Shown: one piece after another, positions 1-64,000 of the stretch
How the letters are laid out: every line of letters starts with the position of its first letter
Position numbering within the stretch: position 1 is the stretch's first letter
NCBI RefSeq assembly: GCF_003814915.1
Contig: NZ_RKQK01000001.1
Span: forward strand, 822,031 to 886,030
From: Pacificibacter maritimus
GTDB taxonomy: Bacteria; Pseudomonadota; Alphaproteobacteria; Rhodobacterales; Rhodobacteraceae
Reading direction: 5' to 3'
DNA length: 64,000 nucleotides
Notes under the pieces: generated by a model
The model's input: the letters and a program-made list of their open reading frames with translations, nothing else
The model's database searches: none
Told to the model about the DNA's origin: nothing
Translations under genes and position numbers: made by a program

Positions 1-1
1 C

Positions 2-1438
2 TATGGCGAAATCACCGAACTCACAGGCGGTCCGTCTTCTGCAAAACCTGTGCACCTGCGTTTGGCTGGTGATGATTTTGAGGCCCTAGATCAAGCCGTG
101 ACAGTGGTGCGCGACAAATATGAAGCCACCCAAGGTTTGGCGGATATCGAAGACACCCGTCCGCTTCCTGGCATTGATTGGCAAATTGATGTGGATATCG
201 CCAAAGCGGGCCGTTACGGCGCAGATGTCGCGACCATTGGCGGGATGGTGCAGCTTGTGACCCGTGGGATCACCTTGGACACCATGCGCGTGCCAAGCTC
301 GGATGAAGAAATTGATATCCGTGTCAGAATGCCCGAAAAAGACCGCGTGATGTCAACTTTGGACAGCCTAAAAGTGCGCACGCCAGAGGGTCTTGTGCCT
401 TTGTCGAATTTCATCACGCGCAAACCCGTGCAAAAATTGGCACAGATCGACCGCATTGATCAAAAGCGCTATTTTGACGTCAAAGCAGGTGTGACCCCTG
501 ATTTAACAACCGCTGATGGCACCATCATCACCCCAACAGAACGCATAGAATTGCTGACAGCTTGGCTCACAGACGAGGCTGATTTGCCGCAAGGTGTGAC
601 GTGGGAATGGACAGGCGATGACGAAGAACAACGCGAAACAGGTGCGTTTCTTGGCAAGGCTTTTGCCGCAGCCCTCGCGCTGATGTTCATCATTTTGCTG
701 GCTCAGTTCAATTCTTTCTACAACTCCATTTTGGTGCTTATGGCTGTTGTGATGTCCACCGCAGGGGTTCTGGTGGGGCTTTTGGTAATGGATATGACCT
801 TTGGCTTCATCATGACAGGCGTGGGGATCGTTGCGCTGGCGGGGATTGTGGTGAACAACAACATCGTTTTGATCGACACCTTCCAAGACTATTCGCGGTT
901 TATGCCGCGCATTGATGCCATCGTGCGCACCGCCGAAGATCGCATTCGCCCTGTTCTTTTGACCACCATCACCACAATGGCTGGCCTAACACCCATGATG
1001 TTTGGCCTGTCTTTGGATTTCGTTGATGGTGGATATTCGATCAACTCGCCGACTGCGGCTTTCTGGACAAACCTTGCCACGGCTGTGGTCTTTGGTCTGG
1101 GGATTTCCACAATCCTGACGCTGGTGTTCACCCCTGCTATGCTGGCGCTGCGGGTGTGGTTCTGGGTGATTATGCGCTATATCTTCAGCCGACTTGCCAT
1201 TTTACTTGGGCGCGAAGGCCGTCGCGCGCAGGATTTCATTTTGGCAAAAGAGGCCAAGCGTACCCGCGATCCTGAATTCATCTGGGATGCAGTTTGGCCA
1301 CCGCAGCAAGACACCCATAGCGAGGCAGATCCAGCGCCTGATGCACAGCGTGAGGATGACAGTGAGCCTGATCCAAAACCCAAAACGGTGAAGCCTCCGA
1401 AGTCGTCCAAATCGGGAAGTGCCAAAGCCGCAGAGTAA
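2..1438 (+). CDS. RND-family efflux permease, C-terminal part (5' end outside window)
   Basis: The reading frame is open from base 2, so the gene starts upstream of the window; the first internal start (GTG at 50) is not the real one. What remains is part of the periplasmic pore/docking region (to about residue 215), then hydrophobic segments with the pattern of the last transmembrane helices of an AcrB-type inner-membrane proton/drug antiporter, including the stretch GIVVNNNIVLIDTF. After the last helix comes a charged, Pro/Lys/Asp-rich tail of about 75 residues (ending KSGSAKAAE) that is probably disordered. The family pumps hydrophobic compounds out with a periplasmic adaptor and an outer-membrane channel; neither is visible here. 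The substrate cannot be told. A strong terminator follows 14 bases after the stop. Confidence 0.9.
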   Translation, partial: YGEITELTGGPSSAKPVHLRLAGDDFEALDQAVTVVRDKYEATQGLADIEDTRPLPGIDWQIDVDIAKAGRYGADVATIGGMVQLVTRGITLDTMRVPSSDEEIDIRVRMPEKDRVMSTLDSLKVRTPEGLVPLSNFITRKPVQKLAQIDRIDQKRYFDVKAGVTPDLTTADGTIITPTERIELLTAWLTDEADLPQGVTWEWTGDDEEQRETGAFLGKAFAAALALMFIILLAQFNSFYNSILVLMAVVMSTAGVLVGLLVMDMTFGFIMTGVGIVALAGIVVNNNIVLIDTFQDYSRFMPRIDAIVRTAEDRIRPVLLTTITTMAGLTPMMFGLSLDFVDGGYSINSPTAAFWTNLATAVVFGLGISTILTLVFTPAMLALRVWFWVIMRYIFSRLAILLGREGRRAQDFILAKEAKRTRDPEFIWDAVWPPQQDTHSEADPAPDAQREDDSEPDPKPKTVKPPKSSKSGSAKAAE

Positions 1439-1451
1439 GCCGCAAGAAAAC

Positions 1452-1485
1452 GCCCGCGTGTTGATCACGCGGGCCTTTGCTTTTT
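1452..1485 (+). terminator. Intrinsic terminator after RND permease, probably bidirectional
   Basis: Perfect 9-bp stem GCCCGCGTG / CACGCGGGC with loop TTGAT, followed by CTTTGCTTTTT. Read on the minus strand it is followed by GTTTTCTT, so it can also end the convergent dusA transcript. Confidence 0.85.
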
Positions 1486-1505
1486 GTCGCCGAAGCTCAA
1501 GCGGT

Positions 1506-2513
1506 CTAGCGCGCGTCAACCGCCAACAATGCGTCACGCACAACGTCAAATCCAGCGCCCTCTTGATGCGCACCATCCGACAAAATACGCCGCCAGTTTC
1601 GCGCACCTGGCAGGCCAGCAAAGAGGCCAAGCATATGTTTGGTGATTTGCGACAGCTTTCCCCCTGCGGCGACATGCCGTTCGATATGATCTTGCATCGC
1701 CATAACCACTTCGACACGTGACAACGGCTGGCGTGTGTCGCCAAAGATCACCGCATCCGCATTGCCAAGAATGTCATAGGGCTGATGATAGGCCGCACGT
1801 CCCACCATGACGCCGTCCATATGCTGCAAGTGTTCTTTTACCGCCGCCTCAGTCGAGATCCCGCCATTGATGGAGAGATGCAGATCGGGAAAGGCCTGTT
1901 TCATGGCGTATACCAAAGGGTAATCCAATGGAGGGATATCACGGTTTTCTTTAGGGGACAGACCTTTCAGCCAAGCTTTACGGGCATGGATGGTCAAACG
2001 CGTCACACCCGCGTCTTGCATTTTTTGCAAAAACTGGGGCAAGACATCTTCGGGAATTTGGTCATCAACACCGATCCTGCATTTCACAGTCACCTCAACC
2101 GAAGATGCCGCACGCATAGCGCTGACACAATCGGCAACCAGATCAGGTTGAGTCATCAAAATCGCCCCGAAGGCACCAGATTGCACACGATCCGACGGGC
2201 ACCCCACATTGAGGTTGACCTCATCATAGCCCTCATCGCAGCACATGCGCGTGGCCTCAGCCAATTCGGCGGCATCCGATCCGCCAAGCTGCACAGCAAC
2301 GGGATGCTCTGCTGGGTAGAATTCCAACAAATGGCGCGCCCCACCCCGCACCAAAGCAGGCGCTGTCACCATTTCGGTATAAAGCAAACTGTGCTGCGAC
2401 ATCAGCCGATGAAAGACCCGACAGTGACGATCTGTCCATTGCATCATAGGCGCCACCGACAGGCGCGCGCTACGGATCACAGAGGTCATTTTATCACGCG
2501 ATGTATCGGGCAT
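1506..2513 (-). CDS. dusA: tRNA-dihydrouridine synthase A
   Basis: FMN-dependent enzyme that reduces uridine to dihydrouridine in the D-loop of tRNA, using NADPH. The 335-residue protein has the Dus start SVAPMMQWTDRHCR (residues 19-32) with the FMN-binding APM motif. It also has the catalytic-cysteine segment NVGCPSDRVQSGAFGAILM (about 101-119), close to the DusA form of the motif, and further barrel motifs VKCRIGVDD and INGGI. Length matches DusA. Starts at residue 1 or 9 are both possible; the first ATG has a purine-rich stretch (GAGACC) upstream. It is convergent with the RND gene and 108 bases downstream of a kinase gene on the same strand. Function is firm, subtype DusA rather than DusB/C fairly firm. 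Confidence 0.93.
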   Translation of the reverse strand: MPDTSRDKMTSVIRSARLSVAPMMQWTDRHCRVFHRLMSQHSLLYTEMVTAPALVRGGARHLLEFYPAEHPVAVQLGGSDAAELAEATRMCCDEGYDEVNLNVGCPSDRVQSGAFGAILMTQPDLVADCVSAMRAASSVEVTVKCRIGVDDQIPEDVLPQFLQKMQDAGVTRLTIHARKAWLKGLSPKENRDIPPLDYPLVYAMKQAFPDLHLSINGGISTEAAVKEHLQHMDGVMVGRAAYHQPYDILGNADAVIFGDTRQPLSRVEVVMAMQDHIERHVAAGGKLSQITKHMLGLFAGLPGARNWRRILSDGAHQEGAGFDVVRDALLAVDAR

Positions 2514-2621
2514 AATGGGTCTCGTCGCTTTGTCTAGATCAGGCTGGTGTCACAAGATATATCCACCCTGCGCCCGTTGATCGAATGGCTTTGATGTGGC
2601 AAGATCGCGGATATAACCGCC

Positions 2622-3224
2622 TTACTGTGTCACTGTCAAATCAGCTTGCAAACTGTGGCGACTGACGGTCTGCGCGTTGGGAATATCATTGGCCAATGCG
2701 CGTGCGCGTGCGGCTTCAGGATCAAACCCGTAATGGACCCAGCGTGCAATCAGGCGCTTTTCCAACTCATCTTCGGGCACATTCAGCATCACGCTATAAT
2801 CCCAAAGCTGTGCCAACTGATCCCAAGGCGCTTGGCCTAGCAACACATAATTCCCCTCAACAAACACCGTTTCAATTGACGCCGCAAGAACGCCGCCCTT
2901 GGGCACCACGCAATCATTGGCGCGATCAAATGTGGGAAAAGTGATGTCTTGGCCGCTGCGCATAGATGAAACGACATCTATAAACGATTTGACATCAAAG
3001 GTTTGAGGCGCGCCTTTAACGTGAAACAACCCAGCTTGTTTTAGGTCTTCATTGTCGCGGTGAAACCCATCCATCGGCACAACGCAAGACTTTGGACAGA
3101 GCTGCGCCAAGCTTTCGGCTAAAGTTGATTTTCCGCTGGCAGGTGCTCCCGCCACCGCAATAATCCTACGCCCCTTTGCGGGGCAGCCCGCTTGTATCTG
3201 TGCCAAAATTTCTTGTGGAGACAT
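2622..3224 (-). CDS. P-loop nucleoside/sugar kinase-like protein (PanK/uridine kinase superfamily, FrcK-like)
   Basis: A 200-residue cytoplasmic protein with a Walker A motif AVAGAPASGKST near the N-terminus, then PMDGFHRDN and a VFVEGNYVLL segment typical of the uridine kinase/pantothenate kinase fold. Proteins of this type in alphaproteobacteria are annotated as nucleoside triphosphate hydrolase or as FrcK, named after the fructose ABC transporter operon, but no fructose transporter is nearby, so the substrate is open. I start it at the ATG at 3224 because an AGGA ribosome site sits about 8 bases upstream and the longer frame would overlap the cysG-like gene. The 34-base gap to that gene suggests co-transcription. 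Confidence 0.75.
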   Translation of the reverse strand: MSPQEILAQIQAGCPAKGRRIIAVAGAPASGKSTLAESLAQLCPKSCVVPMDGFHRDNEDLKQAGLFHVKGAPQTFDVKSFIDVVSSMRSGQDITFPTFDRANDCVVPKGGVLAASIETVFVEGNYVLLGQAPWDQLAQLWDYSVMLNVPEDELEKRLIARWVHYGFDPEAARARALANDIPNAQTVSRHSLQADLTVTQ

Positions 3225-3258
3225 GCCAAATCCTATCCCTATAAACGCCGCGCGACCA

Positions 3259-4239
3259 TTATTGCTGAACAGCGGGAATGATCTCGGTTTCATTCGACAG
3301 ACCAAAACTGGCCCGTTCAGCATCACGTTGAGCTACGAGCCAAACCACACGCGCCCCCGTTTCACATTCGCTTAACGCGGCTTTGCGCTGATCAGACAAC
3401 AACCACGTTGCTGTGCCATGATCCTTGCCAACGATAAGGCGGTCTGCATCGCGGCGTGCCAATTCTAAAATCGGAGCAAAGTCAGGATCAGCTGCGATCA
3501 CCATATCGGCCTCTTGCAGACGTTGAACGGCACGCAGGGTCATCAGATCTGGCTCAGGCGACCCCACGCTGACGACCGTCACAGAGCCTTGGCCCGCATC
3601 ATCTGGGGCTGCGCCATGTTTAATCGCCGCTTTAATCAGTTCTGCCGCCTCGCGTGCAGCCCCACGTGCAAATAATTGACGCGGACGATCCGCATAGACC
3701 CAGCGCCAAAAGGCGCGGCGTTTGTCTTTGTGCACATGCTGCATGGCAGCCGAGCGCAAACGCCCCCCAAGCGCAACAAGATCGCCCAAATTAGGTTCAA
3801 GCACTTGTTCCAAATGAGTTTTAATCTGGCGGGCCAAAACGGGCGCAGCCCCTTCTGTGCCGATGGCCACCACCAATGGATCGCGGTCCACAAGGCTGGG
3901 CGTATTGGCTTCGCACAGATGCGGCTGATCAACAACATTGACCAAAGCGCCCGCCACCTGCACCAGCGCGTGGATCGACGCATCGAGCCCAGGACAGCCC
4001 GTGCCAACAAAGGTCAAAGCGGCACCGCGAAATGTATCGGGCGTAATCTGCCCTGTGCTATGGCTGGCACGGCCTTCTGTGACCAGTGCTTGCAATTCGT
4101 CATCAAGATGCGGCGCGACAAAGGTGATACGTGCTTCGGTTTTCAGCAAAAGCCGTGCCTTTTGCGCGGCGGTTTCACCACCACCAACGACAATGACATC
4201 GCGGTCCGCCATCCGCAGGAACATCGGAAAAAATTTCAT
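3259..4239 (-). CDS. cysG: Siroheme synthase-like protein: precorrin-2 dehydrogenase domain with shortened methyltransferase half
   Basis: Residues 1 to about 205 form the NAD-dependent precorrin-2 dehydrogenase/ferrochelatase half of CysG: a Rossmann motif VIVVGGGETAAQKARLLL (residues 14-31), then VNVVDQPHLCEANTPSLVDRD, which resembles the CysG signature VNVVD-x-FxxPAxV-x-R. From about residue 220 the sequence resembles only the start of the SAM-dependent uroporphyrinogen-III methyltransferase domain (VTVVSVGSPEPDLMTLRAVQRL), then ends at residue 326; full CysG is about 450-470. The SAM-site pattern GxGxGDxxLLT is degraded to VGSPEPDLMT. The N-terminal reaction is likely retained; the methylation half probably is not. 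The gene would serve sulfite/nitrite reductase cofactor supply. Confidence 0.8.
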   Translation of the reverse strand: MKFFPMFLRMADRDVIVVGGGETAAQKARLLLKTEARITFVAPHLDDELQALVTEGRASHSTGQITPDTFRGAALTFVGTGCPGLDASIHALVQVAGALVNVVDQPHLCEANTPSLVDRDPLVVAIGTEGAAPVLARQIKTHLEQVLEPNLGDLVALGGRLRSAAMQHVHKDKRRAFWRWVYADRPRQLFARGAAREAAELIKAAIKHGAAPDDAGQGSVTVVSVGSPEPDLMTLRAVQRLQEADMVIAADPDFAPILELARRDADRLIVGKDHGTATWLLSDQRKAALSECETGARVVWLVAQRDAERASFGLSNETEIIPAVQQ

Positions 4240-4347
4240 CTGGCTCGTCTCTTTTTGCGCAGGTCTTGTGAAGTGTTCTAGAACGCACTCACAAAAGACA
4301 AGAGGCAGAGGCGATATTGCAGCGAAATTCCTGTGTGGTGACGCCTC

Positions 4348-5508
4348 TTAGCCGTAAGCTTTGGTCGCAAGGGGCTGATATCGGCACCCAAGGCTGGGCA
4401 GAACTTGTTTGTGGCTTAAAAATTCAGCCGTGGCGCGCATGAGGGGACCAACACCTTTGGCATCATCTTCGACGATGTCTTCCATAGTATAATACTGCGC
4501 GCTGCCATCTCGGTTGCGGCCATTATAGCCACCGAGCCCTGCCACCCAAACCATTTGCCCAAAACCAATCCCATATTTGGCGCGGTTTGGATCAATCATG
4601 CGCTCGACCAATTCGTGAAACGCAGTTTCACCCACCCGCCCTGCATCCGCGCAAGAGGTCGCGCTCGGCATGATCCCCAAGCGCTGAGCCGCCATCAAAG
4701 ACAGGGCGAACATGGCAGAGGCCGAGGTTTCTTCGTAATTTCCGCTCAGATCAGGGCTGTCGATCACTTGCAACCAAAGATTGCCCGAGGTTTGCAATGC
4801 AATAAGGCGCTGCATCAAATCTTGTGTCGGCCCCAAAATACCCGCTGCGCGCGCGCGATCCAATCCGACCATTTCGCAAGCGTCGATCAAAGCCATGGAC
4901 ATCCAGCCAATGGCGCGCGCCCAATGAGCCGCATTCTGACCCGTGATTGGATCGGCCCAGCTTTGTGTGCGCGCCTCATCATATGCATGGGCATAGAGGC
5001 CGTTTTCGGCGACCCGCGTCACGTCTATGGCGCGTGCCAATTGGGTTAAAGCGTCCTCAACCAAAGCATCATTTTCGACTGTCAAACCGTATTGGATTTG
5101 AAACGTCAGGCCCATATTCAACCCATCCAGCCAGACCTGCCACGGATAGCGTTTTTTATGCCAGTAGTTGCCACTTTTGGTCCGCGGGTGGTCTTTGAGC
5201 TGCGCGATCAATGTGTCAGCCGCACGCATATAACGCGGGTCATTCGTCAAGCGAAATAGGTCTAGCATCGCACGACCAGGCTGAATGTTATCGATGTTGA
5301 AATCTGTCAATGTATAGCCCTTAAGCACGCCATTTTCATCGACTTGCGCGCAGGCCATACGTTGCGCGTGATCGAGAAACCTTTGATCGGACGTCGCCTC
5401 AAAAAGCGCGACAAGTCCCTGATAAATCAAGCCATCTTCATAACACCAAGCCCCCCCCTTGTAAGGGGAATGAGCGGCTGCATAGGAATCAAAATAGGTT
5501 AAAAGCAT
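4348..5508 (-). CDS. GH105/GH88-type unsaturated rhamnogalacturonyl/galacturonyl hydrolase
   Basis: A 386-residue protein with the alpha/alpha-barrel hallmarks of GH105 (YteR/YesR type). It has WCYEDGLIYQGLVALFEAT near the N-terminus, WLDGLNMGLTFQIQYG with the presumed catalytic Asp around residue 137, and HAYDE followed by HWARAIGWMSMALID lining the active site. Such enzymes remove the 4,5-unsaturated uronic acid left at the non-reducing end by pectate or rhamnogalacturonan lyases. There is no signal peptide (start MLLTYFDSYAAAH), so it should act in the cytoplasm on imported oligomers. It starts 11 bases after the GH28 gene and is the last gene of the tog-type importer operon. Exact chain specificity cannot be read from sequence. 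Confidence 0.88.
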   Translation of the reverse strand: MLLTYFDSYAAAHSPYKGGAWCYEDGLIYQGLVALFEATSDQRFLDHAQRMACAQVDENGVLKGYTLTDFNIDNIQPGRAMLDLFRLTNDPRYMRAADTLIAQLKDHPRTKSGNYWHKKRYPWQVWLDGLNMGLTFQIQYGLTVENDALVEDALTQLARAIDVTRVAENGLYAHAYDEARTQSWADPITGQNAAHWARAIGWMSMALIDACEMVGLDRARAAGILGPTQDLMQRLIALQTSGNLWLQVIDSPDLSGNYEETSASAMFALSLMAAQRLGIMPSATSCADAGRVGETAFHELVERMIDPNRAKYGIGFGQMVWVAGLGGYNGRNRDGSAQYYTMEDIVEDDAKGVGPLMRATAEFLSHKQVLPSLGCRYQPLATKAYG

Positions 5509-5519
5509 CGCATCTCTTT

Positions 5520-7076
5520 CTAGGGTTGGGACAACGGCGTGCTGGCACTGAGCATCGCAGGATCATCGATTTCAGTTACACAGCTGCAACTCACATCGGC
5601 AAATTCAGACCACAGTTTTTGGTGGCGCATGAGCGGAATATAATCTGCCATCAACGGCGCGGCGGCTTTGGCATTTGGATCAAGCGTATAGGTGATATTT
5701 GCCAGTTTAAGCCCCGTTATCGGCTGCTCGGACAGGCCGATAACGGCTGCCACAGCCAAGCGCAGGCCACGAATGTCGCAATCGCGTAAAGTGATATCAT
5801 AAAGGCGCGGGGTGAGATCGGTGACGGGCGCAGCTGCGCGGTTTTGCACAGCATCTGAATGTCCATCCCAATCGCAATAATAATAGGCATTGGCAGCCAG
5901 CGCCGTTTCGACCCCATCCATCGTACAATCGTGGCATAGGATCCGCGCCACTTCGCCACCGCGCCCACGGCGTGATTTGATCCTAAGACCGCGATCCGTG
6001 CCGACAAATTCACAGTGAGATATGGTGATATCCGTGATAGAGCCTGACATTTCCGACCCCATGACCACAGCGCCGTGACCCCGCTCCATGCGGCAATTTT
6101 GAATTTTCAAGTGGGATGTTGCGGCCAAATGGGCCCCATCGCCCGCGTCAGAGCGCTTGCCTGCTTTGATCGCAATGCAATCATCGCCAACAGAAAAATG
6201 AATGCCCTCAAGGCGACCATTGCGGCACATTTCGGGGTTTAAACCATCGGTGTTTGGACTGTCAGAGGGGTTCCATATTGTCAGTCCTGAAAAGACGGCA
6301 TTGTCACATAAAACGGGATGCACTGTCCAAGACGGGCTGTTGCGAATGGTGATGCCAGCCAGTGTCAAACCCTCACAGCGCACGGCATAAATCGTGCGGG
6401 GGCGGCGCGCCCCTTCTCGCGTGTCTTTAGGCCATGTCCACCAATCGCCCTCGGCACCGCCACCATCCAGCGTGCCGCGACCCGCGACGGACAGCCCCGT
6501 GCAATTCACAGCCGTGATCAGAGATTTAAACATCGCATCAGGCAGACCTTCCCATGATCCCAACATCTGACCAGTCGGATCATAGGCCTCGAGCTGTGCA
6601 TATTCACCGCGATCCACGGGGGCAACAAGCGTTGCGCCTTTGCATAAATGCAATGTCATGTCTGATTTCAAATCCAGCGGACCTGTCACAAAGCGCCCTT
6701 TGGGAATACGCAAAGTGCCACCTTTTGGGGTGGCTTGAATTGCCGCCATCAAGGCCACTGCATTGTTTTTTGCCTCTTCAAAGAGGCCAAAATCGCGCGC
6801 CTCAATCAGCCCCGCGCAGTGTGGAGTCACAAAGGAAAGCACCTGCCCCGCGCAGTGAAATTCATAGGCAGTGTCTGGGGTTAAGTCGTCTAGCACCACA
6901 GCGCTGCGGGTGGCGTGGCTTGACACTGTTCCCGATGAACTGGTCACCACATAGGGCAGAGCTTGGGCCAATGTGAAACGCAGATCAGCTGCTGTCAGCA
7001 TGATCACGCAACAGCGCGGTGTTGCAGCAGACAGAGTAATTTTGAGATCACGATACTGAACCTGTTGAGCAGTCAT
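5520..7076 (-). CDS. GH28 polygalacturonase, probably exo-acting and cytoplasmic
   Basis: A 518-residue protein. The first 95 residues look like a small fibronectin-III-like beta domain, as in exo-polygalacturonases. The rest is the GH28 right-handed beta-helix with all four family motifs: NTDGLNPEM, GDDCIAIKAGKRSDAG, GHGAVVMGSEMSG and GLRIKSRRGRGG. These hold the catalytic Asp residues, the His and the RIK substrate-binding pair. It hydrolyses alpha-1,4-galacturonosyl bonds. I choose the ATG at 7076 because AAGGA lies just upstream; a longer frame to 7127 is unlikely. No signal peptide is seen, which fits use after import of oligogalacturonides by the upstream ABC system. Confidence 0.9.
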   Translation of the reverse strand: MTAQQVQYRDLKITLSAATPRCCVIMLTAADLRFTLAQALPYVVTSSSGTVSSHATRSAVVLDDLTPDTAYEFHCAGQVLSFVTPHCAGLIEARDFGLFEEAKNNAVALMAAIQATPKGGTLRIPKGRFVTGPLDLKSDMTLHLCKGATLVAPVDRGEYAQLEAYDPTGQMLGSWEGLPDAMFKSLITAVNCTGLSVAGRGTLDGGGAEGDWWTWPKDTREGARRPRTIYAVRCEGLTLAGITIRNSPSWTVHPVLCDNAVFSGLTIWNPSDSPNTDGLNPEMCRNGRLEGIHFSVGDDCIAIKAGKRSDAGDGAHLAATSHLKIQNCRMERGHGAVVMGSEMSGSITDITISHCEFVGTDRGLRIKSRRGRGGEVARILCHDCTMDGVETALAANAYYYCDWDGHSDAVQNRAAAPVTDLTPRLYDITLRDCDIRGLRLAVAAVIGLSEQPITGLKLANITYTLDPNAKAAAPLMADYIPLMRHQKLWSEFADVSCSCVTEIDDPAMLSASTPLSQP

Positions 7077-7181
7077 AGGAATCCTTCGCCAAAAAATGGC
7101 GCCAAATTTGGATTTGGCCAAAGCCAAGTGTGAAAGATTGATGGGAAATCTGGCGCCCCCGCCCCAACAGACGAGAGCGCC

Positions 7182-7212
7182 AAAACGCGAGGGAGGAAGT
7201 GACCCGCGTTTT
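7182..7212 (-). other. Intercistronic hairpin between binding-protein gene and GH28 gene
   Basis: Inverted repeat AAAACGCG (7182-7189) and CGCGTTTT (7205-7212), which can be extended inside the loop by a GGG/CCC pairing. It lies 17 bases after the stop of the binding-protein gene in a 152-base gap. It may slow 3' exonucleases or attenuate read-through into the hydrolase genes. Confidence 0.45.
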
Positions 7213-7228
7213 GATTTAAAGTTTTGAC

Positions 7229-8485
7229 CTACTTATATTTTTCCAAGACTTCATTGGTGCCTAGGATAATTTCTTCGGCTGCCTCTTGCGCCGAGAGTTC
7301 ACCATAAGCAAAGAGTTCAAGCGTATCGGTCATCAAAGATCGCACCTCTGGGTGTTCGGCATAGGCGGAGACTTCGGGGCCTGAGGCTTGCAACACCATA
7401 TCGTTGGCTTCAGTTTGAATATCAACGATTGATCCGTCTGCCGCCAATTGCGCTTGAGCTGCTTTCGACGCAGGCAAACCGCGCGCAGTTCCCATAGCTG
7501 TGATGCCTTCGGGTTCGTTCAGCAAACAGTTCAACACCTGTGCTGCCGCCTCTAGATTGTCGGAATTTTTTGAGAGCGAAAACACCATAGAGGCCTTGCG
7601 GTAGACCCCGTCATTGCTGCCGCCTTCAACAGACAACAAGCCAGATGGAACCAAAGTGCCAACTGTCAAAGGCTCGGCATATTTAAAGTAGGTTGAGTCC
7701 CAAACATATGTGCCCGCGTAGTGACCATCGGCCCAGCTTGGGTTTTCATACAGTTGCACATTGCCTGCGGCAGCGGCATCTGGCCAAGAGGGGGTCACCT
7801 TTGCATCCACCAACATTTGGTACATCTCGATGCCTGCGACCAATTCATCTTGCGTATAGGCAACAGTCATGGTGCTATCGTCGATCAGACCTTTGCCCGT
7901 GGATTGCGCCACGACATTTTGCAACCACTTCACCACATCTTCGCCCACAAGGTAGAAGGGAAAATACCCCTCGCCCAATTTGTCTTCGAACACCGCAGCA
8001 GCCGTGACCAGATCATCAATGGATGTCGGAAGCGCAAGACCAGCTTGTTCGTAAATGTCTTGGTTGAACCAATAGATCATCCCTGTTTGCGATGCGGCCA
8101 AGCCGTTTAATTTGCCGCCCAAAGTGGCCTGCGCGATGGCCGCTTCGTTCCAATTGGACAGATCAATCGTGTCAGACAGCGTGTTGAGATCCACCAAATT
8201 GGTGCCATCGGGTGAAAAGATCGGCAACCATGGCCAGTTAAGCTGCATGATGTCAGCCTCGGTGCCGCCTGCAAGCTGCGTTGTGACCTTTTCCAAGTGA
8301 CCGCCCCAGCCTGTAAATTCTGGTTTGATGCTGTGCCCCGTCTTGGCCCCACAGACTTCAAGTGCCGCTTGTGTGGCAACATGGCGGCTATCGCCCCCCC
8401 ACCAAGACATGCGCAATTCAGCCGAATGTGCTGAAATTCCCGTAAGTGCCAGCACAGTGGCCAGCGCGGTTGTCGAACGTTTCAT
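7229..8485 (-). CDS. togB: Sugar ABC transporter periplasmic binding protein, oligogalacturonide type (TogB-like)
   Basis: A 418-residue family-1 solute-binding protein. Residues 1-22 (MKRSTTALATVLALTGISAHS) are a signal peptide, and the mature part starts AELRMSWWGGDSRH, a start I associate with the TogB oligogalacturonide-binding group. It would capture oligogalacturonides or related oligomers in the periplasm and hand them to the two permeases. Start at 8485 is set by AGGGAGGA a few bases upstream; the frame is open further but without a ribosome site. Gene order permease-permease-ATPase-binding protein equals togMNAB of pectinolytic enterobacteria, and GH28 and GH105 genes follow. Ligand assignment rests on context. 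Confidence 0.8.
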   Translation of the reverse strand: MKRSTTALATVLALTGISAHSAELRMSWWGGDSRHVATQAALEVCGAKTGHSIKPEFTGWGGHLEKVTTQLAGGTEADIMQLNWPWLPIFSPDGTNLVDLNTLSDTIDLSNWNEAAIAQATLGGKLNGLAASQTGMIYWFNQDIYEQAGLALPTSIDDLVTAAAVFEDKLGEGYFPFYLVGEDVVKWLQNVVAQSTGKGLIDDSTMTVAYTQDELVAGIEMYQMLVDAKVTPSWPDAAAAGNVQLYENPSWADGHYAGTYVWDSTYFKYAEPLTVGTLVPSGLLSVEGGSNDGVYRKASMVFSLSKNSDNLEAAAQVLNCLLNEPEGITAMGTARGLPASKAAQAQLAADGSIVDIQTEANDMVLQASGPEVSAYAEHPEVRSLMTDTLELFAYGELSAQEAAEEIILGTNEVLEKYK

Positions 8486-8566
8486 AGTAGTCCTCCCTAA
8501 AAGATACGTTTGAAAGTGACCCCGCCCCGCCATGCTGGCGAATGCGCGATCCGTTTTTGAGCGTGG

Positions 8567-9694
8567 TTATGCGCTCTCTTGCCCGAGTGAAACATTGACG
8601 CCTGTCTCGGGATCGAAAACATGGAGCCGCTCGATCAAAGGCGCGACATATACCGTGTCGCCGCGCTTTAAACTGCGGTCGTAGATTTCGCTGGGGATCA
8701 CACAGATAAAGCTGTGACCCTCGATATTGATATGCAGGTTGACCTCATGCCCCATGAATTCGATCACGGTCACTTTGCCTTCGAAAGCGTTCTCAGTGCC
8801 TTTGGGCACATAGGTTAAATGCTGGGGGCGGATGCCGATTTTTACAGGCCCGCTTGGCTGCGTAAGCCGCGCAGCCAGAGCAGCGCCGCCAGAAATTGTT
8901 TGCGAACCGATGATAAGGTTTGCCCCTGACTCCCTGTCTAAAACACCGTCAACGATGTTCATTTCGGGCATGCCGATGAAGCCTGCCACAAAGTCATTCG
9001 CAGGGCGTTCAAACAGGGTCACAGGATCTGCGACCTGCATGATATGCCCGCTTTTCATGACACAAATTCTGTCCCCCATGGTCATGGCCTCAACCTGATC
9101 GTGGGTCACATAGACCACCGTGGCGGGTCGCCCTGCTTCGCGCAGTTCTTTATGCAAATCCGTGATCCGCACCCGCATGGAGGCGCGCAACTTCGCATCT
9201 AAATTTGACAGCGGCTCATCGAACAAAAACACTTCGGGTGATTTGATCAAAGCGCGGCCCACCGCGACACGTTGTGCCTGTCCGCCTGACAGTTCTTTGG
9301 GCAAACGTTCAAGCAGTTCTTCGATTTCCAAAATGCCTGAAACATCTTTGGTTGCCTTGGCGATCTGATCTTTGGGCTTGCGTTTTAGGCGCAGACCAAA
9401 GCCCAGATTGTTTTTGACTTTCATATGTGGGTAGAGCGCATAGTTTTGAAACACCATCGCCAGACCACGTTTACCGGGCGCCAGATCATTGACGATTGTA
9501 TCGCCGATATGAACCTCGCCGCCTGAAATGGTTTCAAGCCCCGCGATCATCCGCAAAGTGGTGGATTTTGCACAGCCTGATGGGCCAACAAACACCATGA
9601 ATTCACCATCTTCGATGTCCAGATTGATACCATGGACGGCCTTAAACCCGTTGCCATAAGTCTTTTCGACGTTCTTGAGCTGCAAGCGTGCCAT
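8567..9694 (-). CDS. togA: Sugar ABC transporter ATPase (TogA/MalK-type)
   Basis: A 375-residue cytoplasmic ATPase of the MalK/UgpC class that drives the importer. ABC domain: Walker A GPSGCAKST (about residues 36-44), Q-loop VFQNYALYPHMK, signature LSGGQAQRVAVGRAL, Walker B VFLFDEPLSNLDAK, H-loop YVTHDQVEAMT. The C-terminal part (from about 235) is the regulatory OB-fold domain (KIGIRPQHL). Walker A has Ala in place of the usual last Gly before the Lys. The start at 9694 gives a TAATG stop/start overlap with the upstream permease gene, a sign of translational coupling; a longer frame would intrude into that gene. Confidence 0.9.
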   Translation of the reverse strand: MARLQLKNVEKTYGNGFKAVHGINLDIEDGEFMVFVGPSGCAKSTTLRMIAGLETISGGEVHIGDTIVNDLAPGKRGLAMVFQNYALYPHMKVKNNLGFGLRLKRKPKDQIAKATKDVSGILEIEELLERLPKELSGGQAQRVAVGRALIKSPEVFLFDEPLSNLDAKLRASMRVRITDLHKELREAGRPATVVYVTHDQVEAMTMGDRICVMKSGHIMQVADPVTLFERPANDFVAGFIGMPEMNIVDGVLDRESGANLIIGSQTISGGAALAARLTQPSGPVKIGIRPQHLTYVPKGTENAFEGKVTVIEFMGHEVNLHINIEGHSFICVIPSEIYDRSLKRGDTVYVAPLIERLHVFDPETGVNVSLGQESA

Positions 9695-10593
9695 TAGCCT
9701 TTTACCCCCCCTGATGAGATGCCTTCGATGAAATACTTCTGCGCCATAAAGAAGACGACGAGTGCGGGTGTGATTGCCAAGACGGACATCGCAAGGATGC
9801 GGTTCCATTCAAAGGCTTCTGTCGTGTCGATCGACAGCTTCAACGCCAAACTCACGGGGTATTTTTCCACCGAAGAAATATAAATAAGCGGGCCAAGGAA
9901 ATCGTTCATCGACCACATGAATTGAAACAGACAGACCGAAATCAAAGCAGGTGTCAGCAAAGGCACCACGATGAAGATCAGCGTCTGGAATGAATTGGCG
10001 CCGTCTACACGTGCGGCTTCTTCCATATCGCGCGGAATTGCTCGCAAGAATTGCACCAGCATAAAGACAAAGAACGCATCACCTGCGAGGGCTGAAGGCA
10101 CCCAGAGTGGCAGGAAACTGTCCAACCAACCGATGTCTCGGAACAACAGGTACTGCGGAATGCGTGTCACCACATTTGGCAACAACAAGGTCGCAATCAA
10201 TGTCGCAAACAAGATTTTCTTGCCCGGAAATTCAAAGCGCGCAAACCCGTAGGCGACGGCTGTTGCTGAAATCGCCGTGCCGATCACTTTCGGCGCGATG
10301 ATCAAAAACGTGTTCCAAAAGAACCGCGCAAATGTATAGGGCGTCGAGGTTTTCCAGCCATCTATATAGCCTTGGATTGTCGGGTTCTTTGGCAAAAATC
10401 CAGGATTGGTGAAAATCTCGGAATTGGTTTTAAAAGAGGCCCCGATCAACCAGATCAGCGGGTAGAGCATCATCAACCCTACGGCCGATAAAACAAAGTA
10501 ACGGATAAGAGCATTGATACGGGCGCGGCGGCGCAATTTGGCTTGCTGAGCCCGTGCCTTGCTTTCGATTTCAGGGTGTATTGTCTGTGTCAT
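9694..10593 (-). CDS. togN: Sugar ABC transporter permease, MalG-type (TogN-like)
   Basis: A 299-residue inner-membrane protein of the binding-protein-dependent permease family, with about six hydrophobic segments starting with YFVLSAVGLMMLYPLIWLIGASF. The EAA loop that contacts the ATPase is visible as EEAARVDGANSFQTLIFIVVPLLTPAL (about residues 197-223). It forms the import channel together with the MalF-type partner encoded 9 bases upstream. It overlaps the ATPase gene by one base. Confidence 0.88.
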   Translation of the reverse strand: MTQTIHPEIESKARAQQAKLRRRARINALIRYFVLSAVGLMMLYPLIWLIGASFKTNSEIFTNPGFLPKNPTIQGYIDGWKTSTPYTFARFFWNTFLIIAPKVIGTAISATAVAYGFARFEFPGKKILFATLIATLLLPNVVTRIPQYLLFRDIGWLDSFLPLWVPSALAGDAFFVFMLVQFLRAIPRDMEEAARVDGANSFQTLIFIVVPLLTPALISVCLFQFMWSMNDFLGPLIYISSVEKYPVSLALKLSIDTTEAFEWNRILAMSVLAITPALVVFFMAQKYFIEGISSGGVKG

Positions 10594-10602
10594 ATCTGTC
10601 CC

Positions 10603-11490
10603 CTAACTGCGCTTATCGCCAGCGTAATAGACCCATTTCTTTGACGACCAGAAGGCCACGACGGTCAGGACCATTATGATGACAAACAAGACCCACGCGA
10701 TGGCTGAAGCATAGCCCATGTCAAAGTTTTTAAAGGCTTTTTCGTAGATGTAGAGCGGCAAGAGATAGGTAGATTTCAGTGGGCCACCTTCAGTGATGAT
10801 GTAGGGACCGTTGAATTCCTGAAAGGCTTGCACCGTCTGCATAATCAGGTTGAAAAAGATAACCGGCGTGATCAAAGGCAGAGTGATATAGCGGAATTGG
10901 TGCCACTTATTTGCCCCGTCAATCGCCGATGCCTCATAGAGAGATTTATCGACCGATTGCAGTGCCGCCAAGAAAATCACCATGGCGGAGCCGAACTGCC
11001 AACACCGCAAAAGCGTGATGGTAAACAGTGCATTTGTCGGGTTGCCAAACCAGTTGATGGCCTCAAGACCGATGAATTCTAGCCCCATATTCACCAGACC
11101 TGTGTCTGCGAATATGTAGCGCCACAATACAGCAATCGCGATGGACCCGCCCAAGATGGAAGGCACGTAATATGCTGTGCGGAAAAACCCGATGGCACGC
11201 AGGCGGTAATTCAAAATCACCGCTATGAACAAGGCGAAAACAAGTTTCAGCGGCACGGTCAAAAACACATAAAGCAGCGTGACTTTCAGCGATTTTTCAA
11301 AGGTGCGATCCCGCGTGAACAGCTTTTCATAGTTCTTGGTGCCGACCCAAGTGGGATCAGACATCAAATTGTAATCGGTAAAGCTGAGGTAAAACGAATA
11401 TCCGAACGGAAAGGCCGTAAAGATCAACAATCCAATCACATAGGGCAAGACATAAGCCAGCCCCATGTATCTGCTTTCCCCGCCCATCAC
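10603..11490 (-). CDS. togM: Sugar ABC transporter permease, MalF-type (TogM-like)
   Basis: A 295-residue inner-membrane permease, the partner of the MalG-type protein. It has about six hydrophobic helices, starting with VLPYVIGLLIFTAFPFGYSFYLSF, and an EAA loop YEASAIDGANKWHQFRYITLPLITPV (about residues 204-229). The start is either GTG at 11490 or ATG at 11487; both have GAGGCGGC nearby. It is the first gene of the importer/hydrolase operon and is divergent from the AraC-type regulator across 236 bases that hold an 18-bp palindrome. Confidence 0.87.
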   Translation of the reverse strand: MMGGESRYMGLAYVLPYVIGLLIFTAFPFGYSFYLSFTDYNLMSDPTWVGTKNYEKLFTRDRTFEKSLKVTLLYVFLTVPLKLVFALFIAVILNYRLRAIGFFRTAYYVPSILGGSIAIAVLWRYIFADTGLVNMGLEFIGLEAINWFGNPTNALFTITLLRCWQFGSAMVIFLAALQSVDKSLYEASAIDGANKWHQFRYITLPLITPVIFFNLIMQTVQAFQEFNGPYIITEGGPLKSTYLLPLYIYEKAFKNFDMGYASAIAWVLFVIIMVLTVVAFWSSKKWVYYAGDKRS

Positions 11491-11580
11491 GCCGCCTCAG
11501 TCTTGGCAAAAACGCATGACATTCGTGTCGCATATTTATGTTCGAAATAATGCATATCTGAAAAGTAAAACGCCAGATCC

Positions 11581-11598
11581 AATCGACAGCTGTCAATT
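11581..11598. promoter_or_regulatory. Candidate operator in the tog operon / araC divergent region
   Basis: Imperfect 18-bp palindrome AATCGACAG / CTGTCAATT (8 of 9 positions complementary, perfect core GACAGCTGTC). It lies about 90 bases before the togM start and 129 bases before the AraC-type gene. The minus strand reads TTGACA inside it, so it may overlap a -35 element for the tog operon. The cognate regulator is not known. Confidence 0.45.
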
Positions 11599-11726
11599 AG
11601 AGTAAACGCCTATCACCCCCCCTTTTTTCTTTATCAGAGTTATATTTATTCGTGTAACACTGATTCCCTGAGATAGATTTACGCATGTATTTTGCACGAA
11701 GCGAATGAACAGAAAGGCAGGATAAG

Positions 11727-12605
11727 ATGGACAAAAACGAACTTGGGCCATTTTCAGGCATTCCAACCCATGCCGTCGGACTGCAATTGACCAGATCAAC
11801 CATCAAAATGACCCATTCACCGACATGGCGCGTGGATAAATCCAATCCTGTTCACGATCTCATTATTTGCCTCACGGGTGCGGGAAAATATAACATCAAC
11901 GGCGAGACAGTCATCTTGACACCCGGACAGGCGCTTTTGGTGCCTGCGGGCACAAGGTTCCAAGGTCAAACCCATACACAAGACCGCTACACAGGTGTGG
12001 CGCAGCATTTTTCGCTCACTCTTTTTGGCACTGTCGATATGCTTAGCCAAATGAGCTTGATCCAAAGCACGCCCATGCCAAATTGGGATGTATTTCGCCC
12101 ACTTGTGCAACATTATCATGACACCGCCCCCGAAACTTCGACCACTTTGGGACAGCATCACATGTTTATGGTGATTTTGCTGGCCTATCTTGAAGCTGCC
12201 TTTTTAGGCTGGCATGAAAAAGCAATGGGGGCCATGGATGGGCAAGATGCATTGTCTTTGCATATTATGTTAGCCGCAGCGCGGTTGGGCGATGATCCAT
12301 TGGCGCCCGATGCTTTAGAGCGCACTTTAGATCGCGCGCCTTTCAATCCAGACTATTTTCGCCGCGCCTTTCGCGACCGTATTGGACAGACTCCGCAAAA
12401 ATTTCTGGAGTCAAAAAAGATGGACAAGGCAATGCATGCCTTGATGCTGGGCAAATCGGTGAAAGAAGTCGCCGCAGAGGTGGGCTATCAAGATGCCTAT
12501 TTTTTCAGTAGAATGTTCAAGCGGTACATGGGTAAACCACCTTCGGCTTATAGATTAAAATCGCGCGATAAAGCATTGCGTGAAAAGGATTTATATTCAG
12601 AATAG
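11727..12605 (+). CDS. AraC-family transcriptional regulator of the pectin locus
   Basis: A 292-residue protein. The N-terminal half is a cupin-like sensing domain (NINGETVILTPGQALLVPAGTRFQGQT, about residues 53-79). The C-terminal 100 residues are the double helix-turn-helix of AraC, with FNPDYFRRAFRDRIGQTPQKFL and VAAEVGYQDAYFFSRMFKRYMGKPPSAYR. AGGCAGGATAAG precedes the ATG. It is divergent from the tog/hydrolase operon and convergent with the kdu operon, so it likely activates the importer operon on a pectin-derived signal; the inducer cannot be told. Confidence 0.88.
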   Translation: MDKNELGPFSGIPTHAVGLQLTRSTIKMTHSPTWRVDKSNPVHDLIICLTGAGKYNINGETVILTPGQALLVPAGTRFQGQTHTQDRYTGVAQHFSLTLFGTVDMLSQMSLIQSTPMPNWDVFRPLVQHYHDTAPETSTTLGQHHMFMVILLAYLEAAFLGWHEKAMGAMDGQDALSLHIMLAAARLGDDPLAPDALERTLDRAPFNPDYFRRAFRDRIGQTPQKFLESKKMDKAMHALMLGKSVKEVAAEVGYQDAYFFSRMFKRYMGKPPSAYRLKSRDKALREKDLYSE

Positions 12606-12629
12606 AGACCTATAACATATAGGGAAATG

Positions 12630-12656
12630 AAAAAACTGGCCCCCGAAGGCGCCAGT
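12630..12656 (-). terminator. Terminator of the uxaC-TRAP-kdu operon
   Basis: On the minus strand: ACTGGCGCC, loop TTCG, GGGGCCAGT, then TTTTTTC. It lies 48 bases after the kduD stop. It may also act in part on the convergent araC transcript. Confidence 0.82.
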
Positions 12657-12703
12657 CCATGTGCTATAAATCCAGTTCTGTCAGACAGGTACGCGCAAAG
12701 AGT

Positions 12704-13447
12704 TTAGCGTGCGAGCCAACCGCCATCGACATTCAAAACCGCACCTGTGACGTATTTCGCCGCCTTCGACGCAAGATAGGCCGCAGTGCCACCGATATCT
12801 TCGGCATCGCCCCAACGCCCTGCTGGAATGCGCGCCAGAATAGCCTCATTGCGCGCGGGATCATTGCGTAGGGCTTCGGTGTTATTGGTTGAAATATAGC
12901 CTGGCGCGATGGCGTTGACTGTGATCCCTGATGCGGCCCATTCGTTCGCCAATATTTTGGTTATTCCTGCCACAGCATGTTTGCTGGCGGTATAGGCAGG
13001 CACGCGGATACCGCCTTGGAAAGACAATAAAGACGCAATATTGATGATCGATCCCCTGCCGCCTTTGGCCATCAATTCCTTGCCAAAGGCCTGACAGGTG
13101 AAAAACAGTGCCTTTTGATTGACATCCATCACCGCATCCCAATCTTCTTCGGAATATTCAACTGAATCTTCGCGGCGAATGATGCCCGCATTGTTGACAA
13201 GGATTGAAATGCCTTGGTCTTTAAAAACGTCTTTGGCTGCCATAGGATCTGCGAAATCGAGGGTCAGGCTTTCGCCTGTTCCCCCTGCTTTTTCGATCAC
13301 CCGAACGGTGTCATCGCAAGACCTCCGACCCGCACAAATCACATGCGCACCTTGGCCCGCAAGTGAGACAGCGATGGCTTGACCGATGCCAGTGTTCGCG
13401 CCTGTGACAAGCGCCTTTTGTCCTGAAAGTGAAAACAAATCATACAT
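12704..13447 (-). CDS. kduD: 2-dehydro-3-deoxy-D-gluconate 5-dehydrogenase
   Basis: A short-chain dehydrogenase of 247 residues that reduces 2,5-diketo-3-deoxygluconate (DKII) to 2-keto-3-deoxygluconate with NAD(P)H, the last step of the unsaturated-uronate branch. Motifs: GANTGIG cofactor loop (residues 17-23), NNAGI (about 85), active-site Tyr-Lys in YTASKHAVAG (about 151-160), and a C-terminal GAVLNVDGGWLAR typical of the family. AGGGGGC precedes the ATG. It follows kduI by 9 bases and is the last gene of the operon. The neighbours kduI and kdgF make this specific assignment safer than for a lone SDR. Confidence 0.93.
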   Translation of the reverse strand: MYDLFSLSGQKALVTGANTGIGQAIAVSLAGQGAHVICAGRRSCDDTVRVIEKAGGTGESLTLDFADPMAAKDVFKDQGISILVNNAGIIRREDSVEYSEEDWDAVMDVNQKALFFTCQAFGKELMAKGGRGSIINIASLLSFQGGIRVPAYTASKHAVAGITKILANEWAASGITVNAIAPGYISTNNTEALRNDPARNEAILARIPAGRWGDAEDIGGTAAYLASKAAKYVTGAVLNVDGGWLAR

Positions 13448-13456
13448 AAAAGCCCC

Positions 13457-14287
13457 CTAGCGCATATCTGCAGGCTGAATGAAATCCATATCGGTATAGT
13501 CGACATTGTCGCCAGCCATCGCCCAGATGAAGGTATATTCGCCAATACCCGCGCCAGAGTGGATGGACCATGTGGGCGAAATCACGGCCTGTTCATTTGC
13601 GACAACAAGGTGGCGGGTCTCTTGGGGTTCGCCCATAAAGTGAATAACACGGGACTCGTCGGCCATGCCCCAGTACAAATAGGCCTCCATTCGGCGATCA
13701 TGAACATGCGCAGGAATTGTGTTCCAAACGGAGCCTTCTTCAAGCGAAGTATAGCCCATAACCAATTGGCAGCTTTCCATCACAAGCGGATGGATGAACA
13801 TTTTGATGGTACGCTTGTTCGACGTGGCGGCTTCGCCCATTTCGACCTTTTTTGCTTCTTCCACAGTGATCAAACGAGAGGTGTAGGATTTGTGCGCTGG
13901 ACAAGAGGTTATGTAAAAACGCCCCTGCCCCGAAAACGTCACAGCGCCAGATCCCATGCCCAGATACAGCACATCGCCTTTGTTCATCGCGTATGTTTCA
14001 CCGCCTGCCTCTACTGTGCCCGCGTCGCCTATGTTCACAATGCCCATTTCACGACGTTCTAAAAATGTTTCGGTACGCGTTTCATCAACTTTGCCCAAAG
14101 TCAGCTTACCGCCGTTTGGCACAGCACCCCCGACGGTAAAACGATCATAATGCGTGTAGACAAGGCGAATTTCACCCTCTGCGAACATGCCTTCTGCCAA
14201 AAAGTTATCGCGCAAAGCCTGCGTGTCCATAGCTTTGGCATGGTCGGGGTGAATGGCGTGGCGGGTTTCAACATCAAGTGTGGTCAT
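13457..14287 (-). CDS. kduI: 5-dehydro-4-deoxy-D-glucuronate isomerase
   Basis: Cupin-fold, zinc-dependent isomerase of 276 residues that turns 4-deoxy-L-threo-5-hexosulose uronate (DKI) into 2,5-diketo-3-deoxygluconate (DKII). The family metal motif HVHDRRMEAYLYW is at about residues 194-206. The N-terminus ETRHAIHPDHAKAMDTQALR and the block YTHYDRFTVGGAVP are characteristic of KduI. Length is normal. AAGAAG precedes the ATG. It sits between kdgF and kduD in an operon, in the order of reactions. Confidence 0.95.
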   Translation of the reverse strand: MTTLDVETRHAIHPDHAKAMDTQALRDNFLAEGMFAEGEIRLVYTHYDRFTVGGAVPNGGKLTLGKVDETRTETFLERREMGIVNIGDAGTVEAGGETYAMNKGDVLYLGMGSGAVTFSGQGRFYITSCPAHKSYTSRLITVEEAKKVEMGEAATSNKRTIKMFIHPLVMESCQLVMGYTSLEEGSVWNTIPAHVHDRRMEAYLYWGMADESRVIHFMGEPQETRHLVVANEQAVISPTWSIHSGAGIGEYTFIWAMAGDNVDYTDMDFIQPADMR

Positions 14288-14354
14288 GATCTTCTTTCTG
14301 TAAGTTATCTGTTAGGCACACGGGGGGCAGCGCGCGACCCGTTTTCAATTCGGA

Positions 14355-14672
14355 CTATAAAAAGTCGTCACGGCGCGGGGTGAAGGTGTCGACCAGCCTG
14401 CCCGCTTTTTGGCATTTGCAGCCGTGCACCGCATTGGCTGGGATGACGAAGCTATCCCCCGCTGAGACGTCGAAGGTTTCTCCATCAATAGAAAATGTGA
14501 ATACTCCGCTTTCCACATATGTGGATTGCACATGCGGGTGCGCATGCAGCGCGCCCTCGCCTTGTTCCTCAAAGGTAAAGGCGACGACCATCAAGGTGTC
14601 ATTTTCCGATAAAACCTGACGGCGCACATAGGCGTCGACTTGAACCTCGGGAAAACTGCGAACATGGGACAT
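14355..14672 (-). CDS. kdgF: Cupin protein KdgF, unsaturated uronate linearisation
   Basis: A single small cupin domain of 105 residues, the usual size of KdgF. Known KdgF proteins convert the 4,5-unsaturated galacturonate or glucuronate monomers released from pectin (or alginate) to the linear ketone DKI, feeding KduI. Metal-binding cupin motif 1 is HAHPHVQSTYVESG (about residues 43-56) and motif 2 is PANAVHGCKC (about 77-86). AGGAGACC precedes the ATG. It lies between the TRAP permease gene and kduI, directly upstream of its product user. No signal peptide, so cytoplasmic. Confidence 0.9.
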   Translation of the reverse strand: MSHVRSFPEVQVDAYVRRQVLSENDTLMVVAFTFEEQGEGALHAHPHVQSTYVESGVFTFSIDGETFDVSAGDSFVIPANAVHGCKCQKAGRLVDTFTPRRDDFL

Positions 14673-14699
14673 AAAGGTCTCCTAGCGGTGAAACGGTAT

Positions 14700-16010
14700 T
14701 TAGTGGAACAAGGATGGCAGCCAAAGCGACAAAGCTGGGATGTAAGTCACCAAAAGCAAAGTGAGCACTGACGCGAAATAGAAAGGCCAGATCGTGCGCA
14801 CAGCATCCCAAACAGGGATCTTACCCACGGCACAGCCGACGAATAGAACCGATCCGACAGGCGGCGTACACAACCCGATGCCAAGGTTTAAAATCATCAC
14901 GATGCCGAATTGAACAGGATCAACCCCAAAGGCCATCGCCACAGGCAAGAAGATCGGTGTGGTGATCACAATCAGCGGCGACATATCCATGAATGTGCCC
15001 AAGAACAGCAACAAAACGTTGATTAAAAGCAAGATCACGATCGGATTTTCTGAAATGCCTTGCATGAAGACAACCAAGCTGGCGGGCACTTTCATATAGG
15101 CCAAGAGCCACCCAAAAGAGGCTGCACAACCGATCACCAAAAGGACCATGGCCGTGGTGCGCACAGCGCCTTTTACAGCTTGAACAAAGTCGAAAAAGCT
15201 TAGGGATTTGTACAAGAAAAACGTCACAGCCATGGCATAGACCACCGCCACACAGGACGATTCAGAGGCTGTGAAAATACCTGATCTCACCCCTCCGAAA
15301 ATAATCGCGACCAAGATCAAACCAGGCAAAGCTGACACGATGAGCGTCAAAACCATACGACCGCCAGGAAAGGCTTCTGTCGGATAACCGCGACGACGCG
15401 CGACGATATAAGCGGCCAGCATCAAGGCCAAAGCCAAGATCAATCCGGGGATAATCCCAGCGGTAAACAAGTCGGCGATAGAAATGCGTCCGCCCGCGGA
15501 AATCGAATAGATAATCAGGTTATGCGACGGCGGCAGCATGAGCGCGATGATCGAGGAACACACCGTCACATTGACCGCGTAATCTGCATCATAGCCACGC
15601 TTCACCATTTGCGGCACCATCAAGCCGCCGATTGCAGATGTATCCGCCGCAGCAGAGCCTGAAATGCCCCCAAACAAGACAGAGGCCAAGATGTTGACCT
15701 GCCCCAACCCGCCTTTGAAGTGGCCGACAGCCGCCCCTGCAAGTGCCACAAGGCGTCGCGCAATATCGCCGCGCACCATAAGTTCACCCGCGAAGATGAA
15801 AAACGGGATGGCCATCAGCGAAAACACAGAGACGCCCGAATTCAAGCGCTGGAACACCACCACAGGCGGCAGTCCCAAATACAAAACAGTCGCAAAGGAA
15901 GACGCGCCCAAGCAAAAGGCAACAGGTGTGCCGATCAACAGTAAAAAAGTAAAAGTGCCAAAGAGCACCCAAAGCTCCATGCCGGGGCCAATAAGTTCAG
16001 CTATACCCAT
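14700..16010 (-). CDS. dctM: TRAP transporter large permease, DctM family
   Basis: A 436-residue inner-membrane protein with a dozen or so hydrophobic segments, the substrate-translocating subunit of a tripartite ATP-independent transporter driven by a sodium gradient. Family features include FAGELMVRGDIARRL, FGGISGSAAADTSAIG and the last third GTFMDMSPLIVITTPIFLPV. I start it at 16010, one base after the stop of the small-permease gene, with GAGGACC as ribosome site; the longer frame overlaps dctQ. The operon context (kdgF, kduI, kduD, uxaC) points to uronate import. Confidence 0.9.
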   Translation of the reverse strand: MGIAELIGPGMELWVLFGTFTFLLLIGTPVAFCLGASSFATVLYLGLPPVVVFQRLNSGVSVFSLMAIPFFIFAGELMVRGDIARRLVALAGAAVGHFKGGLGQVNILASVLFGGISGSAAADTSAIGGLMVPQMVKRGYDADYAVNVTVCSSIIALMLPPSHNLIIYSISAGGRISIADLFTAGIIPGLILALALMLAAYIVARRRGYPTEAFPGGRMVLTLIVSALPGLILVAIIFGGVRSGIFTASESSCVAVVYAMAVTFFLYKSLSFFDFVQAVKGAVRTTAMVLLVIGCAASFGWLLAYMKVPASLVVFMQGISENPIVILLLINVLLLFLGTFMDMSPLIVITTPIFLPVAMAFGVDPVQFGIVMILNLGIGLCTPPVGSVLFVGCAVGKIPVWDAVRTIWPFYFASVLTLLLVTYIPALSLWLPSLFH

Positions 16011-16011
16011 G

Positions 16012-16542
16012 TCAGCGGTCCTCTTCGGGAAGTTCGGTTTCGCCAAAGCGGGCTGTGACCATGCCGCAGGCGCGGCGCAAAATACGCTCGATAGAGAACA
16101 GCGTCATCAAAACGCCCCCCATGATAATAGAAACAAAGGCCCATCCGCCTGAAATGCCGATATTAGGAATGGTAGATTGCCATGTTTTATCAAGCAGTTG
16201 CACGCCGTAGTAAATCATACCAAGGCCAAAAGCTGCGATCACGATATCGGAAATCGTATAGAGCACGTTCTTGACGGATTGCGGTAAAATATACAGCAAA
16301 ACATCAAATGACAGGTGATATCCCTCGCGCGTGCCAACAGCAGCGCCTAAGAAAATGAACCAGCCCATGATTAAAATCGACCAGCTTTCCGTCCATGTGG
16401 GTGTGTTGTTCAAAACGAAACGCCCAAAGACCTGATAGGTGATAAAGGCCGTCATCAGGACCAAGCCGATGCCAGACAACCAAAGGGACATGCGGGCAAG
16501 AAAGGCCATCACACGTGCCACTTTTTTCATTATTTTTTGCAT
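16012..16542 (-). CDS. dctQ: TRAP transporter small permease, DctQ family
   Basis: A 176-residue membrane protein with four hydrophobic segments and the DctQ block NNTPTWTESWSILIMGWFIFLGAAVGTREG (about residues 44-73). It partners the large permease. The ATG at 16542 has AAGGCGG 6 bases upstream. One base separates its stop from the DctM start, implying coupled translation. A 10-bp hairpin separates it from the binding-protein gene upstream. Confidence 0.9.
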   Translation of the reverse strand: MQKIMKKVARVMAFLARMSLWLSGIGLVLMTAFITYQVFGRFVLNNTPTWTESWSILIMGWFIFLGAAVGTREGYHLSFDVLLYILPQSVKNVLYTISDIVIAAFGLGMIYYGVQLLDKTWQSTIPNIGISGGWAFVSIIMGGVLMTLFSIERILRRACGMVTARFGETELPEEDR

Positions 16543-16643
16543 TTTGCCGCCTTTGAATTGGCAAAGAGGTTTGAAACCCTGTGTCTGAAAGCATCACAGC
16601 TTGTGGAACACACAAGCACCAGACGGTCGGGTTTCGCGGGATC

Positions 16644-16675
16644 TTGGCGTCAGATCCAAAGGTCACTGACGCCAA
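16644..16675 (-). other. Intercistronic hairpin between TRAP binding protein and permease genes
   Basis: Perfect inverted repeat TTGGCGTCAG (16644-16653) and CTGACGCCAA (16666-16675) with a 12-base loop and no T-tract, starting 8 bases after the dctP stop. This position and form fit an mRNA-stabilising element giving more binding protein than permease. Confidence 0.6.
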
Positions 16676-16683
16676 AACTAAAG

Positions 16684-17664
16684 TTACTCTGTCGCTTGAA
16701 TACGTGTCACAAGATCTTTCAACTTATCTGTCGTCACATATTTTTCGTAGACAGGCACCATCGCTTCGATGAAGGGGGTTTTGTCGATATCTGTGATGAT
16801 TTCGACCCCTGCTGCACGCACTTTTTCTTCGGATGCTTTTTCACGCGCGGCCCAAAGGTCACGCATCACAGGCACAGAAGCTTTGGCCGCAGCGCGCACG
16901 GCGGCTTGATCTTCGGCTGACAGTTTGTCGTAGGATGATTTCGACATCACCAAGACCTCAGGCACGATCAAATGTTCGTCCAAAGTGTAATAGCCTGCGA
17001 CTTCGAAGTGACCTGAGGATTCAAAAGACGGCCAATTGTTTTCTGCGCCGTCGATCACGCCTGTCTGGATGGATGAGTAGACTTCGCCATATGCCATGGG
17101 TGTGGCATTTGCCCCAACGGCTGAGACCATATCAACAAACAGATCAGACTGCATCACGCGGAATTTAAGGCCTTCAAGATCTTTCATTTCAGTGATCGGG
17201 CGTTCTTTGTTGTAAAACGACCGCGATCCGCCATCATAAAAGGCCAGACCAATCAAATCATGGGCTTCAAACGCAGCCAGAATTTCTTCGCCAATCGGGC
17301 CATCCATCACTGTGTGCATGTGATCAACCGAGCGGAAGATATAAGGCAATGACGGCACTTTTGTTTCTTCGATGATGTTGTTGAATGGCCCAAGGGACAC
17401 GCGATTGAAATCAATCACACCGAATTGAGTTTGTTCGATGGTATCTTTTTCTTGGCCCAATTGGGCGGAATGAAACACTTCAACACAAAGTCTGTCGTCT
17501 GTGGCTGCAGAAAGCGCGGCACCCATGGCTTTTACGGCCTCAACTGTTGGGTATCCATCTGGATGCGTATCAGAAGACCGCAGGGTCGTCTCACAGGCAG
17601 TCGCTGTCAAAGTAGAGGCTGCGATCAAAGCAATTGCAGCCGTGAATGATTTCAAATGAGTCAT
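16684..17664 (-). CDS. dctP: TRAP transporter periplasmic solute-binding protein, DctP family
   Basis: A 326-residue protein. Residues 1-24 form a signal peptide ([23 protein letters not shown]). The mature part has the DctP core: [21 protein letters not shown] with the Arg that pairs with a substrate carboxylate, then [23 protein letters not shown] (about residues 168-190). It should bind an organic acid; the uronate operon suggests galacturonate, glucuronate or an unsaturated uronate. The start is set by GGAGGAGAC upstream of 17664. It is 32 bases downstream of uxaC. The ligand is inference. Confidence 0.88.
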
Positions 17665-17696
17665 TATAAAGTCTCCTCCCAAAGACTGTTAATTGA

Positions 17697-19106
17697 TCAA
17701 AGCTTGTATGCTTTCTTGACCAAATTATAGGTGAGATCGCGCGCGACCTCATGGGCCTCGGTCACATTCAATCGCCCTGTGGCGACCAAAGTGGCGAGAT
17801 ATCCAGCATCCACGCGACGCGCCACATCATGGCGAGCCGGAATGGAGCAGAATGCACGGGTGTCGTCATTAAAGCCGACAGTGTTGTAAAATCCTGCGGT
17901 CTCAGTGCAGTTTTCGCGGAACCGCTTCATGCCTTCAAAACTGTCATGGAACCACCAAGGCGGCCCAAGGCGCAGCGCGGGGTACACGCCAGCCAGCGGC
18001 GCAAGTTCGCGGCTTTGCGTTGTTTCATCTAGCATAAACAAGATCACTGTGAGTTCAGAGTTCATGCCAACAGCATTAAGTAAGGGTTTGAGATTGTTTA
18101 CAAACTCAGTCTTACTAGGCACATCAAAACCTTTGTCGCGCCCGAACTGTGCCATCATCGGCGCTGAGTGATTGCGATGCGCCCCAGCATGTATTTGCAA
18201 TGTCAGCCCATCATCCAAAGACATGCGCGCCATTTCAGTCAACATATGACCGCGAAAGGCGTCGGCTTCATCTGCTGTGCATGTGCCTTTGAGCGCCTTT
18301 TGGAACAGCGCATTGGCCACCTCAGGGCTGAAATCTTCGGTGCGCGCTGTCGGATGACCGTGGTCTGATGATGTCACACGGCCGACGTCTTTGAAAAACG
18401 CACGGCGGCTGCGGTGCGCGTTCAAATACCCCGCCCAAGTCGTCGTATCTTCGCCCGTCAACTCCCCCAACTTCGCAATATTATCAGCGAAACCTTCGAA
18501 TTCAGGATCAATCACATTGTCTGGACGGTAGGCAGAAATCACAGTCCCGTTCCAATCGCTTTCGGCGATGGTTTTGTGATGCCGCAAGTCATCCAGCGCC
18601 ATTTCAGTTGTAGACAGGGCTTCAATATTGAAGCGGTCATATAAGGCGCGTGGCTTAAAAGCCTCCGTCTTTAAACAGGACTCGATGTGATCATAAATCT
18701 CTCGCGCTGTCTCGCCGTTCAAAGCCGTATCAAGGCCGAACACTTCTTGAAATGCGTGATTTAGCCAGATGTAGGATGGCGTGCCGCGCAAAAGGTAAAA
18801 ATTATCAGCAAAGATTTGCCAGATCTTACGCGGATCTTGTTCTACTGCTCCGCCATCAGCACGCGGTACGCCCAGACTGGCCAAATCGATCCCCTGAGAA
18901 CAGAACATCCGAAACACATAATGGTCTGGCGTCACAAAAAGCTGCGCAGGGTCGGCAAAGTTTTTGTTCAACGCGAACCACGCAGGATCTGTATGCCCGT
19001 GTGGAGAAATGATCGGTAAATCTTTGATCCCGTCATAAATTTCACGCGCAAAACCACGGCTGCGATCTTCGACTGGAAACAAACGATCTGAATCGAGCAG
19101 TGGCAT
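17697..19106 (-). CDS. uxaC: Glucuronate/galacturonate isomerase
   Basis: A 469-residue member of the uronate isomerase family (amidohydrolase-type barrel) that converts D-glucuronate to fructuronate and D-galacturonate to tagaturonate. The metal-binding ISPHGHTDPAWFA is at about residues 33-45; also YIWLNHAFQEVFG, LQIHAGAHRNHS and GPPWWFHDSFEGMKRF. The length is as in E. coli UxaC. GH28 action on imported chains would give free galacturonate, its substrate. It is first in the operon with the TRAP transporter and divergent from gntR. Tagaturonate reductase and altronate dehydratase genes are not in the window. Confidence 0.94.
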   Translation of the reverse strand: MPLLDSDRLFPVEDRSRGFAREIYDGIKDLPIISPHGHTDPAWFALNKNFADPAQLFVTPDHYVFRMFCSQGIDLASLGVPRADGGAVEQDPRKIWQIFADNFYLLRGTPSYIWLNHAFQEVFGLDTALNGETAREIYDHIESCLKTEAFKPRALYDRFNIEALSTTEMALDDLRHHKTIAESDWNGTVISAYRPDNVIDPEFEGFADNIAKLGELTGEDTTTWAGYLNAHRSRRAFFKDVGRVTSSDHGHPTARTEDFSPEVANALFQKALKGTCTADEADAFRGHMLTEMARMSLDDGLTLQIHAGAHRNHSAPMMAQFGRDKGFDVPSKTEFVNNLKPLLNAVGMNSELTVILFMLDETTQSRELAPLAGVYPALRLGPPWWFHDSFEGMKRFRENCTETAGFYNTVGFNDDTRAFCSIPARHDVARRVDAGYLATLVATGRLNVTEAHEVARDLTYNLVKKAYKL

Positions 19107-19164
19107 GTATTTCGGTCCCCCTCATGGCGGCTGTATTGGAGAGCGCCATGGTAATTGTATTTTC

Positions 19165-19189
19165 AACTAGCCAACTAATATGCTAGTTG
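19165..19189. promoter_or_regulatory. Candidate GntR operator between uxaC and gntR
   Basis: Nested inverted repeats: AACTAGC (19165-19171) with GCTAGTT (19182-19188), and CAACTA (19172-19177) with TAGTTG (19184-19189). A further AACTT half-site follows. It lies 59 bases before uxaC and about 140 before the regulator start, where an operator controlling both would be expected. Confidence 0.6.
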
Positions 19190-19327
19190 CTAACTTATGA
19201 CAAATCAAATTTGCACTTGTCAACAACAGAACGCCCTGAGATTGACAAGTTCACAGCGACCCAAGGATTGCCCTTACGGCAAAAACACTCGATTATATTG
19301 GCCGCGCTGGATGCGATAGGAGACGTG

Positions 19328-20038
19328 ATGGAACAAGAATTGAAACTACAAGCACTGACGCCAGATCGTGGACCATCCGTCACGGATATCGTGTACCGCC
19401 AGCTTTATGATGGGATTGTGTGCCTCGACATGCCGCCTGGCACCAAGCTGTCCGAAGCGGATGTCGCGCAAAAATTGGCCGTATCGCGCCAACCCGTACG
19501 CGATGCATTTTATCGACTCAGCCAGCAAGGGTTCTTGTTGATACGCCCACAACGCGCCACCGTGGTGACGCAAATTTCCACCGCAGCCGTCCATAAGGCA
19601 CGGTTTATCCGCACAGCTTTGGAAATTGAAACCTGCTGCACGGCGATAACGAAGGCAACATCAGCCGATATCATGCGCCTTGAGGAGAATCTTAGACTTC
19701 AAAAACAGGTGCTTAACTCTGGTTCTCGCGATGATTTTCATGAATTGGATGATGAATTTCACGCAACAATTTGCGCCACTGCAGGCCATCCAGAAGTCTG
19801 GACTCTGATCAAAGACAATAAGGCACATATGGACCGCGTGCGCTATCTGTCCTTGGACAAAGAAGGCACGCAGATCGCCTATGACGAACATTGTGAAATC
19901 CTTAAAGCACTGATAAACAAGGATAAAACAAAAGTCACAGAGGCAATACGGTCGCACCTAAATAGAATCTCTAAATCAATCAGCACAATCCGTGCTGAAC
20001 ATATCAATTATTTCGACGAGGAAGACCGTGAATTATAA
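19328..20038 (+). CDS. GntR-family (FadR/FCD-type) transcriptional regulator
   Basis: A 236-residue protein: an N-terminal winged helix-turn-helix (VYRQLYDGIVCLDMPPGTKLSEADVAQKL then VSRQPVRDAFYRLSQQGFLLI, about residues 23-75) and a C-terminal helical FCD ligand domain with ELDDEFHATICATAGHP. I choose the ATG at 19328 because AGGAG lies just before it; a TTG start 141 bases upstream would run through the candidate operator. It is likely the uronate-responsive repressor of uxaC-TRAP-kdu and of its own operon with kdgK. Effector unknown, plausibly an intermediate such as 2-keto-3-deoxygluconate or a uronate. Confidence 0.85.
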   Translation: MEQELKLQALTPDRGPSVTDIVYRQLYDGIVCLDMPPGTKLSEADVAQKLAVSRQPVRDAFYRLSQQGFLLIRPQRATVVTQISTAAVHKARFIRTALEIETCCTAITKATSADIMRLEENLRLQKQVLNSGSRDDFHELDDEFHATICATAGHPEVWTLIKDNKAHMDRVRYLSLDKEGTQIAYDEHCEILKALINKDKTKVTEAIRSHLNRISKSISTIRAEHINYFDEEDREL

Positions 20039-20933
20039 AAAACTACTCACCATCGGGGAATGTATGGTCGAAATGGCCCCTGATGGTCACGGAAAATACG
20101 CGATGAATTTCGCTGGCGACACATTTAACACCGCATGGTACGCACAGCGCTGTTTGGCCGCCCATAGCGACTATAGCGTGGGCTATTTGACACGTGTTGG
20201 CACCGATAAGACATCACAAAAGCTGATGGGTTTTCTTGCGGATGCAAATATAAAAACCGATACCATTACACCTGTTTCTGATCGCACTGTCGGTCTCTAT
20301 ATGATCGAATTGGACAATGGCGAACGCTCATTTTCTTACTGGCGTGACACCTCTGCCGCTAAACTTTTGGCCGCAGATCCCGATCTGTTGGACCGCGCTT
20401 TCACAGGGGATCAAATCTTGCTGTTTTCTGGCATTACCTTGGCCATTCTTTCCCCTGAGCACCGCCAAAATCTATTGGAGTCTTTGGCCAAAGCGCGCGC
20501 GGCTGGATCGCAGGTGGTATTCGATACCAATATTCGCCCACGTCTTTGGGAAAATTCCGCAGCCACAAAGACTTGGCTCGCAAAAGCCGCACAAATTGCT
20601 GATGTCATGCTACCGTCATTTGACGAAGAAGAAGACATGTTTGGCGATAAAAAACCACAAGACACCGCCCAGCGTTATCGCGACCTTGGCGCGCATACTG
20701 TAATTGTCAAAAACGGCGCTCATGAAATGTATGCATGGGCAAAAGGCGAAGGGGGTATGTCGATATCACCAGAGCGCGTTTCCCCCGTCGACAGTACCGC
20801 AGCGGGCGACAGTTTCAACGCAGGTTACATTACAGCGCGCATGTTGGGGGCAAACTTGGAAGACTCCTTGCGTTCAGGCATGACACTCTCTGCAAACGTT
20901 GTGCAACACCGCGGCGCATTGGTGCGCTTATAG
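20028..20933 (+). CDS. kdgK: 2-keto-3-deoxygluconate kinase
   Basis: A 301-residue PfkB-family sugar kinase that phosphorylates 2-keto-3-deoxygluconate to KDPG, the product of the KduI/KduD branch. Motifs: GECMVEMAPDG at the N-terminus, FAGDTFNTAWYA, DTNIRPRLW (about residue 166), and the PfkB signature DSTAAGDSFNAGYI with the catalytic Asp (about 249-262). The start is GTG at 20028 with GAGGAAGA upstream; it overlaps the gntR stop by 11 bases, so the two are translationally coupled. Earlier starts (GTG at 19992) have no ribosome site. Confidence 0.93.
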   Translation: MNYKKLLTIGECMVEMAPDGHGKYAMNFAGDTFNTAWYAQRCLAAHSDYSVGYLTRVGTDKTSQKLMGFLADANIKTDTITPVSDRTVGLYMIELDNGERSFSYWRDTSAAKLLAADPDLLDRAFTGDQILLFSGITLAILSPEHRQNLLESLAKARAAGSQVVFDTNIRPRLWENSAATKTWLAKAAQIADVMLPSFDEEEDMFGDKKPQDTAQRYRDLGAHTVIVKNGAHEMYAWAKGEGGMSISPERVSPVDSTAAGDSFNAGYITARMLGANLEDSLRSGMTLSANVVQHRGALVRL

Positions 20934-20965
20934 GCCCTTGGCTTTCAAGCTCATCACGAAACAAA

Positions 20966-21003
20966 ATATCAGCCGCAAAGTCGTCAAACTTTGCGGCTGA
21001 TAT
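20966..21003 (+). terminator. Long perfect hairpin after kdgK
   Basis: 16-bp perfect stem ATATCAGCCGCAAAGT / ACTTTGCGGCTGATAT with loop CGTCAA. There is no T-tract, so it may be a terminator of unusual form or an mRNA-stabilising or insulating element between kdgK and the chemoreceptor gene. Confidence 0.6.
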
Positions 21004-21095
21004 CCGTTCAATGCGGCTTCACATAAAACAAAAGAAAAACTCAATAAATTGTTAGAACTTTTGATGCACAGTCTGATCAAACTTGTGAGGTATCA

Positions 21096-23117
21096 ATGTT
21101 CCATTTTAAAAGCCCTACCCGACACAATGATCCGATGAAGGCGACCTACGCGGCCACGAATTCAGCGCTTGCAATGATTTGGTTTGATCTTGACACATCG
21201 ATCACAAATGCCAATCGCAATTTTTGTGATACGATGGGGTATGAACCTGATGAAATCATTGGGCAAAAGCATGCAATATTTCTGCTTAACCAAAGTGAAA
21301 AATCCGCTGAATACCGTGCATTTTGGGATGCATTGCGTGCGGGACAAACCCAGCAAAGTACCTTCGCACGCAAGCACAAAGATGGCTCAACCGTCTATAT
21401 CGAAGCCTCCTACGTCCCTTTGCGTGGCCCTGACAACGCTGTAACAGGTGTTGTTAAATTAGCCACAAACGTGACAGAGAAAACACGCGACAACAACATT
21501 AACACCTCAAAGGCCGATGCAATTTCTCGCTCGACAGCGCTGATTGAATTCACGCTGGATGGCGAAATCATCACTGCAAATGATAATTTTCTGGCCGTGA
21601 TGGGGTACAGTTTGGATGAAATCAAAGGTCAACACCACAAAATATTCATGCCAAACGATCAAGTGAATTCCGCCGATTATAAAAATCATTGGGACAGGTT
21701 GAAGAAAGGCGAATTTATCACTGGTGAATTTTTACGTAAGGCAAAAGATGGATCAAATGTCTTTATTCAAGCCAGCTACAACGTGTTGTTCGACATAAAT
21801 GGCAAGCCTAAAAGCGTGCTCAAAACTGCTACGGATGTGACCGTCGAAAAAAACGCAGTGAATGATCTCACATGGCAAATGAATGCCATTCACAGGGTTC
21901 AAGCCGTCATTGAATTCAATCTTGACGGGACCGTCATCACCGCCAATGAAAACTTCACGACTGCACTCGGCTATCCTCTTGAAGAAATTCAAGGACAACA
22001 TCACTCTATGTTTGTGCGCCCCGATGAACGCAACAGCCCAGAATATCTTGAATTTTGGGAAAACCTAAATGCTGGTCACTGCATGGATTCCGAATTCATT
22101 CGCATAACAAAATCGGGCGATGAAATCTGGATTAAGGCCACGTATAATCCAATTTTTGATGCAAATGGCAAGGTCTACAAGGTCGTTAAGTTTGCCTCAG
22201 ACGTTACGCGCTTTAAGTCATCCATCACAGAGATCAACGCCGCAATTACCGAACTAAGCCTCGGCAACTTATCGATAACCATGCACGATGAAATGCCAGG
22301 TGAACTCGAAGAATTGCGCACGAATTTCAACACGTCGCTCAACAGACTTGCCGCTCTCATTCAACAAACGGCACTTGGCATTACCAATATGCAAAATGAA
22401 GTTGAAGGTATTGCAGCATCGGCCACAGATCTCGGACGCCGTACCGAAAATCAAGCCGCAGCGCTTGTTGAAACCGCCTCCGCAATCACGCAATTGAACT
22501 CCTCAGTCGAAAATTCAGCCGAAGGCGCAAAAGATGCTGCGAAATCTGTGTCAAGTGCGCGATCGCGCTCTGGCGAAGGTCGTCAAGTCGTGGAACAAAC
22601 GATTACTGCAATGGCTGATATTTCGAAAAGCTCGATTGAAATATCAAAAATTACCTCGGTTATTGATGACATTGCATTCCAGACAAACCTTCTCGCCCTC
22701 AATGCAGGCGTAGAGGCGGCCCGCGCGGGCGAAAGCGGACGTGGATTTGCTGTGGTCGCATCAGAGGTCCGCGCTTTAGCACAAAGATCTTCCGAAGCGG
22801 CCAGAGAAATCGCAAACCTGATAGATACCTCCTCCACACAGGTCAAATCAGGTGTCGCACTGGTCCATGAATCAGGGACTGTCCTAAAAGAAATCGAGGA
22901 ACTGGTCACTCAGGTGGATTCTTTGGTGCAAAATATTGCCAATTCGGCACAAGAACAAGCCATCGGCCTGCGCGAAATCAATGCCGCGGTGGATGACCTA
23001 GACCAAGTGACACAGCAAAATGCGGCTATGTTTGAGGAAAGCTCAGCGGCAGTGACGCTCTTGAAAACGCAAGCTCAAAACCTGCGCAAAGAGACTGAGC
23101 AGTTTCACATGTCATAA
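21096..23117 (+). CDS. Soluble methyl-accepting chemotaxis protein with three PAS domains
   Basis: A 673-residue chemoreceptor with no signal peptide or transmembrane helix. Three PAS domains in tandem (about residues 15-130, 140-260, 262-382) share repeated blocks such as [20 protein letters not shown] and [20 protein letters not shown], showing internal duplication. A HAMP-like linker follows ([20 protein letters not shown]). The MA signalling domain (about 430-673) has the conserved hairpin tip [28 protein letters not shown] precedes the ATG. It likely senses an internal redox or metabolic signal and docks to cytoplasmic CheA/CheW arrays. No CheR/CheB tether pentapeptide is seen at its end (QFHMS). 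Confidence 0.9.
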
Positions 23118-23177
23118 CATCACGCCTGCAAGGGGATGCTCTAAATCTCTTTGCTATTTCTCTCAGAAAATTCAGGA

Positions 23178-23210
23178 GTGACAGCCCCCTTAAGGGGCCT
23201 GTCACTTTTT
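23178..23210 (+). terminator. Terminator of the PAS chemoreceptor gene
   Basis: Stem built on GTGACAG / CTGTCAC around the palindromic core CCCCTTAAGGGG, followed by TTTTT. It lies 60 bases after the stop codon. Confidence 0.85.
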
Positions 23211-23296
23211 GATTTTCTCTATATGCCACTTGTGACCCAAGCCCCTTAAATCTCCTATAAATTTGTGGATCATCCAGCCAGAAACAGGACGGGCAC

Positions 23297-23846
23297 ATGA
23301 AGGCATGATTATTGGTCGAACGGATCATTGAGATGATCAAAAAACGGGAAACTGGCAAGATACCTTTGGATGTAAGTCGCGACATAAATCCGATGGATAC
23401 GAAGCGCTTGAAGGCGAGAATAGTAAGTTAATAAAACAGATGTTGGAGCGCGCCCTTCTCCGAAATGGATCAGACGATCAGTGATGTGCGACCCTGCCCT
23501 CACAAGTATGACGGTCCTTGAATGGGTCAAAGATACGCGCGTCAATTGGCATGACATCGCACTCGGAAAATCTAAATAGAGCGATTTTTTTCGAAAGCTT
23601 CCACGATAAACTATGGGATAAATTCTCGAACAAAAGGGTGTTCGGCATATTGCGCGATGTTCGCAAATCGCTGCAAGAATGTCAGGCGGATAGCAACGGG
23701 CAAAGACCCATTCAGCGCCAGACAGCCTGACACCGATGAATTTCACACTAAACCAACATGTGAAATCGGCAGCCAAACGCCAAAGATTTATCCCCAAGCA
23801 CAGCGCGCAAATCAGGGGAGAGCTTGGGGATTCGGCCAATTCCTAA
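23297..23846 (+). pseudogene. Decayed IS3-family transposase (orfA and orfB remnants)
   Basis: This stretch without an intact gene carries fragments of an IS3-family (IS511-like) transposase. OrfA part: ATG at 23297, an in-frame TGA at codon 4, then RIIEMIKKRETGK from 23321, and in another frame LEGENSKLIKQMLERALLRN, matching the usual LEDEN-KLK leucine-zipper region. OrfB part: VNWHDIALGKSK, then FFESFHDKLWDKFSNKRVF, then DVRKSLQECQADSNGQR, and after a frameshift THSAPDSLTPMNF, matching the family end ESFNGxLRDE...YNxxRPHSALxxLTPxEF. Most of the catalytic core is deleted. Several frameshifts and stops mean it is dead. The ends of the element could not be found. Confidence 0.75.
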
Positions 23847-23930
23847 ACAATGGAAAGTAATCAGTGTAGGAAAATTACTCGGTTGTGACAGTTAGCCAAG
23901 CTAACCATATCCAGTTGCAAGACAGTTCAG

Positions 23931-24470
23931 TTAAAAAAGCTCCAAATCATTTGTTGCAACTTCGACCACCACTTTTTCCTGAATACACGCATCAGGAACA
24001 AGCTTTTGACGCGCGCGTCCAGAGATAGGATCAAATTCAATGCGCCGCGCCAGAGATCCCCCCAGACTTTGCCCATCCAGCGGGATTTCCTCGGTCTGTA
24101 AATAGGACAAAACGAATTCACTATTTCTTGCGCCAGCATCGGTAAGGCCCTTATACATTTCAGCGCCTCCAAAGACTTTGGCGCGAATTCGATCACGTCG
24201 TGCGCCAGCTTTGATGAGAGCGTTTATGAGTAACTCCATAGAATTTGCCCCAAAGGAACTGGCCTGTTCGTTTGGGGTTTGCGTACCATCGGGCAACAAG
24301 AAGTGATTCATTCCACCTACTCTTGCAACGGGGTCCCATAAACAGGTCGCAACACATGACCCTAGAATGGTTGAAATGAGATCACCAGAATTGCAACAGA
24401 CCGAAAAATCGCCCTGGCTGATGTATGTTGAGCTGATTTTGGGCTGTGATATTTCTCGTTCAAATGTCAT
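23931..24470 (-). CDS. cheD: Chemoreceptor glutamine deamidase CheD
   Basis: A 179-residue protein of the CheD family, which deamidates Gln residues on chemoreceptors to Glu for adaptation. The catalytic triad context is visible: LGSCVATCLWDP with the Cys (about residues 37-48), GGMNHFLLPDG with the His (about 52-62), and the later GARNSEFVLSYLQTEEI. Length is normal. It overlaps the end of cheB by 4 bases (ATGA), so the two are co-translated, and the upstream receptor gene is likely its target. Confidence 0.93.
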   Translation of the reverse strand: MTFEREISQPKISSTYISQGDFSVCCNSGDLISTILGSCVATCLWDPVARVGGMNHFLLPDGTQTPNEQASSFGANSMELLINALIKAGARRDRIRAKVFGGAEMYKGLTDAGARNSEFVLSYLQTEEIPLDGQSLGGSLARRIEFDPISGRARQKLVPDACIQEKVVVEVATNDLELF

Positions 24471-25507
24471 TTGCAGATCTCTGTGCGTGGCACTTCAGCA
24501 AGCCGAAGCAATTCATCGCCGAGTTCATCAATATCCACCCAGTGTTCCACGCCTCCTAATTGCCCCGCCACTTGTGGCATACCAAATACCACACAGGTTT
24601 CCTTCGACTGAGCAATTGTTAGAGCACCAGCGTTTTTAAGCATTAACATCCCCTCCGCCCCATCGCGTCCCATGCCCGTGAGTATTCCAGCGACGATATT
24701 TGGGGCTAGATCCACCGCAGATTTAAACATCGAGTCTACCGAAGGGCGGTGCCCTGATACATTTGGCCCAGCGTGTAAGGTTGCGCGAACGACAGGTTTG
24801 GCTTGAATATTCAGGTGAAAGTCACCGCCAGGAGCAATCAACACATGCCCCGCCTTTAGTTCTTCTCCATGTTCCGCCAGTGAAACATGCGGGGACACTA
24901 ATTTATTCAACCGTGCGGCAAAGTTCACCAAGAATGCTTTAGGCATGTGCTGCGTGACCAAAGTGGGAGGGCATTCTTTTGGGAAACGTATCAGAATTTT
25001 TTCCAATGCATCAACAGCACCGGTTGATCCCCCAAGCAGACAAATCCGTCTAAAGTCACGCTGTCGCACTGCCGCTGGCTTGTTCGAACGCGCCGTGGGG
25101 ATCTGAATTCGCGCGCGCGCCGCCATCACAATTGTATCAGTGAGGTTGGCAAAAGCATCAGATTTTTGGCCAAGCTTTGGCTTTTCAATGCAGTCGATGG
25201 CACCTGAGGAAAGCGCTTCAATTGCGATCTCTCCCCCCTTTTTGGTCAATGTGCTCACCATAACCACAGGCATTGGGCGGTGTCGCATGAGCCGCTTCAA
25301 AAATTCGATCCCGCTCATATTGGGCATTTCAACATCAAGCGTCATGACATCGGGCTTGTGTTGGTTAACCGCGTCTCGTGCCTCACTTGCAGTTCCAGCT
25401 TCTGCGACAACCTCAAGCCTTGGGTCGTTTTCTAAAAGAGTGCGAATGAGTCGACGCATCGTTGGAGAGTCATCGACAATGAGCACACGATATTTATTCA
25501 ATTTCAT
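24467..25507 (-). CDS. cheB: Chemotaxis response regulator methylesterase CheB
   Basis: A 346-residue two-domain protein. The N-terminal receiver has VLIVDDSPTMRRLI and the phosphorylated Asp in VMTLDVEMPNMSG (about residues 53-66). The C-terminal methylesterase has the catalytic Ser in LLGGSTGAVDALE, His in LVTQHMPKAFLVNF and Asp in ILTGMGRDGAEGM. It removes methyl groups from receptor glutamates when phosphorylated by CheA. It lies 46 bases after the large receptor gene and overlaps cheD. No cheA, cheW or cheR is in the window, so it must work with a system encoded elsewhere. Confidence 0.95.
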   Translation of the reverse strand: MKLNKYRVLIVDDSPTMRRLIRTLLENDPRLEVVAEAGTASEARDAVNQHKPDVMTLDVEMPNMSGIEFLKRLMRHRPMPVVMVSTLTKKGGEIAIEALSSGAIDCIEKPKLGQKSDAFANLTDTIVMAARARIQIPTARSNKPAAVRQRDFRRICLLGGSTGAVDALEKILIRFPKECPPTLVTQHMPKAFLVNFAARLNKLVSPHVSLAEHGEELKAGHVLIAPGGDFHLNIQAKPVVRATLHAGPNVSGHRPSVDSMFKSAVDLAPNIVAGILTGMGRDGAEGMLMLKNAGALTIAQSKETCVVFGMPQVAGQLGGVEHWVDIDELGDELLRLAEVPRTEICK

Positions 25508-25553
25508 TTCCTCAATCTGCGGCCATCTAAATAAAACGTTCTAGATCGAAGTG

Positions 25554-28500
25554 TCAGAAATCCTCCCAGTCATCGCTAATCGTTACATCAGCTGCGCCAA
25601 CTACGGCATTCACGACCTCTTTCCTCAGTAGTGTTTTTTCAGAAGGAATTGGAGCAGTAGATTCGGATACATGCGCAGTAAAATCTGCTGATATGACGGT
25701 ATTTTCACCTTCATCTTCTTGCAAAGGTTTAGAGATGGAGAAGCGCGACGTTGTATCTGTGAGATTTTCTGCCTCACGTGTAAGAGCATGGCTTGCCGCA
25801 GTCGTTTCTTCAAACATGGCGGCATTTTGCTGCGTAACCTGATCAAGCTGGTTCACCGCTGCATTTATTTCAGCCAATCCGCTGGACTGTTCTCTGGAAG
25901 AAGAGGCAATTTCATTCACGTTGACTGCGATTTCGCTGACAGATTTCACAATGCCCTTAAGAGCATCGCCCGTCTCGCCCACGAGCCCGACACCACGTTT
26001 GACCAATGACCCAGATTTTGAAATGAGGTCATTGATTTCACGCGCAGCTTCTGAGGAACGTTGCGCAAGGGCGCGGACTTCGGAGGCTACGACAGCGAAA
26101 CCACGCCCTGCTTCACCCGCACGGGCGGCCTCGACACCAGCGTTGAGTGCCAAAAGATTGGTTTGGAATGCAATATCATCAATCACAGATGTGATTTTTG
26201 ATATTTGATTGGACGAATTTTCGATTTCGCTCATGGCTTCGACAGCCTCCTGCACGACCTCTCCAGAGGTCTCTGCATTCGACTTTGCAGTTTCAACCAT
26301 TTCACTGGCTTGATTGGCACCATCAGCCGCAGAACGCACGGATGATGTGAGCTCATCTAGAGCGGTCGCGGTTTCTTCGAGTGTTGCTGCTTGCTTTTCT
26401 GTGCGGCGCGATAAATCGTCTGCCGCATTGGAAATTTCACTCGCTTCTCCACGGATCATATCAGCATTTTCAACCACGCGGCTCATCGCATCCAGAAGGT
26501 TGGTCATGGCGACATTAAAGTCATTGCGCAGGGATTCATATTCTTGAGCAAAGGGATCAGTGATTTGGCTGGTCAGGTCTCCTTCAGCCAAGCGTTTTAG
26601 GCCAATACGCAATCCTTCAACCACTGTGTCTTGCTGCGCTTTCATGGTTTCTTGTTCGAGGCGGGATTGACGCAGCGCTCGCTCACTTTCAGTGATATCA
26701 TTGCCAAGCAGAATAATTCGAAACGGCTTTCCGTTCGCGTCTATGACTGGATTAAACGTGCCGTCTAGAATGGAATTTTCTCCTGCAGCCGATAAGATAT
26801 CGAACCGACCGCTCACGTTTTCACCGTTGAGTAAACGCGCCCAAACAGTGTCGGCGTTGCCAGTTGTCGAGGGGTCAAAATTGAGCACTTTACTATAGTT
26901 TTGACCGCAAAGCTGATCGCAAGATGTTTGGGTCATAGACGCAAAATTTTCATTGGCAATCAATAGGTCACCCTCTAGGCTGAATTCAGCTTTAGCTTGC
27001 GTGCTGTTGAGTGCGGCAATGACAGCTTCGCTTGTGCGGATATCTGTCACGTCCTGCCATTCCATAACACACCCAATTTGATTGCCAGCTTGGTCGATCA
27101 CAGCATTGATATTTAGAGAAAAGTATGTGTCCTCATATTTAATATCTTCAGCATATGGCAGTTGATTTGGATCGTTGAGAATGTCGCGAATATGTTGGGG
27201 ATGTTTGTGAAAGATATCGCTGCTCTGGCCGATAAGGTTGCTTGCGGAAAATTCAGGGTTCATCGCGGAAAATGTAGTTTCGTGATCGGACATCAAAGTA
27301 GAGGCAGCCGCATTCATATAGATGATATCGAATTTTTGATCGATAATCATCAAAGCAGCTGAGGAGCCTTCAAAGGCTGATCCTTTAAAGAGGCCGTCCT
27401 TGGTCGCGCGTTCCGCCTGTCCTAAAGCATCGCGAAACTCATCCAAGGCACTGGCGATCCCACCGATTTCATCGCCGCGGTCCGTACCCGACACTGGATC
27501 AGAATAGTTGCCAGCAGACACAGTCCGCATAGATTGTTCGACGCGAGTCAGTGGCCGAGAAATCGAACGTGAAATGAGATAACCAATTAGGGCAACAACA
27601 GCGATCATTATGAGGCCATCGACAATCATGCTGTCACGTAGCGCAAAAGCGGGTTTGAGGATTTCATGCACCGTTTGCTCAGTGATCAAGCCCCAACGCA
27701 CACCGTGAAAATCTACAAATCGGTAAGCGGCGATATTGTTGATGATCTCCCCTGTCATGGGGTTTTTCTCTTCCTGCATGAGCAAGCCAACCTCACCGCT
27801 AATCGCCTTTGTCGCCGCTTCGCTTGTGACTTTTCGCACCATAACTTGGTTGCCCGGACCGTGGATCGGATTGCTGCGTAGCAAGGCATCAGAACCAACG
27901 ATGTAAGCGTCACCCGTCTCACCCAGACCTGTGGGGCGCTGGAAGATAGAATCTATGTGTTGTGTCGGCATCTGAAAGGCGATCACGCCCTTTATACTGC
28001 CACGACGGTCCATGATCGGCGCGCCCAAAAATGCGGCAGGGTCTCCGCCAGATGGCGCATAGCTTTCGAAATCTTTGAAGGAAATTTCAACTGTCTCAGC
28101 AGACAATGAATTGCGTACCACCTCAGCGAGGCCACTGTTTTTGAAAGGGCCCTCTAAAAAGTTGGTGGCGAAGTCACGTTCTTTGAAAACAGAATAGACC
28201 AACTCGCCTTCGGGATTAAAAATGAAAACATCATAATAGCCATTTTCATCAACCAGTTTTTTGAAATACGAGTGATACAGTTTATGGACTTGACTATAGG
28301 CGGTCCCATCATCGGCAAATTCCAGTGCATCTTTTTCGCCAAATGGGTGTGGGTTGTCATCGATGTAGGTTTTTTGCAGATAGCTGGTTTGATCTTCCGA
28401 TATCGCATTCCAAGCCTCACCAAAACCGCGCACGGCCGATAAGATTGTGGGGTTGTTGGCTTGGCTTCGGATGTCGACATCAATGCCATCTAACCACACG

Positions 28501-28679
28501 CCAAGTTCAATAGCGCGGGCTTCACCGATGGTTTCTAGTGTTTTTTCAGCTTCCGCGAGCAAAGCATCGGAGGCTTGCCGATACGATACGAATCCAGATA
28601 CGCAAATGGCGAGCGCGGTTAAGCCAATCATTATTACTGGCAGTTTTTGCGCTAGTTTGATTTTTTTCAATATATTCAT
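25554..28679 (-). CDS. Transmembrane methyl-accepting chemotaxis protein with large sensor, PAS domains and CheR/CheB tether
   Basis: A 1041-residue receptor. TM1 is at about residues 12-33 ([22 protein letters not shown]). A periplasmic Cache-like sensor of about 300 residues follows, with [16 protein letters not shown] and [17 protein letters not shown]2 is around [18 protein letters not shown], then HAMP ([20 protein letters not shown]). Two PAS-like domains, a second HAMP-like helix ([20 protein letters not shown]) and the MA domain with [28 protein letters not shown] complete it. The last five residues, DWEDF, fit the xWxxF docking peptide for CheR/CheB. Start at 28679 is chosen from GGAG upstream. 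It heads the operon with cheB and cheD. Ligand unknown. Confidence 0.9.
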
Positions 28680-28904
28680 TGCATTCTCCACATCTCGCAA
28701 CCGTGCACTAGGATGTCTCACACATGTTCCAAACAAAACGAGCTGATCGGCTCGGATGTGTTGAGGAATGTCAGCAATGAATGAAGATTCGTTTAAGTCG
28801 TATCCGATTTAGCGATTTTATTGCGCGCCAATCTGGTGTCGTACCTGCCAATCTTACGATTTACATAGAGTGATGTGGTGTGGATTTGGGTGTGATTTCA
28901 ATGT

Positions 28905-28937
28905 AAAACGCGCGCCCTAGGTTATGCAGGGCGCGCG
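28905..28937 (-). terminator. Terminator of the bd-oxidase operon
   Basis: On the minus strand: CGCGCGCCCT, nine-base loop, AGGGCGCGCG, then TTTTA. It starts 5 bases after the small DUF2474-like gene. Confidence 0.88.
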
Positions 28938-28941
28938 AAAA

Positions 28942-29052
28942 TCAAACACCGATGACAGATCTAATTCCGTATGCGACCAGCCCCAAGATCAAGACGCTGA
29001 TCCCCCAGATGGCGACGAACCAGATGACTTTTTTCAACTTGGCAAAACGCAT
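28942..29052 (-). CDS. 36-residue DUF2474-like membrane peptide of the bd/CIO oxidase
   Basis: A short gene not found by length-limited callers. The product starts MRFAKLKKVIWFVAIW and continues GISVLILGLVAYGIRSVI: a basic N-terminus and one hydrophobic helix. Its ATG overlaps the cydB stop (TGATG), and a terminator follows directly, so it is the last gene of the oxidase operon. This matches the DUF2474 family of small proteins encoded after cyanide-insensitive oxidase genes, which play a part like CydX. The family call rests on position and pattern. Confidence 0.75.
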   Translation of the reverse strand: MRFAKLKKVIWFVAIWGISVLILGLVAYGIRSVIGV

Positions 29053-30053
29053 CAGTGGTAGCCCTCGTCAGGGTCAATTTTGCCACGAAAAACCCAATAA
29101 GCATAGGCTGTGTAGGCAAGAATGATCGGCACCAAAACCACTGTACCCACGAGAGCAAAAAGCAAGCTTTCATCGGGGGCGGCGGCTTCGACAATGGTGA
29201 GGCTGGGCGGGACAATATTTGGATAGAAACTGATCCCAATGCCGATAAAGCACAGCACGAACAACATCAAAGCTGCCAAGAAGGGTTGCAAGTCTTTGCC
29301 AGCTTTCAAGCCAGAAAACAAAGCCCAAGCACAGGAAATTACAGCCAAAGGCATGACGATACTCAAAGCGCTGCCAGGAAGGTTAAACCACCGCTGAAAG
29401 TAATCAGGGTTTTGAAACGGCGTGAGAATACTGACCAAGGCGATGAATGCCAAAGTCCCTATCCCCAGCCAGACGGAAAAACCTTGCATGCGTTGTTGTA
29501 ATTTATCCTCTGTTTTCAAGATGATCCATGTGGCTCCCAGCAGAGCATATCCGACAACGACAGCAACACCTGTGAGGATAGAAAAGCCTGTGAGCCAATC
29601 CCACCAACCGCCAGAATAAGCGCGATCAGTCACCTCGATCCCCTGCACAAGCGCCCCAAGAGCAATGCCTTGCATAAAAGCCGCAGTCACCGACCCGCCG
29701 AAAAACGCCCAATCCCACACAGGTTTCCAACGCTCCGTGCGCCAACGATATTCAAAAGCGACGCCGCGAAAGATCAAGGCCAAGAGCATCAAAATAATCG
29801 GCATATAAAGCGCTGGCATGATGACCGCATAAGCCAGTGGAAAAACCGCAAAAAGGCCACCACCGCCCAACACCAGCCATGTTTCATTGCCATCCCATAT
29901 CGGAGCAATCGAATTCATCATAGTGGATCGTTCACGTTCGGTTTTGGCAGTGCGAAACAAGATGCCCACCCCCAAATCAAATCCATCGAGGATCACATAG
30001 GTCAGGACGGCAAAGGCAATCACGCCAGCCCAAATAAAGGAAAGTTCAAACAT
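29052..30053 (-). CDS. cydB: Cytochrome bd/CIO ubiquinol oxidase subunit II
   Basis: A 333-residue membrane protein, subunit II of a bd-type quinol oxidase. It has FIWAGVIAFAVLTYVILDGFDLGVG at the N-terminus, the typical WDGNETWLVLGGGGLFAVFPLAYA (about residues 51-74), RGVAFEYR and, near the end, YTAYAYWVFRGKIDPDEGYH. With CydA it reduces oxygen to water using ubiquinol, without proton pumping. It overlaps the cydA stop by 8 bases and the small downstream gene by one base. Confidence 0.94.
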   Translation of the reverse strand: MFELSFIWAGVIAFAVLTYVILDGFDLGVGILFRTAKTERERSTMMNSIAPIWDGNETWLVLGGGGLFAVFPLAYAVIMPALYMPIILMLLALIFRGVAFEYRWRTERWKPVWDWAFFGGSVTAAFMQGIALGALVQGIEVTDRAYSGGWWDWLTGFSILTGVAVVVGYALLGATWIILKTEDKLQQRMQGFSVWLGIGTLAFIALVSILTPFQNPDYFQRWFNLPGSALSIVMPLAVISCAWALFSGLKAGKDLQPFLAALMLFVLCFIGIGISFYPNIVPPSLTIVEAAAPDESLLFALVGTVVLVPIILAYTAYAYWVFRGKIDPDEGYH

Positions 30054-31461
30054 CAGACGGCTCCTTTTTTGCCAAGTCTTGCGTTTTCGGCTGGGAAATA
30101 CCCGCAGTGCGGATTGGCCCGTCTTTCAAGCCCAAATGCGGTGTCGCAGCAGGCATGTTCATCATCCGTAGCAGATAGAAAGTCCCTGCCCCGAAGACAA
30201 AGAAATACACCACAATAAAGGCAATCAAAGATGCGGCGACCGCAGGCGCATCGACAGGCGCAAGGCTATCACTGGTGCGCAGCAAACCGTATACCGTAAA
30301 CGGCTGACGCCCCACTTCGGTTGTCACCCAGCCAGCAAGCACCGCCACGAAGCCCATGGGGCCCATTACAAATGACGCGCGGTGCAACCAAATGCCGTCA
30401 TACAAACGCCCGCGTATACGCCACAACAAGCTCCAAGCGCCCAGCCCCAGCATCGCGAATCCAAGTCCAACCATAACACGGAAACTCCAGAACACGATTT
30501 CAACAGGCGGTTGATCTTCAAGCGGAATCGTATCCAATCCATCCAGTGGTGCGTTTAGGTCGTGTTTCAGGATCAAGCTCGACAGTTTGGGAATTTCGAT
30601 CGCGTAATCAATGCGCTTTTCATCTGGATTTGGAATACCAAACAAAATCAAGGGCGCGCCGTCAGGGTGGCTATCATAGTGCCCTTCCATCGCCATGACT
30701 TTAGCGGGCTGGTGTTCCAATGTGTTCAACCCGTGCAGATCGCCCATAAAAATCTGCATCGGGGCGACAACCACCAACATCCACATGGCCATTGAAAACA
30801 TTTTGCGTGCTGGCTTATCCGCGGAATCGCGCATCAAATGCAGTGCGCCCGTCGCGCCCACCACCAAGGCTGTGGTCAAATAAGCTGCCAAAACCATATG
30901 CACTAAGCGGTATGGGAAAGAGGGATTGAAGACGATTTTAAACCAGTCTTCAGGCACGAATTGACCAAGTTCGTTGATGCTGTAACCTGCTGGTGTCTGC
31001 ATCCATGAATTGACCGATAAAATCCAAGTGGCGGACATCAAAGTGCCAAAAGCGACCATTGCAGTGGCGAACATGTGCAATTTGTCCCCCACACGTTTGC
31101 GGCCAAACAGCATGATGCCCAAAAATCCTGCTTCTAAAAAGAAGGCCGAGAGCACCTCATAGGCCATCAAGGGCCCGAGCACGGGGCCGGTTTTGTCTGA
31201 GAAGACCGACCAGTTTGTGCCGAATTGATAGGACATCACAATGCCCGAGACGACCCCCATCCCGAAGGCCACGGCAAAGATTTTTTTCCAGTAGTTAAAC
31301 AGGGTCAGATAAGTCTGCCGCCCCGTGCGCAGCCATAAAGCGTTTAAAACCGCCAAATAGCTGGCCAATCCGATGGAAAAGGCGGGAAAAATAATGTGAA
31401 AAGACACGGTGAATGCAAATTGCATACGTGCCAATGTTTCTGCGGTAAAGCTGTCGAACAT
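30046..31461 (-). CDS. cydA: Cytochrome bd ubiquinol oxidase subunit I, cyanide-insensitive (CIO) type
   Basis: Haem-carrying subunit I, 471 residues when started at MFDSFTAETLARMQFAFT (31461; AGGGA upstream). A longer frame to 31626 lacks membrane-protein character and is not used. Conserved parts: the haem-b595 His in TVSFHIIFPAFSIG, GRQPFTVYGLLRTSDS near the C-terminus, and a short Q-loop, which with the total length points to the CIO subfamily (cioA) rather than long-loop E. coli CydA. Used at low oxygen or under stress on the main oxidases. First gene of the operon cydA-cydB-small gene. Confidence 0.92.
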   Translation of the reverse strand: MFDSFTAETLARMQFAFTVSFHIIFPAFSIGLASYLAVLNALWLRTGRQTYLTLFNYWKKIFAVAFGMGVVSGIVMSYQFGTNWSVFSDKTGPVLGPLMAYEVLSAFFLEAGFLGIMLFGRKRVGDKLHMFATAMVAFGTLMSATWILSVNSWMQTPAGYSINELGQFVPEDWFKIVFNPSFPYRLVHMVLAAYLTTALVVGATGALHLMRDSADKPARKMFSMAMWMLVVVAPMQIFMGDLHGLNTLEHQPAKVMAMEGHYDSHPDGAPLILFGIPNPDEKRIDYAIEIPKLSSLILKHDLNAPLDGLDTIPLEDQPPVEIVFWSFRVMVGLGFAMLGLGAWSLLWRIRGRLYDGIWLHRASFVMGPMGFVAVLAGWVTTEVGRQPFTVYGLLRTSDSLAPVDAPAVAASLIAFIVVYFFVFGAGTFYLLRMMNMPAATPHLGLKDGPIRTAGISQPKTQDLAKKEPSDV

Positions 31462-31680
31462 AGCATTATCCCTTGGCCATAGGCCTTGTTTGTCACGGCC
31501 GCGCATCCCTGAGCGGCCCAAATAGCCTTTCACCCAAATCGGCAAAAAGCTGCTTTGTGCGGATAAAACTAGACCGTGGGGGCAAACATGCAATGCGACA
31601 TTCATGGCCCTGCGACCAAACTGCACATTGAAATTGCCACGTCTTGCGGATTTCCAGCGTTTTCAAGGGATTACAATGCA

Positions 31681-31713
31681 GATACACCGCGCATACAATC
31701 TGCGCAGTGTATC
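31681..31713 (-). terminator. Hairpin after xylA, likely end of the xyl operon
   Basis: 13-base arms GATACACCGCGCA (31681-31693) and TGCGCAGTGTATC (31701-31713) pair at 12 of 13 positions, with a 7-base loop. It sits 9 bases after the xylA stop on the minus strand. There is no clear T-tract. Confidence 0.6.
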
Positions 31714-31722
31714 ATGATCAAT

Positions 31723-33024
31723 CTACAGGTATCTGTTGACCAAGTTTTCCAGACGTTCTTGGCGTCCAGATTTGGGTTGAGGATTGATATTTTCCGCCAC
31801 AACGCGGTCGTGCACCGTGGTCAAATCATCTTTCATCAAGGCCTTGCCTGCATCCGTGTCCCAGCCTGCATAACGCGCATCGCGGGCAGCTTCGAGTTTG
31901 CCATCTTCCAGCATGGCCGCCGCAGCTTTCAATCCTGCCGCGCAGGCATCCATGCCACCGACATGGGCTAGAATTAGGTCTTCTGCATCTAGAGATTGGC
32001 GGCGCAGTTTTGAATCGAAGTTTGTGCCACCGGTTTTAAAACCACCTGCGCGTAGAACTTCGTAATAGGCTAAAGCCATCTCAGGCACATTGTTCGGGAA
32101 TTGATCCGTATCCCAGCCCGATTGATAATCATTGCGGTTCATATCAATCGATCCAAGAATGCCCAATTCGCGCGCCATGGCCAATTCATGTTCAAATGAA
32201 TGGCCCGCCAAAATCGCATGCCCCTGTTCGATGTTGAGTTTTACTTCGTTTTCCAGACCGAAGTCTTTCAAAAATCCGTAGACAGTCGCAACATCGTAAT
32301 CATATTGATGTTTTGTTGGCTCTTGCGGCTTGGGTTCGATCAAGATCGTGCCTTTATAGCCCATCTTATGTTTGTAATCGACGACCATCTGCAACATACG
32401 GCCCGCTTGTTGGCGTTCACGGCCCATATCGGTATTGAGCAAGGTCTCATAGCCTTCGCGACCGCCCCAAAGCACATAGTTTTCACCACCCAATTTCATT
32501 GTGGCATCCATGCAGGTTTTGATCGTCGCGGCAGAAAAGGCAAAGACATCGGGATCAGGGTTTGTCGCAGCCCCTGACATAAACCGTTTGTGCGAAAACA
32601 GATTGGCCGTGCCCCACAACAGCTTTACACCTGTGGTTTCCATTTTCTCAGCGATGTAATCGACCATCACCGCAAGGTTTTTAGTATTTTCTGCAAAATC
32701 CGCCCCTTCTGGGCGCATATCCGCATCGTGAAAACAAAAATACGGCACATCCAAAATTTTAAACATGTCGAAAGCCACGTCTGCTTTCATTTTGGCCAAA
32801 TCCAATGTGTCGCCAAACCATGGTCGATCCAGTGTTTCCCCTCCAAAGGGGTCTGTGCCCGGCCATGCGAATGAATGCCAATAAGCCGCCGCGAAACGCA
32901 AATGATCTTTCATGGGTTTGCCCATGATCATTTCATCAGGATTGTAATGGCGAAAGGCAAATTCGTTATCGCTGTCTGGGCCTTCGTATTTAATGGCAGG
33001 AATGCCTTTGAAAAAATCGGTCAT
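31723..33024 (-). CDS. xylA: Xylose isomerase
   Basis: A 433-residue metal-dependent isomerase that converts D-xylose to D-xylulose. It is a long-type (class II) enzyme by length and by [12 protein letters not shown] (about residues 97-108), [17 protein letters not shown], the metal-binding [18 protein letters not shown] and [18 protein letters not shown]. It starts 1 base after the xylB stop, the last gene of the xylose operon. Confidence 0.97.
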
Positions 33025-33025
33025 C

Positions 33026-34465
33026 TTAAAGATCCTTTAGTACGGAATATGCGGCGCGGTAACGGGCCTGCGTGTCGTGGAAAGCTGGCATCAACTGCGT
33101 ATCGGGTTGGATGGTTTTCAAAATCGGAGGCATGGTGGCAATCTCTATTGTGCGCCCAGTTACAGCCATCATCCCAAGGCGTGCAGCACCAAGGGCTGCG
33201 CCAAAATCACCGTCTTTAGGCACCTGCAAAGGCAGTGCCAAAGTGGTGGCGATCACTTGCAACCAATAGTCAGATTTTGCGCCCCCACCGATCGCAAGTG
33301 CGCTTTGAATTTCAGTCCCAGTGGAATGCAAAGCCGCCTGACAATCACCAAAGGCAAAGGCGACGCCTTCAAGCACAGCGCGCGTGGCTTGTTTGATGTC
33401 AGTGGATGTGTCGAGATGCAAAAACTGCCCCCGAATTTTGGCGTCATTATGGGGCGTGCGTTCACCGCTGATGTAGGGCAAAAACAACGTACGACTTGGC
33501 GCGCGCAAATCCCCCAAATCAGCGGTCAACTCAGAAGCGGGCGTGCCCGTGAGTTGACTTAGCCATTGCAAAGCATCCGTGGCGGCCAAAATCACACCCA
33601 TCTGATGCCACGTGTCAGGCAAAGCGTGACAAAATGTATGAACAGCACTGGCCGCATCGGGACGGTAAGCATCACATGCGGCAAACAAAACGCCAGAGGT
33701 GCCCAGCGATAAAAAGGCATCGCCCTTTTTCACCACACCCGCGCCGATTGCCGAGGCTGCGTTATCACCGCCCCCGCCCGCAACGATCACGCCTTTGGGC
33801 AATCCCCAAGTTTGAGCAAGTGCATCGCGCAGCTGAGCTGAAGCCGCGCATCCTTCAACCAATCGCGGCATCTGTTCGCGGGTTAATCCCGTGGCGGCCA
33901 GCAGATCATCAGACCAATCACGCTTGGCCACATCCAGCCAGCTTGTGCCAGCTGCGTCAGACATTTCCGCCACATAATCCCCTGTCAGGATCAGTCGCAA
34001 ATAGTCTTTGGGCAACAAAACTTTTGCCACTTTGGCAAAAATATCCGGCTCGTTATTTTGTACCCAAACGAGCTTTGGCGCCGTAAAGCCCGCAAAGACG
34101 ATATTGCCCGTAAGATCGCGAAACTGAGGGTCTGAATCCAGTTTTGCAGCCTCGGCAGAGGCGCGGGTGTCATTCCACAAAATACAAGGCCGCAAAACCT
34201 GATCATCGGCATCAAGCAAGGTCGCCCCATGCATGTGACCCGACAGACCAATTCCGCGCACAGAAGATAAATCTGCCTTTGTTTGAAGCGCTTGCATGGC
34301 AAGATTCAAAGCATCGCCCCATTGGCTTGGGTGTTGCTCTGACCACCCCGCCGCACCGCGTGACACGGTAAGCGGTACGGCGTGTTCGGCCAAAATACTT
34401 TGGTTCTCGTCCATTAAAATCGCTTTTAAGGACGACGTGCCAAGATCCAATCCAATATAAGTCAT
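33026..34465 (-). CDS. xylB: Xylulokinase
   Basis: A 479-residue FGGY-family kinase that phosphorylates D-xylulose to xylulose 5-phosphate for the pentose phosphate pathway. Motifs: [17 protein letters not shown] at the N-terminus (phosphate-binding), [43 protein letters not shown] and [16 protein letters not shown]. It overlaps the ATPase gene upstream by 4 bases (ATGA) and abuts xylA, so all are one transcript. Confidence 0.96.
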
Positions 34466-35211
34466 GTCTTAGCCTTTGGATTTTTACCCAAGATAATCAT
34501 CGATAGAATGTCATCTTCGGTCACATCCTCAACGCGCTCGGACCCAATCATCTGACCGTTTTTCATCACGGCCACGCGGTCGCATAATTCCATCATTTCA
34601 CGGGTGTCATGGCTGATGAGAAAGATCCCTAAACCTTGTTTTTTCAACTCACCGATCAATTCGGCGACCATGGCCGTTTCATGCACCCCCAAGGCCGCAG
34701 TCGGTTCATCCATGATCAGAATTTTGGCGTTGAAATAGACAGCACGCGCAATGGCAACGGATTGGCGCTGACCACCTGACAAAGCTGACACGGGTTCTTT
34801 AAGCTTTTTGAAATTCGGATTGAGCCGCGCCATAATTTTGCGGGTTTCTGCTTCCATTTTCCCATCATCAAGCAGACCGAACTTTGTGGTCAATTCACGC
34901 CCCAAAAACAGGTTTGACGCCGCATCAAGATTGTCCGCCAAAGCAAGGGTCTGATATATCGTTTCAATGTTGTAATCACGACTGTCCGCAGGCGAATTGA
35001 TGGTGGCGCGCGTCCCTTCGATCCAGATTTCACCTGCATCCATTTTATAGGCGCCTGACAGCATTTTGATCAGTGTAGATTTACCCGCACCGTTATGCCC
35101 CAAAAGCCCCACGACTTCGCCAGCGTGCAATTCAATGCTTACATCATCAACCGCCCGCACACCGCCAAAAGCGATAGAGACGTTCTTCATTTCAACCAGT
35201 GGAGTGCTCAT
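34462..35211 (-). CDS. xylG: Xylose ABC transporter ATPase, single-domain form
   Basis: A 249-residue ATPase with one ABC domain: Walker A GLLGHNGAGKSTLIKML (about residues 34-50), signature ALSGGQRQSVAIARAVY, Walker B ILIMDEPTAALG, H-loop FLISHDTREMM. E. coli XylG carries two fused ABC domains of about 500 residues in total; here only one is encoded, so the working form should be a homodimer, as in FrcA-type transporters. It powers xylose import with XylF and XylH. It overlaps xylH and xylB by 4 bases each. Confidence 0.9.
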   Translation of the reverse strand: MSTPLVEMKNVSIAFGGVRAVDDVSIELHAGEVVGLLGHNGAGKSTLIKMLSGAYKMDAGEIWIEGTRATINSPADSRDYNIETIYQTLALADNLDAASNLFLGRELTTKFGLLDDGKMEAETRKIMARLNPNFKKLKEPVSALSGGQRQSVAIARAVYFNAKILIMDEPTAALGVHETAMVAELIGELKKQGLGIFLISHDTREMMELCDRVAVMKNGQMIGSERVEDVTEDDILSMIILGKNPKAKT

Positions 35212-36503
35212 AGTTTTGCTCCCATGCGCTTACGGTATTGAATGTCGATCCAGACGGCGAGCACAAGAACGGCGCCCACAACGATGTTTTGATAGGGCGC
35301 ATCGACCCCGACCATCGCCATGCCTGACTGCAAAGACTGCATAATTAAGGCCCCTATGATGGCCCCGTAGATTGTACCGATACCGCCAGACAATGCCGTA
35401 CCGCCGATCACTGCGGCCGCAATCACCCGCAATTCGTCAAGCGTGCCGATATCATTGGTGTGATAGCCCAAACGCGCTGACGCAACGATGCCAGCAAGAG
35501 CAGAAAGAACACCGACCATCGCAAAGATTTTCACAGTTAAAAGACGCGTGTTGATGCCAGAGAGTTGCGCCGCATCAGGATTACCGCCCGTCGCAAAGAT
35601 ATATCGACCAAGGCGCGTACGGCGCGCAATTACAGTCATCACAATCGCAACAACACTGAGTAAAAGGACGGAATAGGGCAAGCCATATGCGGCGGTGCAC
35701 CCCTCTGCGGTCGCGCAACCAAAGAGCTCGGGATTGCGCGCGATGACACGCGATGGCACGGAATAGGCGTTAAGAATGGCAACAAAACCAAGGATTGCGC
35801 CTGCTGTCAGGGTCATTACGACAGCTTCAGCCCAAATCGGTTTTACTGTAAATCCATGTGCTACCTTATTACGGCGTGCGGACCAAAGGCCAAACACAGC
35901 AGCCAAGCTGGCCACAAGCCCGACGATCCAGCTCCAAAAGACACCCAAAGTGCCGCCGATGCCGCCAAATAGAATGTATGTCTGATCAAGTGGACCGATG
36001 GTCGCCCCATCTGTCATCCACCAACCGACATTGCGCCAAATCAGCAAGCCGCCAAGGGTTACGATAAAAGCGGGAATTCCTTGATATCCAATCAACCAGC
36101 CCTGCCCAGCCCCGATTGCGGCGCCAGTGATCAACCCTGCAGCAATCGCAATCCAAGGGATCAAGGGATGCCCCAATTCCAAACCAACAATATTTGGCAA
36201 CCACTGTGTTTGGGTCATCGCCATGACGGCGGTACATGTGGCCAAGAGTGCGCCAACAGACAAATCAATGTGGCGGGTGACAATCACAAAAACCATTCCA
36301 GTGGCCATGATGGCGACCGACACGGTTTGGATGGTCAGGTTAAAGATATTGCGCGGTGTCAAAAAACGCCCGTCTGTCAATATGTTAAACACGATACATA
36401 CGGCGAAAAACGAACCAATCATCCCAAGCAGGCGCATATCCACTTGTAAGGTCTGCGCAAGGCTACGTTTGGGGTGTGGTGTGGTGGGGCTGTGGTCAGA
36501 CAC
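35208..36503 (-). CDS. xylH: Xylose ABC transporter permease
   Basis: A 431-residue inner-membrane permease of the ribose/xylose class with about ten hydrophobic segments. Family marks: GMVFVIVTRHIDLSVG (about residues 69-84), IPAFIVTLGGLLIWRNVGWW, and TGGNPDAAQLSGINTRLL and ALSGGIGTIYGAIIGALIMQ near the end. The start codon is GTG with GGAGGCAGACC upstream. It is separated from xylF by 154 bases containing a hairpin. Confidence 0.93.
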   Translation of the reverse strand: MSDHSPTTPHPKRSLAQTLQVDMRLLGMIGSFFAVCIVFNILTDGRFLTPRNIFNLTIQTVSVAIMATGMVFVIVTRHIDLSVGALLATCTAVMAMTQTQWLPNIVGLELGHPLIPWIAIAAGLITGAAIGAGQGWLIGYQGIPAFIVTLGGLLIWRNVGWWMTDGATIGPLDQTYILFGGIGGTLGVFWSWIVGLVASLAAVFGLWSARRNKVAHGFTVKPIWAEAVVMTLTAGAILGFVAILNAYSVPSRVIARNPELFGCATAEGCTAAYGLPYSVLLLSVVAIVMTVIARRTRLGRYIFATGGNPDAAQLSGINTRLLTVKIFAMVGVLSALAGIVASARLGYHTNDIGTLDELRVIAAAVIGGTALSGGIGTIYGAIIGALIMQSLQSGMAMVGVDAPYQNIVVGAVLVLAVWIDIQYRKRMGAKL

Positions 36504-36595
36504 GGTCTGCCTCCATCAAAAATCACAGTAATCAGGCATGTTTTTTGCACCAGTTAATCTGGACGCAAAAAAACGAGATCACATTTGGGATGTGC

Positions 36596-36618
36596 GGGCC
36601 TCGCTTTTCACGAGGCCC
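36596..36618 (-). other. Intercistronic hairpin between xylF and xylH
   Basis: Perfect 8-bp stem GGGCCTCG / CGAGGCCC with loop CTTTTCA, 39 bases after the xylF stop. It is followed on the minus strand by a mixed sequence, and a T-run appears only about 20 bases later. Likely partial terminator or RNA stabiliser setting the binding protein to permease ratio. Confidence 0.6.
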
Positions 36619-36657
36619 TATTGAAATAGACCAACACAGTCGGTCGATTTACGCGAT

Positions 36658-37680
36658 TTAGTTACAAGGTGCTGGGCCGTCAGTCACACCTTGGCACAAG
36701 GCTTCAACAGTGATCCAACCTGCATCTGTCACGACAGAAAGATTGTCGGCAGTGACAGGAATTGGCGCAAGGAACAAAGAGTTCAATTCAGTGCCTGCGG
36801 GCGATGTCCACATAGACGCGCCTTCGACCATTGCGTTGTCGCCGCCAGCCAAGGCAACAGCAACTTCACCTGCAACACGGCCGAGTTCGCGTGCGTCTTT
36901 CCACACAGAAACGGTTTGCGTACCAAGCGCCACACGATTCAAAGCAGCGTGATCACCATCTTGACCTGACACAGGAAGACCTTCGAGACCCTGTGCCGTC
37001 AAAGCAGCAACAACACCGCCCGCTGTCCCGTCATTTGATGCGACAACGGCATCGACGTTATTATCGTTTGCGGTCAGGATTTGTTCCATGTTGCGCTGCG
37101 CATTTGCAGGCAACCAGCCGTCTGTATAGGCTTCATCTACGATCGTAATGTCGCCGCTATCAATCGCAGCTTGGATAATTTCTTGTTGGCCACCGCGTAG
37201 GAAATCCGCATTTGGATCGGTGGGCGACCCTTTGATCATCACGTAATTTCCTGTGGGCTGTGCTGCAAAAACAGCGCGCGCTTGCATGCGCCCCACTTCG
37301 ACATTGTCAAAGGTCAGATAAAACGCACGGCTGTCTTCGATCAGGCGATCATATGCGATTACGGGAATGCCTTCGGCGTCAGCTGCCTCCACTGCTGGGC
37401 CGATTGCCGCACTATCTTGCGCCAAAATAATAATTGAATCAACGCCTTGCGCGATCAAGCTTTCTACGTCGGACAATTGCTTTGCAGATGAAGACTGCGC
37501 ATCTGCAGAGACGTAAGTCGCCCCAGCTGCGTCCAAAGCTGCACGAATTGCTGCTTCGTCAGTCTTCCAGCGTTCCTCTTGAAAGTTTGACCAGCTCACG
37601 CCGACTGTCAGATCATCTGCATAAGATGCGGAGCTAAAGCCCGCGGCGGCAACAGCCGCAGCGAATACATATTTATTCAT
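36658..37680 (-). CDS. xylF: D-xylose-binding periplasmic protein
   Basis: A 340-residue periplasmic binding protein of the ribose/xylose class. Signal peptide at residues 1-21 ([21 protein letters not shown]). The mature protein has [71 protein letters not shown] and [17 protein letters not shown], all in the XylF pattern. GGGAGGACTACA precedes the ATG. It is first gene of the xyl operon, divergent from the ROK repressor. Confidence 0.95.
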
Positions 37681-37721
37681 TGTAGTCCTCCCTTAGGTGG
37701 CTTTCTATTTCTCAACAGAAA

Positions 37722-37739
37722 GCGAGTCATGTGACTCGC
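37722..37739. promoter_or_regulatory. 18-bp palindrome in the xylF leader
   Basis: Perfect GCGAGTCA / TGACTCGC with TG between, 41-59 bases upstream of the xylF start. A weaker CTTTCT / AGAAAG pair sits beside it. It could be an operator or a 5'-leader hairpin. Confidence 0.45.
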
Positions 37740-37754
37740 AGCAACCTTGCCTCA

Positions 37755-37782
37755 TTTATTTCATTTTACAAAATAAAAAATA
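37755..37782. promoter_or_regulatory. Candidate XylR (ROK) operator
   Basis: AT-rich inverted repeat centred on ATTTT-AC-AAAAT (37763-37774, perfect), with partial complementarity extending about seven bases on each side. ROK repressors of xylose genes bind AT-rich inverted repeats in the divergent promoter, and this is the best candidate here. Confidence 0.45.
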
Positions 37783-37879
37783 TACATGAGAAAGAAAATG
37801 CGGCAATCTACTCAGAATTCAAGCGTGAAAATGCCTAAATTCATACAGGCCATGCGGAAATAAAAGGTATTAAATTTAG

Positions 37880-39160
37880 GTGCTGAAAAATAAAGAATCT
37901 AAAAACATTTCAATGGGCTGCGGCCCGCTGTTGGATAGGAGCACAGTCAACGCAAGACCATTGCGACAACAGATTTTTCAATTTGTTCGCGCAACGGGAA
38001 CAACGGCACGCGCTGACATCACGCGCGCCTTGCAGATTAGTGCAGGCAGCGCCACCACCCAGACCGCAGACCTCATAGCAGAAGGCTTACTGCGCGAAGT
38101 CAGCCAGACAGAGCGCGATCCAGAACCAGAACGCGGCTTGGGGCGCGGACGCCCCCGCGTGGCTTTGGAAATCGTGCCAGAAACAGCTCATGTTATCGGC
38201 ATCAAACTGACGGCAACAAAACATACCGCAGTCTTATGTGATTTCGCAGGCGACATCTTAGCCACTATGACAATCCCCACCCAAAACACGCGCAGAACGC
38301 CACAACAATTGCTGATAGAGATCATAACCCTGATCGAACGCCTTCTGGCTGCGGCAAAGATGAAACCAAGTGATATCAAAGCTGTAGGTCTCGGTATGCC
38401 TGGGATCGTTGACCACGGAACGGGTCAAATAAAATGGACGTCGCTGCTTGCAGATACGGATGTTGACCTCAGATCTGGATTTGCCGCCTACTTTGATGCC
38501 CCGCTTTATTTGGACAATGACACCAATATGCTGACCTTGTTTGAATTGTGGTTCGGAACAGGGCGCGACAAGACGGACTTTGCTGTTGTGACCATCGAAA
38601 CGGGCGTGGGCATGGGGATGGTGATGAACAATCGCCTTTATAGGGGCAGCCATGGGATGGGGCTTGAATTAGGGCATACAAAAGTTCAGCTTGACGGCGC
38701 CCTGTGCCAATGCGGATTGCGCGGCTGTTTAGAAGCTTATATCGGCGAATATGCCCTCACCCGCGAAGCTGAAACAGTGCTCGACGTGGGCCATACAGAT
38801 GTCCGCAGCCAAGAAGAACTGCTCGATATGCTCTTTACTGAGGCGCAAGCTGGGCACAAGCTTGCGGAATCAATCTTCAAACGCGCAGGCCGATATCTAT
38901 CAATGGGACTGTCCAATGTGGTCCAAATCTTTGACCCGCCACTCATCATTTTGTCAGGTGCACGCGTGCAATATCATTCGCTCTACGCCGAAGAAGTATT
39001 TGCAAATATGCAAAGCCTAACGCTCTCAAAGGGTCGCGCACCTTGTGATGTGCAAATCCACCGCTGGGATGATGACATTTGGGCGCATGGCGCAGCGGCC
39101 GCTGGCCTATCCGCACTCACCGATACCATCGTGGGCGGACTTGAGGTCCAACACACATGA
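37880..39160 (+). CDS. xylR: ROK-family transcriptional repressor of xylose genes (XylR-type)
   Basis: A 426-residue protein. The N-terminal helix-turn-helix is RADITRALQISAGSATTQTADLIAEGLL (about residues 42-69). A ROK sugar-kinase-like domain follows with VVTIETGVGMGMVMNNRLYRG, HTKVQLDGALCQCGLRGCLEAYIGE (the zinc-binding CxCGxxGCLE signature) and a late IILSGARVQ. Its divergent position to xylFHGBA makes xylose repression likely. The start is uncertain: GTG at 37880 or ATG at 37913, both with weak ribosome sites. The stop overlaps the next gene by 4 bases. Confidence 0.88.
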   Translation: MLKNKESKNISMGCGPLLDRSTVNARPLRQQIFQFVRATGTTARADITRALQISAGSATTQTADLIAEGLLREVSQTERDPEPERGLGRGRPRVALEIVPETAHVIGIKLTATKHTAVLCDFAGDILATMTIPTQNTRRTPQQLLIEIITLIERLLAAAKMKPSDIKAVGLGMPGIVDHGTGQIKWTSLLADTDVDLRSGFAAYFDAPLYLDNDTNMLTLFELWFGTGRDKTDFAVVTIETGVGMGMVMNNRLYRGSHGMGLELGHTKVQLDGALCQCGLRGCLEAYIGEYALTREAETVLDVGHTDVRSQEELLDMLFTEAQAGHKLAESIFKRAGRYLSMGLSNVVQIFDPPLIILSGARVQYHSLYAEEVFANMQSLTLSKGRAPCDVQIHRWDDDIWAHGAAAAGLSALTDTIVGGLEVQHT

Positions 39161-40641
39161 AACGCTTAAGCATTCTGATCGCCCTCGTTGCGCCTCCTGC
39201 CCTGTGCGATCCGACGTTTGAAGACCTCTCTCAAAACCTGCCAGAGCTCATCTATTCGGGCGGATGGACGCATTTTGTTGGCGGTGGCTTGGCGGTTTTG
39301 GATTGCAACAATGATGCCTTGCCAGATATTTTCGCCAGCGGCGGCGAACGCCCTGCGAAACTGATACGCAATGACGGGCAATTCATCTTTACCGATATGG
39401 AAGTACCGCAAATCACAGGGGCCACGGGCGCATATCCGATCGACATTGATGCCGATGGTATTCTCGATCTCTTTGTGCTGCGTGTTGGGCCAAATAAGGT
39501 CCTGAAAGGCCAAGGAAACTGCACATTCACCGAAGCCACAGATCACTTTGGTATGCCCGAGAACGACGCGTGGAGCACGGCCTTTACGGCATGGTGGGCC
39601 ACAGACTCGGAAGGTCCGACCATGGCGATTGGCAATTACGTTGACCGCAAGGATCCCGATGGGCCTTTTGAAGCCTGCGACACGAATACCTTGCTGTTGC
39701 CAAAGACAGAAGGATATCAAGCCGTCGCTTTAGAACCTGCGTTTTGCCCCCTATCTATGCTGGCCTCGCTAGATGCACGTGGGCGCAAAACACTGCGCAT
39801 TTCGAACGACAGACATTACTATGTCGAAGGTGGGTTTGAGCAAATGCTCGACATAGAGGAACAGCGTTTTCTGAATGAAAAAGACGGTTGGCCCAAAGTG
39901 TCGTTGTGGGGCATGGGCATCGCAAGCCGCGACCTGACGGGGGATGGGTTGGACGAGGTGATGCTGACATCAATGGGCGATCAAGTGCTGCAATTTGCTG
40001 GCGCGGATGGAACATATCGCGCCGCAAACTATGATATCGGCACTTATGCGCAACGCCCCCATCTCGGCGACGATGGTCGCCCATCCACAGGCTGGCACGC
40101 GGAATTTGGCGATATGAACAATGACGCCCTACCCGATCTTTTCATCGCAAAAGGCAATGTGGATCAAATGCCAAGTATGGCCATGAAAGACCCGAACAAC
40201 CTATTGATGCAACATGCAGATGGGGTCTTTCATGAGGCCGCGGCAAAAGCTGGCTTAGCCACAACTGAACGCTCTCGTGGGGCCGCTTTGGTGGATTTTG
40301 ATCTGGACGGTTTGTTGGATGTCATCGTGTCCAACCGACGCGCACCACTAGAAATTTACCGCAACACCAGCGAAAATATGGGCAATTGGATCACCGTTGA
40401 CCTGCAGCAATCAGGGCCCAACCGCAATGCAATTGGCGCCGTGATCACCGTAAAAACCGATCACCACATACAAACGATACAGCACACGATTGGCGGCGGT
40501 CACGCAGGTGGACAATTGCTTGCACGCCACTTTGGCTTGGGCGACAGCACGCAGGCAAAGGTCTTTGTCGATTGGCCAGATGGCAGCAGAACGCAGGCTG
40601 ATTTTCAGGCAAACAGTAACGTAAAGATCACGAAGCCCTAG
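39157..40641 (+). CDS. Secreted FG-GAP/VCBS repeat protein with ASPIC/UnbV C-terminus (CRTAC1-like)
   Basis: A 494-residue exported protein; signal peptide MKRLSILIALVAPPALC (about residues 1-17). It has FG-GAP-type calcium-binding repeats: DCNNDALPDIF (about 50), DIDADGILDLF (about 97), DLTGDGLDEVM (about 262), DMNNDALPDLF and DFDLDGLLDVI. These should form a beta-propeller. The C-terminal 85 residues match ASPIC/UnbV (GGGHAGGQLLARHFGLGDST then VDWPDGSRTQ). The biochemical role of such proteins is unknown in bacteria. Its ATG overlaps the xylR stop (ATGA), and it ends directly against the convergent di-haem peroxidase gene. It is rich in Trp around residues 144-156 (WSTAFTAWWA). Confidence 0.85.
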   Translation: MKRLSILIALVAPPALCDPTFEDLSQNLPELIYSGGWTHFVGGGLAVLDCNNDALPDIFASGGERPAKLIRNDGQFIFTDMEVPQITGATGAYPIDIDADGILDLFVLRVGPNKVLKGQGNCTFTEATDHFGMPENDAWSTAFTAWWATDSEGPTMAIGNYVDRKDPDGPFEACDTNTLLLPKTEGYQAVALEPAFCPLSMLASLDARGRKTLRISNDRHYYVEGGFEQMLDIEEQRFLNEKDGWPKVSLWGMGIASRDLTGDGLDEVMLTSMGDQVLQFAGADGTYRAANYDIGTYAQRPHLGDDGRPSTGWHAEFGDMNNDALPDLFIAKGNVDQMPSMAMKDPNNLLMQHADGVFHEAAAKAGLATTERSRGAALVDFDLDGLLDVIVSNRRAPLEIYRNTSENMGNWITVDLQQSGPNRNAIGAVITVKTDHHIQTIQHTIGGGHAGGQLLARHFGLGDSTQAKVFVDWPDGSRTQADFQANSNVKITKP

Positions 40642-41985
40642 TCAGTCGACAAGAGGCACGGGCAAGCCGCTGGGGACAGTTTCAGGCGACCCCAAACGCC
40701 CCGCCTTGCTGATCGGGTCGGTCAAAAGCTGCAAAAAGGCGACGATTTGCGCCACCTCGTGATCTGCAAGCGCGACAGGCTCAGCCGTTACAGCGGCGGC
40801 GATGGCATCGCGTTGATCTTGCGCATCCATAATATTGAAATCATGCCCATCAAATGCAGGTAAAACCGCTTGGCTGCGGTCATAGCTGGCAAGGCGCGCA
40901 GCAGGATCAGCGTGGTCAGCCACAAAATGCGCCAAATCGCGATGTGCCCCCGCATGACCATATGGGCCCGTCAATGCCACATTGCGCAACGAAGGTGTGC
41001 GAAACGCATAGCGGTCGCTTTCAATTCCAGTGACGCGAAAACGGCCATCATCGCGATTATGAGTTTCAAAGGGTTCCGATTTTCCTGGTCCAATTTGCGG
41101 GGCGGCCATCACATGAAACTGGTGATCCGTCAGAAACGGACCCGCATGACAATCAGCGCAATTGGCTTTGCCGTAGAACAAATCCAACCCAGCTTTCTCA
41201 TCTCCTTGCAGTGTCAAATCACCGCGCAAAACGGCATCGAAAGGTGCAGTATCAGACCGCCATTCGAATTCCATGAAAGCGGCAAGCGCATTTGAAATAT
41301 CGGTAAATCCAATATCATCGGCCGAGTTTATATGTGGATAGACCTGCACGAAAGCATCGGCATATCCGGGAATTTCAGCCACACGGCGCGCGAGCACATG
41401 CCACGCGCCACCTTCGCCTGAAATGATACCTTGGCGCACCAAACGCCCAATTTCATTTTCGCGAAATGATCCCGCCATTTCATCACGACTAAGCACGGGG
41501 AACATGGTTTGCGCGGATAAAACAGACGCAAAGCCATCAATGATATCTGCCCCCATAGGCGTGCGTATCCCGCTGGGATGATCTGCTGCGACCTCTAGGC
41601 GGCCATCATGAAACATGGATGTAAATTCCAAAGCCCCCAAATTGAATAAAGCAGGTGCATTTCGTGGAATGCGCTCTTCAGGCAGGTTCTGGGGATCGGC
41701 CTGCCGCTTTGTCCCCATGCCGATACCGCCGTCACCAAAAGACAAAGACACCCCATCAGATGTGCCAAGTTTTGGGTGGTGGCAAGACACGCAGGCCGTG
41801 GTCATATTGCCGGACAAAATGGGATCGTAAAATAACAACTGGCCCAACTCGGCTTCATGGAGGTGCACAGCGCGGTATAAATCATCGGTGATTGCTGCGG
41901 GCAAGGTTTGCGCCTCGACAGGCATGCTTGTGACACTGCCAAGCAAAACGGCATGCATGAGGGCGGTTTTGAAAATCGAAGTCAT
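40642..41985 (-). CDS. Di-haem cytochrome c peroxidase / MauG-family protein
   Basis: A 447-residue periplasmic protein with a signal peptide (cleavage likely after VEA at about residue 25) and two c-type haem sites: ACVSCHHPKLG (about residues 64-74) and NCADCHAGPFLTDHQFHVMAAP (about 276-297). The FYDPILSGNMTTACVSCHH block is typical of bacterial CCP/MauG proteins. Members either reduce hydrogen peroxide or oxidise aromatic residues of a partner protein. The neighbour encoded convergently, with no bases between the stops, is an exported FG-GAP/UnbV protein that might be a partner. No strong ribosome site is seen before the ATG. Confidence 0.88.
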   Translation of the reverse strand: MTSIFKTALMHAVLLGSVTSMPVEAQTLPAAITDDLYRAVHLHEAELGQLLFYDPILSGNMTTACVSCHHPKLGTSDGVSLSFGDGGIGMGTKRQADPQNLPEERIPRNAPALFNLGALEFTSMFHDGRLEVAADHPSGIRTPMGADIIDGFASVLSAQTMFPVLSRDEMAGSFRENEIGRLVRQGIISGEGGAWHVLARRVAEIPGYADAFVQVYPHINSADDIGFTDISNALAAFMEFEWRSDTAPFDAVLRGDLTLQGDEKAGLDLFYGKANCADCHAGPFLTDHQFHVMAAPQIGPGKSEPFETHNRDDGRFRVTGIESDRYAFRTPSLRNVALTGPYGHAGAHRDLAHFVADHADPAARLASYDRSQAVLPAFDGHDFNIMDAQDQRDAIAAAVTAEPVALADHEVAQIVAFLQLLTDPISKAGRLGSPETVPSGLPVPLVD

Positions 41986-42106
41986 ACCAAGCTTAGTCCG
42001 CCAACACTGTTTAGGGTTTTAAGAAACACTATGAGCTTGCCACTCTCATCGCAAAGAAAAACGTCATGAGACCGACCAGAATGCCCCCTTCGCGATGAGC
42101 ATAGAA

Positions 42107-42136
42107 CGAAAAAGGGCCGCCCTGAGGCAGCCCTTT
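42107..42136 (-). terminator. Terminator of rplM-rpsI
   Basis: Minus strand: 11-bp stem AAAGGGCTGCC / GGCGGCCCTTT (one G-T pair), loop TCAG, followed by a T-run. It lies about 40 bases after the rpsI stop. Confidence 0.88.
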
Positions 42137-42177
42137 GAAAGTATATATCCAATGTCCAAAGACTTTGGCGATCGAAA

Positions 42178-42660
42178 TTAGCGTTTTGAGAACTGGAAAG
42201 AACGACGCGCTTTGCGGCGACCGAACTTTTTACGCTCAACAACACGTGAATCGCGTGTAAGGAAACCAGCTGCTTTCAAAGCACCGCGCAACTCAGGTGT
42301 GTAGAGTTGAAGTGCTTTTGAAATACCGTGCTTAACCGCACCAGCTTGACCTGACAGACCGCCGCCTTTGACAGTTGCGTAAACGTCGAATTCACCTTCA
42401 ACACCAGCAACAGAGAATGGCTGACGCAGGATCATTTGCAAAACTGGACGCGCGAAGTATGCGTCTTGGTCTTTGCCGTTTACGACAACTTTGCCTGAGC
42501 CTGGTTTGATCCAAACACGTGCAACAGCGTCTTTACGTTTACCAGTCGCGTAAGCACGACCAAGCGCGTCACGTACAGGTTCACGAGGTGCTGCAACTTC
42601 AGCAACAGTTTCAACGCCAACAGCGTTCAATTCTTCCAATGATTTGATTTCATCAGTCAT
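42178..42660 (-). CDS. rpsI: 30S ribosomal protein S9
   Basis: A 160-residue protein with [29 protein letters not shown] (about residues 34-62), the S9 core [19 protein letters not shown], and the C-terminal tail [19 protein letters not shown] that reaches the P-site tRNA. The N-terminal 30 residues are an acidic extension seen in alphaproteobacterial S9. It follows rplM by 2 bases in the standard L13-S9 operon. Confidence 0.98.
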
Positions 42661-42662
42661 GA

Positions 42663-43127
42663 TTATACGCTCCGAGTGTTTTTCTTGTTCATAGACTTAA
42701 CATCTAGAACTTCGGGGTTCTGAGCTTCGTGTGGGTGCTCTGTGCCCGCGTATACGCGCAGGTTTGTCATTTGCTGACGGGACAATTTGCCGCCTGGAAG
42801 CATACGCTGAACCGCTTTGGTCACAACGCGCTCTGGGTGTTTGCCTTCAAGGATTTGCTCCATGGAACGCTGTTTGATGCCACCTGGGTGACCAGTGTGC
42901 CAGTAGAACAATTTGTCGGTGCGTTTTTTACCTGTGAGCTGGATTTTGTCAGCGTTCACGATAATAACGTTATCACCCATGTCCATGGACGGTGTGAAAG
43001 ATGGCTTGTGCTTGCCACGAAGACGCATAGCGACGATAGAAGCAAGACGACCAAGAACAACGCCTTCAGCGTCGATGATGATCCATTTCTTGTCTACGTC
43101 CGCAGGCGTAATAGAGAAAGTTTTCAT
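42663..43127 (-). CDS. rplM: 50S ribosomal protein L13
   Basis: A 154-residue protein starting [22 protein letters not shown] at 43127 (AAGGG upstream); the longer frame to 43193 would cover the promoter. L13 signatures are [34 protein letters not shown] (about residues 26-59) and [24 protein letters not shown]. First gene of the L13-S9 operon. Confidence 0.98.
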
Positions 43128-43489
43128 TAGGCTACCCTTAAAAGGTCGAGAATTCAGATTGGGGTGTTCTATAGGTTTATGAGACACAGTCAAGCTACCA
43201 AAAATCTATTTTATACATACAAAACAGTAACTTATGAAATAGGTATTATTTTACCCCACACAAAACCACGCGAGTCAGGGCAGAAACCGCGTAATATCCT
43301 ACCAGCGCGTTAAACACCCCGCCCCGCCCCGCGTGATTTTATATGCATCCTAGAGGAAATCGCTTAAAAACACAGCAAGCATCACAAATTGAAAGCAGGG
43401 GAATTACAAAGACGGGTTCACCTTCACTTTCAGATCAAACTTCGCTAAACCAAAGCCAGTGAAACAACCGACCCATCAGGAGCCTGTTG
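43128..43489. other. 362-base divergent intergenic region between rplM and icd
   Basis: No gene is seen in this stretch. It is AT-rich near rplM and has a C-rich tract around 43316-43330. It must hold the divergent promoters of the L13-S9 operon and icd. No riboswitch-like or repeat structure was recognised. Confidence 0.6.
43166..43193 (-). promoter_or_regulatory. Putative promoter of rplM-rpsI
   Basis: Minus strand TTGACT (43193-43188), 16 bases, then TAGAAC (43171-43166), about 40 bases upstream of the L13 start. Overlapping TATAGA would give a 14-base spacer. Assigned by eye only. Confidence 0.4.
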
Positions 43490-44704
43490 ATGAAAAAGAT
43501 CAAGGTAGACAATCCCATCGTTGAGATGGACGGCGATGAAATGACACGCATTATTTGGCAGTTTATCAAAGATAAGCTGATCCTGCCCTATCTCGATCTA
43601 GAACTCTTATACTACGACCTTGGAATGGAAGAACGCGATCGCACTGACGATCAAGTCACCATTGATGCGGCGATGAAGACAAAAGAAGTCGGCGTGGCTG
43701 TAAAATGTGCGACCATCACTCCTGATGAAGATCGCGTGAAAGAATTTGGCCTGAAAAAGATGTGGAAATCGCCAAACGGCACGATCCGCAACATCTTGGG
43801 CGGCGTTGTGTTTCGCCAGCCGATCATCTGCCAAAACGTACCCCGCCTTGTGCCTGGTTGGTCCGACCCTATCGTGATCGGGCGTCATGCCTTTGGCGAC
43901 CAATATAAAGCCACCGATTTTCAATTTCCTGGCGCAGGCAAGCTGACCATGAAATTTGAAGGCGAAGATGGTACGGTGATCGAACGCGAAGTCTATGACG
44001 CGCCTTCAGCTGGCGTCTATCAAGCCATGTACAACCTAGATGAAAGCATCCGTGATTTTGCGCGCGCGTCCTTGAATTACGGGCTTAACATCGGCTGGCC
44101 TGTTTACCTGTCTACGAAAAACACAATCCTAAAAGCCTATGACGGACGGTTCAAAGACCTGTTCGAAGAAATTTACCAAGCTGAATTTGCTGATAAATTC
44201 AAAGAAAAAGGCATTTGGTACGAACACCGTTTGATTGATGACATGGTCGCCTGCTGTATGAAGTGGAACGGTAAATTCGTTTGGGCCTGTAAAAACTATG
44301 ATGGCGATGTGCAGTCTGATACAGTCGCCCAAGGTTTTGGCTCACTTGGATTGATGACATCACAATTGATGACCCCAGATGGTAAGATCGTCGAAGCAGA
44401 AGCCGCCCACGGCACCGTGACACGTCACTACCGCCAGCACCAAAAAGGTGAAGCAACATCGACCAATTCCATCGCATCGATCTTTGCTTGGACAGGCGGG
44501 CTAAAGCACCGCGCAAAATTAGATGACAATGCTGAGTTGATGAATTTCGCCACAACATTGGAAAAAGTCATCGTCGATACGGTGGAAAGCGGCTTTATGA
44601 CCAAAGACCTTGCTTTGCTAGTGGGGCCAGACCAAAAATGGCTGACCACGATGGGGTTCTTGGAAAAGATCGAAGAAAACCTAAACGCGGCCTTGGCTGC
44701 TTAA
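43490..44704 (+). CDS. icd: NADP-dependent isocitrate dehydrogenase
   Basis: A 404-residue TCA-cycle enzyme (isocitrate to 2-oxoglutarate and CO2). It is the eukaryote-like homodimeric type, as in alphaproteobacteria, with [20 protein letters not shown] at the N-terminus, the substrate loop [17 protein letters not shown] (about residues 92-108), [29 protein letters not shown] and [22 protein letters not shown]. The ATG at 43490 has AGGAG 7 bases upstream; the TTG just before it is not needed. A terminator follows. Confidence 0.97.
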
Positions 44705-44732
44705 ACCATCACATCATCATATATTTTGTTTC

Positions 44733-44762
44733 AAAGGCCATGGTGAAAACTGTGGCCTTTTT
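44733..44762 (+). terminator. Terminator of icd
   Basis: 8-bp stem AAAGGCCA / TGGCCTTT with a 12-base loop, running into TTTTT, about 28 bases after the icd stop. Confidence 0.8.
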
Positions 44763-44860
44763 CAATGCGCCTAAGTTGCACTTCACCCTTAAAAAACATA
44801 AAGCCGATCATAGGCGCGACCCATATCGGGGCGCCATGTTTATCTTAGAAAGAGACAATC

Positions 44861-45367
44861 ATGATCACATCACAATTCAACTCATTTGTATCTGGCGCAC
44901 TTCATCCGATTTACGGGTTTGATCACATCCTAGCCATGGTCGTGGTCGGCGTTTGGGCCATGCAAATGGGCGGGCGTGGCAAGGTTTTCCTGCCCGTGGG
45001 ATTTGTCACTGCAATGGCATTGGGATTTGTCATGGCGCGTGCAGCGCTACCTCTGCCTTTGATCGAACCTGTGATTGTGGCCTCCAGCATTATTGTGGGG
45101 CTTTTTGTTTTGCTGGCGCTCACGCCGCCCCTGCCTGTCGCAGTCGCCTTCACCGCTGGTTTTGGCCTTTTTCATGGTTACGCCCATGGCGGCGAAATGG
45201 GGACCGCGACACCCTTGGCTTTTGGCATCGGCTTTATTTCGGTTACAGCTGTGCTTCATGGGCTTGGCTTGCTCATGGCAGGATCGATGCAGCACTTGCA
45301 TCGCGTCACACCGCGCATTCTGGGCGGGGTATCCGCAGCTTTGGGACTGTCTTTGCTCTTATCATAA
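44861..45367 (+). CDS. HupE/UreJ-family membrane protein
   Basis: A 168-residue hydrophobic protein with about six membrane segments. The HupE/UreJ marks are HPIYGFDHILAMVVVGVWA near the N-terminus and GLFHGYAHGGEM (about residues 104-115), with the His residues thought to bind nickel. Members occur with hydrogenase or urease genes as nickel permeases or accessory proteins; neither system is near here. AGAGAC precedes the ATG. Unlike many members it has no long signal peptide. Confidence 0.82.
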   Translation: MITSQFNSFVSGALHPIYGFDHILAMVVVGVWAMQMGGRGKVFLPVGFVTAMALGFVMARAALPLPLIEPVIVASSIIVGLFVLLALTPPLPVAVAFTAGFGLFHGYAHGGEMGTATPLAFGIGFISVTAVLHGLGLLMAGSMQHLHRVTPRILGGVSAALGLSLLLS

Positions 45368-45548
45368 GGGAGATGGGCTGCACTCCATTGGCTAGGGCGG
45401 CAAAACTGTCAAATTTTCATAAAATTCTTGATCTTTGTCGCCTTCGTTTCGCCATAGAATTTAGTTGCAATTTTATCTGTTAGCTTGGTTTTAAAGCCTC
45501 AAGCCCTAACTGTTTCCCACACCAACGGAAAACAGAAGGTTTCCCGCA

Positions 45549-46112
45549 ATGCAAATATCCAATGCCTATTCTGAGGCTGCACAGTCCGCATCATACCGCG
45601 CATCCCCGCGCCATGATGCAGGTCCAGCTGAAAATGCAAGTGCCACGCGCTCGGCACCACCTGTCGATGTGACGACAGGCAAAGCTGACAAGACCTCAGC
45701 ATCCAATGCGATTTTCCAAAAATATGATCTCACCAATATTTCTCCACGCGACGTCGATGCGATGGCCAAAGAGCTGCGCGACAGCGGTTTTGATGATGTG
45801 GGTTTCATCCTAGGCTTAGAAACCCGAGGAGAAAAATGGCGATCGCATATGATGCAATCCTTAAATGATGCGGGGTATGAATTTGACCCCTCATATGATC
45901 CAACCGCGCGAACCGATGTGATTGCGGGCCTTAAAGAACAGGTTCAAACATCGCAGCGCTTTGGGGATCCGACAGAGTTTTTAAGTGAACAACTGTCGAA
46001 AATGGAGCGCCTGAATGCACAAGCGCATCCGCAAACGGCCACGAGTGGCCCGTCACCTGAAATGGCACAAACACTCATGCTGTTTCAAGCACAGCGCATT
46101 TGGGTAGAATGA
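45549..46112 (+). CDS. Hypothetical protein, unrecognised
   Basis: A 187-residue protein I do not recognise. There is no signal peptide or membrane segment. Residues 1-55 are low-complexity, rich in Ala, Ser, Pro and Thr. Residues 56-130 look folded and helical, with KYDLTNISPRDVDAMAKELRDSGF and GLETRGEKWRSHMMQSLNDAGY. The C-terminus is Gln/Thr-rich. AGAAGG lies upstream of the ATG, and a terminator follows the gene, which supports it being real and monocistronic. It could be an export, surface or flagellar-related protein, but nothing in the sequence proves that. Confidence 0.7.
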   Translation: MQISNAYSEAAQSASYRASPRHDAGPAENASATRSAPPVDVTTGKADKTSASNAIFQKYDLTNISPRDVDAMAKELRDSGFDDVGFILGLETRGEKWRSHMMQSLNDAGYEFDPSYDPTARTDVIAGLKEQVQTSQRFGDPTEFLSEQLSKMERLNAQAHPQTATSGPSPEMAQTLMLFQAQRIWVE

Positions 46113-46142
46113 CCTGAAACCGGAGGCAAAAGCCTAACCTTT

Positions 46143-46180
46143 GAGCGGATGATCTAAAACGGATCACAACCGCTCTTTTT
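46143..46180 (+). terminator. Terminator after the 187-residue hypothetical gene
   Basis: Stem GAGCGG / CCGCTC with an inner pair TGATC / GATCA, followed by TTTTT, 31 bases after the stop. Confidence 0.8.
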
Positions 46181-46239
46181 ATCGCCCGCATTTGGGGATC
46201 AATATAGACAGGTCAATATGACTGCCCTATAATAAACTC

Positions 46240-46863
46240 ATGCCAGCACCCTATCCTATTCCTAGTAATCCGCCCAAACACACCTCGCTTGAGGATATCC
46301 AAGGACTTGCCATTGGGCTTGTGACCTCGGCCATCGGTTTAAGCTTTCTCGCACAACTTGGGTTTATCACAGGGCAAACCGCGGGACTGGCTTTGGTTAT
46401 TTCCTACCTGACGGGCCTTAGTTTTTCGTGGATATTTTGGCTGATCAATATCCCTTTTTATATTCTCGCTTACTATCGTATCGGCACAGAATTCACATTA
46501 AAATCAGTGATTTCCGTGACAGCTTTGTCCATTCTGATGGCCTATATTCCACCTTTGATGCAGTTTAAGACGCTTGATCCTTTCTTTGGAACGATCGCTT
46601 TTGGTGTGCTTACAGGCTTTGGTTTATTGGGCGTTTTCCGCCATAAATCATCGCTTGGCGGCCTTGGGGTTTTAGCACTTATTGCGCAAGATCACTTCGG
46701 CATTCGAGCTGGATATGTGCAGATCGCCTTTGATGCGATCTTGTTCGCTGTTGCATTTTTTCTGTTTGACGCGCATGTGGTACTTTATTCGTTGTTTGGC
46801 GCTTTGATTTTGAATGCGGTCATCGCCTTCAATCACCGCCGCGATATCTACATCGCCAGTTAA
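46240..46863 (+). CDS. YitT-family (DUF161-type) membrane protein, copy 1
   Basis: A 207-residue inner-membrane protein with about six hydrophobic segments. It has LGFITGQTAGLALVISYLTGL (about residues 43-63) and HKSSLGGLGVLALIAQDHFGIRAGYVQIAFDA (about 133-164), the GG-x-G and RAG parts typical of the YitT family. Function of the family is not established. The end NAVIAFNHRRDIYIAS is nearly repeated in the next gene, 18 bases downstream, showing a tandem duplication. The ribosome site is weak. Confidence 0.82.
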   Translation: MPAPYPIPSNPPKHTSLEDIQGLAIGLVTSAIGLSFLAQLGFITGQTAGLALVISYLTGLSFSWIFWLINIPFYILAYYRIGTEFTLKSVISVTALSILMAYIPPLMQFKTLDPFFGTIAFGVLTGFGLLGVFRHKSSLGGLGVLALIAQDHFGIRAGYVQIAFDAILFAVAFFLFDAHVVLYSLFGALILNAVIAFNHRRDIYIAS

Positions 46864-46881
46864 CTGAAAACGAGCTGAGAC

Positions 46882-47496
46882 ATGATTAAGTCGACCACCG
46901 CCGCAACGAAACATACACTGTTCGAAGATGCCCAAGCCTTTGTTTATGGCACGGCGATTTGCGCCTTTGCCTTGATGATGCTCAAAGATTTAGGGTTCAT
47001 CACAGGACAAACTGCGGGTCTGGGCCTGTTGATATCATATCTATTAGACCTGCCCTTTGGCTGGGTCTTTTTCGCGGTCAACTTGCCATTTTACTGGTTT
47101 GGATACAAACGTATGGGCATCAAGTTTGTCATCAAAACATTCGTCTGCGTTGGACTGATTTCCATCTTTACCGAAGTGTTCCCAAGCCTGATTTCCTTTG
47201 CCACACTCAATCCAACCTTCGGCGCAATCATGATCGGTTTTATGACGGCATCAGGCCTGATGGCCATCATTCGTCATGGGGGATCACTGGGCGGCATCGG
47301 AATTATGGCACTTTATATTCAAGACGCATTTGGGTTCAAAGCGGGCTATGTGCAGCTAGGCTTTGATGCCTGTTTGTTCACTGTCGCAGCCTTCGTTTTA
47401 CCGCTTGATTTGGTGGCCTATTCACTTTTGGGCGCTGTTGTCGCCAATCTTGTAATCGCAATCAATCACCGCCGCGACAGATATATCGCCACATAA
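46882..47496 (+). CDS. YitT-family (DUF161-type) membrane protein, copy 2
   Basis: A 204-residue paralogue of the preceding gene with the same topology: LGFITGQTAGLGLLISYLLDL, HGGSLGGIGIMALYIQDAFGFKAGYVQLGFDA and the end NLVIAINHRRDRYIAT. The two align over their whole length, with the motif blocks nearly identical and the other helices diverged. Eighteen bases separate the genes, so they are probably co-transcribed and may form a heteromer. Convergent with the M48 peptidase gene. Confidence 0.82.
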   Translation: MIKSTTAATKHTLFEDAQAFVYGTAICAFALMMLKDLGFITGQTAGLGLLISYLLDLPFGWVFFAVNLPFYWFGYKRMGIKFVIKTFVCVGLISIFTEVFPSLISFATLNPTFGAIMIGFMTASGLMAIIRHGGSLGGIGIMALYIQDAFGFKAGYVQLGFDACLFTVAAFVLPLDLVAYSLLGAVVANLVIAINHRRDRYIAT

Positions 47497-47524
47497 AATA
47501 TGCTCAAAGCCCCTTGCGGCCAAG

Positions 47525-48571
47525 CTATTGCTCGGCCGACAAGGATTTTATCGTTTCAACGCGATCTGCATGGGATGGATGCGTCGACATCCATTCAGGC
47601 CCACCCTCTCCATAATCCGCACTGAGCGTTTCAAAGAATGTCGCCAAAGCAGAGGCATCATATCCAGCCGCATGTGAGGTTTTCACCCCAATGACATCTG
47701 CTTCTGCCTCATGTTCACGCGAATAGGCCAAAGAGGCAATCGCGCTGCCTTCTAACAAGACATCTTCCAACACAGGTCCAACATCACCTGCCATCAAAGA
47801 AATAAGCATAAAGGCAGACAAAGACCGATAAAGCTGTTGCAGGCTGTGGCGTTCGGATACATGCGCCAACTCATGTCCAATGATCCCAGCAATAATATCA
47901 GGGTCGTTAAAATCTTTGATCAAAGCATCCGTGACGACAACTGTCCCGCCAGGCAATGCGAAAGCGTTTGGGCCCATGGCATCCGCTTTGCGGAATTCCA
48001 ATCGGTACTCGCCATAAGGCGCATGGGGCGCGTGGTCAGTAACCTTTTGAAAAATATTGCGAACCATAGTTTGATCGGCTTGTGACAATTCAGTTGGATC
48101 GGTCAAAATACGATCCATTGCAGCTAAATTGCCTGAATCAAGTGAGGTCACAAAAACCGTTGGCGTCAAAGCAATCGCGCCAGCAACCAGCAAATCCAAG
48201 CCCCATTTCCAAATGATAACAGCCCCGACAAGACACAGCGCGACAAAGGCAAAAAGGCGTGGATGCCAGTGCTCAAGATCTGAAATCCAACCATCATCTG
48301 CAGGCCCCAACAGCAGTTCGACACCGTCAATATCATCAGTGTCAAAGGTCCATTTATCATCAAATTGCATCAAACAGGGGCCACCAGAAATGCGTTCGCG
48401 TGATGATGGTGCGCCTGCATGCAACTCTTCGCCAGCTTCGGTGACCAATCGCAACCCCTTGGCATCGCGCAACAAACGGGCTTTTAAACGTGTCGAAACT
48501 TGGGGGGCATAGGCATAGCCCCACACCTCCCCAAAACTGTTTTGACCATAAAGTTTAGATGGCGAAGTCAA
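47525..48571 (-). CDS. M48-family metallopeptidase, membrane-anchored
   Basis: A 348-residue protein. The N-terminal 100 residues are a beta-rich domain; two hydrophobic segments at about 110-145 (HPRLFAFVALCLVGAVIIW and LLVAGAIALTPTVFVTSL) anchor it. The C-terminal peptidase domain has the zinc motif GHELAHVSERHS (about residues 231-242), a third ligand in SREHEAEADVIG, and STHPSHADRVETIK. Catalytic side probably periplasmic. It overlaps the end of the DUF898 gene by 17 bases, so it is translationally coupled to it. M48 members process or degrade membrane or envelope proteins; the target is unknown. Confidence 0.87.
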   Translation of the reverse strand: MTSPSKLYGQNSFGEVWGYAYAPQVSTRLKARLLRDAKGLRLVTEAGEELHAGAPSSRERISGGPCLMQFDDKWTFDTDDIDGVELLLGPADDGWISDLEHWHPRLFAFVALCLVGAVIIWKWGLDLLVAGAIALTPTVFVTSLDSGNLAAMDRILTDPTELSQADQTMVRNIFQKVTDHAPHAPYGEYRLEFRKADAMGPNAFALPGGTVVVTDALIKDFNDPDIIAGIIGHELAHVSERHSLQQLYRSLSAFMLISLMAGDVGPVLEDVLLEGSAIASLAYSREHEAEADVIGVKTSHAAGYDASALATFFETLSADYGEGGPEWMSTHPSHADRVETIKSLSAEQ

Positions 48572-49616
48572 CGTCTATCCCTTCGAAATCCGTGAAAGCA
48601 TCGCCGAGCGCTGAGAGTTTTTCTTGCTCTTCACCGATGATGCCGTCAATTGATCCTTCGATTGTCACATATGAAGAAGCGGCCAAATAGCGAGCCATAC
48701 GCACAGCGGCCCAAGGGTGCATCAGCCCCCAGCTACAGGCTGTGACAACCGCATTTGATAAAGCGATCCACAACAGTTTTGCGGGGCGGACTACAGATGT
48801 AAATCTGTGCCCACCCTCTAAAGATGTACCCGCATAAACCACGTTGCGCAGGTAGGCTTGATAAATATATGCGGCAGGTAGAATGGCGACCAAAATCACA
48901 CCATAGGCAATGAAAAATCCGATCACGGCCTCAAGGCTTGGGTCTTGCCCTGCGGAGGATGCACCAAAGAATTCCATCATCAAAGCAGGTAGACCAAAGA
49001 CAATTGCCCCCAACAACATGATCCCGAACATCCAGCCAATCGCAAATAAGAACGCTTTGTAAAAAGGCCCAATTGCGCTGGAAAAGGCGAATGGTGATGT
49101 GCCAAACCTGTGCCGCGAAATTACATATTTTTGTGTTGCTCGCGACACGAAAGGAAGAGCAAGGTATAGGGTAAAGATCGCCAAAAACGGATAGACGAAA
49201 AACACTAAAACAGCACGCCAGTATGATCCGTTAAACCCAAATCGCACGCCTGAAAAACTGGTCATACGTGCGTTAAAGGCCAAAGATCTGTTAATCAGAT
49301 ATGGCACCAGTCCAAGAAACACCAAAAATACGATGCCCCCCACGATAGGCGCGACCGCGAACAAAATGTTGGCCACGAAATAGGCGCCAACCACGATCAA
49401 ACGCCCAATAAAAATCTGTTTGCCAGTCGCGTGATAATCAAAACGACGCTCGTCAATGGTGGTGTTTTGCGCGAAATACTTTTTGCGACGTACTTTGGCC
49501 CAAGCAGAATAAATGCCCAAAGTCACCATGGTCAAAAGCAGATTAACAATCCAAATGCCGAAATAAGTCTTGGCATCGCCTTTAAACTGTACCTGAAAGG
49601 TGTCACTCGTATCCAT
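48555..49616 (-). CDS. DUF898 (YjgN-family) membrane protein
   Basis: A 353-residue inner-membrane protein of the DUF898/YjgN family. The N-terminal motif is FKGDAKTYFGIWIVNLLLTMVTLGIYSAWAKVRRKKYF (about residues 11-48) followed by FDYHATGKQIFIGR. The related block near the C-terminus is LLWIALSNAVVTACSWGLMHPWAAVRMARYL. About six to eight hydrophobic segments. Function not known. It is the first gene of a two-gene unit with the M48 peptidase, divergent from typA. Confidence 0.85.
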   Translation of the reverse strand: MDTSDTFQVQFKGDAKTYFGIWIVNLLLTMVTLGIYSAWAKVRRKKYFAQNTTIDERRFDYHATGKQIFIGRLIVVGAYFVANILFAVAPIVGGIVFLVFLGLVPYLINRSLAFNARMTSFSGVRFGFNGSYWRAVLVFFVYPFLAIFTLYLALPFVSRATQKYVISRHRFGTSPFAFSSAIGPFYKAFLFAIGWMFGIMLLGAIVFGLPALMMEFFGASSAGQDPSLEAVIGFFIAYGVILVAILPAAYIYQAYLRNVVYAGTSLEGGHRFTSVVRPAKLLWIALSNAVVTACSWGLMHPWAAVRMARYLAASSYVTIEGSIDGIIGEEQEKLSALGDAFTDFEGIDVDFAI

Positions 49617-49783
49617 GAAATCTATGTCCTAGTTCTATTTTTTAGGCAACTTCGCGTAAGTTTCATTGAATTGCAATCACACAAAGTCGGTTTGATTTCG
49701 CTCAAACATCAATTCAGGCTGGTCTTTTGGTCCATCTAAGGCTATGCCGCGCGCAACCCTATGGATTTATAGAAAGACCAAGC

Positions 49784-51601
49784 ATGGATCTTCGCAACAT
49801 TGCTATTATTGCCCACGTTGACCACGGCAAAACCACACTCGTTGATGAGCTGCTCAAACAGTCAGGTACATATCGTGCCAACCAAGCGACGACAGAGCGC
49901 GCTATGGACAGCAACGACCTAGAACGCGAACGCGGGATCACCATCCTTGCCAAAGCGACATCTGTTGAATGGAAAGGCCACCGCATCAACATCGTTGACA
50001 CGCCAGGCCACGCGGACTTTGGCGGCGAAGTTGAACGCATTTTGTCTATGGTTGACGGTGTTGTCTTGCTTGTGGATGCCGCTGAAGGCCCCATGCCACA
50101 AACCAAATTCGTGACCTCAAAAGCGCTGGCACTTGGTCTGCGCCCGATTGTTGTCCTGAATAAAGTCGACAAACCAGATGCCGAACCAGATCGCGCTTTG
50201 GATGAATGTTTTGATCTCTTTGCAGGTCTTGATGCAAATGACGACCAACTTGATTTCCCGCACTTGTATGCTTCTGGTCGTTCTGGCTGGTGTGACAATG
50301 AACTTGATGGTCCGCGTAAAGATCTATCCGCTTTGTTTGACCTCGTCATCAACCACGTCCCTGCCCCTAAGCAATTGAAAAAGCAAAACGAGCCTTTCAC
50401 GATGCTGGCAACAACCTTGGGCGCGGATCCATTCTTGGGCCGCTTGCTGACAGGTCGTGTGGAAACAGGTACATTGAAAACAGGTGCAACGATCCAAGCG
50501 CTGACACGCAATGGCCAAAAGATCGAGCAATTCCAAGTTAAGAAAATCCAAGCCTTCCGCGGTTTGTCGATGCAAGACATCGACGAGGCAATCGCGGGTG
50601 ACATCGTTTCTGTTGCAGGTATGGCCAAAGCCACTGTTTCTGACACACTTTGTGCTTTGGAAATCGATACACCTTTGGAAGCACAGCCAATCGATCCACC
50701 AACCATCACAGTGACTTTCGGCATCAACGATAGTCCTTTGGCTGGTCGTGATGGTAAGAAAGTTCAATCACGTATCATCCGTGATCGCTTGATGAAAGAA
50801 GCCGAAGTCAACGTTGCGATCAAAGTAACGGACACTGAAGGCGGAGAAGCTTTCGAAGTGGCGGGTCGCGGCGAACTTCAGATGGGTGTTTTGATCGAAA
50901 ACATGCGTCGCGAAGGCTTTGAATTGTCAATTTCGCGTCCAAAAGTTCTAATCCGTGAAATCGACGGCGTTAAAATGGAGCCAATCGAGGAAGTCACCAT
51001 CGACGTGGATGACGAATACTCTGGCGCTGTTATCGAAAAACTGACAGGCGCGCGCAAAGGCGACTTGGCAGAGATGAAACAACAAAACGGCAAAACACGC
51101 ATCATCGCGAATGTTCCGTCACGTGGCCTAATTGGTTACCACGGCGAATTCTTGACCGATACACGTGGTACAGGCGTTTTGAACCGCGTATTCCACGATT
51201 GGGCCCCCCATAAAGGTCACATCCCTGGCCGTCGCGCTGGTGTTTTGATCTCAATGGATGCAGGTAAAGCCGTTTCTTACGCTTTGTGGAAACTCGAAGA
51301 TCGCGGACACTTCTTTATTGGTGCACAAGAAGATGTGTACCAAGGCATGATCATCGGTCAGCACACACGTGAAAACGATCTTGAAGTGAATCCACTGAAA
51401 GGCAAACAGCTGACCAACGTGCGCGCATCAGGTACGGATGACGCCGTGCGCTTGACCACGCCTGTGACTCTGACTTTGGAACAAGCGATTGCCTATATTG
51501 ATGACGACGAATTGGTGGAAGTAACACCAAACGCAATCCGTCTGCGCAAGCGCTACCTTGACCCGCATGAGCGCAAGCGCCACAGCAAATCAGGCAACTA
51601 A
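49784..51601 (+). CDS. typA: Ribosome-associated GTPase TypA/BipA
   Basis: A 605-residue translational GTPase that acts on the 70S ribosome in assembly and stress adaptation. G1 AHVDHGKTTLVDELL (about residues 9-23), switch II DTPGHADFGGEVERIL, G4 NKVDKPDA, then EF-G-like domains and the TypA-specific C-terminus with RGLIGYHGEFLTDTRGTG. Start at MDLRNIAIIAHVDHGK; the longer frame (49727) has no similarity to the family. A strong terminator follows. Confidence 0.97.
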   Translation: MDLRNIAIIAHVDHGKTTLVDELLKQSGTYRANQATTERAMDSNDLERERGITILAKATSVEWKGHRINIVDTPGHADFGGEVERILSMVDGVVLLVDAAEGPMPQTKFVTSKALALGLRPIVVLNKVDKPDAEPDRALDECFDLFAGLDANDDQLDFPHLYASGRSGWCDNELDGPRKDLSALFDLVINHVPAPKQLKKQNEPFTMLATTLGADPFLGRLLTGRVETGTLKTGATIQALTRNGQKIEQFQVKKIQAFRGLSMQDIDEAIAGDIVSVAGMAKATVSDTLCALEIDTPLEAQPIDPPTITVTFGINDSPLAGRDGKKVQSRIIRDRLMKEAEVNVAIKVTDTEGGEAFEVAGRGELQMGVLIENMRREGFELSISRPKVLIREIDGVKMEPIEEVTIDVDDEYSGAVIEKLTGARKGDLAEMKQQNGKTRIIANVPSRGLIGYHGEFLTDTRGTGVLNRVFHDWAPHKGHIPGRRAGVLISMDAGKAVSYALWKLEDRGHFFIGAQEDVYQGMIIGQHTRENDLEVNPLKGKQLTNVRASGTDDAVRLTTPVTLTLEQAIAYIDDDELVEVTPNAIRLRKRYLDPHERKRHSKSGN

Positions 51602-51619
51602 AGCACTGATATAAAATAC

Positions 51620-51648
51620 AAAGGCCCGCTGGACACAGCGGGCCTTTT
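51620..51648 (+). terminator. Terminator of typA, also facing the VOC gene
   Basis: 11-bp stem AAAGGCCCGCT / AGCGGGCCTTT, loop GGACAC, then a T. The A-run on the other side lets it work for the convergent minus-strand VOC gene too. Confidence 0.88.
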
Positions 51649-51679
51649 GCGTTGCCCCCTATGTCATCCACATCAAAAG

Positions 51680-52063
51680 CTATGCCTTTGGTCGTGGAAC
51701 ATGTTGATCCAGCATGATCACGTTGCCATCAGGATCGGTAAAAATGCAATGCGTGGGCGCCTGTCCTGCGACACAGGCTGTGGTCATTTGAACACCAGCT
51801 TCTTTGAGTTTTGCTTCTATATCGCGAACGTCTTCAAAGCTGTCCAAAGCCTGTGCGGATTGGTCCCAACCTGGATTGAAGGTCAGCATATTGCCCTCAA
51901 ACATGTTGTGAAACAGACCGATCAAATGCGCGCCATTTTGCATGATGACATAGCCATGATCGACTTCGCCGCCAAATTGCGTAAAGCCGAGTGTTTCGTA
52001 AAACGCCTTGGACTTACCAAGATCTTTTACACTTAAACTGACGGAAAAAGTGCCTAATTCCAT
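51680..52063 (-). CDS. VOC-family (glyoxalase/bleomycin-resistance-like) protein
   Basis: A 127-residue protein of the vicinal oxygen chelate superfamily: one betaalphabetabetabeta unit at each end, starting GTFSVSLSVKDLGKSKAFYETLGF (about residues 4-27) and ending THCIFTDPDGNVIMLDQHVPRP, where the FxDPDGN motif is typical. Substrate unknown. It looks monocistronic, convergent with typA. Confidence 0.82.
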   Translation of the reverse strand: MELGTFSVSLSVKDLGKSKAFYETLGFTQFGGEVDHGYVIMQNGAHLIGLFHNMFEGNMLTFNPGWDQSAQALDSFEDVRDIEAKLKEAGVQMTTACVAGQAPTHCIFTDPDGNVIMLDQHVPRPKA

Positions 52064-52125
52064 GGATCACTCCGTATTTTGGGACTGTCCCAGCAGAGTT
52101 TCATGGATTGTACTGGCTGCAAAGC

Positions 52126-52156
52126 AAAAACGCAGGCGGTATATCTACCGCCTGCG
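52126..52156 (-). terminator. Terminator after the DUF1330-like gene
   Basis: Minus strand: perfect 11-bp stem CGCAGGCGGTA / TACCGCCTGCG, four-base loop, then TTTTT. Eight bases after the stop of the DUF1330-like gene, so it ends the alaS transcript unit. Confidence 0.88.
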
Positions 52157-52163
52157 CTAAAGA

Positions 52164-52451
52164 TTAGTCGGTTGTTTCAACAACCATCAATTCGCGCTCG
52201 GATGCATTGCGCGCAAAATCCAAGGCCTCTTGATATTCAGGCGAATGATAGCATTCGACAGCCACCTCAAGGCTTGGGAACCGTGCGACCACATTGCGGG
52301 GGCGTTCGCGCCCCTCGAGTTGAACATAACGTGCGCCACGCGCCACGAATTCGCCCCCATGTTTCGCAATAGCAGGCCCTGCAAGGGCTGCATATTTCCC
52401 ATAGGACTCTTCATCCGTGACCGTAACATTGGCAATCCAAAGTGCGCCCAT
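52164..52451 (-). CDS. DUF1330-family small protein
   Basis: A 95-residue ferredoxin-like alpha/beta barrel protein. It has MGALWIANVTVTDEESYGKYAALAGPAIAKHGGEFVARG at the N-terminus and FPSLEVAVECYHSPEYQEALDFARNASERELMVVE at the end, the DUF1330 pattern. Function unknown; related folds include monooxygenase-like dimers. I start it at 52451, with GGAAGG upstream, 4 bases after the alaS stop, so it is co-transcribed with alaS. Confidence 0.85.
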   Translation of the reverse strand: MGALWIANVTVTDEESYGKYAALAGPAIAKHGGEFVARGARYVQLEGRERPRNVVARFPSLEVAVECYHSPEYQEALDFARNASERELMVVETTD

Positions 52452-52455
52452 TTTC

Positions 52456-55101
52456 CTACCCTTCCAAAATCTGTGTTGCGGCTGCGATTGCATCGTCAGC
52501 CCCTGAAATATCTTTTCCGCCGCCTTGCGCCATGCTTGGACGACCACCGCCGCCCTTGCCGCCCAAGGGCGTCACAGCAGCTTTTAAGATATCAACAGCT
52601 GAGACACGATCGGTCAAGTCATCGGTGACGCCCGTGGCGATCGCCACTTTACCATCATCATCAGAAATCAACAAAACCGCACCCGACCCAAGGTTGTCTT
52701 TATGCGCGTCAATCAAGCCACGCAGATCTTTGCCACTCACACCAGAGAGCACTTGAGCAACGAATTTAATGCCATTGATTTCAACAACTTCAGCAGCACT
52801 ATCACCTGACATCGCCAATTCTTTTTTCAGATTTGCGACCTCTTGCTCAAGACGTTTGCGTTCCTCAGAAAGCGCTTTCACACGGTCCACAACACCCGCG
52901 ATTGGGGTTTTCAACAGACCTGCAATTTGCGTGCCGCGATCGGCCTCAGCCGCCAAATGATCCAAAGCCGCCTGCCCTGTCAAAGCTTCCACACGGCGCA
53001 CCCCAGCAGATGACGCTTGATCGCCTAAAATCACACAAGCGCCGATGTCGCCTGTGCGCTTGACGTGGATACCGCCACACAGTTCAAGCGAATAGGTTTT
53101 GCCATCAACGCCCTTGCCCGTTTCGGCCATGCCCATGGACACCACGCGCACTTCGTCGCCGTATTTTTCGCCGAACTGTGCTTGTGCGCCGATAGCGCGC
53201 GCATCGTCAGGTGTCATAATGCGCGTTTCAACGGCTGTGTTTTGGCGAATAAAGCCATTTACGTCGCTTTGAACCTTAGCCAATTCTTCAGCGCTGAGAC
53301 CTTTGTTATGTGAAAAGTCAAAACGCAAACGATCAGGTGCATTTAATGACCCACGTTGTGCAACATGATCGCCCAAAGTGACACGTAAGGCTTCGTGCAA
53401 CAAATGTGTCGCAGAGTGATTGGCGCGGATATGCGCACGGCGCGCACCGTCGACGATCAATTCAGCGGCTTTGCCTGTCTCAAGCGTGCCTTCGATCACG
53501 GTCGCAATGTGAATAAAAACGCCCGCAACTTTTTTGGTGTCCGTGACCTTGGCAACGGCACCAGCCACGCGAATTGTGCCGCTATCACCAACCTGACCAC
53601 CGCTTTCACCATAGAAAGGCGTTTGGTTCACAACGATTGACACATCAGCGCCCGTCGCCACCGACTGCACACAGGCGCCATCTTGGACCAAAGCCAAAAC
53701 CTGACCTTCGGCAACTTCGGTGTCGTAGCCTAAGAATTCGGTAACACCATGTTCTTCTGCAATCTCAAACCAAATCGTCGCATCGGCCGTGGCGCCAGAG
53801 CCAGACCATGCAGCCCGCGCTTTGGCTTTTTGATCGGCCATTGCGCTATCAAAACCGTCTGTATCGACCTCAAGGCCTTTTTCCCGCAAAGCGTCTTGCG
53901 TCAAATCGAGTGGGAAACCGTAAGTATCATAGAGTTTGAACGCAGATTCACCTGGCAGTTTTGCGCCGTCTGGCAAACCACCCAGTTCATCTTCAAGCAA
54001 ACGCAAACCGCGATCCAGCGTGGTTTTAAAACGGGTTTCTTCGTGCTTTAGGGTTTCTTCAATCATCGCCTGACCAGAACGCAATTCAGGATAGGCATCG
54101 CCCATCTGTTTGACCAAAGATGGAACAAGCTGGTGCATTACAGGATCTTTTGCGCCCAAAAGATGCGCATGACGCATGGCGCGGCGCATGATACGGCGCA
54201 AAACGTACCCACGCCCCTCGTTGGATGGCATCACACCATCAGCAATCAAGAAAGATGTTGAGCGCAGGTGGTCCGCAATGACGCGGTGATGCACGTTTTG
54301 ATCGCCAAAGGGATCGGTTGATGTGGCATGGGCTGAGGCTTCGATCAGCGCCTTCATCATGTCTGTATCGTAGTTATCATGACTGCCCTGAAGCAAGGCC
54401 GCGATCCGCTCTAGCCCCATGCCAGTGTCAATGGATTGCATATCGAGGTCGATCATTGACCCATCTGCGAACTTTTCGTTTTGCATAAAAACGAGGTTCC
54501 AGATTTCAATGAAACGGTCACCGTCTTCTTCTGGTGAGCCGGGAGGGCCGCCCCAGATATGGTCACCGTGGTCATAGAAGATCTCGGTACAAGGCCCACA
54601 TGGCCCCGTATCGCCCATTTGCCAGAAGTTATCGGATGTGGCGATGCGGATGATGCGCTCTTCAGGCACACCGAGTTTTTTCCAAATGTCATAGGCTTCA
54701 TCGTCTGTGTGATAGACAGTCACGGACAGTTTTTCGGCGGGGATACCGAATTCTTTGGTAATCAAGTTCCAAGCGAAAGGGATCGCCTCGTGTTTGAAGT
54801 AATCGCCAAAGGAAAAGTTGCCGAGCATTTCGAAAAACGTGTGGTGTCGCGCTGTATAGCCCACATTATCAAGGTCATTATGTTTTCCCCCCGCCCGCAC
54901 ACATTTTTGCGCCGAAGTTGCGCGCACATAATCGCGTTTTTCTAATCCCGTGAAACAGTTTTTAAACTGAACCATGCCTGAGTTTGTAAACATCAAGGTC
55001 GGATCATTGCGGGGCACAAGAGGAGAACTGTCCACAACGGTGTGGTCATTTTTCTCGAAGTAATTCAAAAAGGTGGAGCGAATGTCGTTGACGCTTGGCA
55101 T
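52456..55101 (-). CDS. alaS: Alanyl-tRNA synthetase
   Basis: An 881-residue class II synthetase with the full set of domains: catalytic ([21 protein letters not shown], about residues 34-54), editing domain with the zinc site ([14 protein letters not shown] at about 560 and [14 protein letters not shown] at about 668), and the C-Ala domain with a Gly-rich end [15 protein letters not shown]. Length normal. It charges tRNA-Ala and clears Ser/Gly mischarged tRNA. Confidence 0.98.
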
Positions 55102-55212
55102 GTGGGACTCTTCCGGCAGACTGAATTGCGATTGTTTCCAACGGGTTTACCCAAGCAACACAGGGCTGTCCATGCCAAGCTGACTTGTGAGGTGTAAAAC
55201 CCCAAAGAATAA

Positions 55213-55238
55213 GGGCCACAGCGTTACCGCCATGGCCC
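55213..55238 (-). terminator. Terminator of recA
   Basis: Minus strand stem GGGCCATGGCG / CGCTGTGGCCC (two G-T pairs), loop GTAA, followed by TTATTCTTT, 22 bases after the recA stop. The weak T-tract lowers certainty. Confidence 0.65.
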
Positions 55239-55260
55239 CTAAAAATGCGAATTTTATGAT

Positions 55261-56340
55261 CTATTCGTCGTCAAGCACGTCTGATTTGTCATCAAGCTTG
55301 CCTGCGGCCACGTCCATATCAAATTCCAACCCATGCGACGCACGGATCTTATCTTCGATTTCCAGTGCCATATGCGGGTTATCACGTAAAAATTTCTTAG
55401 CGTTCTCACGACCTTGCCCAATGCGGTCATCACCGTAGGAATACCAAGACCCAGACTTATCAACGACACCACCTTTGACACCAAGATCCAAAAGCTCACC
55501 CGTTTTGGAGATACCTTTGCCATACATGATGTCAAATTCGACCACTTTAAACGGCGGAGACACTTTGTTTTTCACAACTTTTACGCGTGTCTCATTCCCA
55601 ACGATCTCATCGCGGTCCTTGATTGACCCGATGCGGCGAATATCAAGACGCACAGATGAATAGAATTTCAAAGCATTGCCGCCTGATGTCGTCTCAGGTG
55701 ATCCAAACATGACACCGATTTTCATCCGAATTTGGTTGATGAAAATCACGGTACATTTGGATTTATTAATTGAACCAGTCAGCTTGCGCATCGCTTGAGA
55801 CATCAAGCGCGCCTGCACACCAACAGAACTATCGCCCATGTCACCTTCAAGTTCGGACTTGGGCGTCAAGGCAGCAACAGAATCGACCACGACCATGGAC
55901 ACGGCGCCAGAGCGCACCAAAGTGTCTACGATCTCAAGTGCTTGCTCGCCCGTGTCAGGCTGCGAAATCAGCAATTCGTCGAGATCGACCCCCAGGTTTT
56001 TGGCGTAGATCGGATCAAGCGCATGTTCAGCATCGACAAAAGCACATACGCCGCCTTTTTTCTGTTCTTCCGCCACACAGTGCAGTGTCAGCGTGGTTTT
56101 ACCAGAGCTTTCAGGGCCGTAGATTTCGACAATGCGGCCCTTGGGAATCCCGCCAATGCCAAGGGCAATATCAAGCCCCAAAGATCCAGTCGATGTGGAT
56201 TCGATTTCTTGGGGCGGATTGTCCGCGCCCATTTTCATGATAGAGCCCTTGCCAAATTGGCGTTCGATTTGGGCCAACGCGCTATCAAGCGCCTTTTGTT
56301 TGTCGCTGTCTTTTTTTGTCATCTCTGCCGCCGTCGCCAT
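55261..56340 (-). CDS. recA: Recombinase A
   Basis: A 359-residue strand-exchange ATPase and LexA co-protease. Walker [14 protein letters not shown] (about residues 76-88), Walker [16 protein letters not shown], loop L2 [31 protein letters not shown] and the acidic tail ending [10 protein letters not shown]. Length normal. A direct-repeat SOS box lies 76-90 bases upstream of the start. Confidence 0.99.
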
Positions 56341-56415
56341 TTGTTCAATTCCTTATCACACACACCAGAACCCGCGGCAATGACTGCCTGCACATGGTTC
56401 AAGTGGATTGCTCGT

Positions 56416-56430
56416 GTTCGCCTCTTGTTC
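56416..56430. promoter_or_regulatory. LexA SOS box upstream of recA
   Basis: GTTC (56416-56419), exactly seven bases, GTTC (56427-56430): the alphaproteobacterial LexA site GTTC-N7-GTTC (GAAC-N7-GAAC on the recA strand). The 286-base region it lies in shows no gene; its middle (about 56450-56570) is AT-rich. Confidence 0.85.
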
Positions 56431-56626
56431 TTGTTAACTATATGAGACCAAAAGGAGAACATATCAATGATTTTTTTGATAATTTACGATTATTCGGTAA
56501 GGTTAATATTTGGTTGAAAGCTGATCATGCGACAGGTTCAATTAATGCTTTTCAATAGAACTGCATCAAAAGTAACTGATAATACGTCATAATTCACATA
56601 CAGGCACGCAGCCCAATATAAGAGTT

Positions 56627-58930
56627 CTAATGCAATTGTTCTTGTACGGTGGTTGTCAGCTCTGACAACGAGAACGGTTTTGGCAAGAATACAGAGTTAG
56701 GAATGCGCGCCTGCTGTTCCGTAAAGTGATCCTCGGCATATCCAGATACGAAAACCACCTTGACGTTTGGACGCAATTTAAGCGCCTCTGAGACCCAAGT
56801 CGGACCATCCATGCCAGGCATAATGACATCACTGACAAACAGATCCACCTGAAGATTTGGATCGGAGAGGGTTTCAAGCGCTTCTTCAGCACAATCTGCT
56901 TCAAGCACCGTGTAGCCGCGCATGCGCAAGGCGCGTGATGCGAAAGCACGCACAGGGGCTTCGTCTTCGACGAGCAGAACCACACCTGACCCACGCTCGC
57001 TATGGCTAGCTTGTGCTTCGATGACAGGTGGCAAAGTTTCGACGATTGCCTCCGCCTGTGCAGTATGTGCAGGCAAATAGATTGAAAATGAGGTGCCAGA
57101 TCCCACAACAGAATCGACAAAAATAAACCCGCCCGTTTGTTTGATGATGCCGTATACCGTGGAGAGCCCCAAACCCGTCCCCTCACCTGTGCGCTTGGTG
57201 GTAAAGAATGGTTCAAAGATTTTTTGTAAGCGCTCTGGCGGAATACCAACGCCTTGATCAGTCACTTTGACCATCACATATTCGCCTTCTGGCACGGCAG
57301 CCCTATCGCGCACATAAGGGGTGGTCAGGATTTCATTGCGGGTTTCGATCTTAACTTCACCACCCGTGGCCATAGCATCACGCGCGTTTACAACTAAGTT
57401 CATAATCACTTGTTCGAGCTGACGCTTATCGACACGGATCGGCAAAAGACCGATGTCATGCGCCAATGTAAGCGTGACCTTTTCCCCCACGAGACGGTTT
57501 AGCAAATGGGTGAGATCAGCAAGGGTATCACGCAGATCTATCACTTCGGGTTTTAAGGTTTGCTTGCGAGAAAAGGCCAACAATTGCCCGACCAGTGAGG
57601 CAGCACGATTGGCGTTTTGATGAATTTGAACAAGATCGCCGTAATCTGGATCAGCGCGGTCATGACGCAAAAGAAGTAGATCACAATGCCCCGAGATTGC
57701 TGTCAGTAAGTTATTGAAATCATGGGCAACCCCACCCGCAAGCTGGCCAATCGCTTGCATTTTTTGGCTTTGCACGAATTGTGCTTCAAGAGACTTCAAC
57801 TCTGTCGCATCCGAGAGCACAGCAATCAATTCGACAGCGTCTTTACCCTCAATACGGTTCAAAGAAACTTGTAAAAATGTGTCATTCTTTGAATGAGACG
57901 CACGGACAAATTCGGGTTTTCGCGCTCGTCCCAAGGCGACATCAGACACCCAATCCACAACAGAGCGCCCCAAGCCTTCGACAACATCGCCAAGGCCCAT
58001 CTCTTCGGTCTGCGTCACGGCTAAAATTTCGCGTGCGGGGCGATTAGACTGTAAAATACTACCGTCCAAACCAATGCGCAGCAATGCTACAGGCAGGGCA
58101 TCGAAAGCATCCCAGTCATTCACATTCGGCGCCGTTTCAGGGATGAAATAGACCTCGCGATGGCCCGCATCCGTATCGAAAATAGCCGTGCGCGCGTAGA
58201 CACGCCCCTCAAGCCCTGCCAAAACATGCACATCACCTGACCGAAGCGGTAAATCATTAACGATACGATCCAACTGCACATCCCGCGGGCCAATAATGCG
58301 CTTCAAAGCATCGTTTACTGCGAGCGTTGTTCCCGTTTTTGACAGGGTAAGCATGGGTATTTCAATATCAGCAATGCCTGACGCCGTCCCGCGATCAGCA
58401 ATATCTTCGAGCCGCCACAGGAACACGTCTTCACCGACAAGGTTGACAGAAAGTCGCATATGTCCTTGTCGCAGGATCACATCTTCACTGTCAGCCCCTT
58501 TCGCCAAGGCGCGAGATTGCATGCGTGCGAGCATTGCTTTTGGAGCGGCAAAAAAGGTTTCAAGGGCGGTGTGTAGACTTTGCCCAGTACGACCATCGAA
58601 ACGCTTTACGGCCGCCGTATTTTCGTACCCGATAATTCCATCAGCATCCGTTGTAAAAGAAGGAACCGCATCATGTTCAACAAATCCTGCAATTGACGCG
58701 AAGACCCGTTTGCGCAGTGCTTTGTGACGCCATTCGATACAAAGGATGATCAACGCCACCCAAAGCATCACAGCACCAAAACCAAGTGCCATAAGGCCGA
58801 GTTGCGGATGGGGAAACATGACGGATGCAAAACAAAACAACACGCCCGACAGACCTATTTTTAAAAGGTTCGGCGACAAACGCTGTGCAAGCTTTGTGAA
58901 TTTTCCAGCTTTTAATACACCGACTGACAT
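56627..58930 (-). CDS. cckA: Hybrid sensor histidine kinase CckA
   Basis: A 767-residue kinase. Two hydrophobic segments near the N-terminus (about residues 24-66), then PAS-like regions; the DHp box with the phosphorylated His is [23 protein letters not shown] (about 398-420). The catalytic domain has LVVNARDAM and [20 protein letters not shown]. The C-terminal receiver has the Asp in [13 protein letters not shown] (about 697-709). This is the CckA arrangement. CckA passes phosphate via ChpT to CtrA, controlling motility, gene transfer agents or the cell cycle in this group. It lies 286 bases upstream of recA. Confidence 0.92.
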
Positions 58931-59084
58931 CGATCCCCCTTAGCGCCTGCTATACGCCAATTAGATTTGGTTCAAAGTGCACATAAATTGGTTTACAGCA
59001 CTTTAATACATTGGGGAAAATAATAGGGTTAGGTCAACTCTCCGTAAAGTTGCATTGCAAAACTTAACTCACCTTTTGGGAATT

Positions 59085-60302
59085 TCATGCATTTTTAATC
59101 AAAACCGCGACATAAAAACCATCCCCGCCCTCAAGCGGTGTGATCAAACGCTCGGTTGAGAGTGTAAAGTCGCTGTTTTGCAACAAGAAAGCCTTGATTT
59201 GGGCGGTGTTTTCAATTTCGAATAATGAACAGGTTGCATAGGCCAAAATGCCACCTTTCGCGACCAAAGGTGCAGCCTCTTGCAGAATGTTAGCTTGGAT
59301 TTTAGTGAGCGTCGCCAAGCGCTCAGGCGTTAACTGCCATTTGGCTTGCGGCGCACGCGCCCAAGATCCAGCCCCCGAACAGGGCGCATCGCAGAGCACC
59401 AAATCATAGTCTGCGGCCAAATCTTTGGTGGTGGCGGTTTGAATAGACACGCCTGCGCGATCAGCGCGCGGCGCAATGTCTTGCATGCGTGCAGGGTCAA
59501 TATCATGTGCCGTGATGGTGATATCGGCCTTGGCAGCCATGGCCAAAGATTTGCCCCCACCGCCCGCACAATAATCCAAGACGCGCATGTCAGCAGCAAG
59601 AGGCAATGCATCAACCAAAGCCTGTGACCCCGCATCTTGCAATTCGACCAATCCGTCAAGATATGCCTGCGAACGTGCGACAGCACGGCCGCCTTTGGTC
59701 ACTTGCAAAGCTGTGGCAGAGAGTGCATGTGGCGTGGTTTCAATGACATCCGCAAGCAATGCATCTTGCGCCCCTGCGACTGATGCCTTGCCTGTATTGA
59801 CCCGCAAGAACACGGGCGCGCGATGACGGGTGCTGGCCAAAATTGCATCTGCATCCGCACCAAGTGCTGCATCATAGAGGGGCAATATCCAGTTGGGGCA
59901 ATCAAGCTGCACAGCGCGTGGAGCTTGTCCCAGATCGGGCAAGGCCTGTTCTGCGTCACTTAGAGGACTGGGAGCGAAACGTGCCTCGCAAAACATCGTA
60001 TCTAGAGGCACATCGGTCGCCCGCAACAGCCCAATCATCAATTGACGCCCAGTGGGAGGTGTTTCATCACCATCACCAAAGCCTGTTACGCCCCCTGCTC
60101 CGCCCAACCATGAATATGACCGCAAGCAACGCAGAGCATCAAACACGTAATCGCGGATGGCTGCACGATCTTTAGACCCTGCAAAACGGTGGCCACGGGC
60201 CCAAGTCGTCAAAACGCGTTCAGCACTTTCGCCTGCCATGACGTCATCCAGAATTTCAATCGCAGCCGAAACACGTGCAACAGGGGTCATAGCAAAATCC
60301 AT
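59085..60302 (-). CDS. rsmB: RsmB-type 16S rRNA (cytosine-C5) methyltransferase
   Basis: A 405-residue SAM-dependent methyltransferase of the NOL1/NOP2/Sun family. An N-terminal helical RNA-binding part of about 150 residues is followed by the Rossmann domain with MRVLDYCAGGGGKSLAMAA (SAM site, about residues 237-255), LCDAPCSGAGSWARAPQAKW and YATCSLFEIEN, holding the two catalytic Cys residues. The start is either residue 1 or Met 5. It lies 54 bases after guaB with a terminator between. Confidence 0.87.
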   Translation of the reverse strand: MDFAMTPVARVSAAIEILDDVMAGESAERVLTTWARGHRFAGSKDRAAIRDYVFDALRCLRSYSWLGGAGGVTGFGDGDETPPTGRQLMIGLLRATDVPLDTMFCEARFAPSPLSDAEQALPDLGQAPRAVQLDCPNWILPLYDAALGADADAILASTRHRAPVFLRVNTGKASVAGAQDALLADVIETTPHALSATALQVTKGGRAVARSQAYLDGLVELQDAGSQALVDALPLAADMRVLDYCAGGGGKSLAMAAKADITITAHDIDPARMQDIAPRADRAGVSIQTATTKDLAADYDLVLCDAPCSGAGSWARAPQAKWQLTPERLATLTKIQANILQEAAPLVAKGGILAYATCSLFEIENTAQIKAFLLQNSDFTLSTERLITPLEGGDGFYVAVLIKNA

Positions 60303-60321
60303 TAAAGTCAGAGGTAGAATG

Positions 60322-60344
60322 AAAAACGGGGGCCGAAGCCCCCG
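60322..60344 (-). terminator. Terminator of guaB
   Basis: Minus strand: CGGGGGC, loop TTCG, GCCCCCG, then TTTTTC, 12 bases after the guaB stop. Confidence 0.9.
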
Positions 60345-60356
60345 CGGTAAAATCGT

Positions 60357-61923
<1,567 letters not shown>

Positions 61924-61924
61924 A

Positions 61925-62926
61925 TTATACAACCGATGCCTTGGTTATTTTTGCCAAGCTGCCCTTCATCCACATCTGCATAACTTTTAAGGCGATATAG
62001 CTGACAACAAGCGTGGCCAAGACCAATTCAATGCCTCCAACAAATTGAAACGGCACAGGCTGAATTTGCGCGACCATGAACATCAAATTGGCAAATGCAG
62101 CCAGCGGAAAGGTGAATGCGCCCCAAAGCGGCGAAAACCCAGATTTGGTCAAATAGCGCAGCCCCGAAAGGCAGATCAGCAACCCCGTCAGCCCGATCCA
62201 ACCAAACGCGGCACCGACGTCTTCATACCCCAACAAAACGCTGACAATTCCAAACAGCGCGACAGGTGCCATATGAATTGCCAGCAAAGGGCGCAAAGGC
62301 GCAGGCACGCCCGCACGCATGAATTGCAAAGCCGAGATCAGCCAGATCGCCACAGCAATCGGCAAGGTTGTCGCGTAAATAAACTCACTCAACCCCAACC
62401 ATCCCAAAGGCACAGCAGCCACAGGGGCAATGATGAAGCCAACAAAACTGAGGTGCCACACAGGGGTCACGCGACGTTGCTCACTCGGGCCTTGCAACAA
62501 GGCGCGTATGATAATCACAGCCCCTCCCGCATGCCCCAAAAGCCCGCCGACCAAAACAATTTGAGCCCCCAATGTCCAATAGGGCACCAAAGTAGCCGCA
62601 AATAAAAACATCGCAGCCGTCATAGCTGACATCCCTGCCCGCCCTGGCAAAATTTTAGCGTCATCCAGCAAGGCAGTGGGACGGCGCAGGACTTTGGCTT
62701 TGTAAGCAATGCCTGCAAAAATATAAAGCAAGCTCACCCCCCCAAGGATCATTTCTCCGATCCAGACGGGCGCGCCGAGTTGTATGGCTGCTGCGCGCCA
62801 TGCCAAACCAATACCAAACAGTCCTAAAATTGGTGGGAAAATTGCCAAGGGCGTGGCGCGCCAAAAACCTTTTGGCGCTGTATTGATGGGTTTGGGGGGC
62901 AGTTTATGCGCTGTTGGCCGTGTCAT
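61925..62926 (-). CDS. TDT-family (tellurite-resistance/dicarboxylate transporter-like) membrane protein
   Basis: A 333-residue protein with about ten hydrophobic segments, in the pattern of TehA/SLAC1-type channels and carriers: FWRATPLAIFPPILGLFGIGLAWRAA near the N-terminus, FGWIGLTGLLICLSGLRYLTKSGFSPLWGAFTFPLAAFANLM later (FxPxxWaxTFP-like block). Substrate unclear; members move anions such as malate, sulfite or tellurite-related compounds. Start at 62926 has AGGA upstream. Confidence 0.75.
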   Translation of the reverse strand: MTRPTAHKLPPKPINTAPKGFWRATPLAIFPPILGLFGIGLAWRAAAIQLGAPVWIGEMILGGVSLLYIFAGIAYKAKVLRRPTALLDDAKILPGRAGMSAMTAAMFLFAATLVPYWTLGAQIVLVGGLLGHAGGAVIIIRALLQGPSEQRRVTPVWHLSFVGFIIAPVAAVPLGWLGLSEFIYATTLPIAVAIWLISALQFMRAGVPAPLRPLLAIHMAPVALFGIVSVLLGYEDVGAAFGWIGLTGLLICLSGLRYLTKSGFSPLWGAFTFPLAAFANLMFMVAQIQPVPFQFVGGIELVLATLVVSYIALKVMQMWMKGSLAKITKASVV

Positions 62927-63036
62927 ATGGGATCCTATTTGCCGCACTCAATAGCTATCACCCGCACCGTTTCAACGCTAGCACAGTGTTGTCGCAAACA
63001 CAGGGATAAGGCCCTGTGAAAGACCCCAAGGCAGAT

Positions 63037-63063
63037 AAAAAAGGCCGCCCAGAAGGCGGCCCT
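63037..63063 (-). terminator. Terminator of the ABC ATPase gene at the window end
   Basis: Minus strand: stem GGCCGCC / GGCGGCC, short loop, followed by TTTTTT, 29 bases after the gene. A second small hairpin (ACAGGG / CCCTGT) lies at about 63000-63016. Confidence 0.88.
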
Positions 63064-63089
63064 TTCACATCCGATTTAGACGAAAGCAC

Positions 63090-64000
63090 TTATTTGCGCA
63101 TGCTCACGCCGTCAGCAAACAGGTGCACCTTTTCTGGCGCCGCTGTCAGACTGATCTGCTGGCCTCGCAGACCTTTGTGAATACCGATCAACTTGGCAAT
63201 CACAGGGTCTTCGCCGCGCTCAGATTCAAAGTAAACTAGGGTCACTTCGCCCAAGGCTTCGGTGAATTTCACAGTGCCGTTGACGATGCCCGTGCCTTCG
63301 ACCACATGCATATCTTCGGGGCGCGCACCCACATTGACTTGACGCCCCATGTCTTCTGCTTCGGTTGGAATGGCAGAAATAGCGATGCCGCCGCCCGCCA
63401 GTGTGACCGTGGTCTGAGCACCTGTGCCCGTGATTTCACCAGGGATGAGGTTCATCGATGGTGAGCCGATAAATTGCGCGACAAATTCATTGTCTGGACG
63501 CTCGTACAGATCCAAAGGTGATCCCACTTGTGCGATGCCTTTGTTGGCCAAAACAACAATGCGATCAGCCAAGGTCATGGCCTCGACTTGGTCGTGGGTC
63601 ACATAGACCATGGTGCTGTTTGGCATAGCTTCTTTAAGCTGCGCGATCTCGATACGTGTTGCCACACGCAAAGCCGCATCCAAGTTGGACAGGGGTTCAT
63701 CGAACAAATAGACTTTGGGGTCACGTACAATCGCACGGCCAATAGCAACACGTTGACGTTGACCGCCAGACAGGGCTTTGGGCAGGCGATCAAGATAGTC
63801 ATCCAATTGCAAAATCTTCGCAGCATTTGAGACAGCTGCGTCGATTTCGGCTTGGGATTTCTTGGCGATTTTCATTGCAAAGGCCATGTTGTCGCGCACG
63901 GTCATATGCGGATAAAGCGCATAGGATTGAAACACCATCGCGATGCCGCGCTGCGCGGGTGGCACGTCATTCATTTTCACGCCATCAATTTCAAACAGAC
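63090..64000 (-). CDS. Sugar ABC transporter ATPase, MalK/UgpC type, N-terminus outside window
   Basis: The frame is open to the window edge, so the start and the Walker A motif are missing. Visible: Q-loop MVFQSYALYPHMTV, signature ALSGGQRQRVAIGRAIV, Walker B VYLFDEPLSNLDAAL, H-loop YVTHDQVEAMT, and the C-terminal regulatory domain with VNVGARPEDMHVVEG. It would energise import of a sugar or polyol; its permeases and binding protein are probably upstream, outside the window. It is a different protein from the ATPase at 8567-9694. Confidence 0.93.
   Translation of the reverse strand, partial: LFEIDGVKMNDVPPAQRGIAMVFQSYALYPHMTVRDNMAFAMKIAKKSQAEIDAAVSNAAKILQLDDYLDRLPKALSGGQRQRVAIGRAIVRDPKVYLFDEPLSNLDAALRVATRIEIAQLKEAMPNSTMVYVTHDQVEAMTLADRIVVLANKGIAQVGSPLDLYERPDNEFVAQFIGSPSMNLIPGEITGTGAQTTVTLAGGGIAISAIPTEAEDMGRQVNVGARPEDMHVVEGTGIVNGTVKFTEALGEVTLVYFESERGEDPVIAKLIGIHKGLRGQQISLTAAPEKVHLFADGVSMRK

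Follow-up and report, generated by a model that had tools for sequence, protein, structure and literature searches.

Why should a bacterium keep the gene of an exported beta-propeller facing that of a MauG-like di-haem protein, next to genes for D-xylose uptake? The question is raised by the window analysed here, a stretch of 64,000 nucleotides from Pacificibacter maritimus. It is known that MauG and MbnH oxidise tryptophan residues of partner proteins, and that peroxidase activity of the bCCP type is common in the CCP/MauG superfamily. An earlier note on this DNA had accordingly seen in the two genes a possible new partner pair, the tryptophans of the propeller, and among them the cluster WSTAFTAWWA, being the target of the enzyme. 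No description of such a pair was found in the open-licence PMC literature that was searched.

A D-xylose locus with two additional genes

The features of the locus are as follows.

31,723–33,024, minus strand: xylA, xylose isomerase (TIGR02630, 677 bits, above the cut-off of 533)
33,026–34,465, minus strand: xylB, xylulokinase (TIGR01312, 546 bits, above the cut-off of 380)
34,462–35,211, minus strand: sugar ABC ATPase, single domain, XylG-like by position (best NCBIfam match RbsA, 232 bits, below the cut-off of 745)
35,208–36,503, minus strand: sugar ABC permease, XylH-like by position (best NCBIfam match GguB, 289 bits, below the cut-off of 450)
36,658–37,680, minus strand: xylF, D-xylose ABC substrate-binding protein (TIGR02634, 453 bits, above the cut-off of 390; co-occurs with the propeller)
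37,880–39,160, plus strand: ROK-family regulator, XylR-like by position only (reading frame, Pfam)
39,157–40,641, plus strand: FG-GAP/UnbV (CRTAC1-like) exported beta-propeller, 494 residues, four invariant cysteines (reading frame, Pfam, alignment)
40,642–41,985, minus strand: exported di-haem protein of the CCP/MauG superfamily, 447 residues, haem sites CVSCH and CADCH (reading frame, Pfam, motifs, Foldseek)

With xylA, xylB and xylF all above their curated cut-offs, this is a D-xylose locus, a setting that the earlier note did not mention. The genes profiled between 31,723 and 42,660 comprise the xyl genes, the ROK regulator, the propeller, the di-haem protein and ribosomal protein S9; no mau gene was found among them. 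Both reading frames of the proposed pair are present and convergent, and their stop codons abut with 0 bases between them, as had been described. At its other end the propeller gene starts within the stop of the ROK regulator, with an overlap of 4 bases (ATGA) that recurs in 16 relatives, taking their reading frames as called and starts elsewhere being uncertain. The N-termini of the propeller and of the di-haem protein read, by eye, as predicted Sec-type signal peptides.

The nature of the two proteins

The propeller carries five stretches of Pfam FG-GAP_3 and a UnbV_ASPIC domain, as the description of an exported propeller with a UnbV end had it. Together with a CRTAC1-like fold and a phmmer E value of 1e-18, these repeats place it in the CRTAC1/UnbV family. 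Its AlphaFold2 model (mean pLDDT 87.6, pTM 0.90) finds its best PDB match in CRTAC1 itself (9etn, TM 0.74 by query length). A match to the sugar enzyme aldos-2-ulose dehydratase (4a7k, E 3e-8) was considered as a clue to function; it is no better than the matches to integrins, and nothing is therefore concluded from it.

The second protein belongs to the CCP/MauG superfamily, with a Pfam CCP_MauG domain (PF03150, 112 bits against a cut-off of 25.6) and the two CXXCH motifs expected of the di-haem, MauG-like protein that had been announced; both motifs are kept in 81 of the 81 subfamily members examined. Foldseek retrieves MauG and bCCP structures, 4y5r being the best (E 3e-12). The models of MauG (TIGR03791, 101 bits, cut-off 443.85) and of MbnH (TIGR04039, 110 bits, cut-off 362.85) are not reached. 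The best curated model is TIGR03981, a His-Xaa-Ser system-associated MauG-like protein, which aligns over nearly the whole length with 243 bits, yet stays below its cut-off of 340; HxsC (TIGR03977) was found in 0 of 61 genomes, in a search that had no positive-control genome.

Two residues characteristic of MauG are missing. In the MauG-like comparison row L274, which does not itself reach the MauG cut-off, the inter-haem tryptophan stands in a column that by alignment would be that of Trp93 and in which the MbnH rows are gapped; the present protein has His126 there, and across the subfamily this position is His in 73/81 and Trp in 0/81. The tyrosine distal ligand (Tyr294) is likewise absent by alignment: the positions of HY in L274 and in two MbnH rows are occupied here by His358-Ala359, with His358 in 80/81 members, tyrosine at 359 in 0/81 and at 357 in 3/81 (MbnH rows L276, L278, L279 and L280 are left out of this alignment). 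One might guess, from a model built without haem, that His358 is the sixth haem ligand.

A pair kept across genomes, and its link to XylF

Co-occurrence, the check on which the partner-pair claim depended, speaks clearly. Among 198 genomes of the same family, both genes occur in 81, the propeller without this di-haem subfamily in 23, the subfamily without the propeller in 2 and neither in 92 (Fisher p 2e-31, a value that overstates independence because the genomes are related). The subfamily was delimited at 420 bits, a cut set after viewing a score table that covers matches down to 315 bits; the lowest score inside is 423.6 and the next below is 399. The two genes adjoin in 72 of the 81 genomes that have both, in convergent order in 69 of these 72. 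Among named relatives, taken as the best 80 of 552, 73 show the convergent order too, the remaining seven having no di-haem gene within the locus stretch examined. The abutting stops are not conserved, match ends of convergent neighbours being 2 to 1,833 bases apart. Most pairs sit at a single conserved locus, and six are kept though not adjoining, 676 kb apart in G018 and on different contigs in G107, G111, G137, G143 and G183. The propeller and the di-haem protein are a real pair.

The propeller is tied even more closely to the importer. Over the same 198 genomes, propeller and xylF are found together in 101, the propeller alone in 3, xylF alone in 7 and neither in 87, so that 101 of 104 propeller genomes have xylF and 101 of 108 xylF genomes have the propeller. 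The association holds also where the genes lie 0.6–2 Mb apart. Within the 108 xylF genomes, the di-haem protein still tracks the propeller (80/101 with it against 1/7 without; p 9e-4).

Other peroxidase-type enzymes in the same slot

Where this di-haem protein is missing, the propeller usually has another gene of peroxidase type next to it, a point absent from the earlier note. A vanadium-haloperoxidase-like (VHPO-like) gene is adjacent in 14 genomes, one of which also has the di-haem protein, and DHOR in 2, which brings to 96 of 104 the propeller genomes with some partner of this kind; for VHPO-like and DHOR genes partner status means adjacency, genome-wide searches for them having covered 15 genomes. 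Outside the family, four genomes, one of them from another class, have VHPO-like or DHOR genes beside propellers in xyl loci. It is unusual for one and the same propeller to be accompanied in some genomes by a haem enzyme and in others by one that resembles a vanadium haloperoxidase, and this suggests that the chemistry, oxidation by peroxide, matters more than the enzyme that performs it.

Some propellers have no adjacent partner: 8 of 12 out-of-family loci (partial propellers L249 and L255 left out) and, within the family, 2 of 7 additional loci (G795 and G818). Fifteen such propellers were considered and nine of their genomes searched; a CCP/MauG-type match lies elsewhere in G008, G017, G057, G267, G392 and G404, and none was found in G042, G169 and G443. 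In genome G169, whose completeness is rated at 100%, xylF and the propeller are retained and none of the three enzyme types gave a match. Pfam recognised nothing in the neighbour of the L254 propeller, nor in a frame of L315 that contains PSGH. An apparent propeller–VHPO fusion, a single open frame in L314, was rejected by translation and Pfam, its propeller part being out of frame.

Several propeller residues vary with the type of partner, including Gly169, F171, H220, Q276, G307, Q337 and R372; at position 171, propellers next to VHPO or DHOR have Trp. Since the propeller tree also sorts by partner type (quick method, 43 of 78 MauG-group rows), these residues may reflect ancestry rather than an interface.

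Which tryptophan?

A tryptophan of the propeller may be the target; the named cluster fares less well. In the 79 propellers of the main group, W139 is kept in 79/79 and W147 in 75/79, as the proposal would have it, but W146 in only 17/79, and the two conserved residues are equally conserved where the di-haem partner is missing: 15/16 and 16/16 in the other 16 propellers, 14/15 and 15/15 in those with no adjacent partner. The split into 79 and 16 was made by score (L069, which has no partner, falls among the 79, and among the 16 is L155, whose genome G040 also has a di-haem gene elsewhere), and the counts cover 95 of 104 propellers, with G019, G021, G022, G027, G032, G068, G118, G147 and G166 left out.

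Another residue, W37, which the earlier note did not name, tracks the presence of a peroxidase-type partner, on few independent changes. It is present in 82/82 propellers with a MauG-type partner, 16/16 with a VHPO-like one and 4/5 with DHOR, hence in 102 of 103 with a partner and common to the di-haem and VHPO groups, against 5/15 without an adjacent partner. The comparison has 120 rows, the two remaining ones being contig-end propellers that were left out and that both carry W37. The exceptions are the five propellers that retain it with no adjacent partner and the single DHOR-paired one that lacks it; L069, from genome G169 with none of the three enzymes, is the sole MauG-group propeller without it. 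W37 emerged from a scan of 494 positions in which P170, G295 and P339 passed too. On the tree (quick method, 38 of 82 MauG-group rows) there are five supported independent comparisons, about three going with the partner, none against and two undecided, which is not significant.

Likeness to known systems

Exported di-haem proteins of this superfamily encoded with a partner are known in MbnH/MbnP and SACCP/MopE, where the enzymes have dedicated partner proteins and the pair is conserved across genomes (PMC3621798). Their setting is copper, whereas here the partner is an FG-GAP/UnbV propeller in a xylose locus, the HY ligand motif is missing and other peroxidase-type families can occupy the slot; no MbnP model appears among the NCBIfam matches of the propeller up to E 1. 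With MauG of the MauG/methylamine dehydrogenase system the di-haem protein shares a fold and, possibly, the use of a protein as substrate, but neither the Trp93/Tyr294 equivalents nor the mau neighbours noted above. BthA of Burkholderia also lacks the inter-haem tryptophan and still forms bis-Fe(IV), no propeller partner being mentioned for it in the portion consulted (PMC6405878); by profile it is distant (6nx0 and 6v59 come near the bottom of the 30 matches listed, at E about 1e-24).

Hydrazine synthase (HZS) is a further parallel, as it joins a CCP/MauG-like di-haem gamma subunit, with His at the inter-haem Trp position as here, to a propeller. The di-haem profile reaches its gamma subunit (5c2v_C, E 4.5e-7). 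Its beta subunit is described as a cofactor-free propeller (PMC12607021), and in other bacteria the clusters of HZS homologues include a gene of the CRTAC1 family and, in clade III, ABC substrate-binding genes as well (PMC12758564). The differences are that the neighbourhood here consists of xyl, ROK and ribosomal genes, that the phyla differ and that the likeness to the beta propeller is one of description.

An oxidative module for pentose uptake?

We can tentatively understand the pair, at somewhat less than even probability, as an oxidative module in the periplasm that serves pentose uptake, a peroxidase-type enzyme oxidising the propeller, perhaps at W37. The propeller would be an extracytoplasmic accessory of the XylF-type importer, working with a dedicated peroxide-using enzyme which in this genome would be the MauG-like protein. 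That enzyme would most likely use H2O2 to oxidise the propeller itself, W37 being the best single candidate site, and the oxidation would give the propeller its working state for handling sugar before uptake. The co-occurrence, the retention of non-adjoining pairs, the other peroxidase-type genes in the slot, the linkage to xylF and the W37 counts all support this reading, as does the existence of other di-haem enzymes with dedicated partners; we infer H2O2 as the oxidant, the propeller rather than a bound molecule as what is oxidised, W37 as the site and an action of the propeller on sugar. On the other side are genome G169 with its xylF and propeller but none of the three enzymes, the loci that lack an adjacent partner, the exceptions to W37 and its few independent comparisons on the tree, and the lack in the di-haem protein of MauG's inter-haem Trp and Tyr ligand.

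That the two genes are neighbours by chance, travelling with a conserved xyl locus, is scarcely credible: most pairs do sit at one such locus, but the six that do not adjoin, the replacement by other peroxidase-type genes and the reappearance of the arrangement beyond the family, even in a second class, argue otherwise. The target first proposed, WSTAFTAWWA, with its tryptophans turned into kynurenine, a crosslink or a quinone as by MauG or MbnH, is very improbable; it draws on the pairing itself and on the constancy of W139 and W147, and meets the rarity of W146, the equal conservation in propellers that lack the partner, and a di-haem protein devoid of inter-haem Trp and Tyr ligand.

Two other explanations deserve more weight. 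The pair may form a lasting peroxidase–propeller complex that oxidises or splits a sugar-containing periplasmic substrate, the product being imported by XylF and the propeller providing a scaffold or the substrate site, on the model of hydrazine synthase. We consider this unlikely, if the most serious of the rivals: the strong pairing with exchange of partners, the reach of the di-haem profile to the HZS gamma subunit, the beta propeller and the gene content of HZS-homologue clusters favour it, and W37 could equally be a contact residue, but the di-haem gene lies mostly on the opposite strand (69/72) instead of being co-transcribed, and some propellers exist with no adjacent partner. These same propellers fit separate roles within one regulon, in which the propeller serves sugar uptake while di-haem, DHOR or VHPO-like enzymes only remove or use H2O2 arising from sugar use. 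The habitual peroxidase activity of the superfamily agrees with this, as does the higher frequency of xylF (101/104) than of this di-haem subfamily (81/104) in propeller genomes. It is nonetheless a distinctly poor prospect, as the di-haem protein tracks the propeller even within xylF genomes, W37 tracks the partner, and general peroxide removal would have no need of a dedicated partner of such kind.

A bolder form of the oxidative module, which we regard as improbable to much the same degree as the lasting complex, or slightly more so, would make the propeller a periplasmic protein of a new kind, one that handles sugar and owes its working site to a dedicated H2O2-driven enzyme acting on W37. 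MauG-like, DHOR and VHPO-like proteins would be interchangeable makers of that site, the tryptophan would decay upon loss of the enzyme, and the whole would be a standard part of one pentose-importer lineage.

The consequence is a concrete prediction for two large uncharacterised exported groups: CRTAC1-like propellers and MauG-like di-haem proteins would cooperate near a sugar importer, with W37 as the residue of interest. The pairing also bears on why homologues of hydrazine synthase are flanked by CRTAC1-like genes. Xylose uptake is usually described as simple binding-protein transport; if the present reading is true, an oxidative step would be added to it in widespread marine bacteria. In many marine roseobacter-type bacteria the propeller occurs with a haem peroxidase-like enzyme, or in some lineages with a peroxidase-type enzyme of another sort, mostly in genomes that have a xylose importer, and this suggests an oxidation step, unstudied so far, that takes place outside the cell membrane and is tied to the uptake of sugar.

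The locus and its gene pair

The argument rests on two genes of the window, whose products both have a signal-like N-terminus:

39157-40641, + strand, FG-GAP/UnbV propeller
40642-41985, - strand, CCP/MauG-type di-haem protein

These genes are convergent, with abutting stop codons. The propeller start overlaps by four bases the end of a ROK regulator gene, past which xylF, a sugar permease, a sugar ATPase, xylB and xylA follow on the opposite strand. The xylF, xylB and xylA products pass curated cut-offs; permease and ATPase are named from position. This ATPase, a sugar ABC protein encoded at 34462-35211, is single-domain (249 aa; the XylG and RbsA models have about 500 positions). At 46240-47496, two YitT-family membrane genes lie side by side, apparently a tandem duplication.

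That propeller and di-haem protein are true partners, as the earlier note proposed, is borne out by the co-occurrence that it had set as a check. Among 198 same-family genomes, the propeller is found in 104, one copy each, and matches to the di-haem protein in 122 (both at E up to 1e-20), the close di-haem subfamily (at least 420 bits) being found in 83. Both are present in 81, the propeller alone in 23, the subfamily alone in two and neither in 92 (Fisher P = 2e-31, to be taken as a ranking since the genomes are related). Within 8 kb lie 72 of the 81 pairs, 69 of them convergent. Both genes are also kept 676 kb apart in genome G018 and on different contigs in G107, G111, G137, G143 and G183, while G040 has a vanadium-haloperoxidase-like (VHPO-like) neighbour of the propeller plus a di-haem gene on another contig; contig ends prevent judging the neighbourhood in G032 and G147. 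For 80 named relatives (the best 80 of 552, with Litoreibacter, Planktotalea, Octadecabacter, Loktanella, Sulfitobacter and Celeribacter among their genera), the stretch examined holds a convergent di-haem gene in 73 and a ROK gene in 74. At loci L137 (G014) and L148 (G025) the pair is not convergent, its members being separated by the xylF-like gene, which shares 48% identity with that of the window. A functional coupling of propeller and peroxidase is very probable.

Exchange of the peroxidase-type partner

In ten fetched loci where the propeller has no di-haem neighbour, a VHPO-like gene sits immediately upstream of it in the same orientation, and in nine of them the gene runs into the propeller ORF as that was called; the PAP2 assignment (PF01569) comes from one of the ten. 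All ten proteins carry the K-x6-RP, PSGH and RxxGGxH motifs, which we take to be the vanadate site. Four further genomes have such a gene beside the propeller, and a DHOR-type di-haem protein fills the slot in G120 (PF06537 match) and G083 (a homologue of G120's). A peroxidase-type partner is thereby found in 96 of 104 propeller genomes (81 MauG-type, 13 VHPO-like only, two DHOR); as the genome-wide search for the last two types covered 15 genomes, their support is adjacency. In a tree of 69 propellers made by a quick method, the VHPO group forms a single clade (99). Three changes are required for the MauG group, and rows with DHOR or with no partner are spread over the tree.

Eight propeller genomes remain. 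Contigs end at the possible partner slot in G019, G027 and G166; a CCP/MauG-type protein is encoded elsewhere in G057, G017, G027 and G008, the last with a weak VHPO-like match besides. Neither G169 (rated 100% complete) nor G042 (98%, lacking xylF, its propeller divergent) gave a match to any of the three enzyme types, and these two are the clearest counter-cases.

The link to xylose import

Found in 108 of the 198 genomes (E up to 1e-70), xylF accompanies the propeller in 101 and occurs without it in seven, 87 having neither (P = 2e-43); three (G027, G042, G069) have the propeller without xylF. The association holds despite large separation: 1.8 Mb in G034, 2.0 Mb in G104, 0.6 Mb in G175, and separate contigs in G026, G191 and others. 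Among xylF genomes, the di-haem subfamily is present in 80 of 101 with the propeller vs one of seven without; the one, G124, has a contig with xyl, ROK and di-haem genes and no propeller match. It is highly probable that propeller and xylose importer are coupled.

Outside its own family the propeller is rare (a class-wide sample of 289 genomes gave 11 matches, four of them from that family). Eight of 12 out-of-family loci (L250, L252, L309-L314) lie within xyl transporter loci. A partner adjoins the propeller in four of the 12, of DHOR type in L250, L312 and L313 and VHPO-like in L314. This last, from another class, reads xylB-xylA-xylF-xylH-xylG-propeller-VHPO on a single strand, genes being named by similarity to the window's. 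In L251 and L253 the propeller adjoins liv-type (branched-chain) ABC permeases rather than xylose genes, so that it may serve other importers too; L254 and L315, from one genus, have neither kind beside it. Of the eight loci without adjacent partner, four (L252, L309-L311) come from one family. Seven additional in-family loci show a di-haem gene in four, VHPO in one (L316) and no adjacent partner in L318 and L319, of one genus. Partnerless loci in and outside the family thus indicate that the propeller is able to exist without an adjacent partner.

Comparison with known di-haem enzymes

The top curated model for the di-haem protein, TIGR03981, gives 243 bits against a cut-off of 340; the MauG (101 bits) and MbnH (110) models stay far under theirs. 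In an alignment with two MbnH rows that pass the MbnH cut-off and one MauG-like row that falls short of the MauG cut-off, the protein has His126 at the inter-haem Trp of the MauG-like row, a column where the MbnH rows are gapped; among 81 subfamily members this position is His in 73 and Trp in none. The HY ligand motif of the reference rows is replaced by His358, kept in 80 of 81, and a non-Tyr residue. A structure search found 3orv, a structure of Y294H MauG; this variant is reported to lose TTQ-forming activity. The di-haem profile also matches hydrazine synthase gamma (E 4.5e-7), which has a bis-His haem and belongs to the same superfamily (PMC12607021). BthA, which lacks the same inter-haem Trp, still forms bis-Fe(IV) according to PMC6405878, so that the missing Trp is compatible with strong oxidation.

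A sister MauG-like subfamily (about 41-47% identity; L083, L084, L086, L088, L090, L093, L094) adjoins, in most of its loci, TRAP transporter and luciferase-type monooxygenase genes and, in our own reading, flavin reductase and aldo-keto reductase genes; it may be a further case of a MauG-like enzyme linked to a transporter. In L082, L089, L092 and L097, sister di-haem genes sit amid a conserved housekeeping stretch of what we read as trmFO-, gluQ-, recG- and ligA-like genes, where no obvious exported partner was seen.

Is the propeller oxidized?

The earlier note suggested the propeller, with its tryptophan cluster WSTAFTAWWA, as a possible protein substrate; the tryptophans of this cluster are W139, W146 and W147. 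Oxidation of the propeller stays possible, and the named residues do not stand as its site: W139 and W147 are equally conserved with and without a di-haem partner and W146 is present in 17 of 79, which makes a target in this cluster very unlikely. W37, by comparison, is present in every propeller that is paired with a MauG-type enzyme (82/82, six of them non-neighbouring), in 16/16 with a VHPO-like and 4/5 with a DHOR partner, and in 5/15 without adjacent partner (Fisher P = 3e-10, relatedness ignored). It emerged from a scan of 494 positions, in which P170, G295 and P339 also exceeded the threshold, less sharply. With the tree included, five independent comparisons are supported, a mean of 2.8 in the expected direction and 0 against, too few to reach significance. 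The sole MauG-group propeller without W37, with Pro there, is that of L069 (L069:8954-10573), from G169. This genome retains its xyl genes, a ROK gene and a propeller whose residues are those of the MauG group, all three partner enzymes being unmatched, and it offers a natural test of what follows when the partner is lost.

W37 is the best candidate site, not proof, and could instead be a contact residue. In the propeller model (pLDDT 87.6), residues 221-223 and 300-308 score below 50 despite falling within or next to strongly conserved segments, which would fit loops settling only upon ligand or partner; four Cys are invariant in 95/95 propellers. The peroxidase-type partner would, in the proposed mechanism, oxidize the propeller, a reading to which we give slightly less than an even chance, a little more than before the W37 result.

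Overall reading

Di-haem enzymes with dedicated partners are described for MauG, MbnH/MbnP and SACCP/MopE (PMC3621798), and CRTAC1-family genes adjoin HZS-like clusters, in clade III also ABC binding-protein genes (PMC12758564, section 7). Within open-licence PMC literature, nothing was found on the propeller/di-haem pair, the xylose link or the partner exchange. A stronger finding than the pair is the three-part association of a xylose importer, the propeller and a peroxidase-type enzyme that can be of several kinds, within which W37 is a residue that tracks the enzyme.
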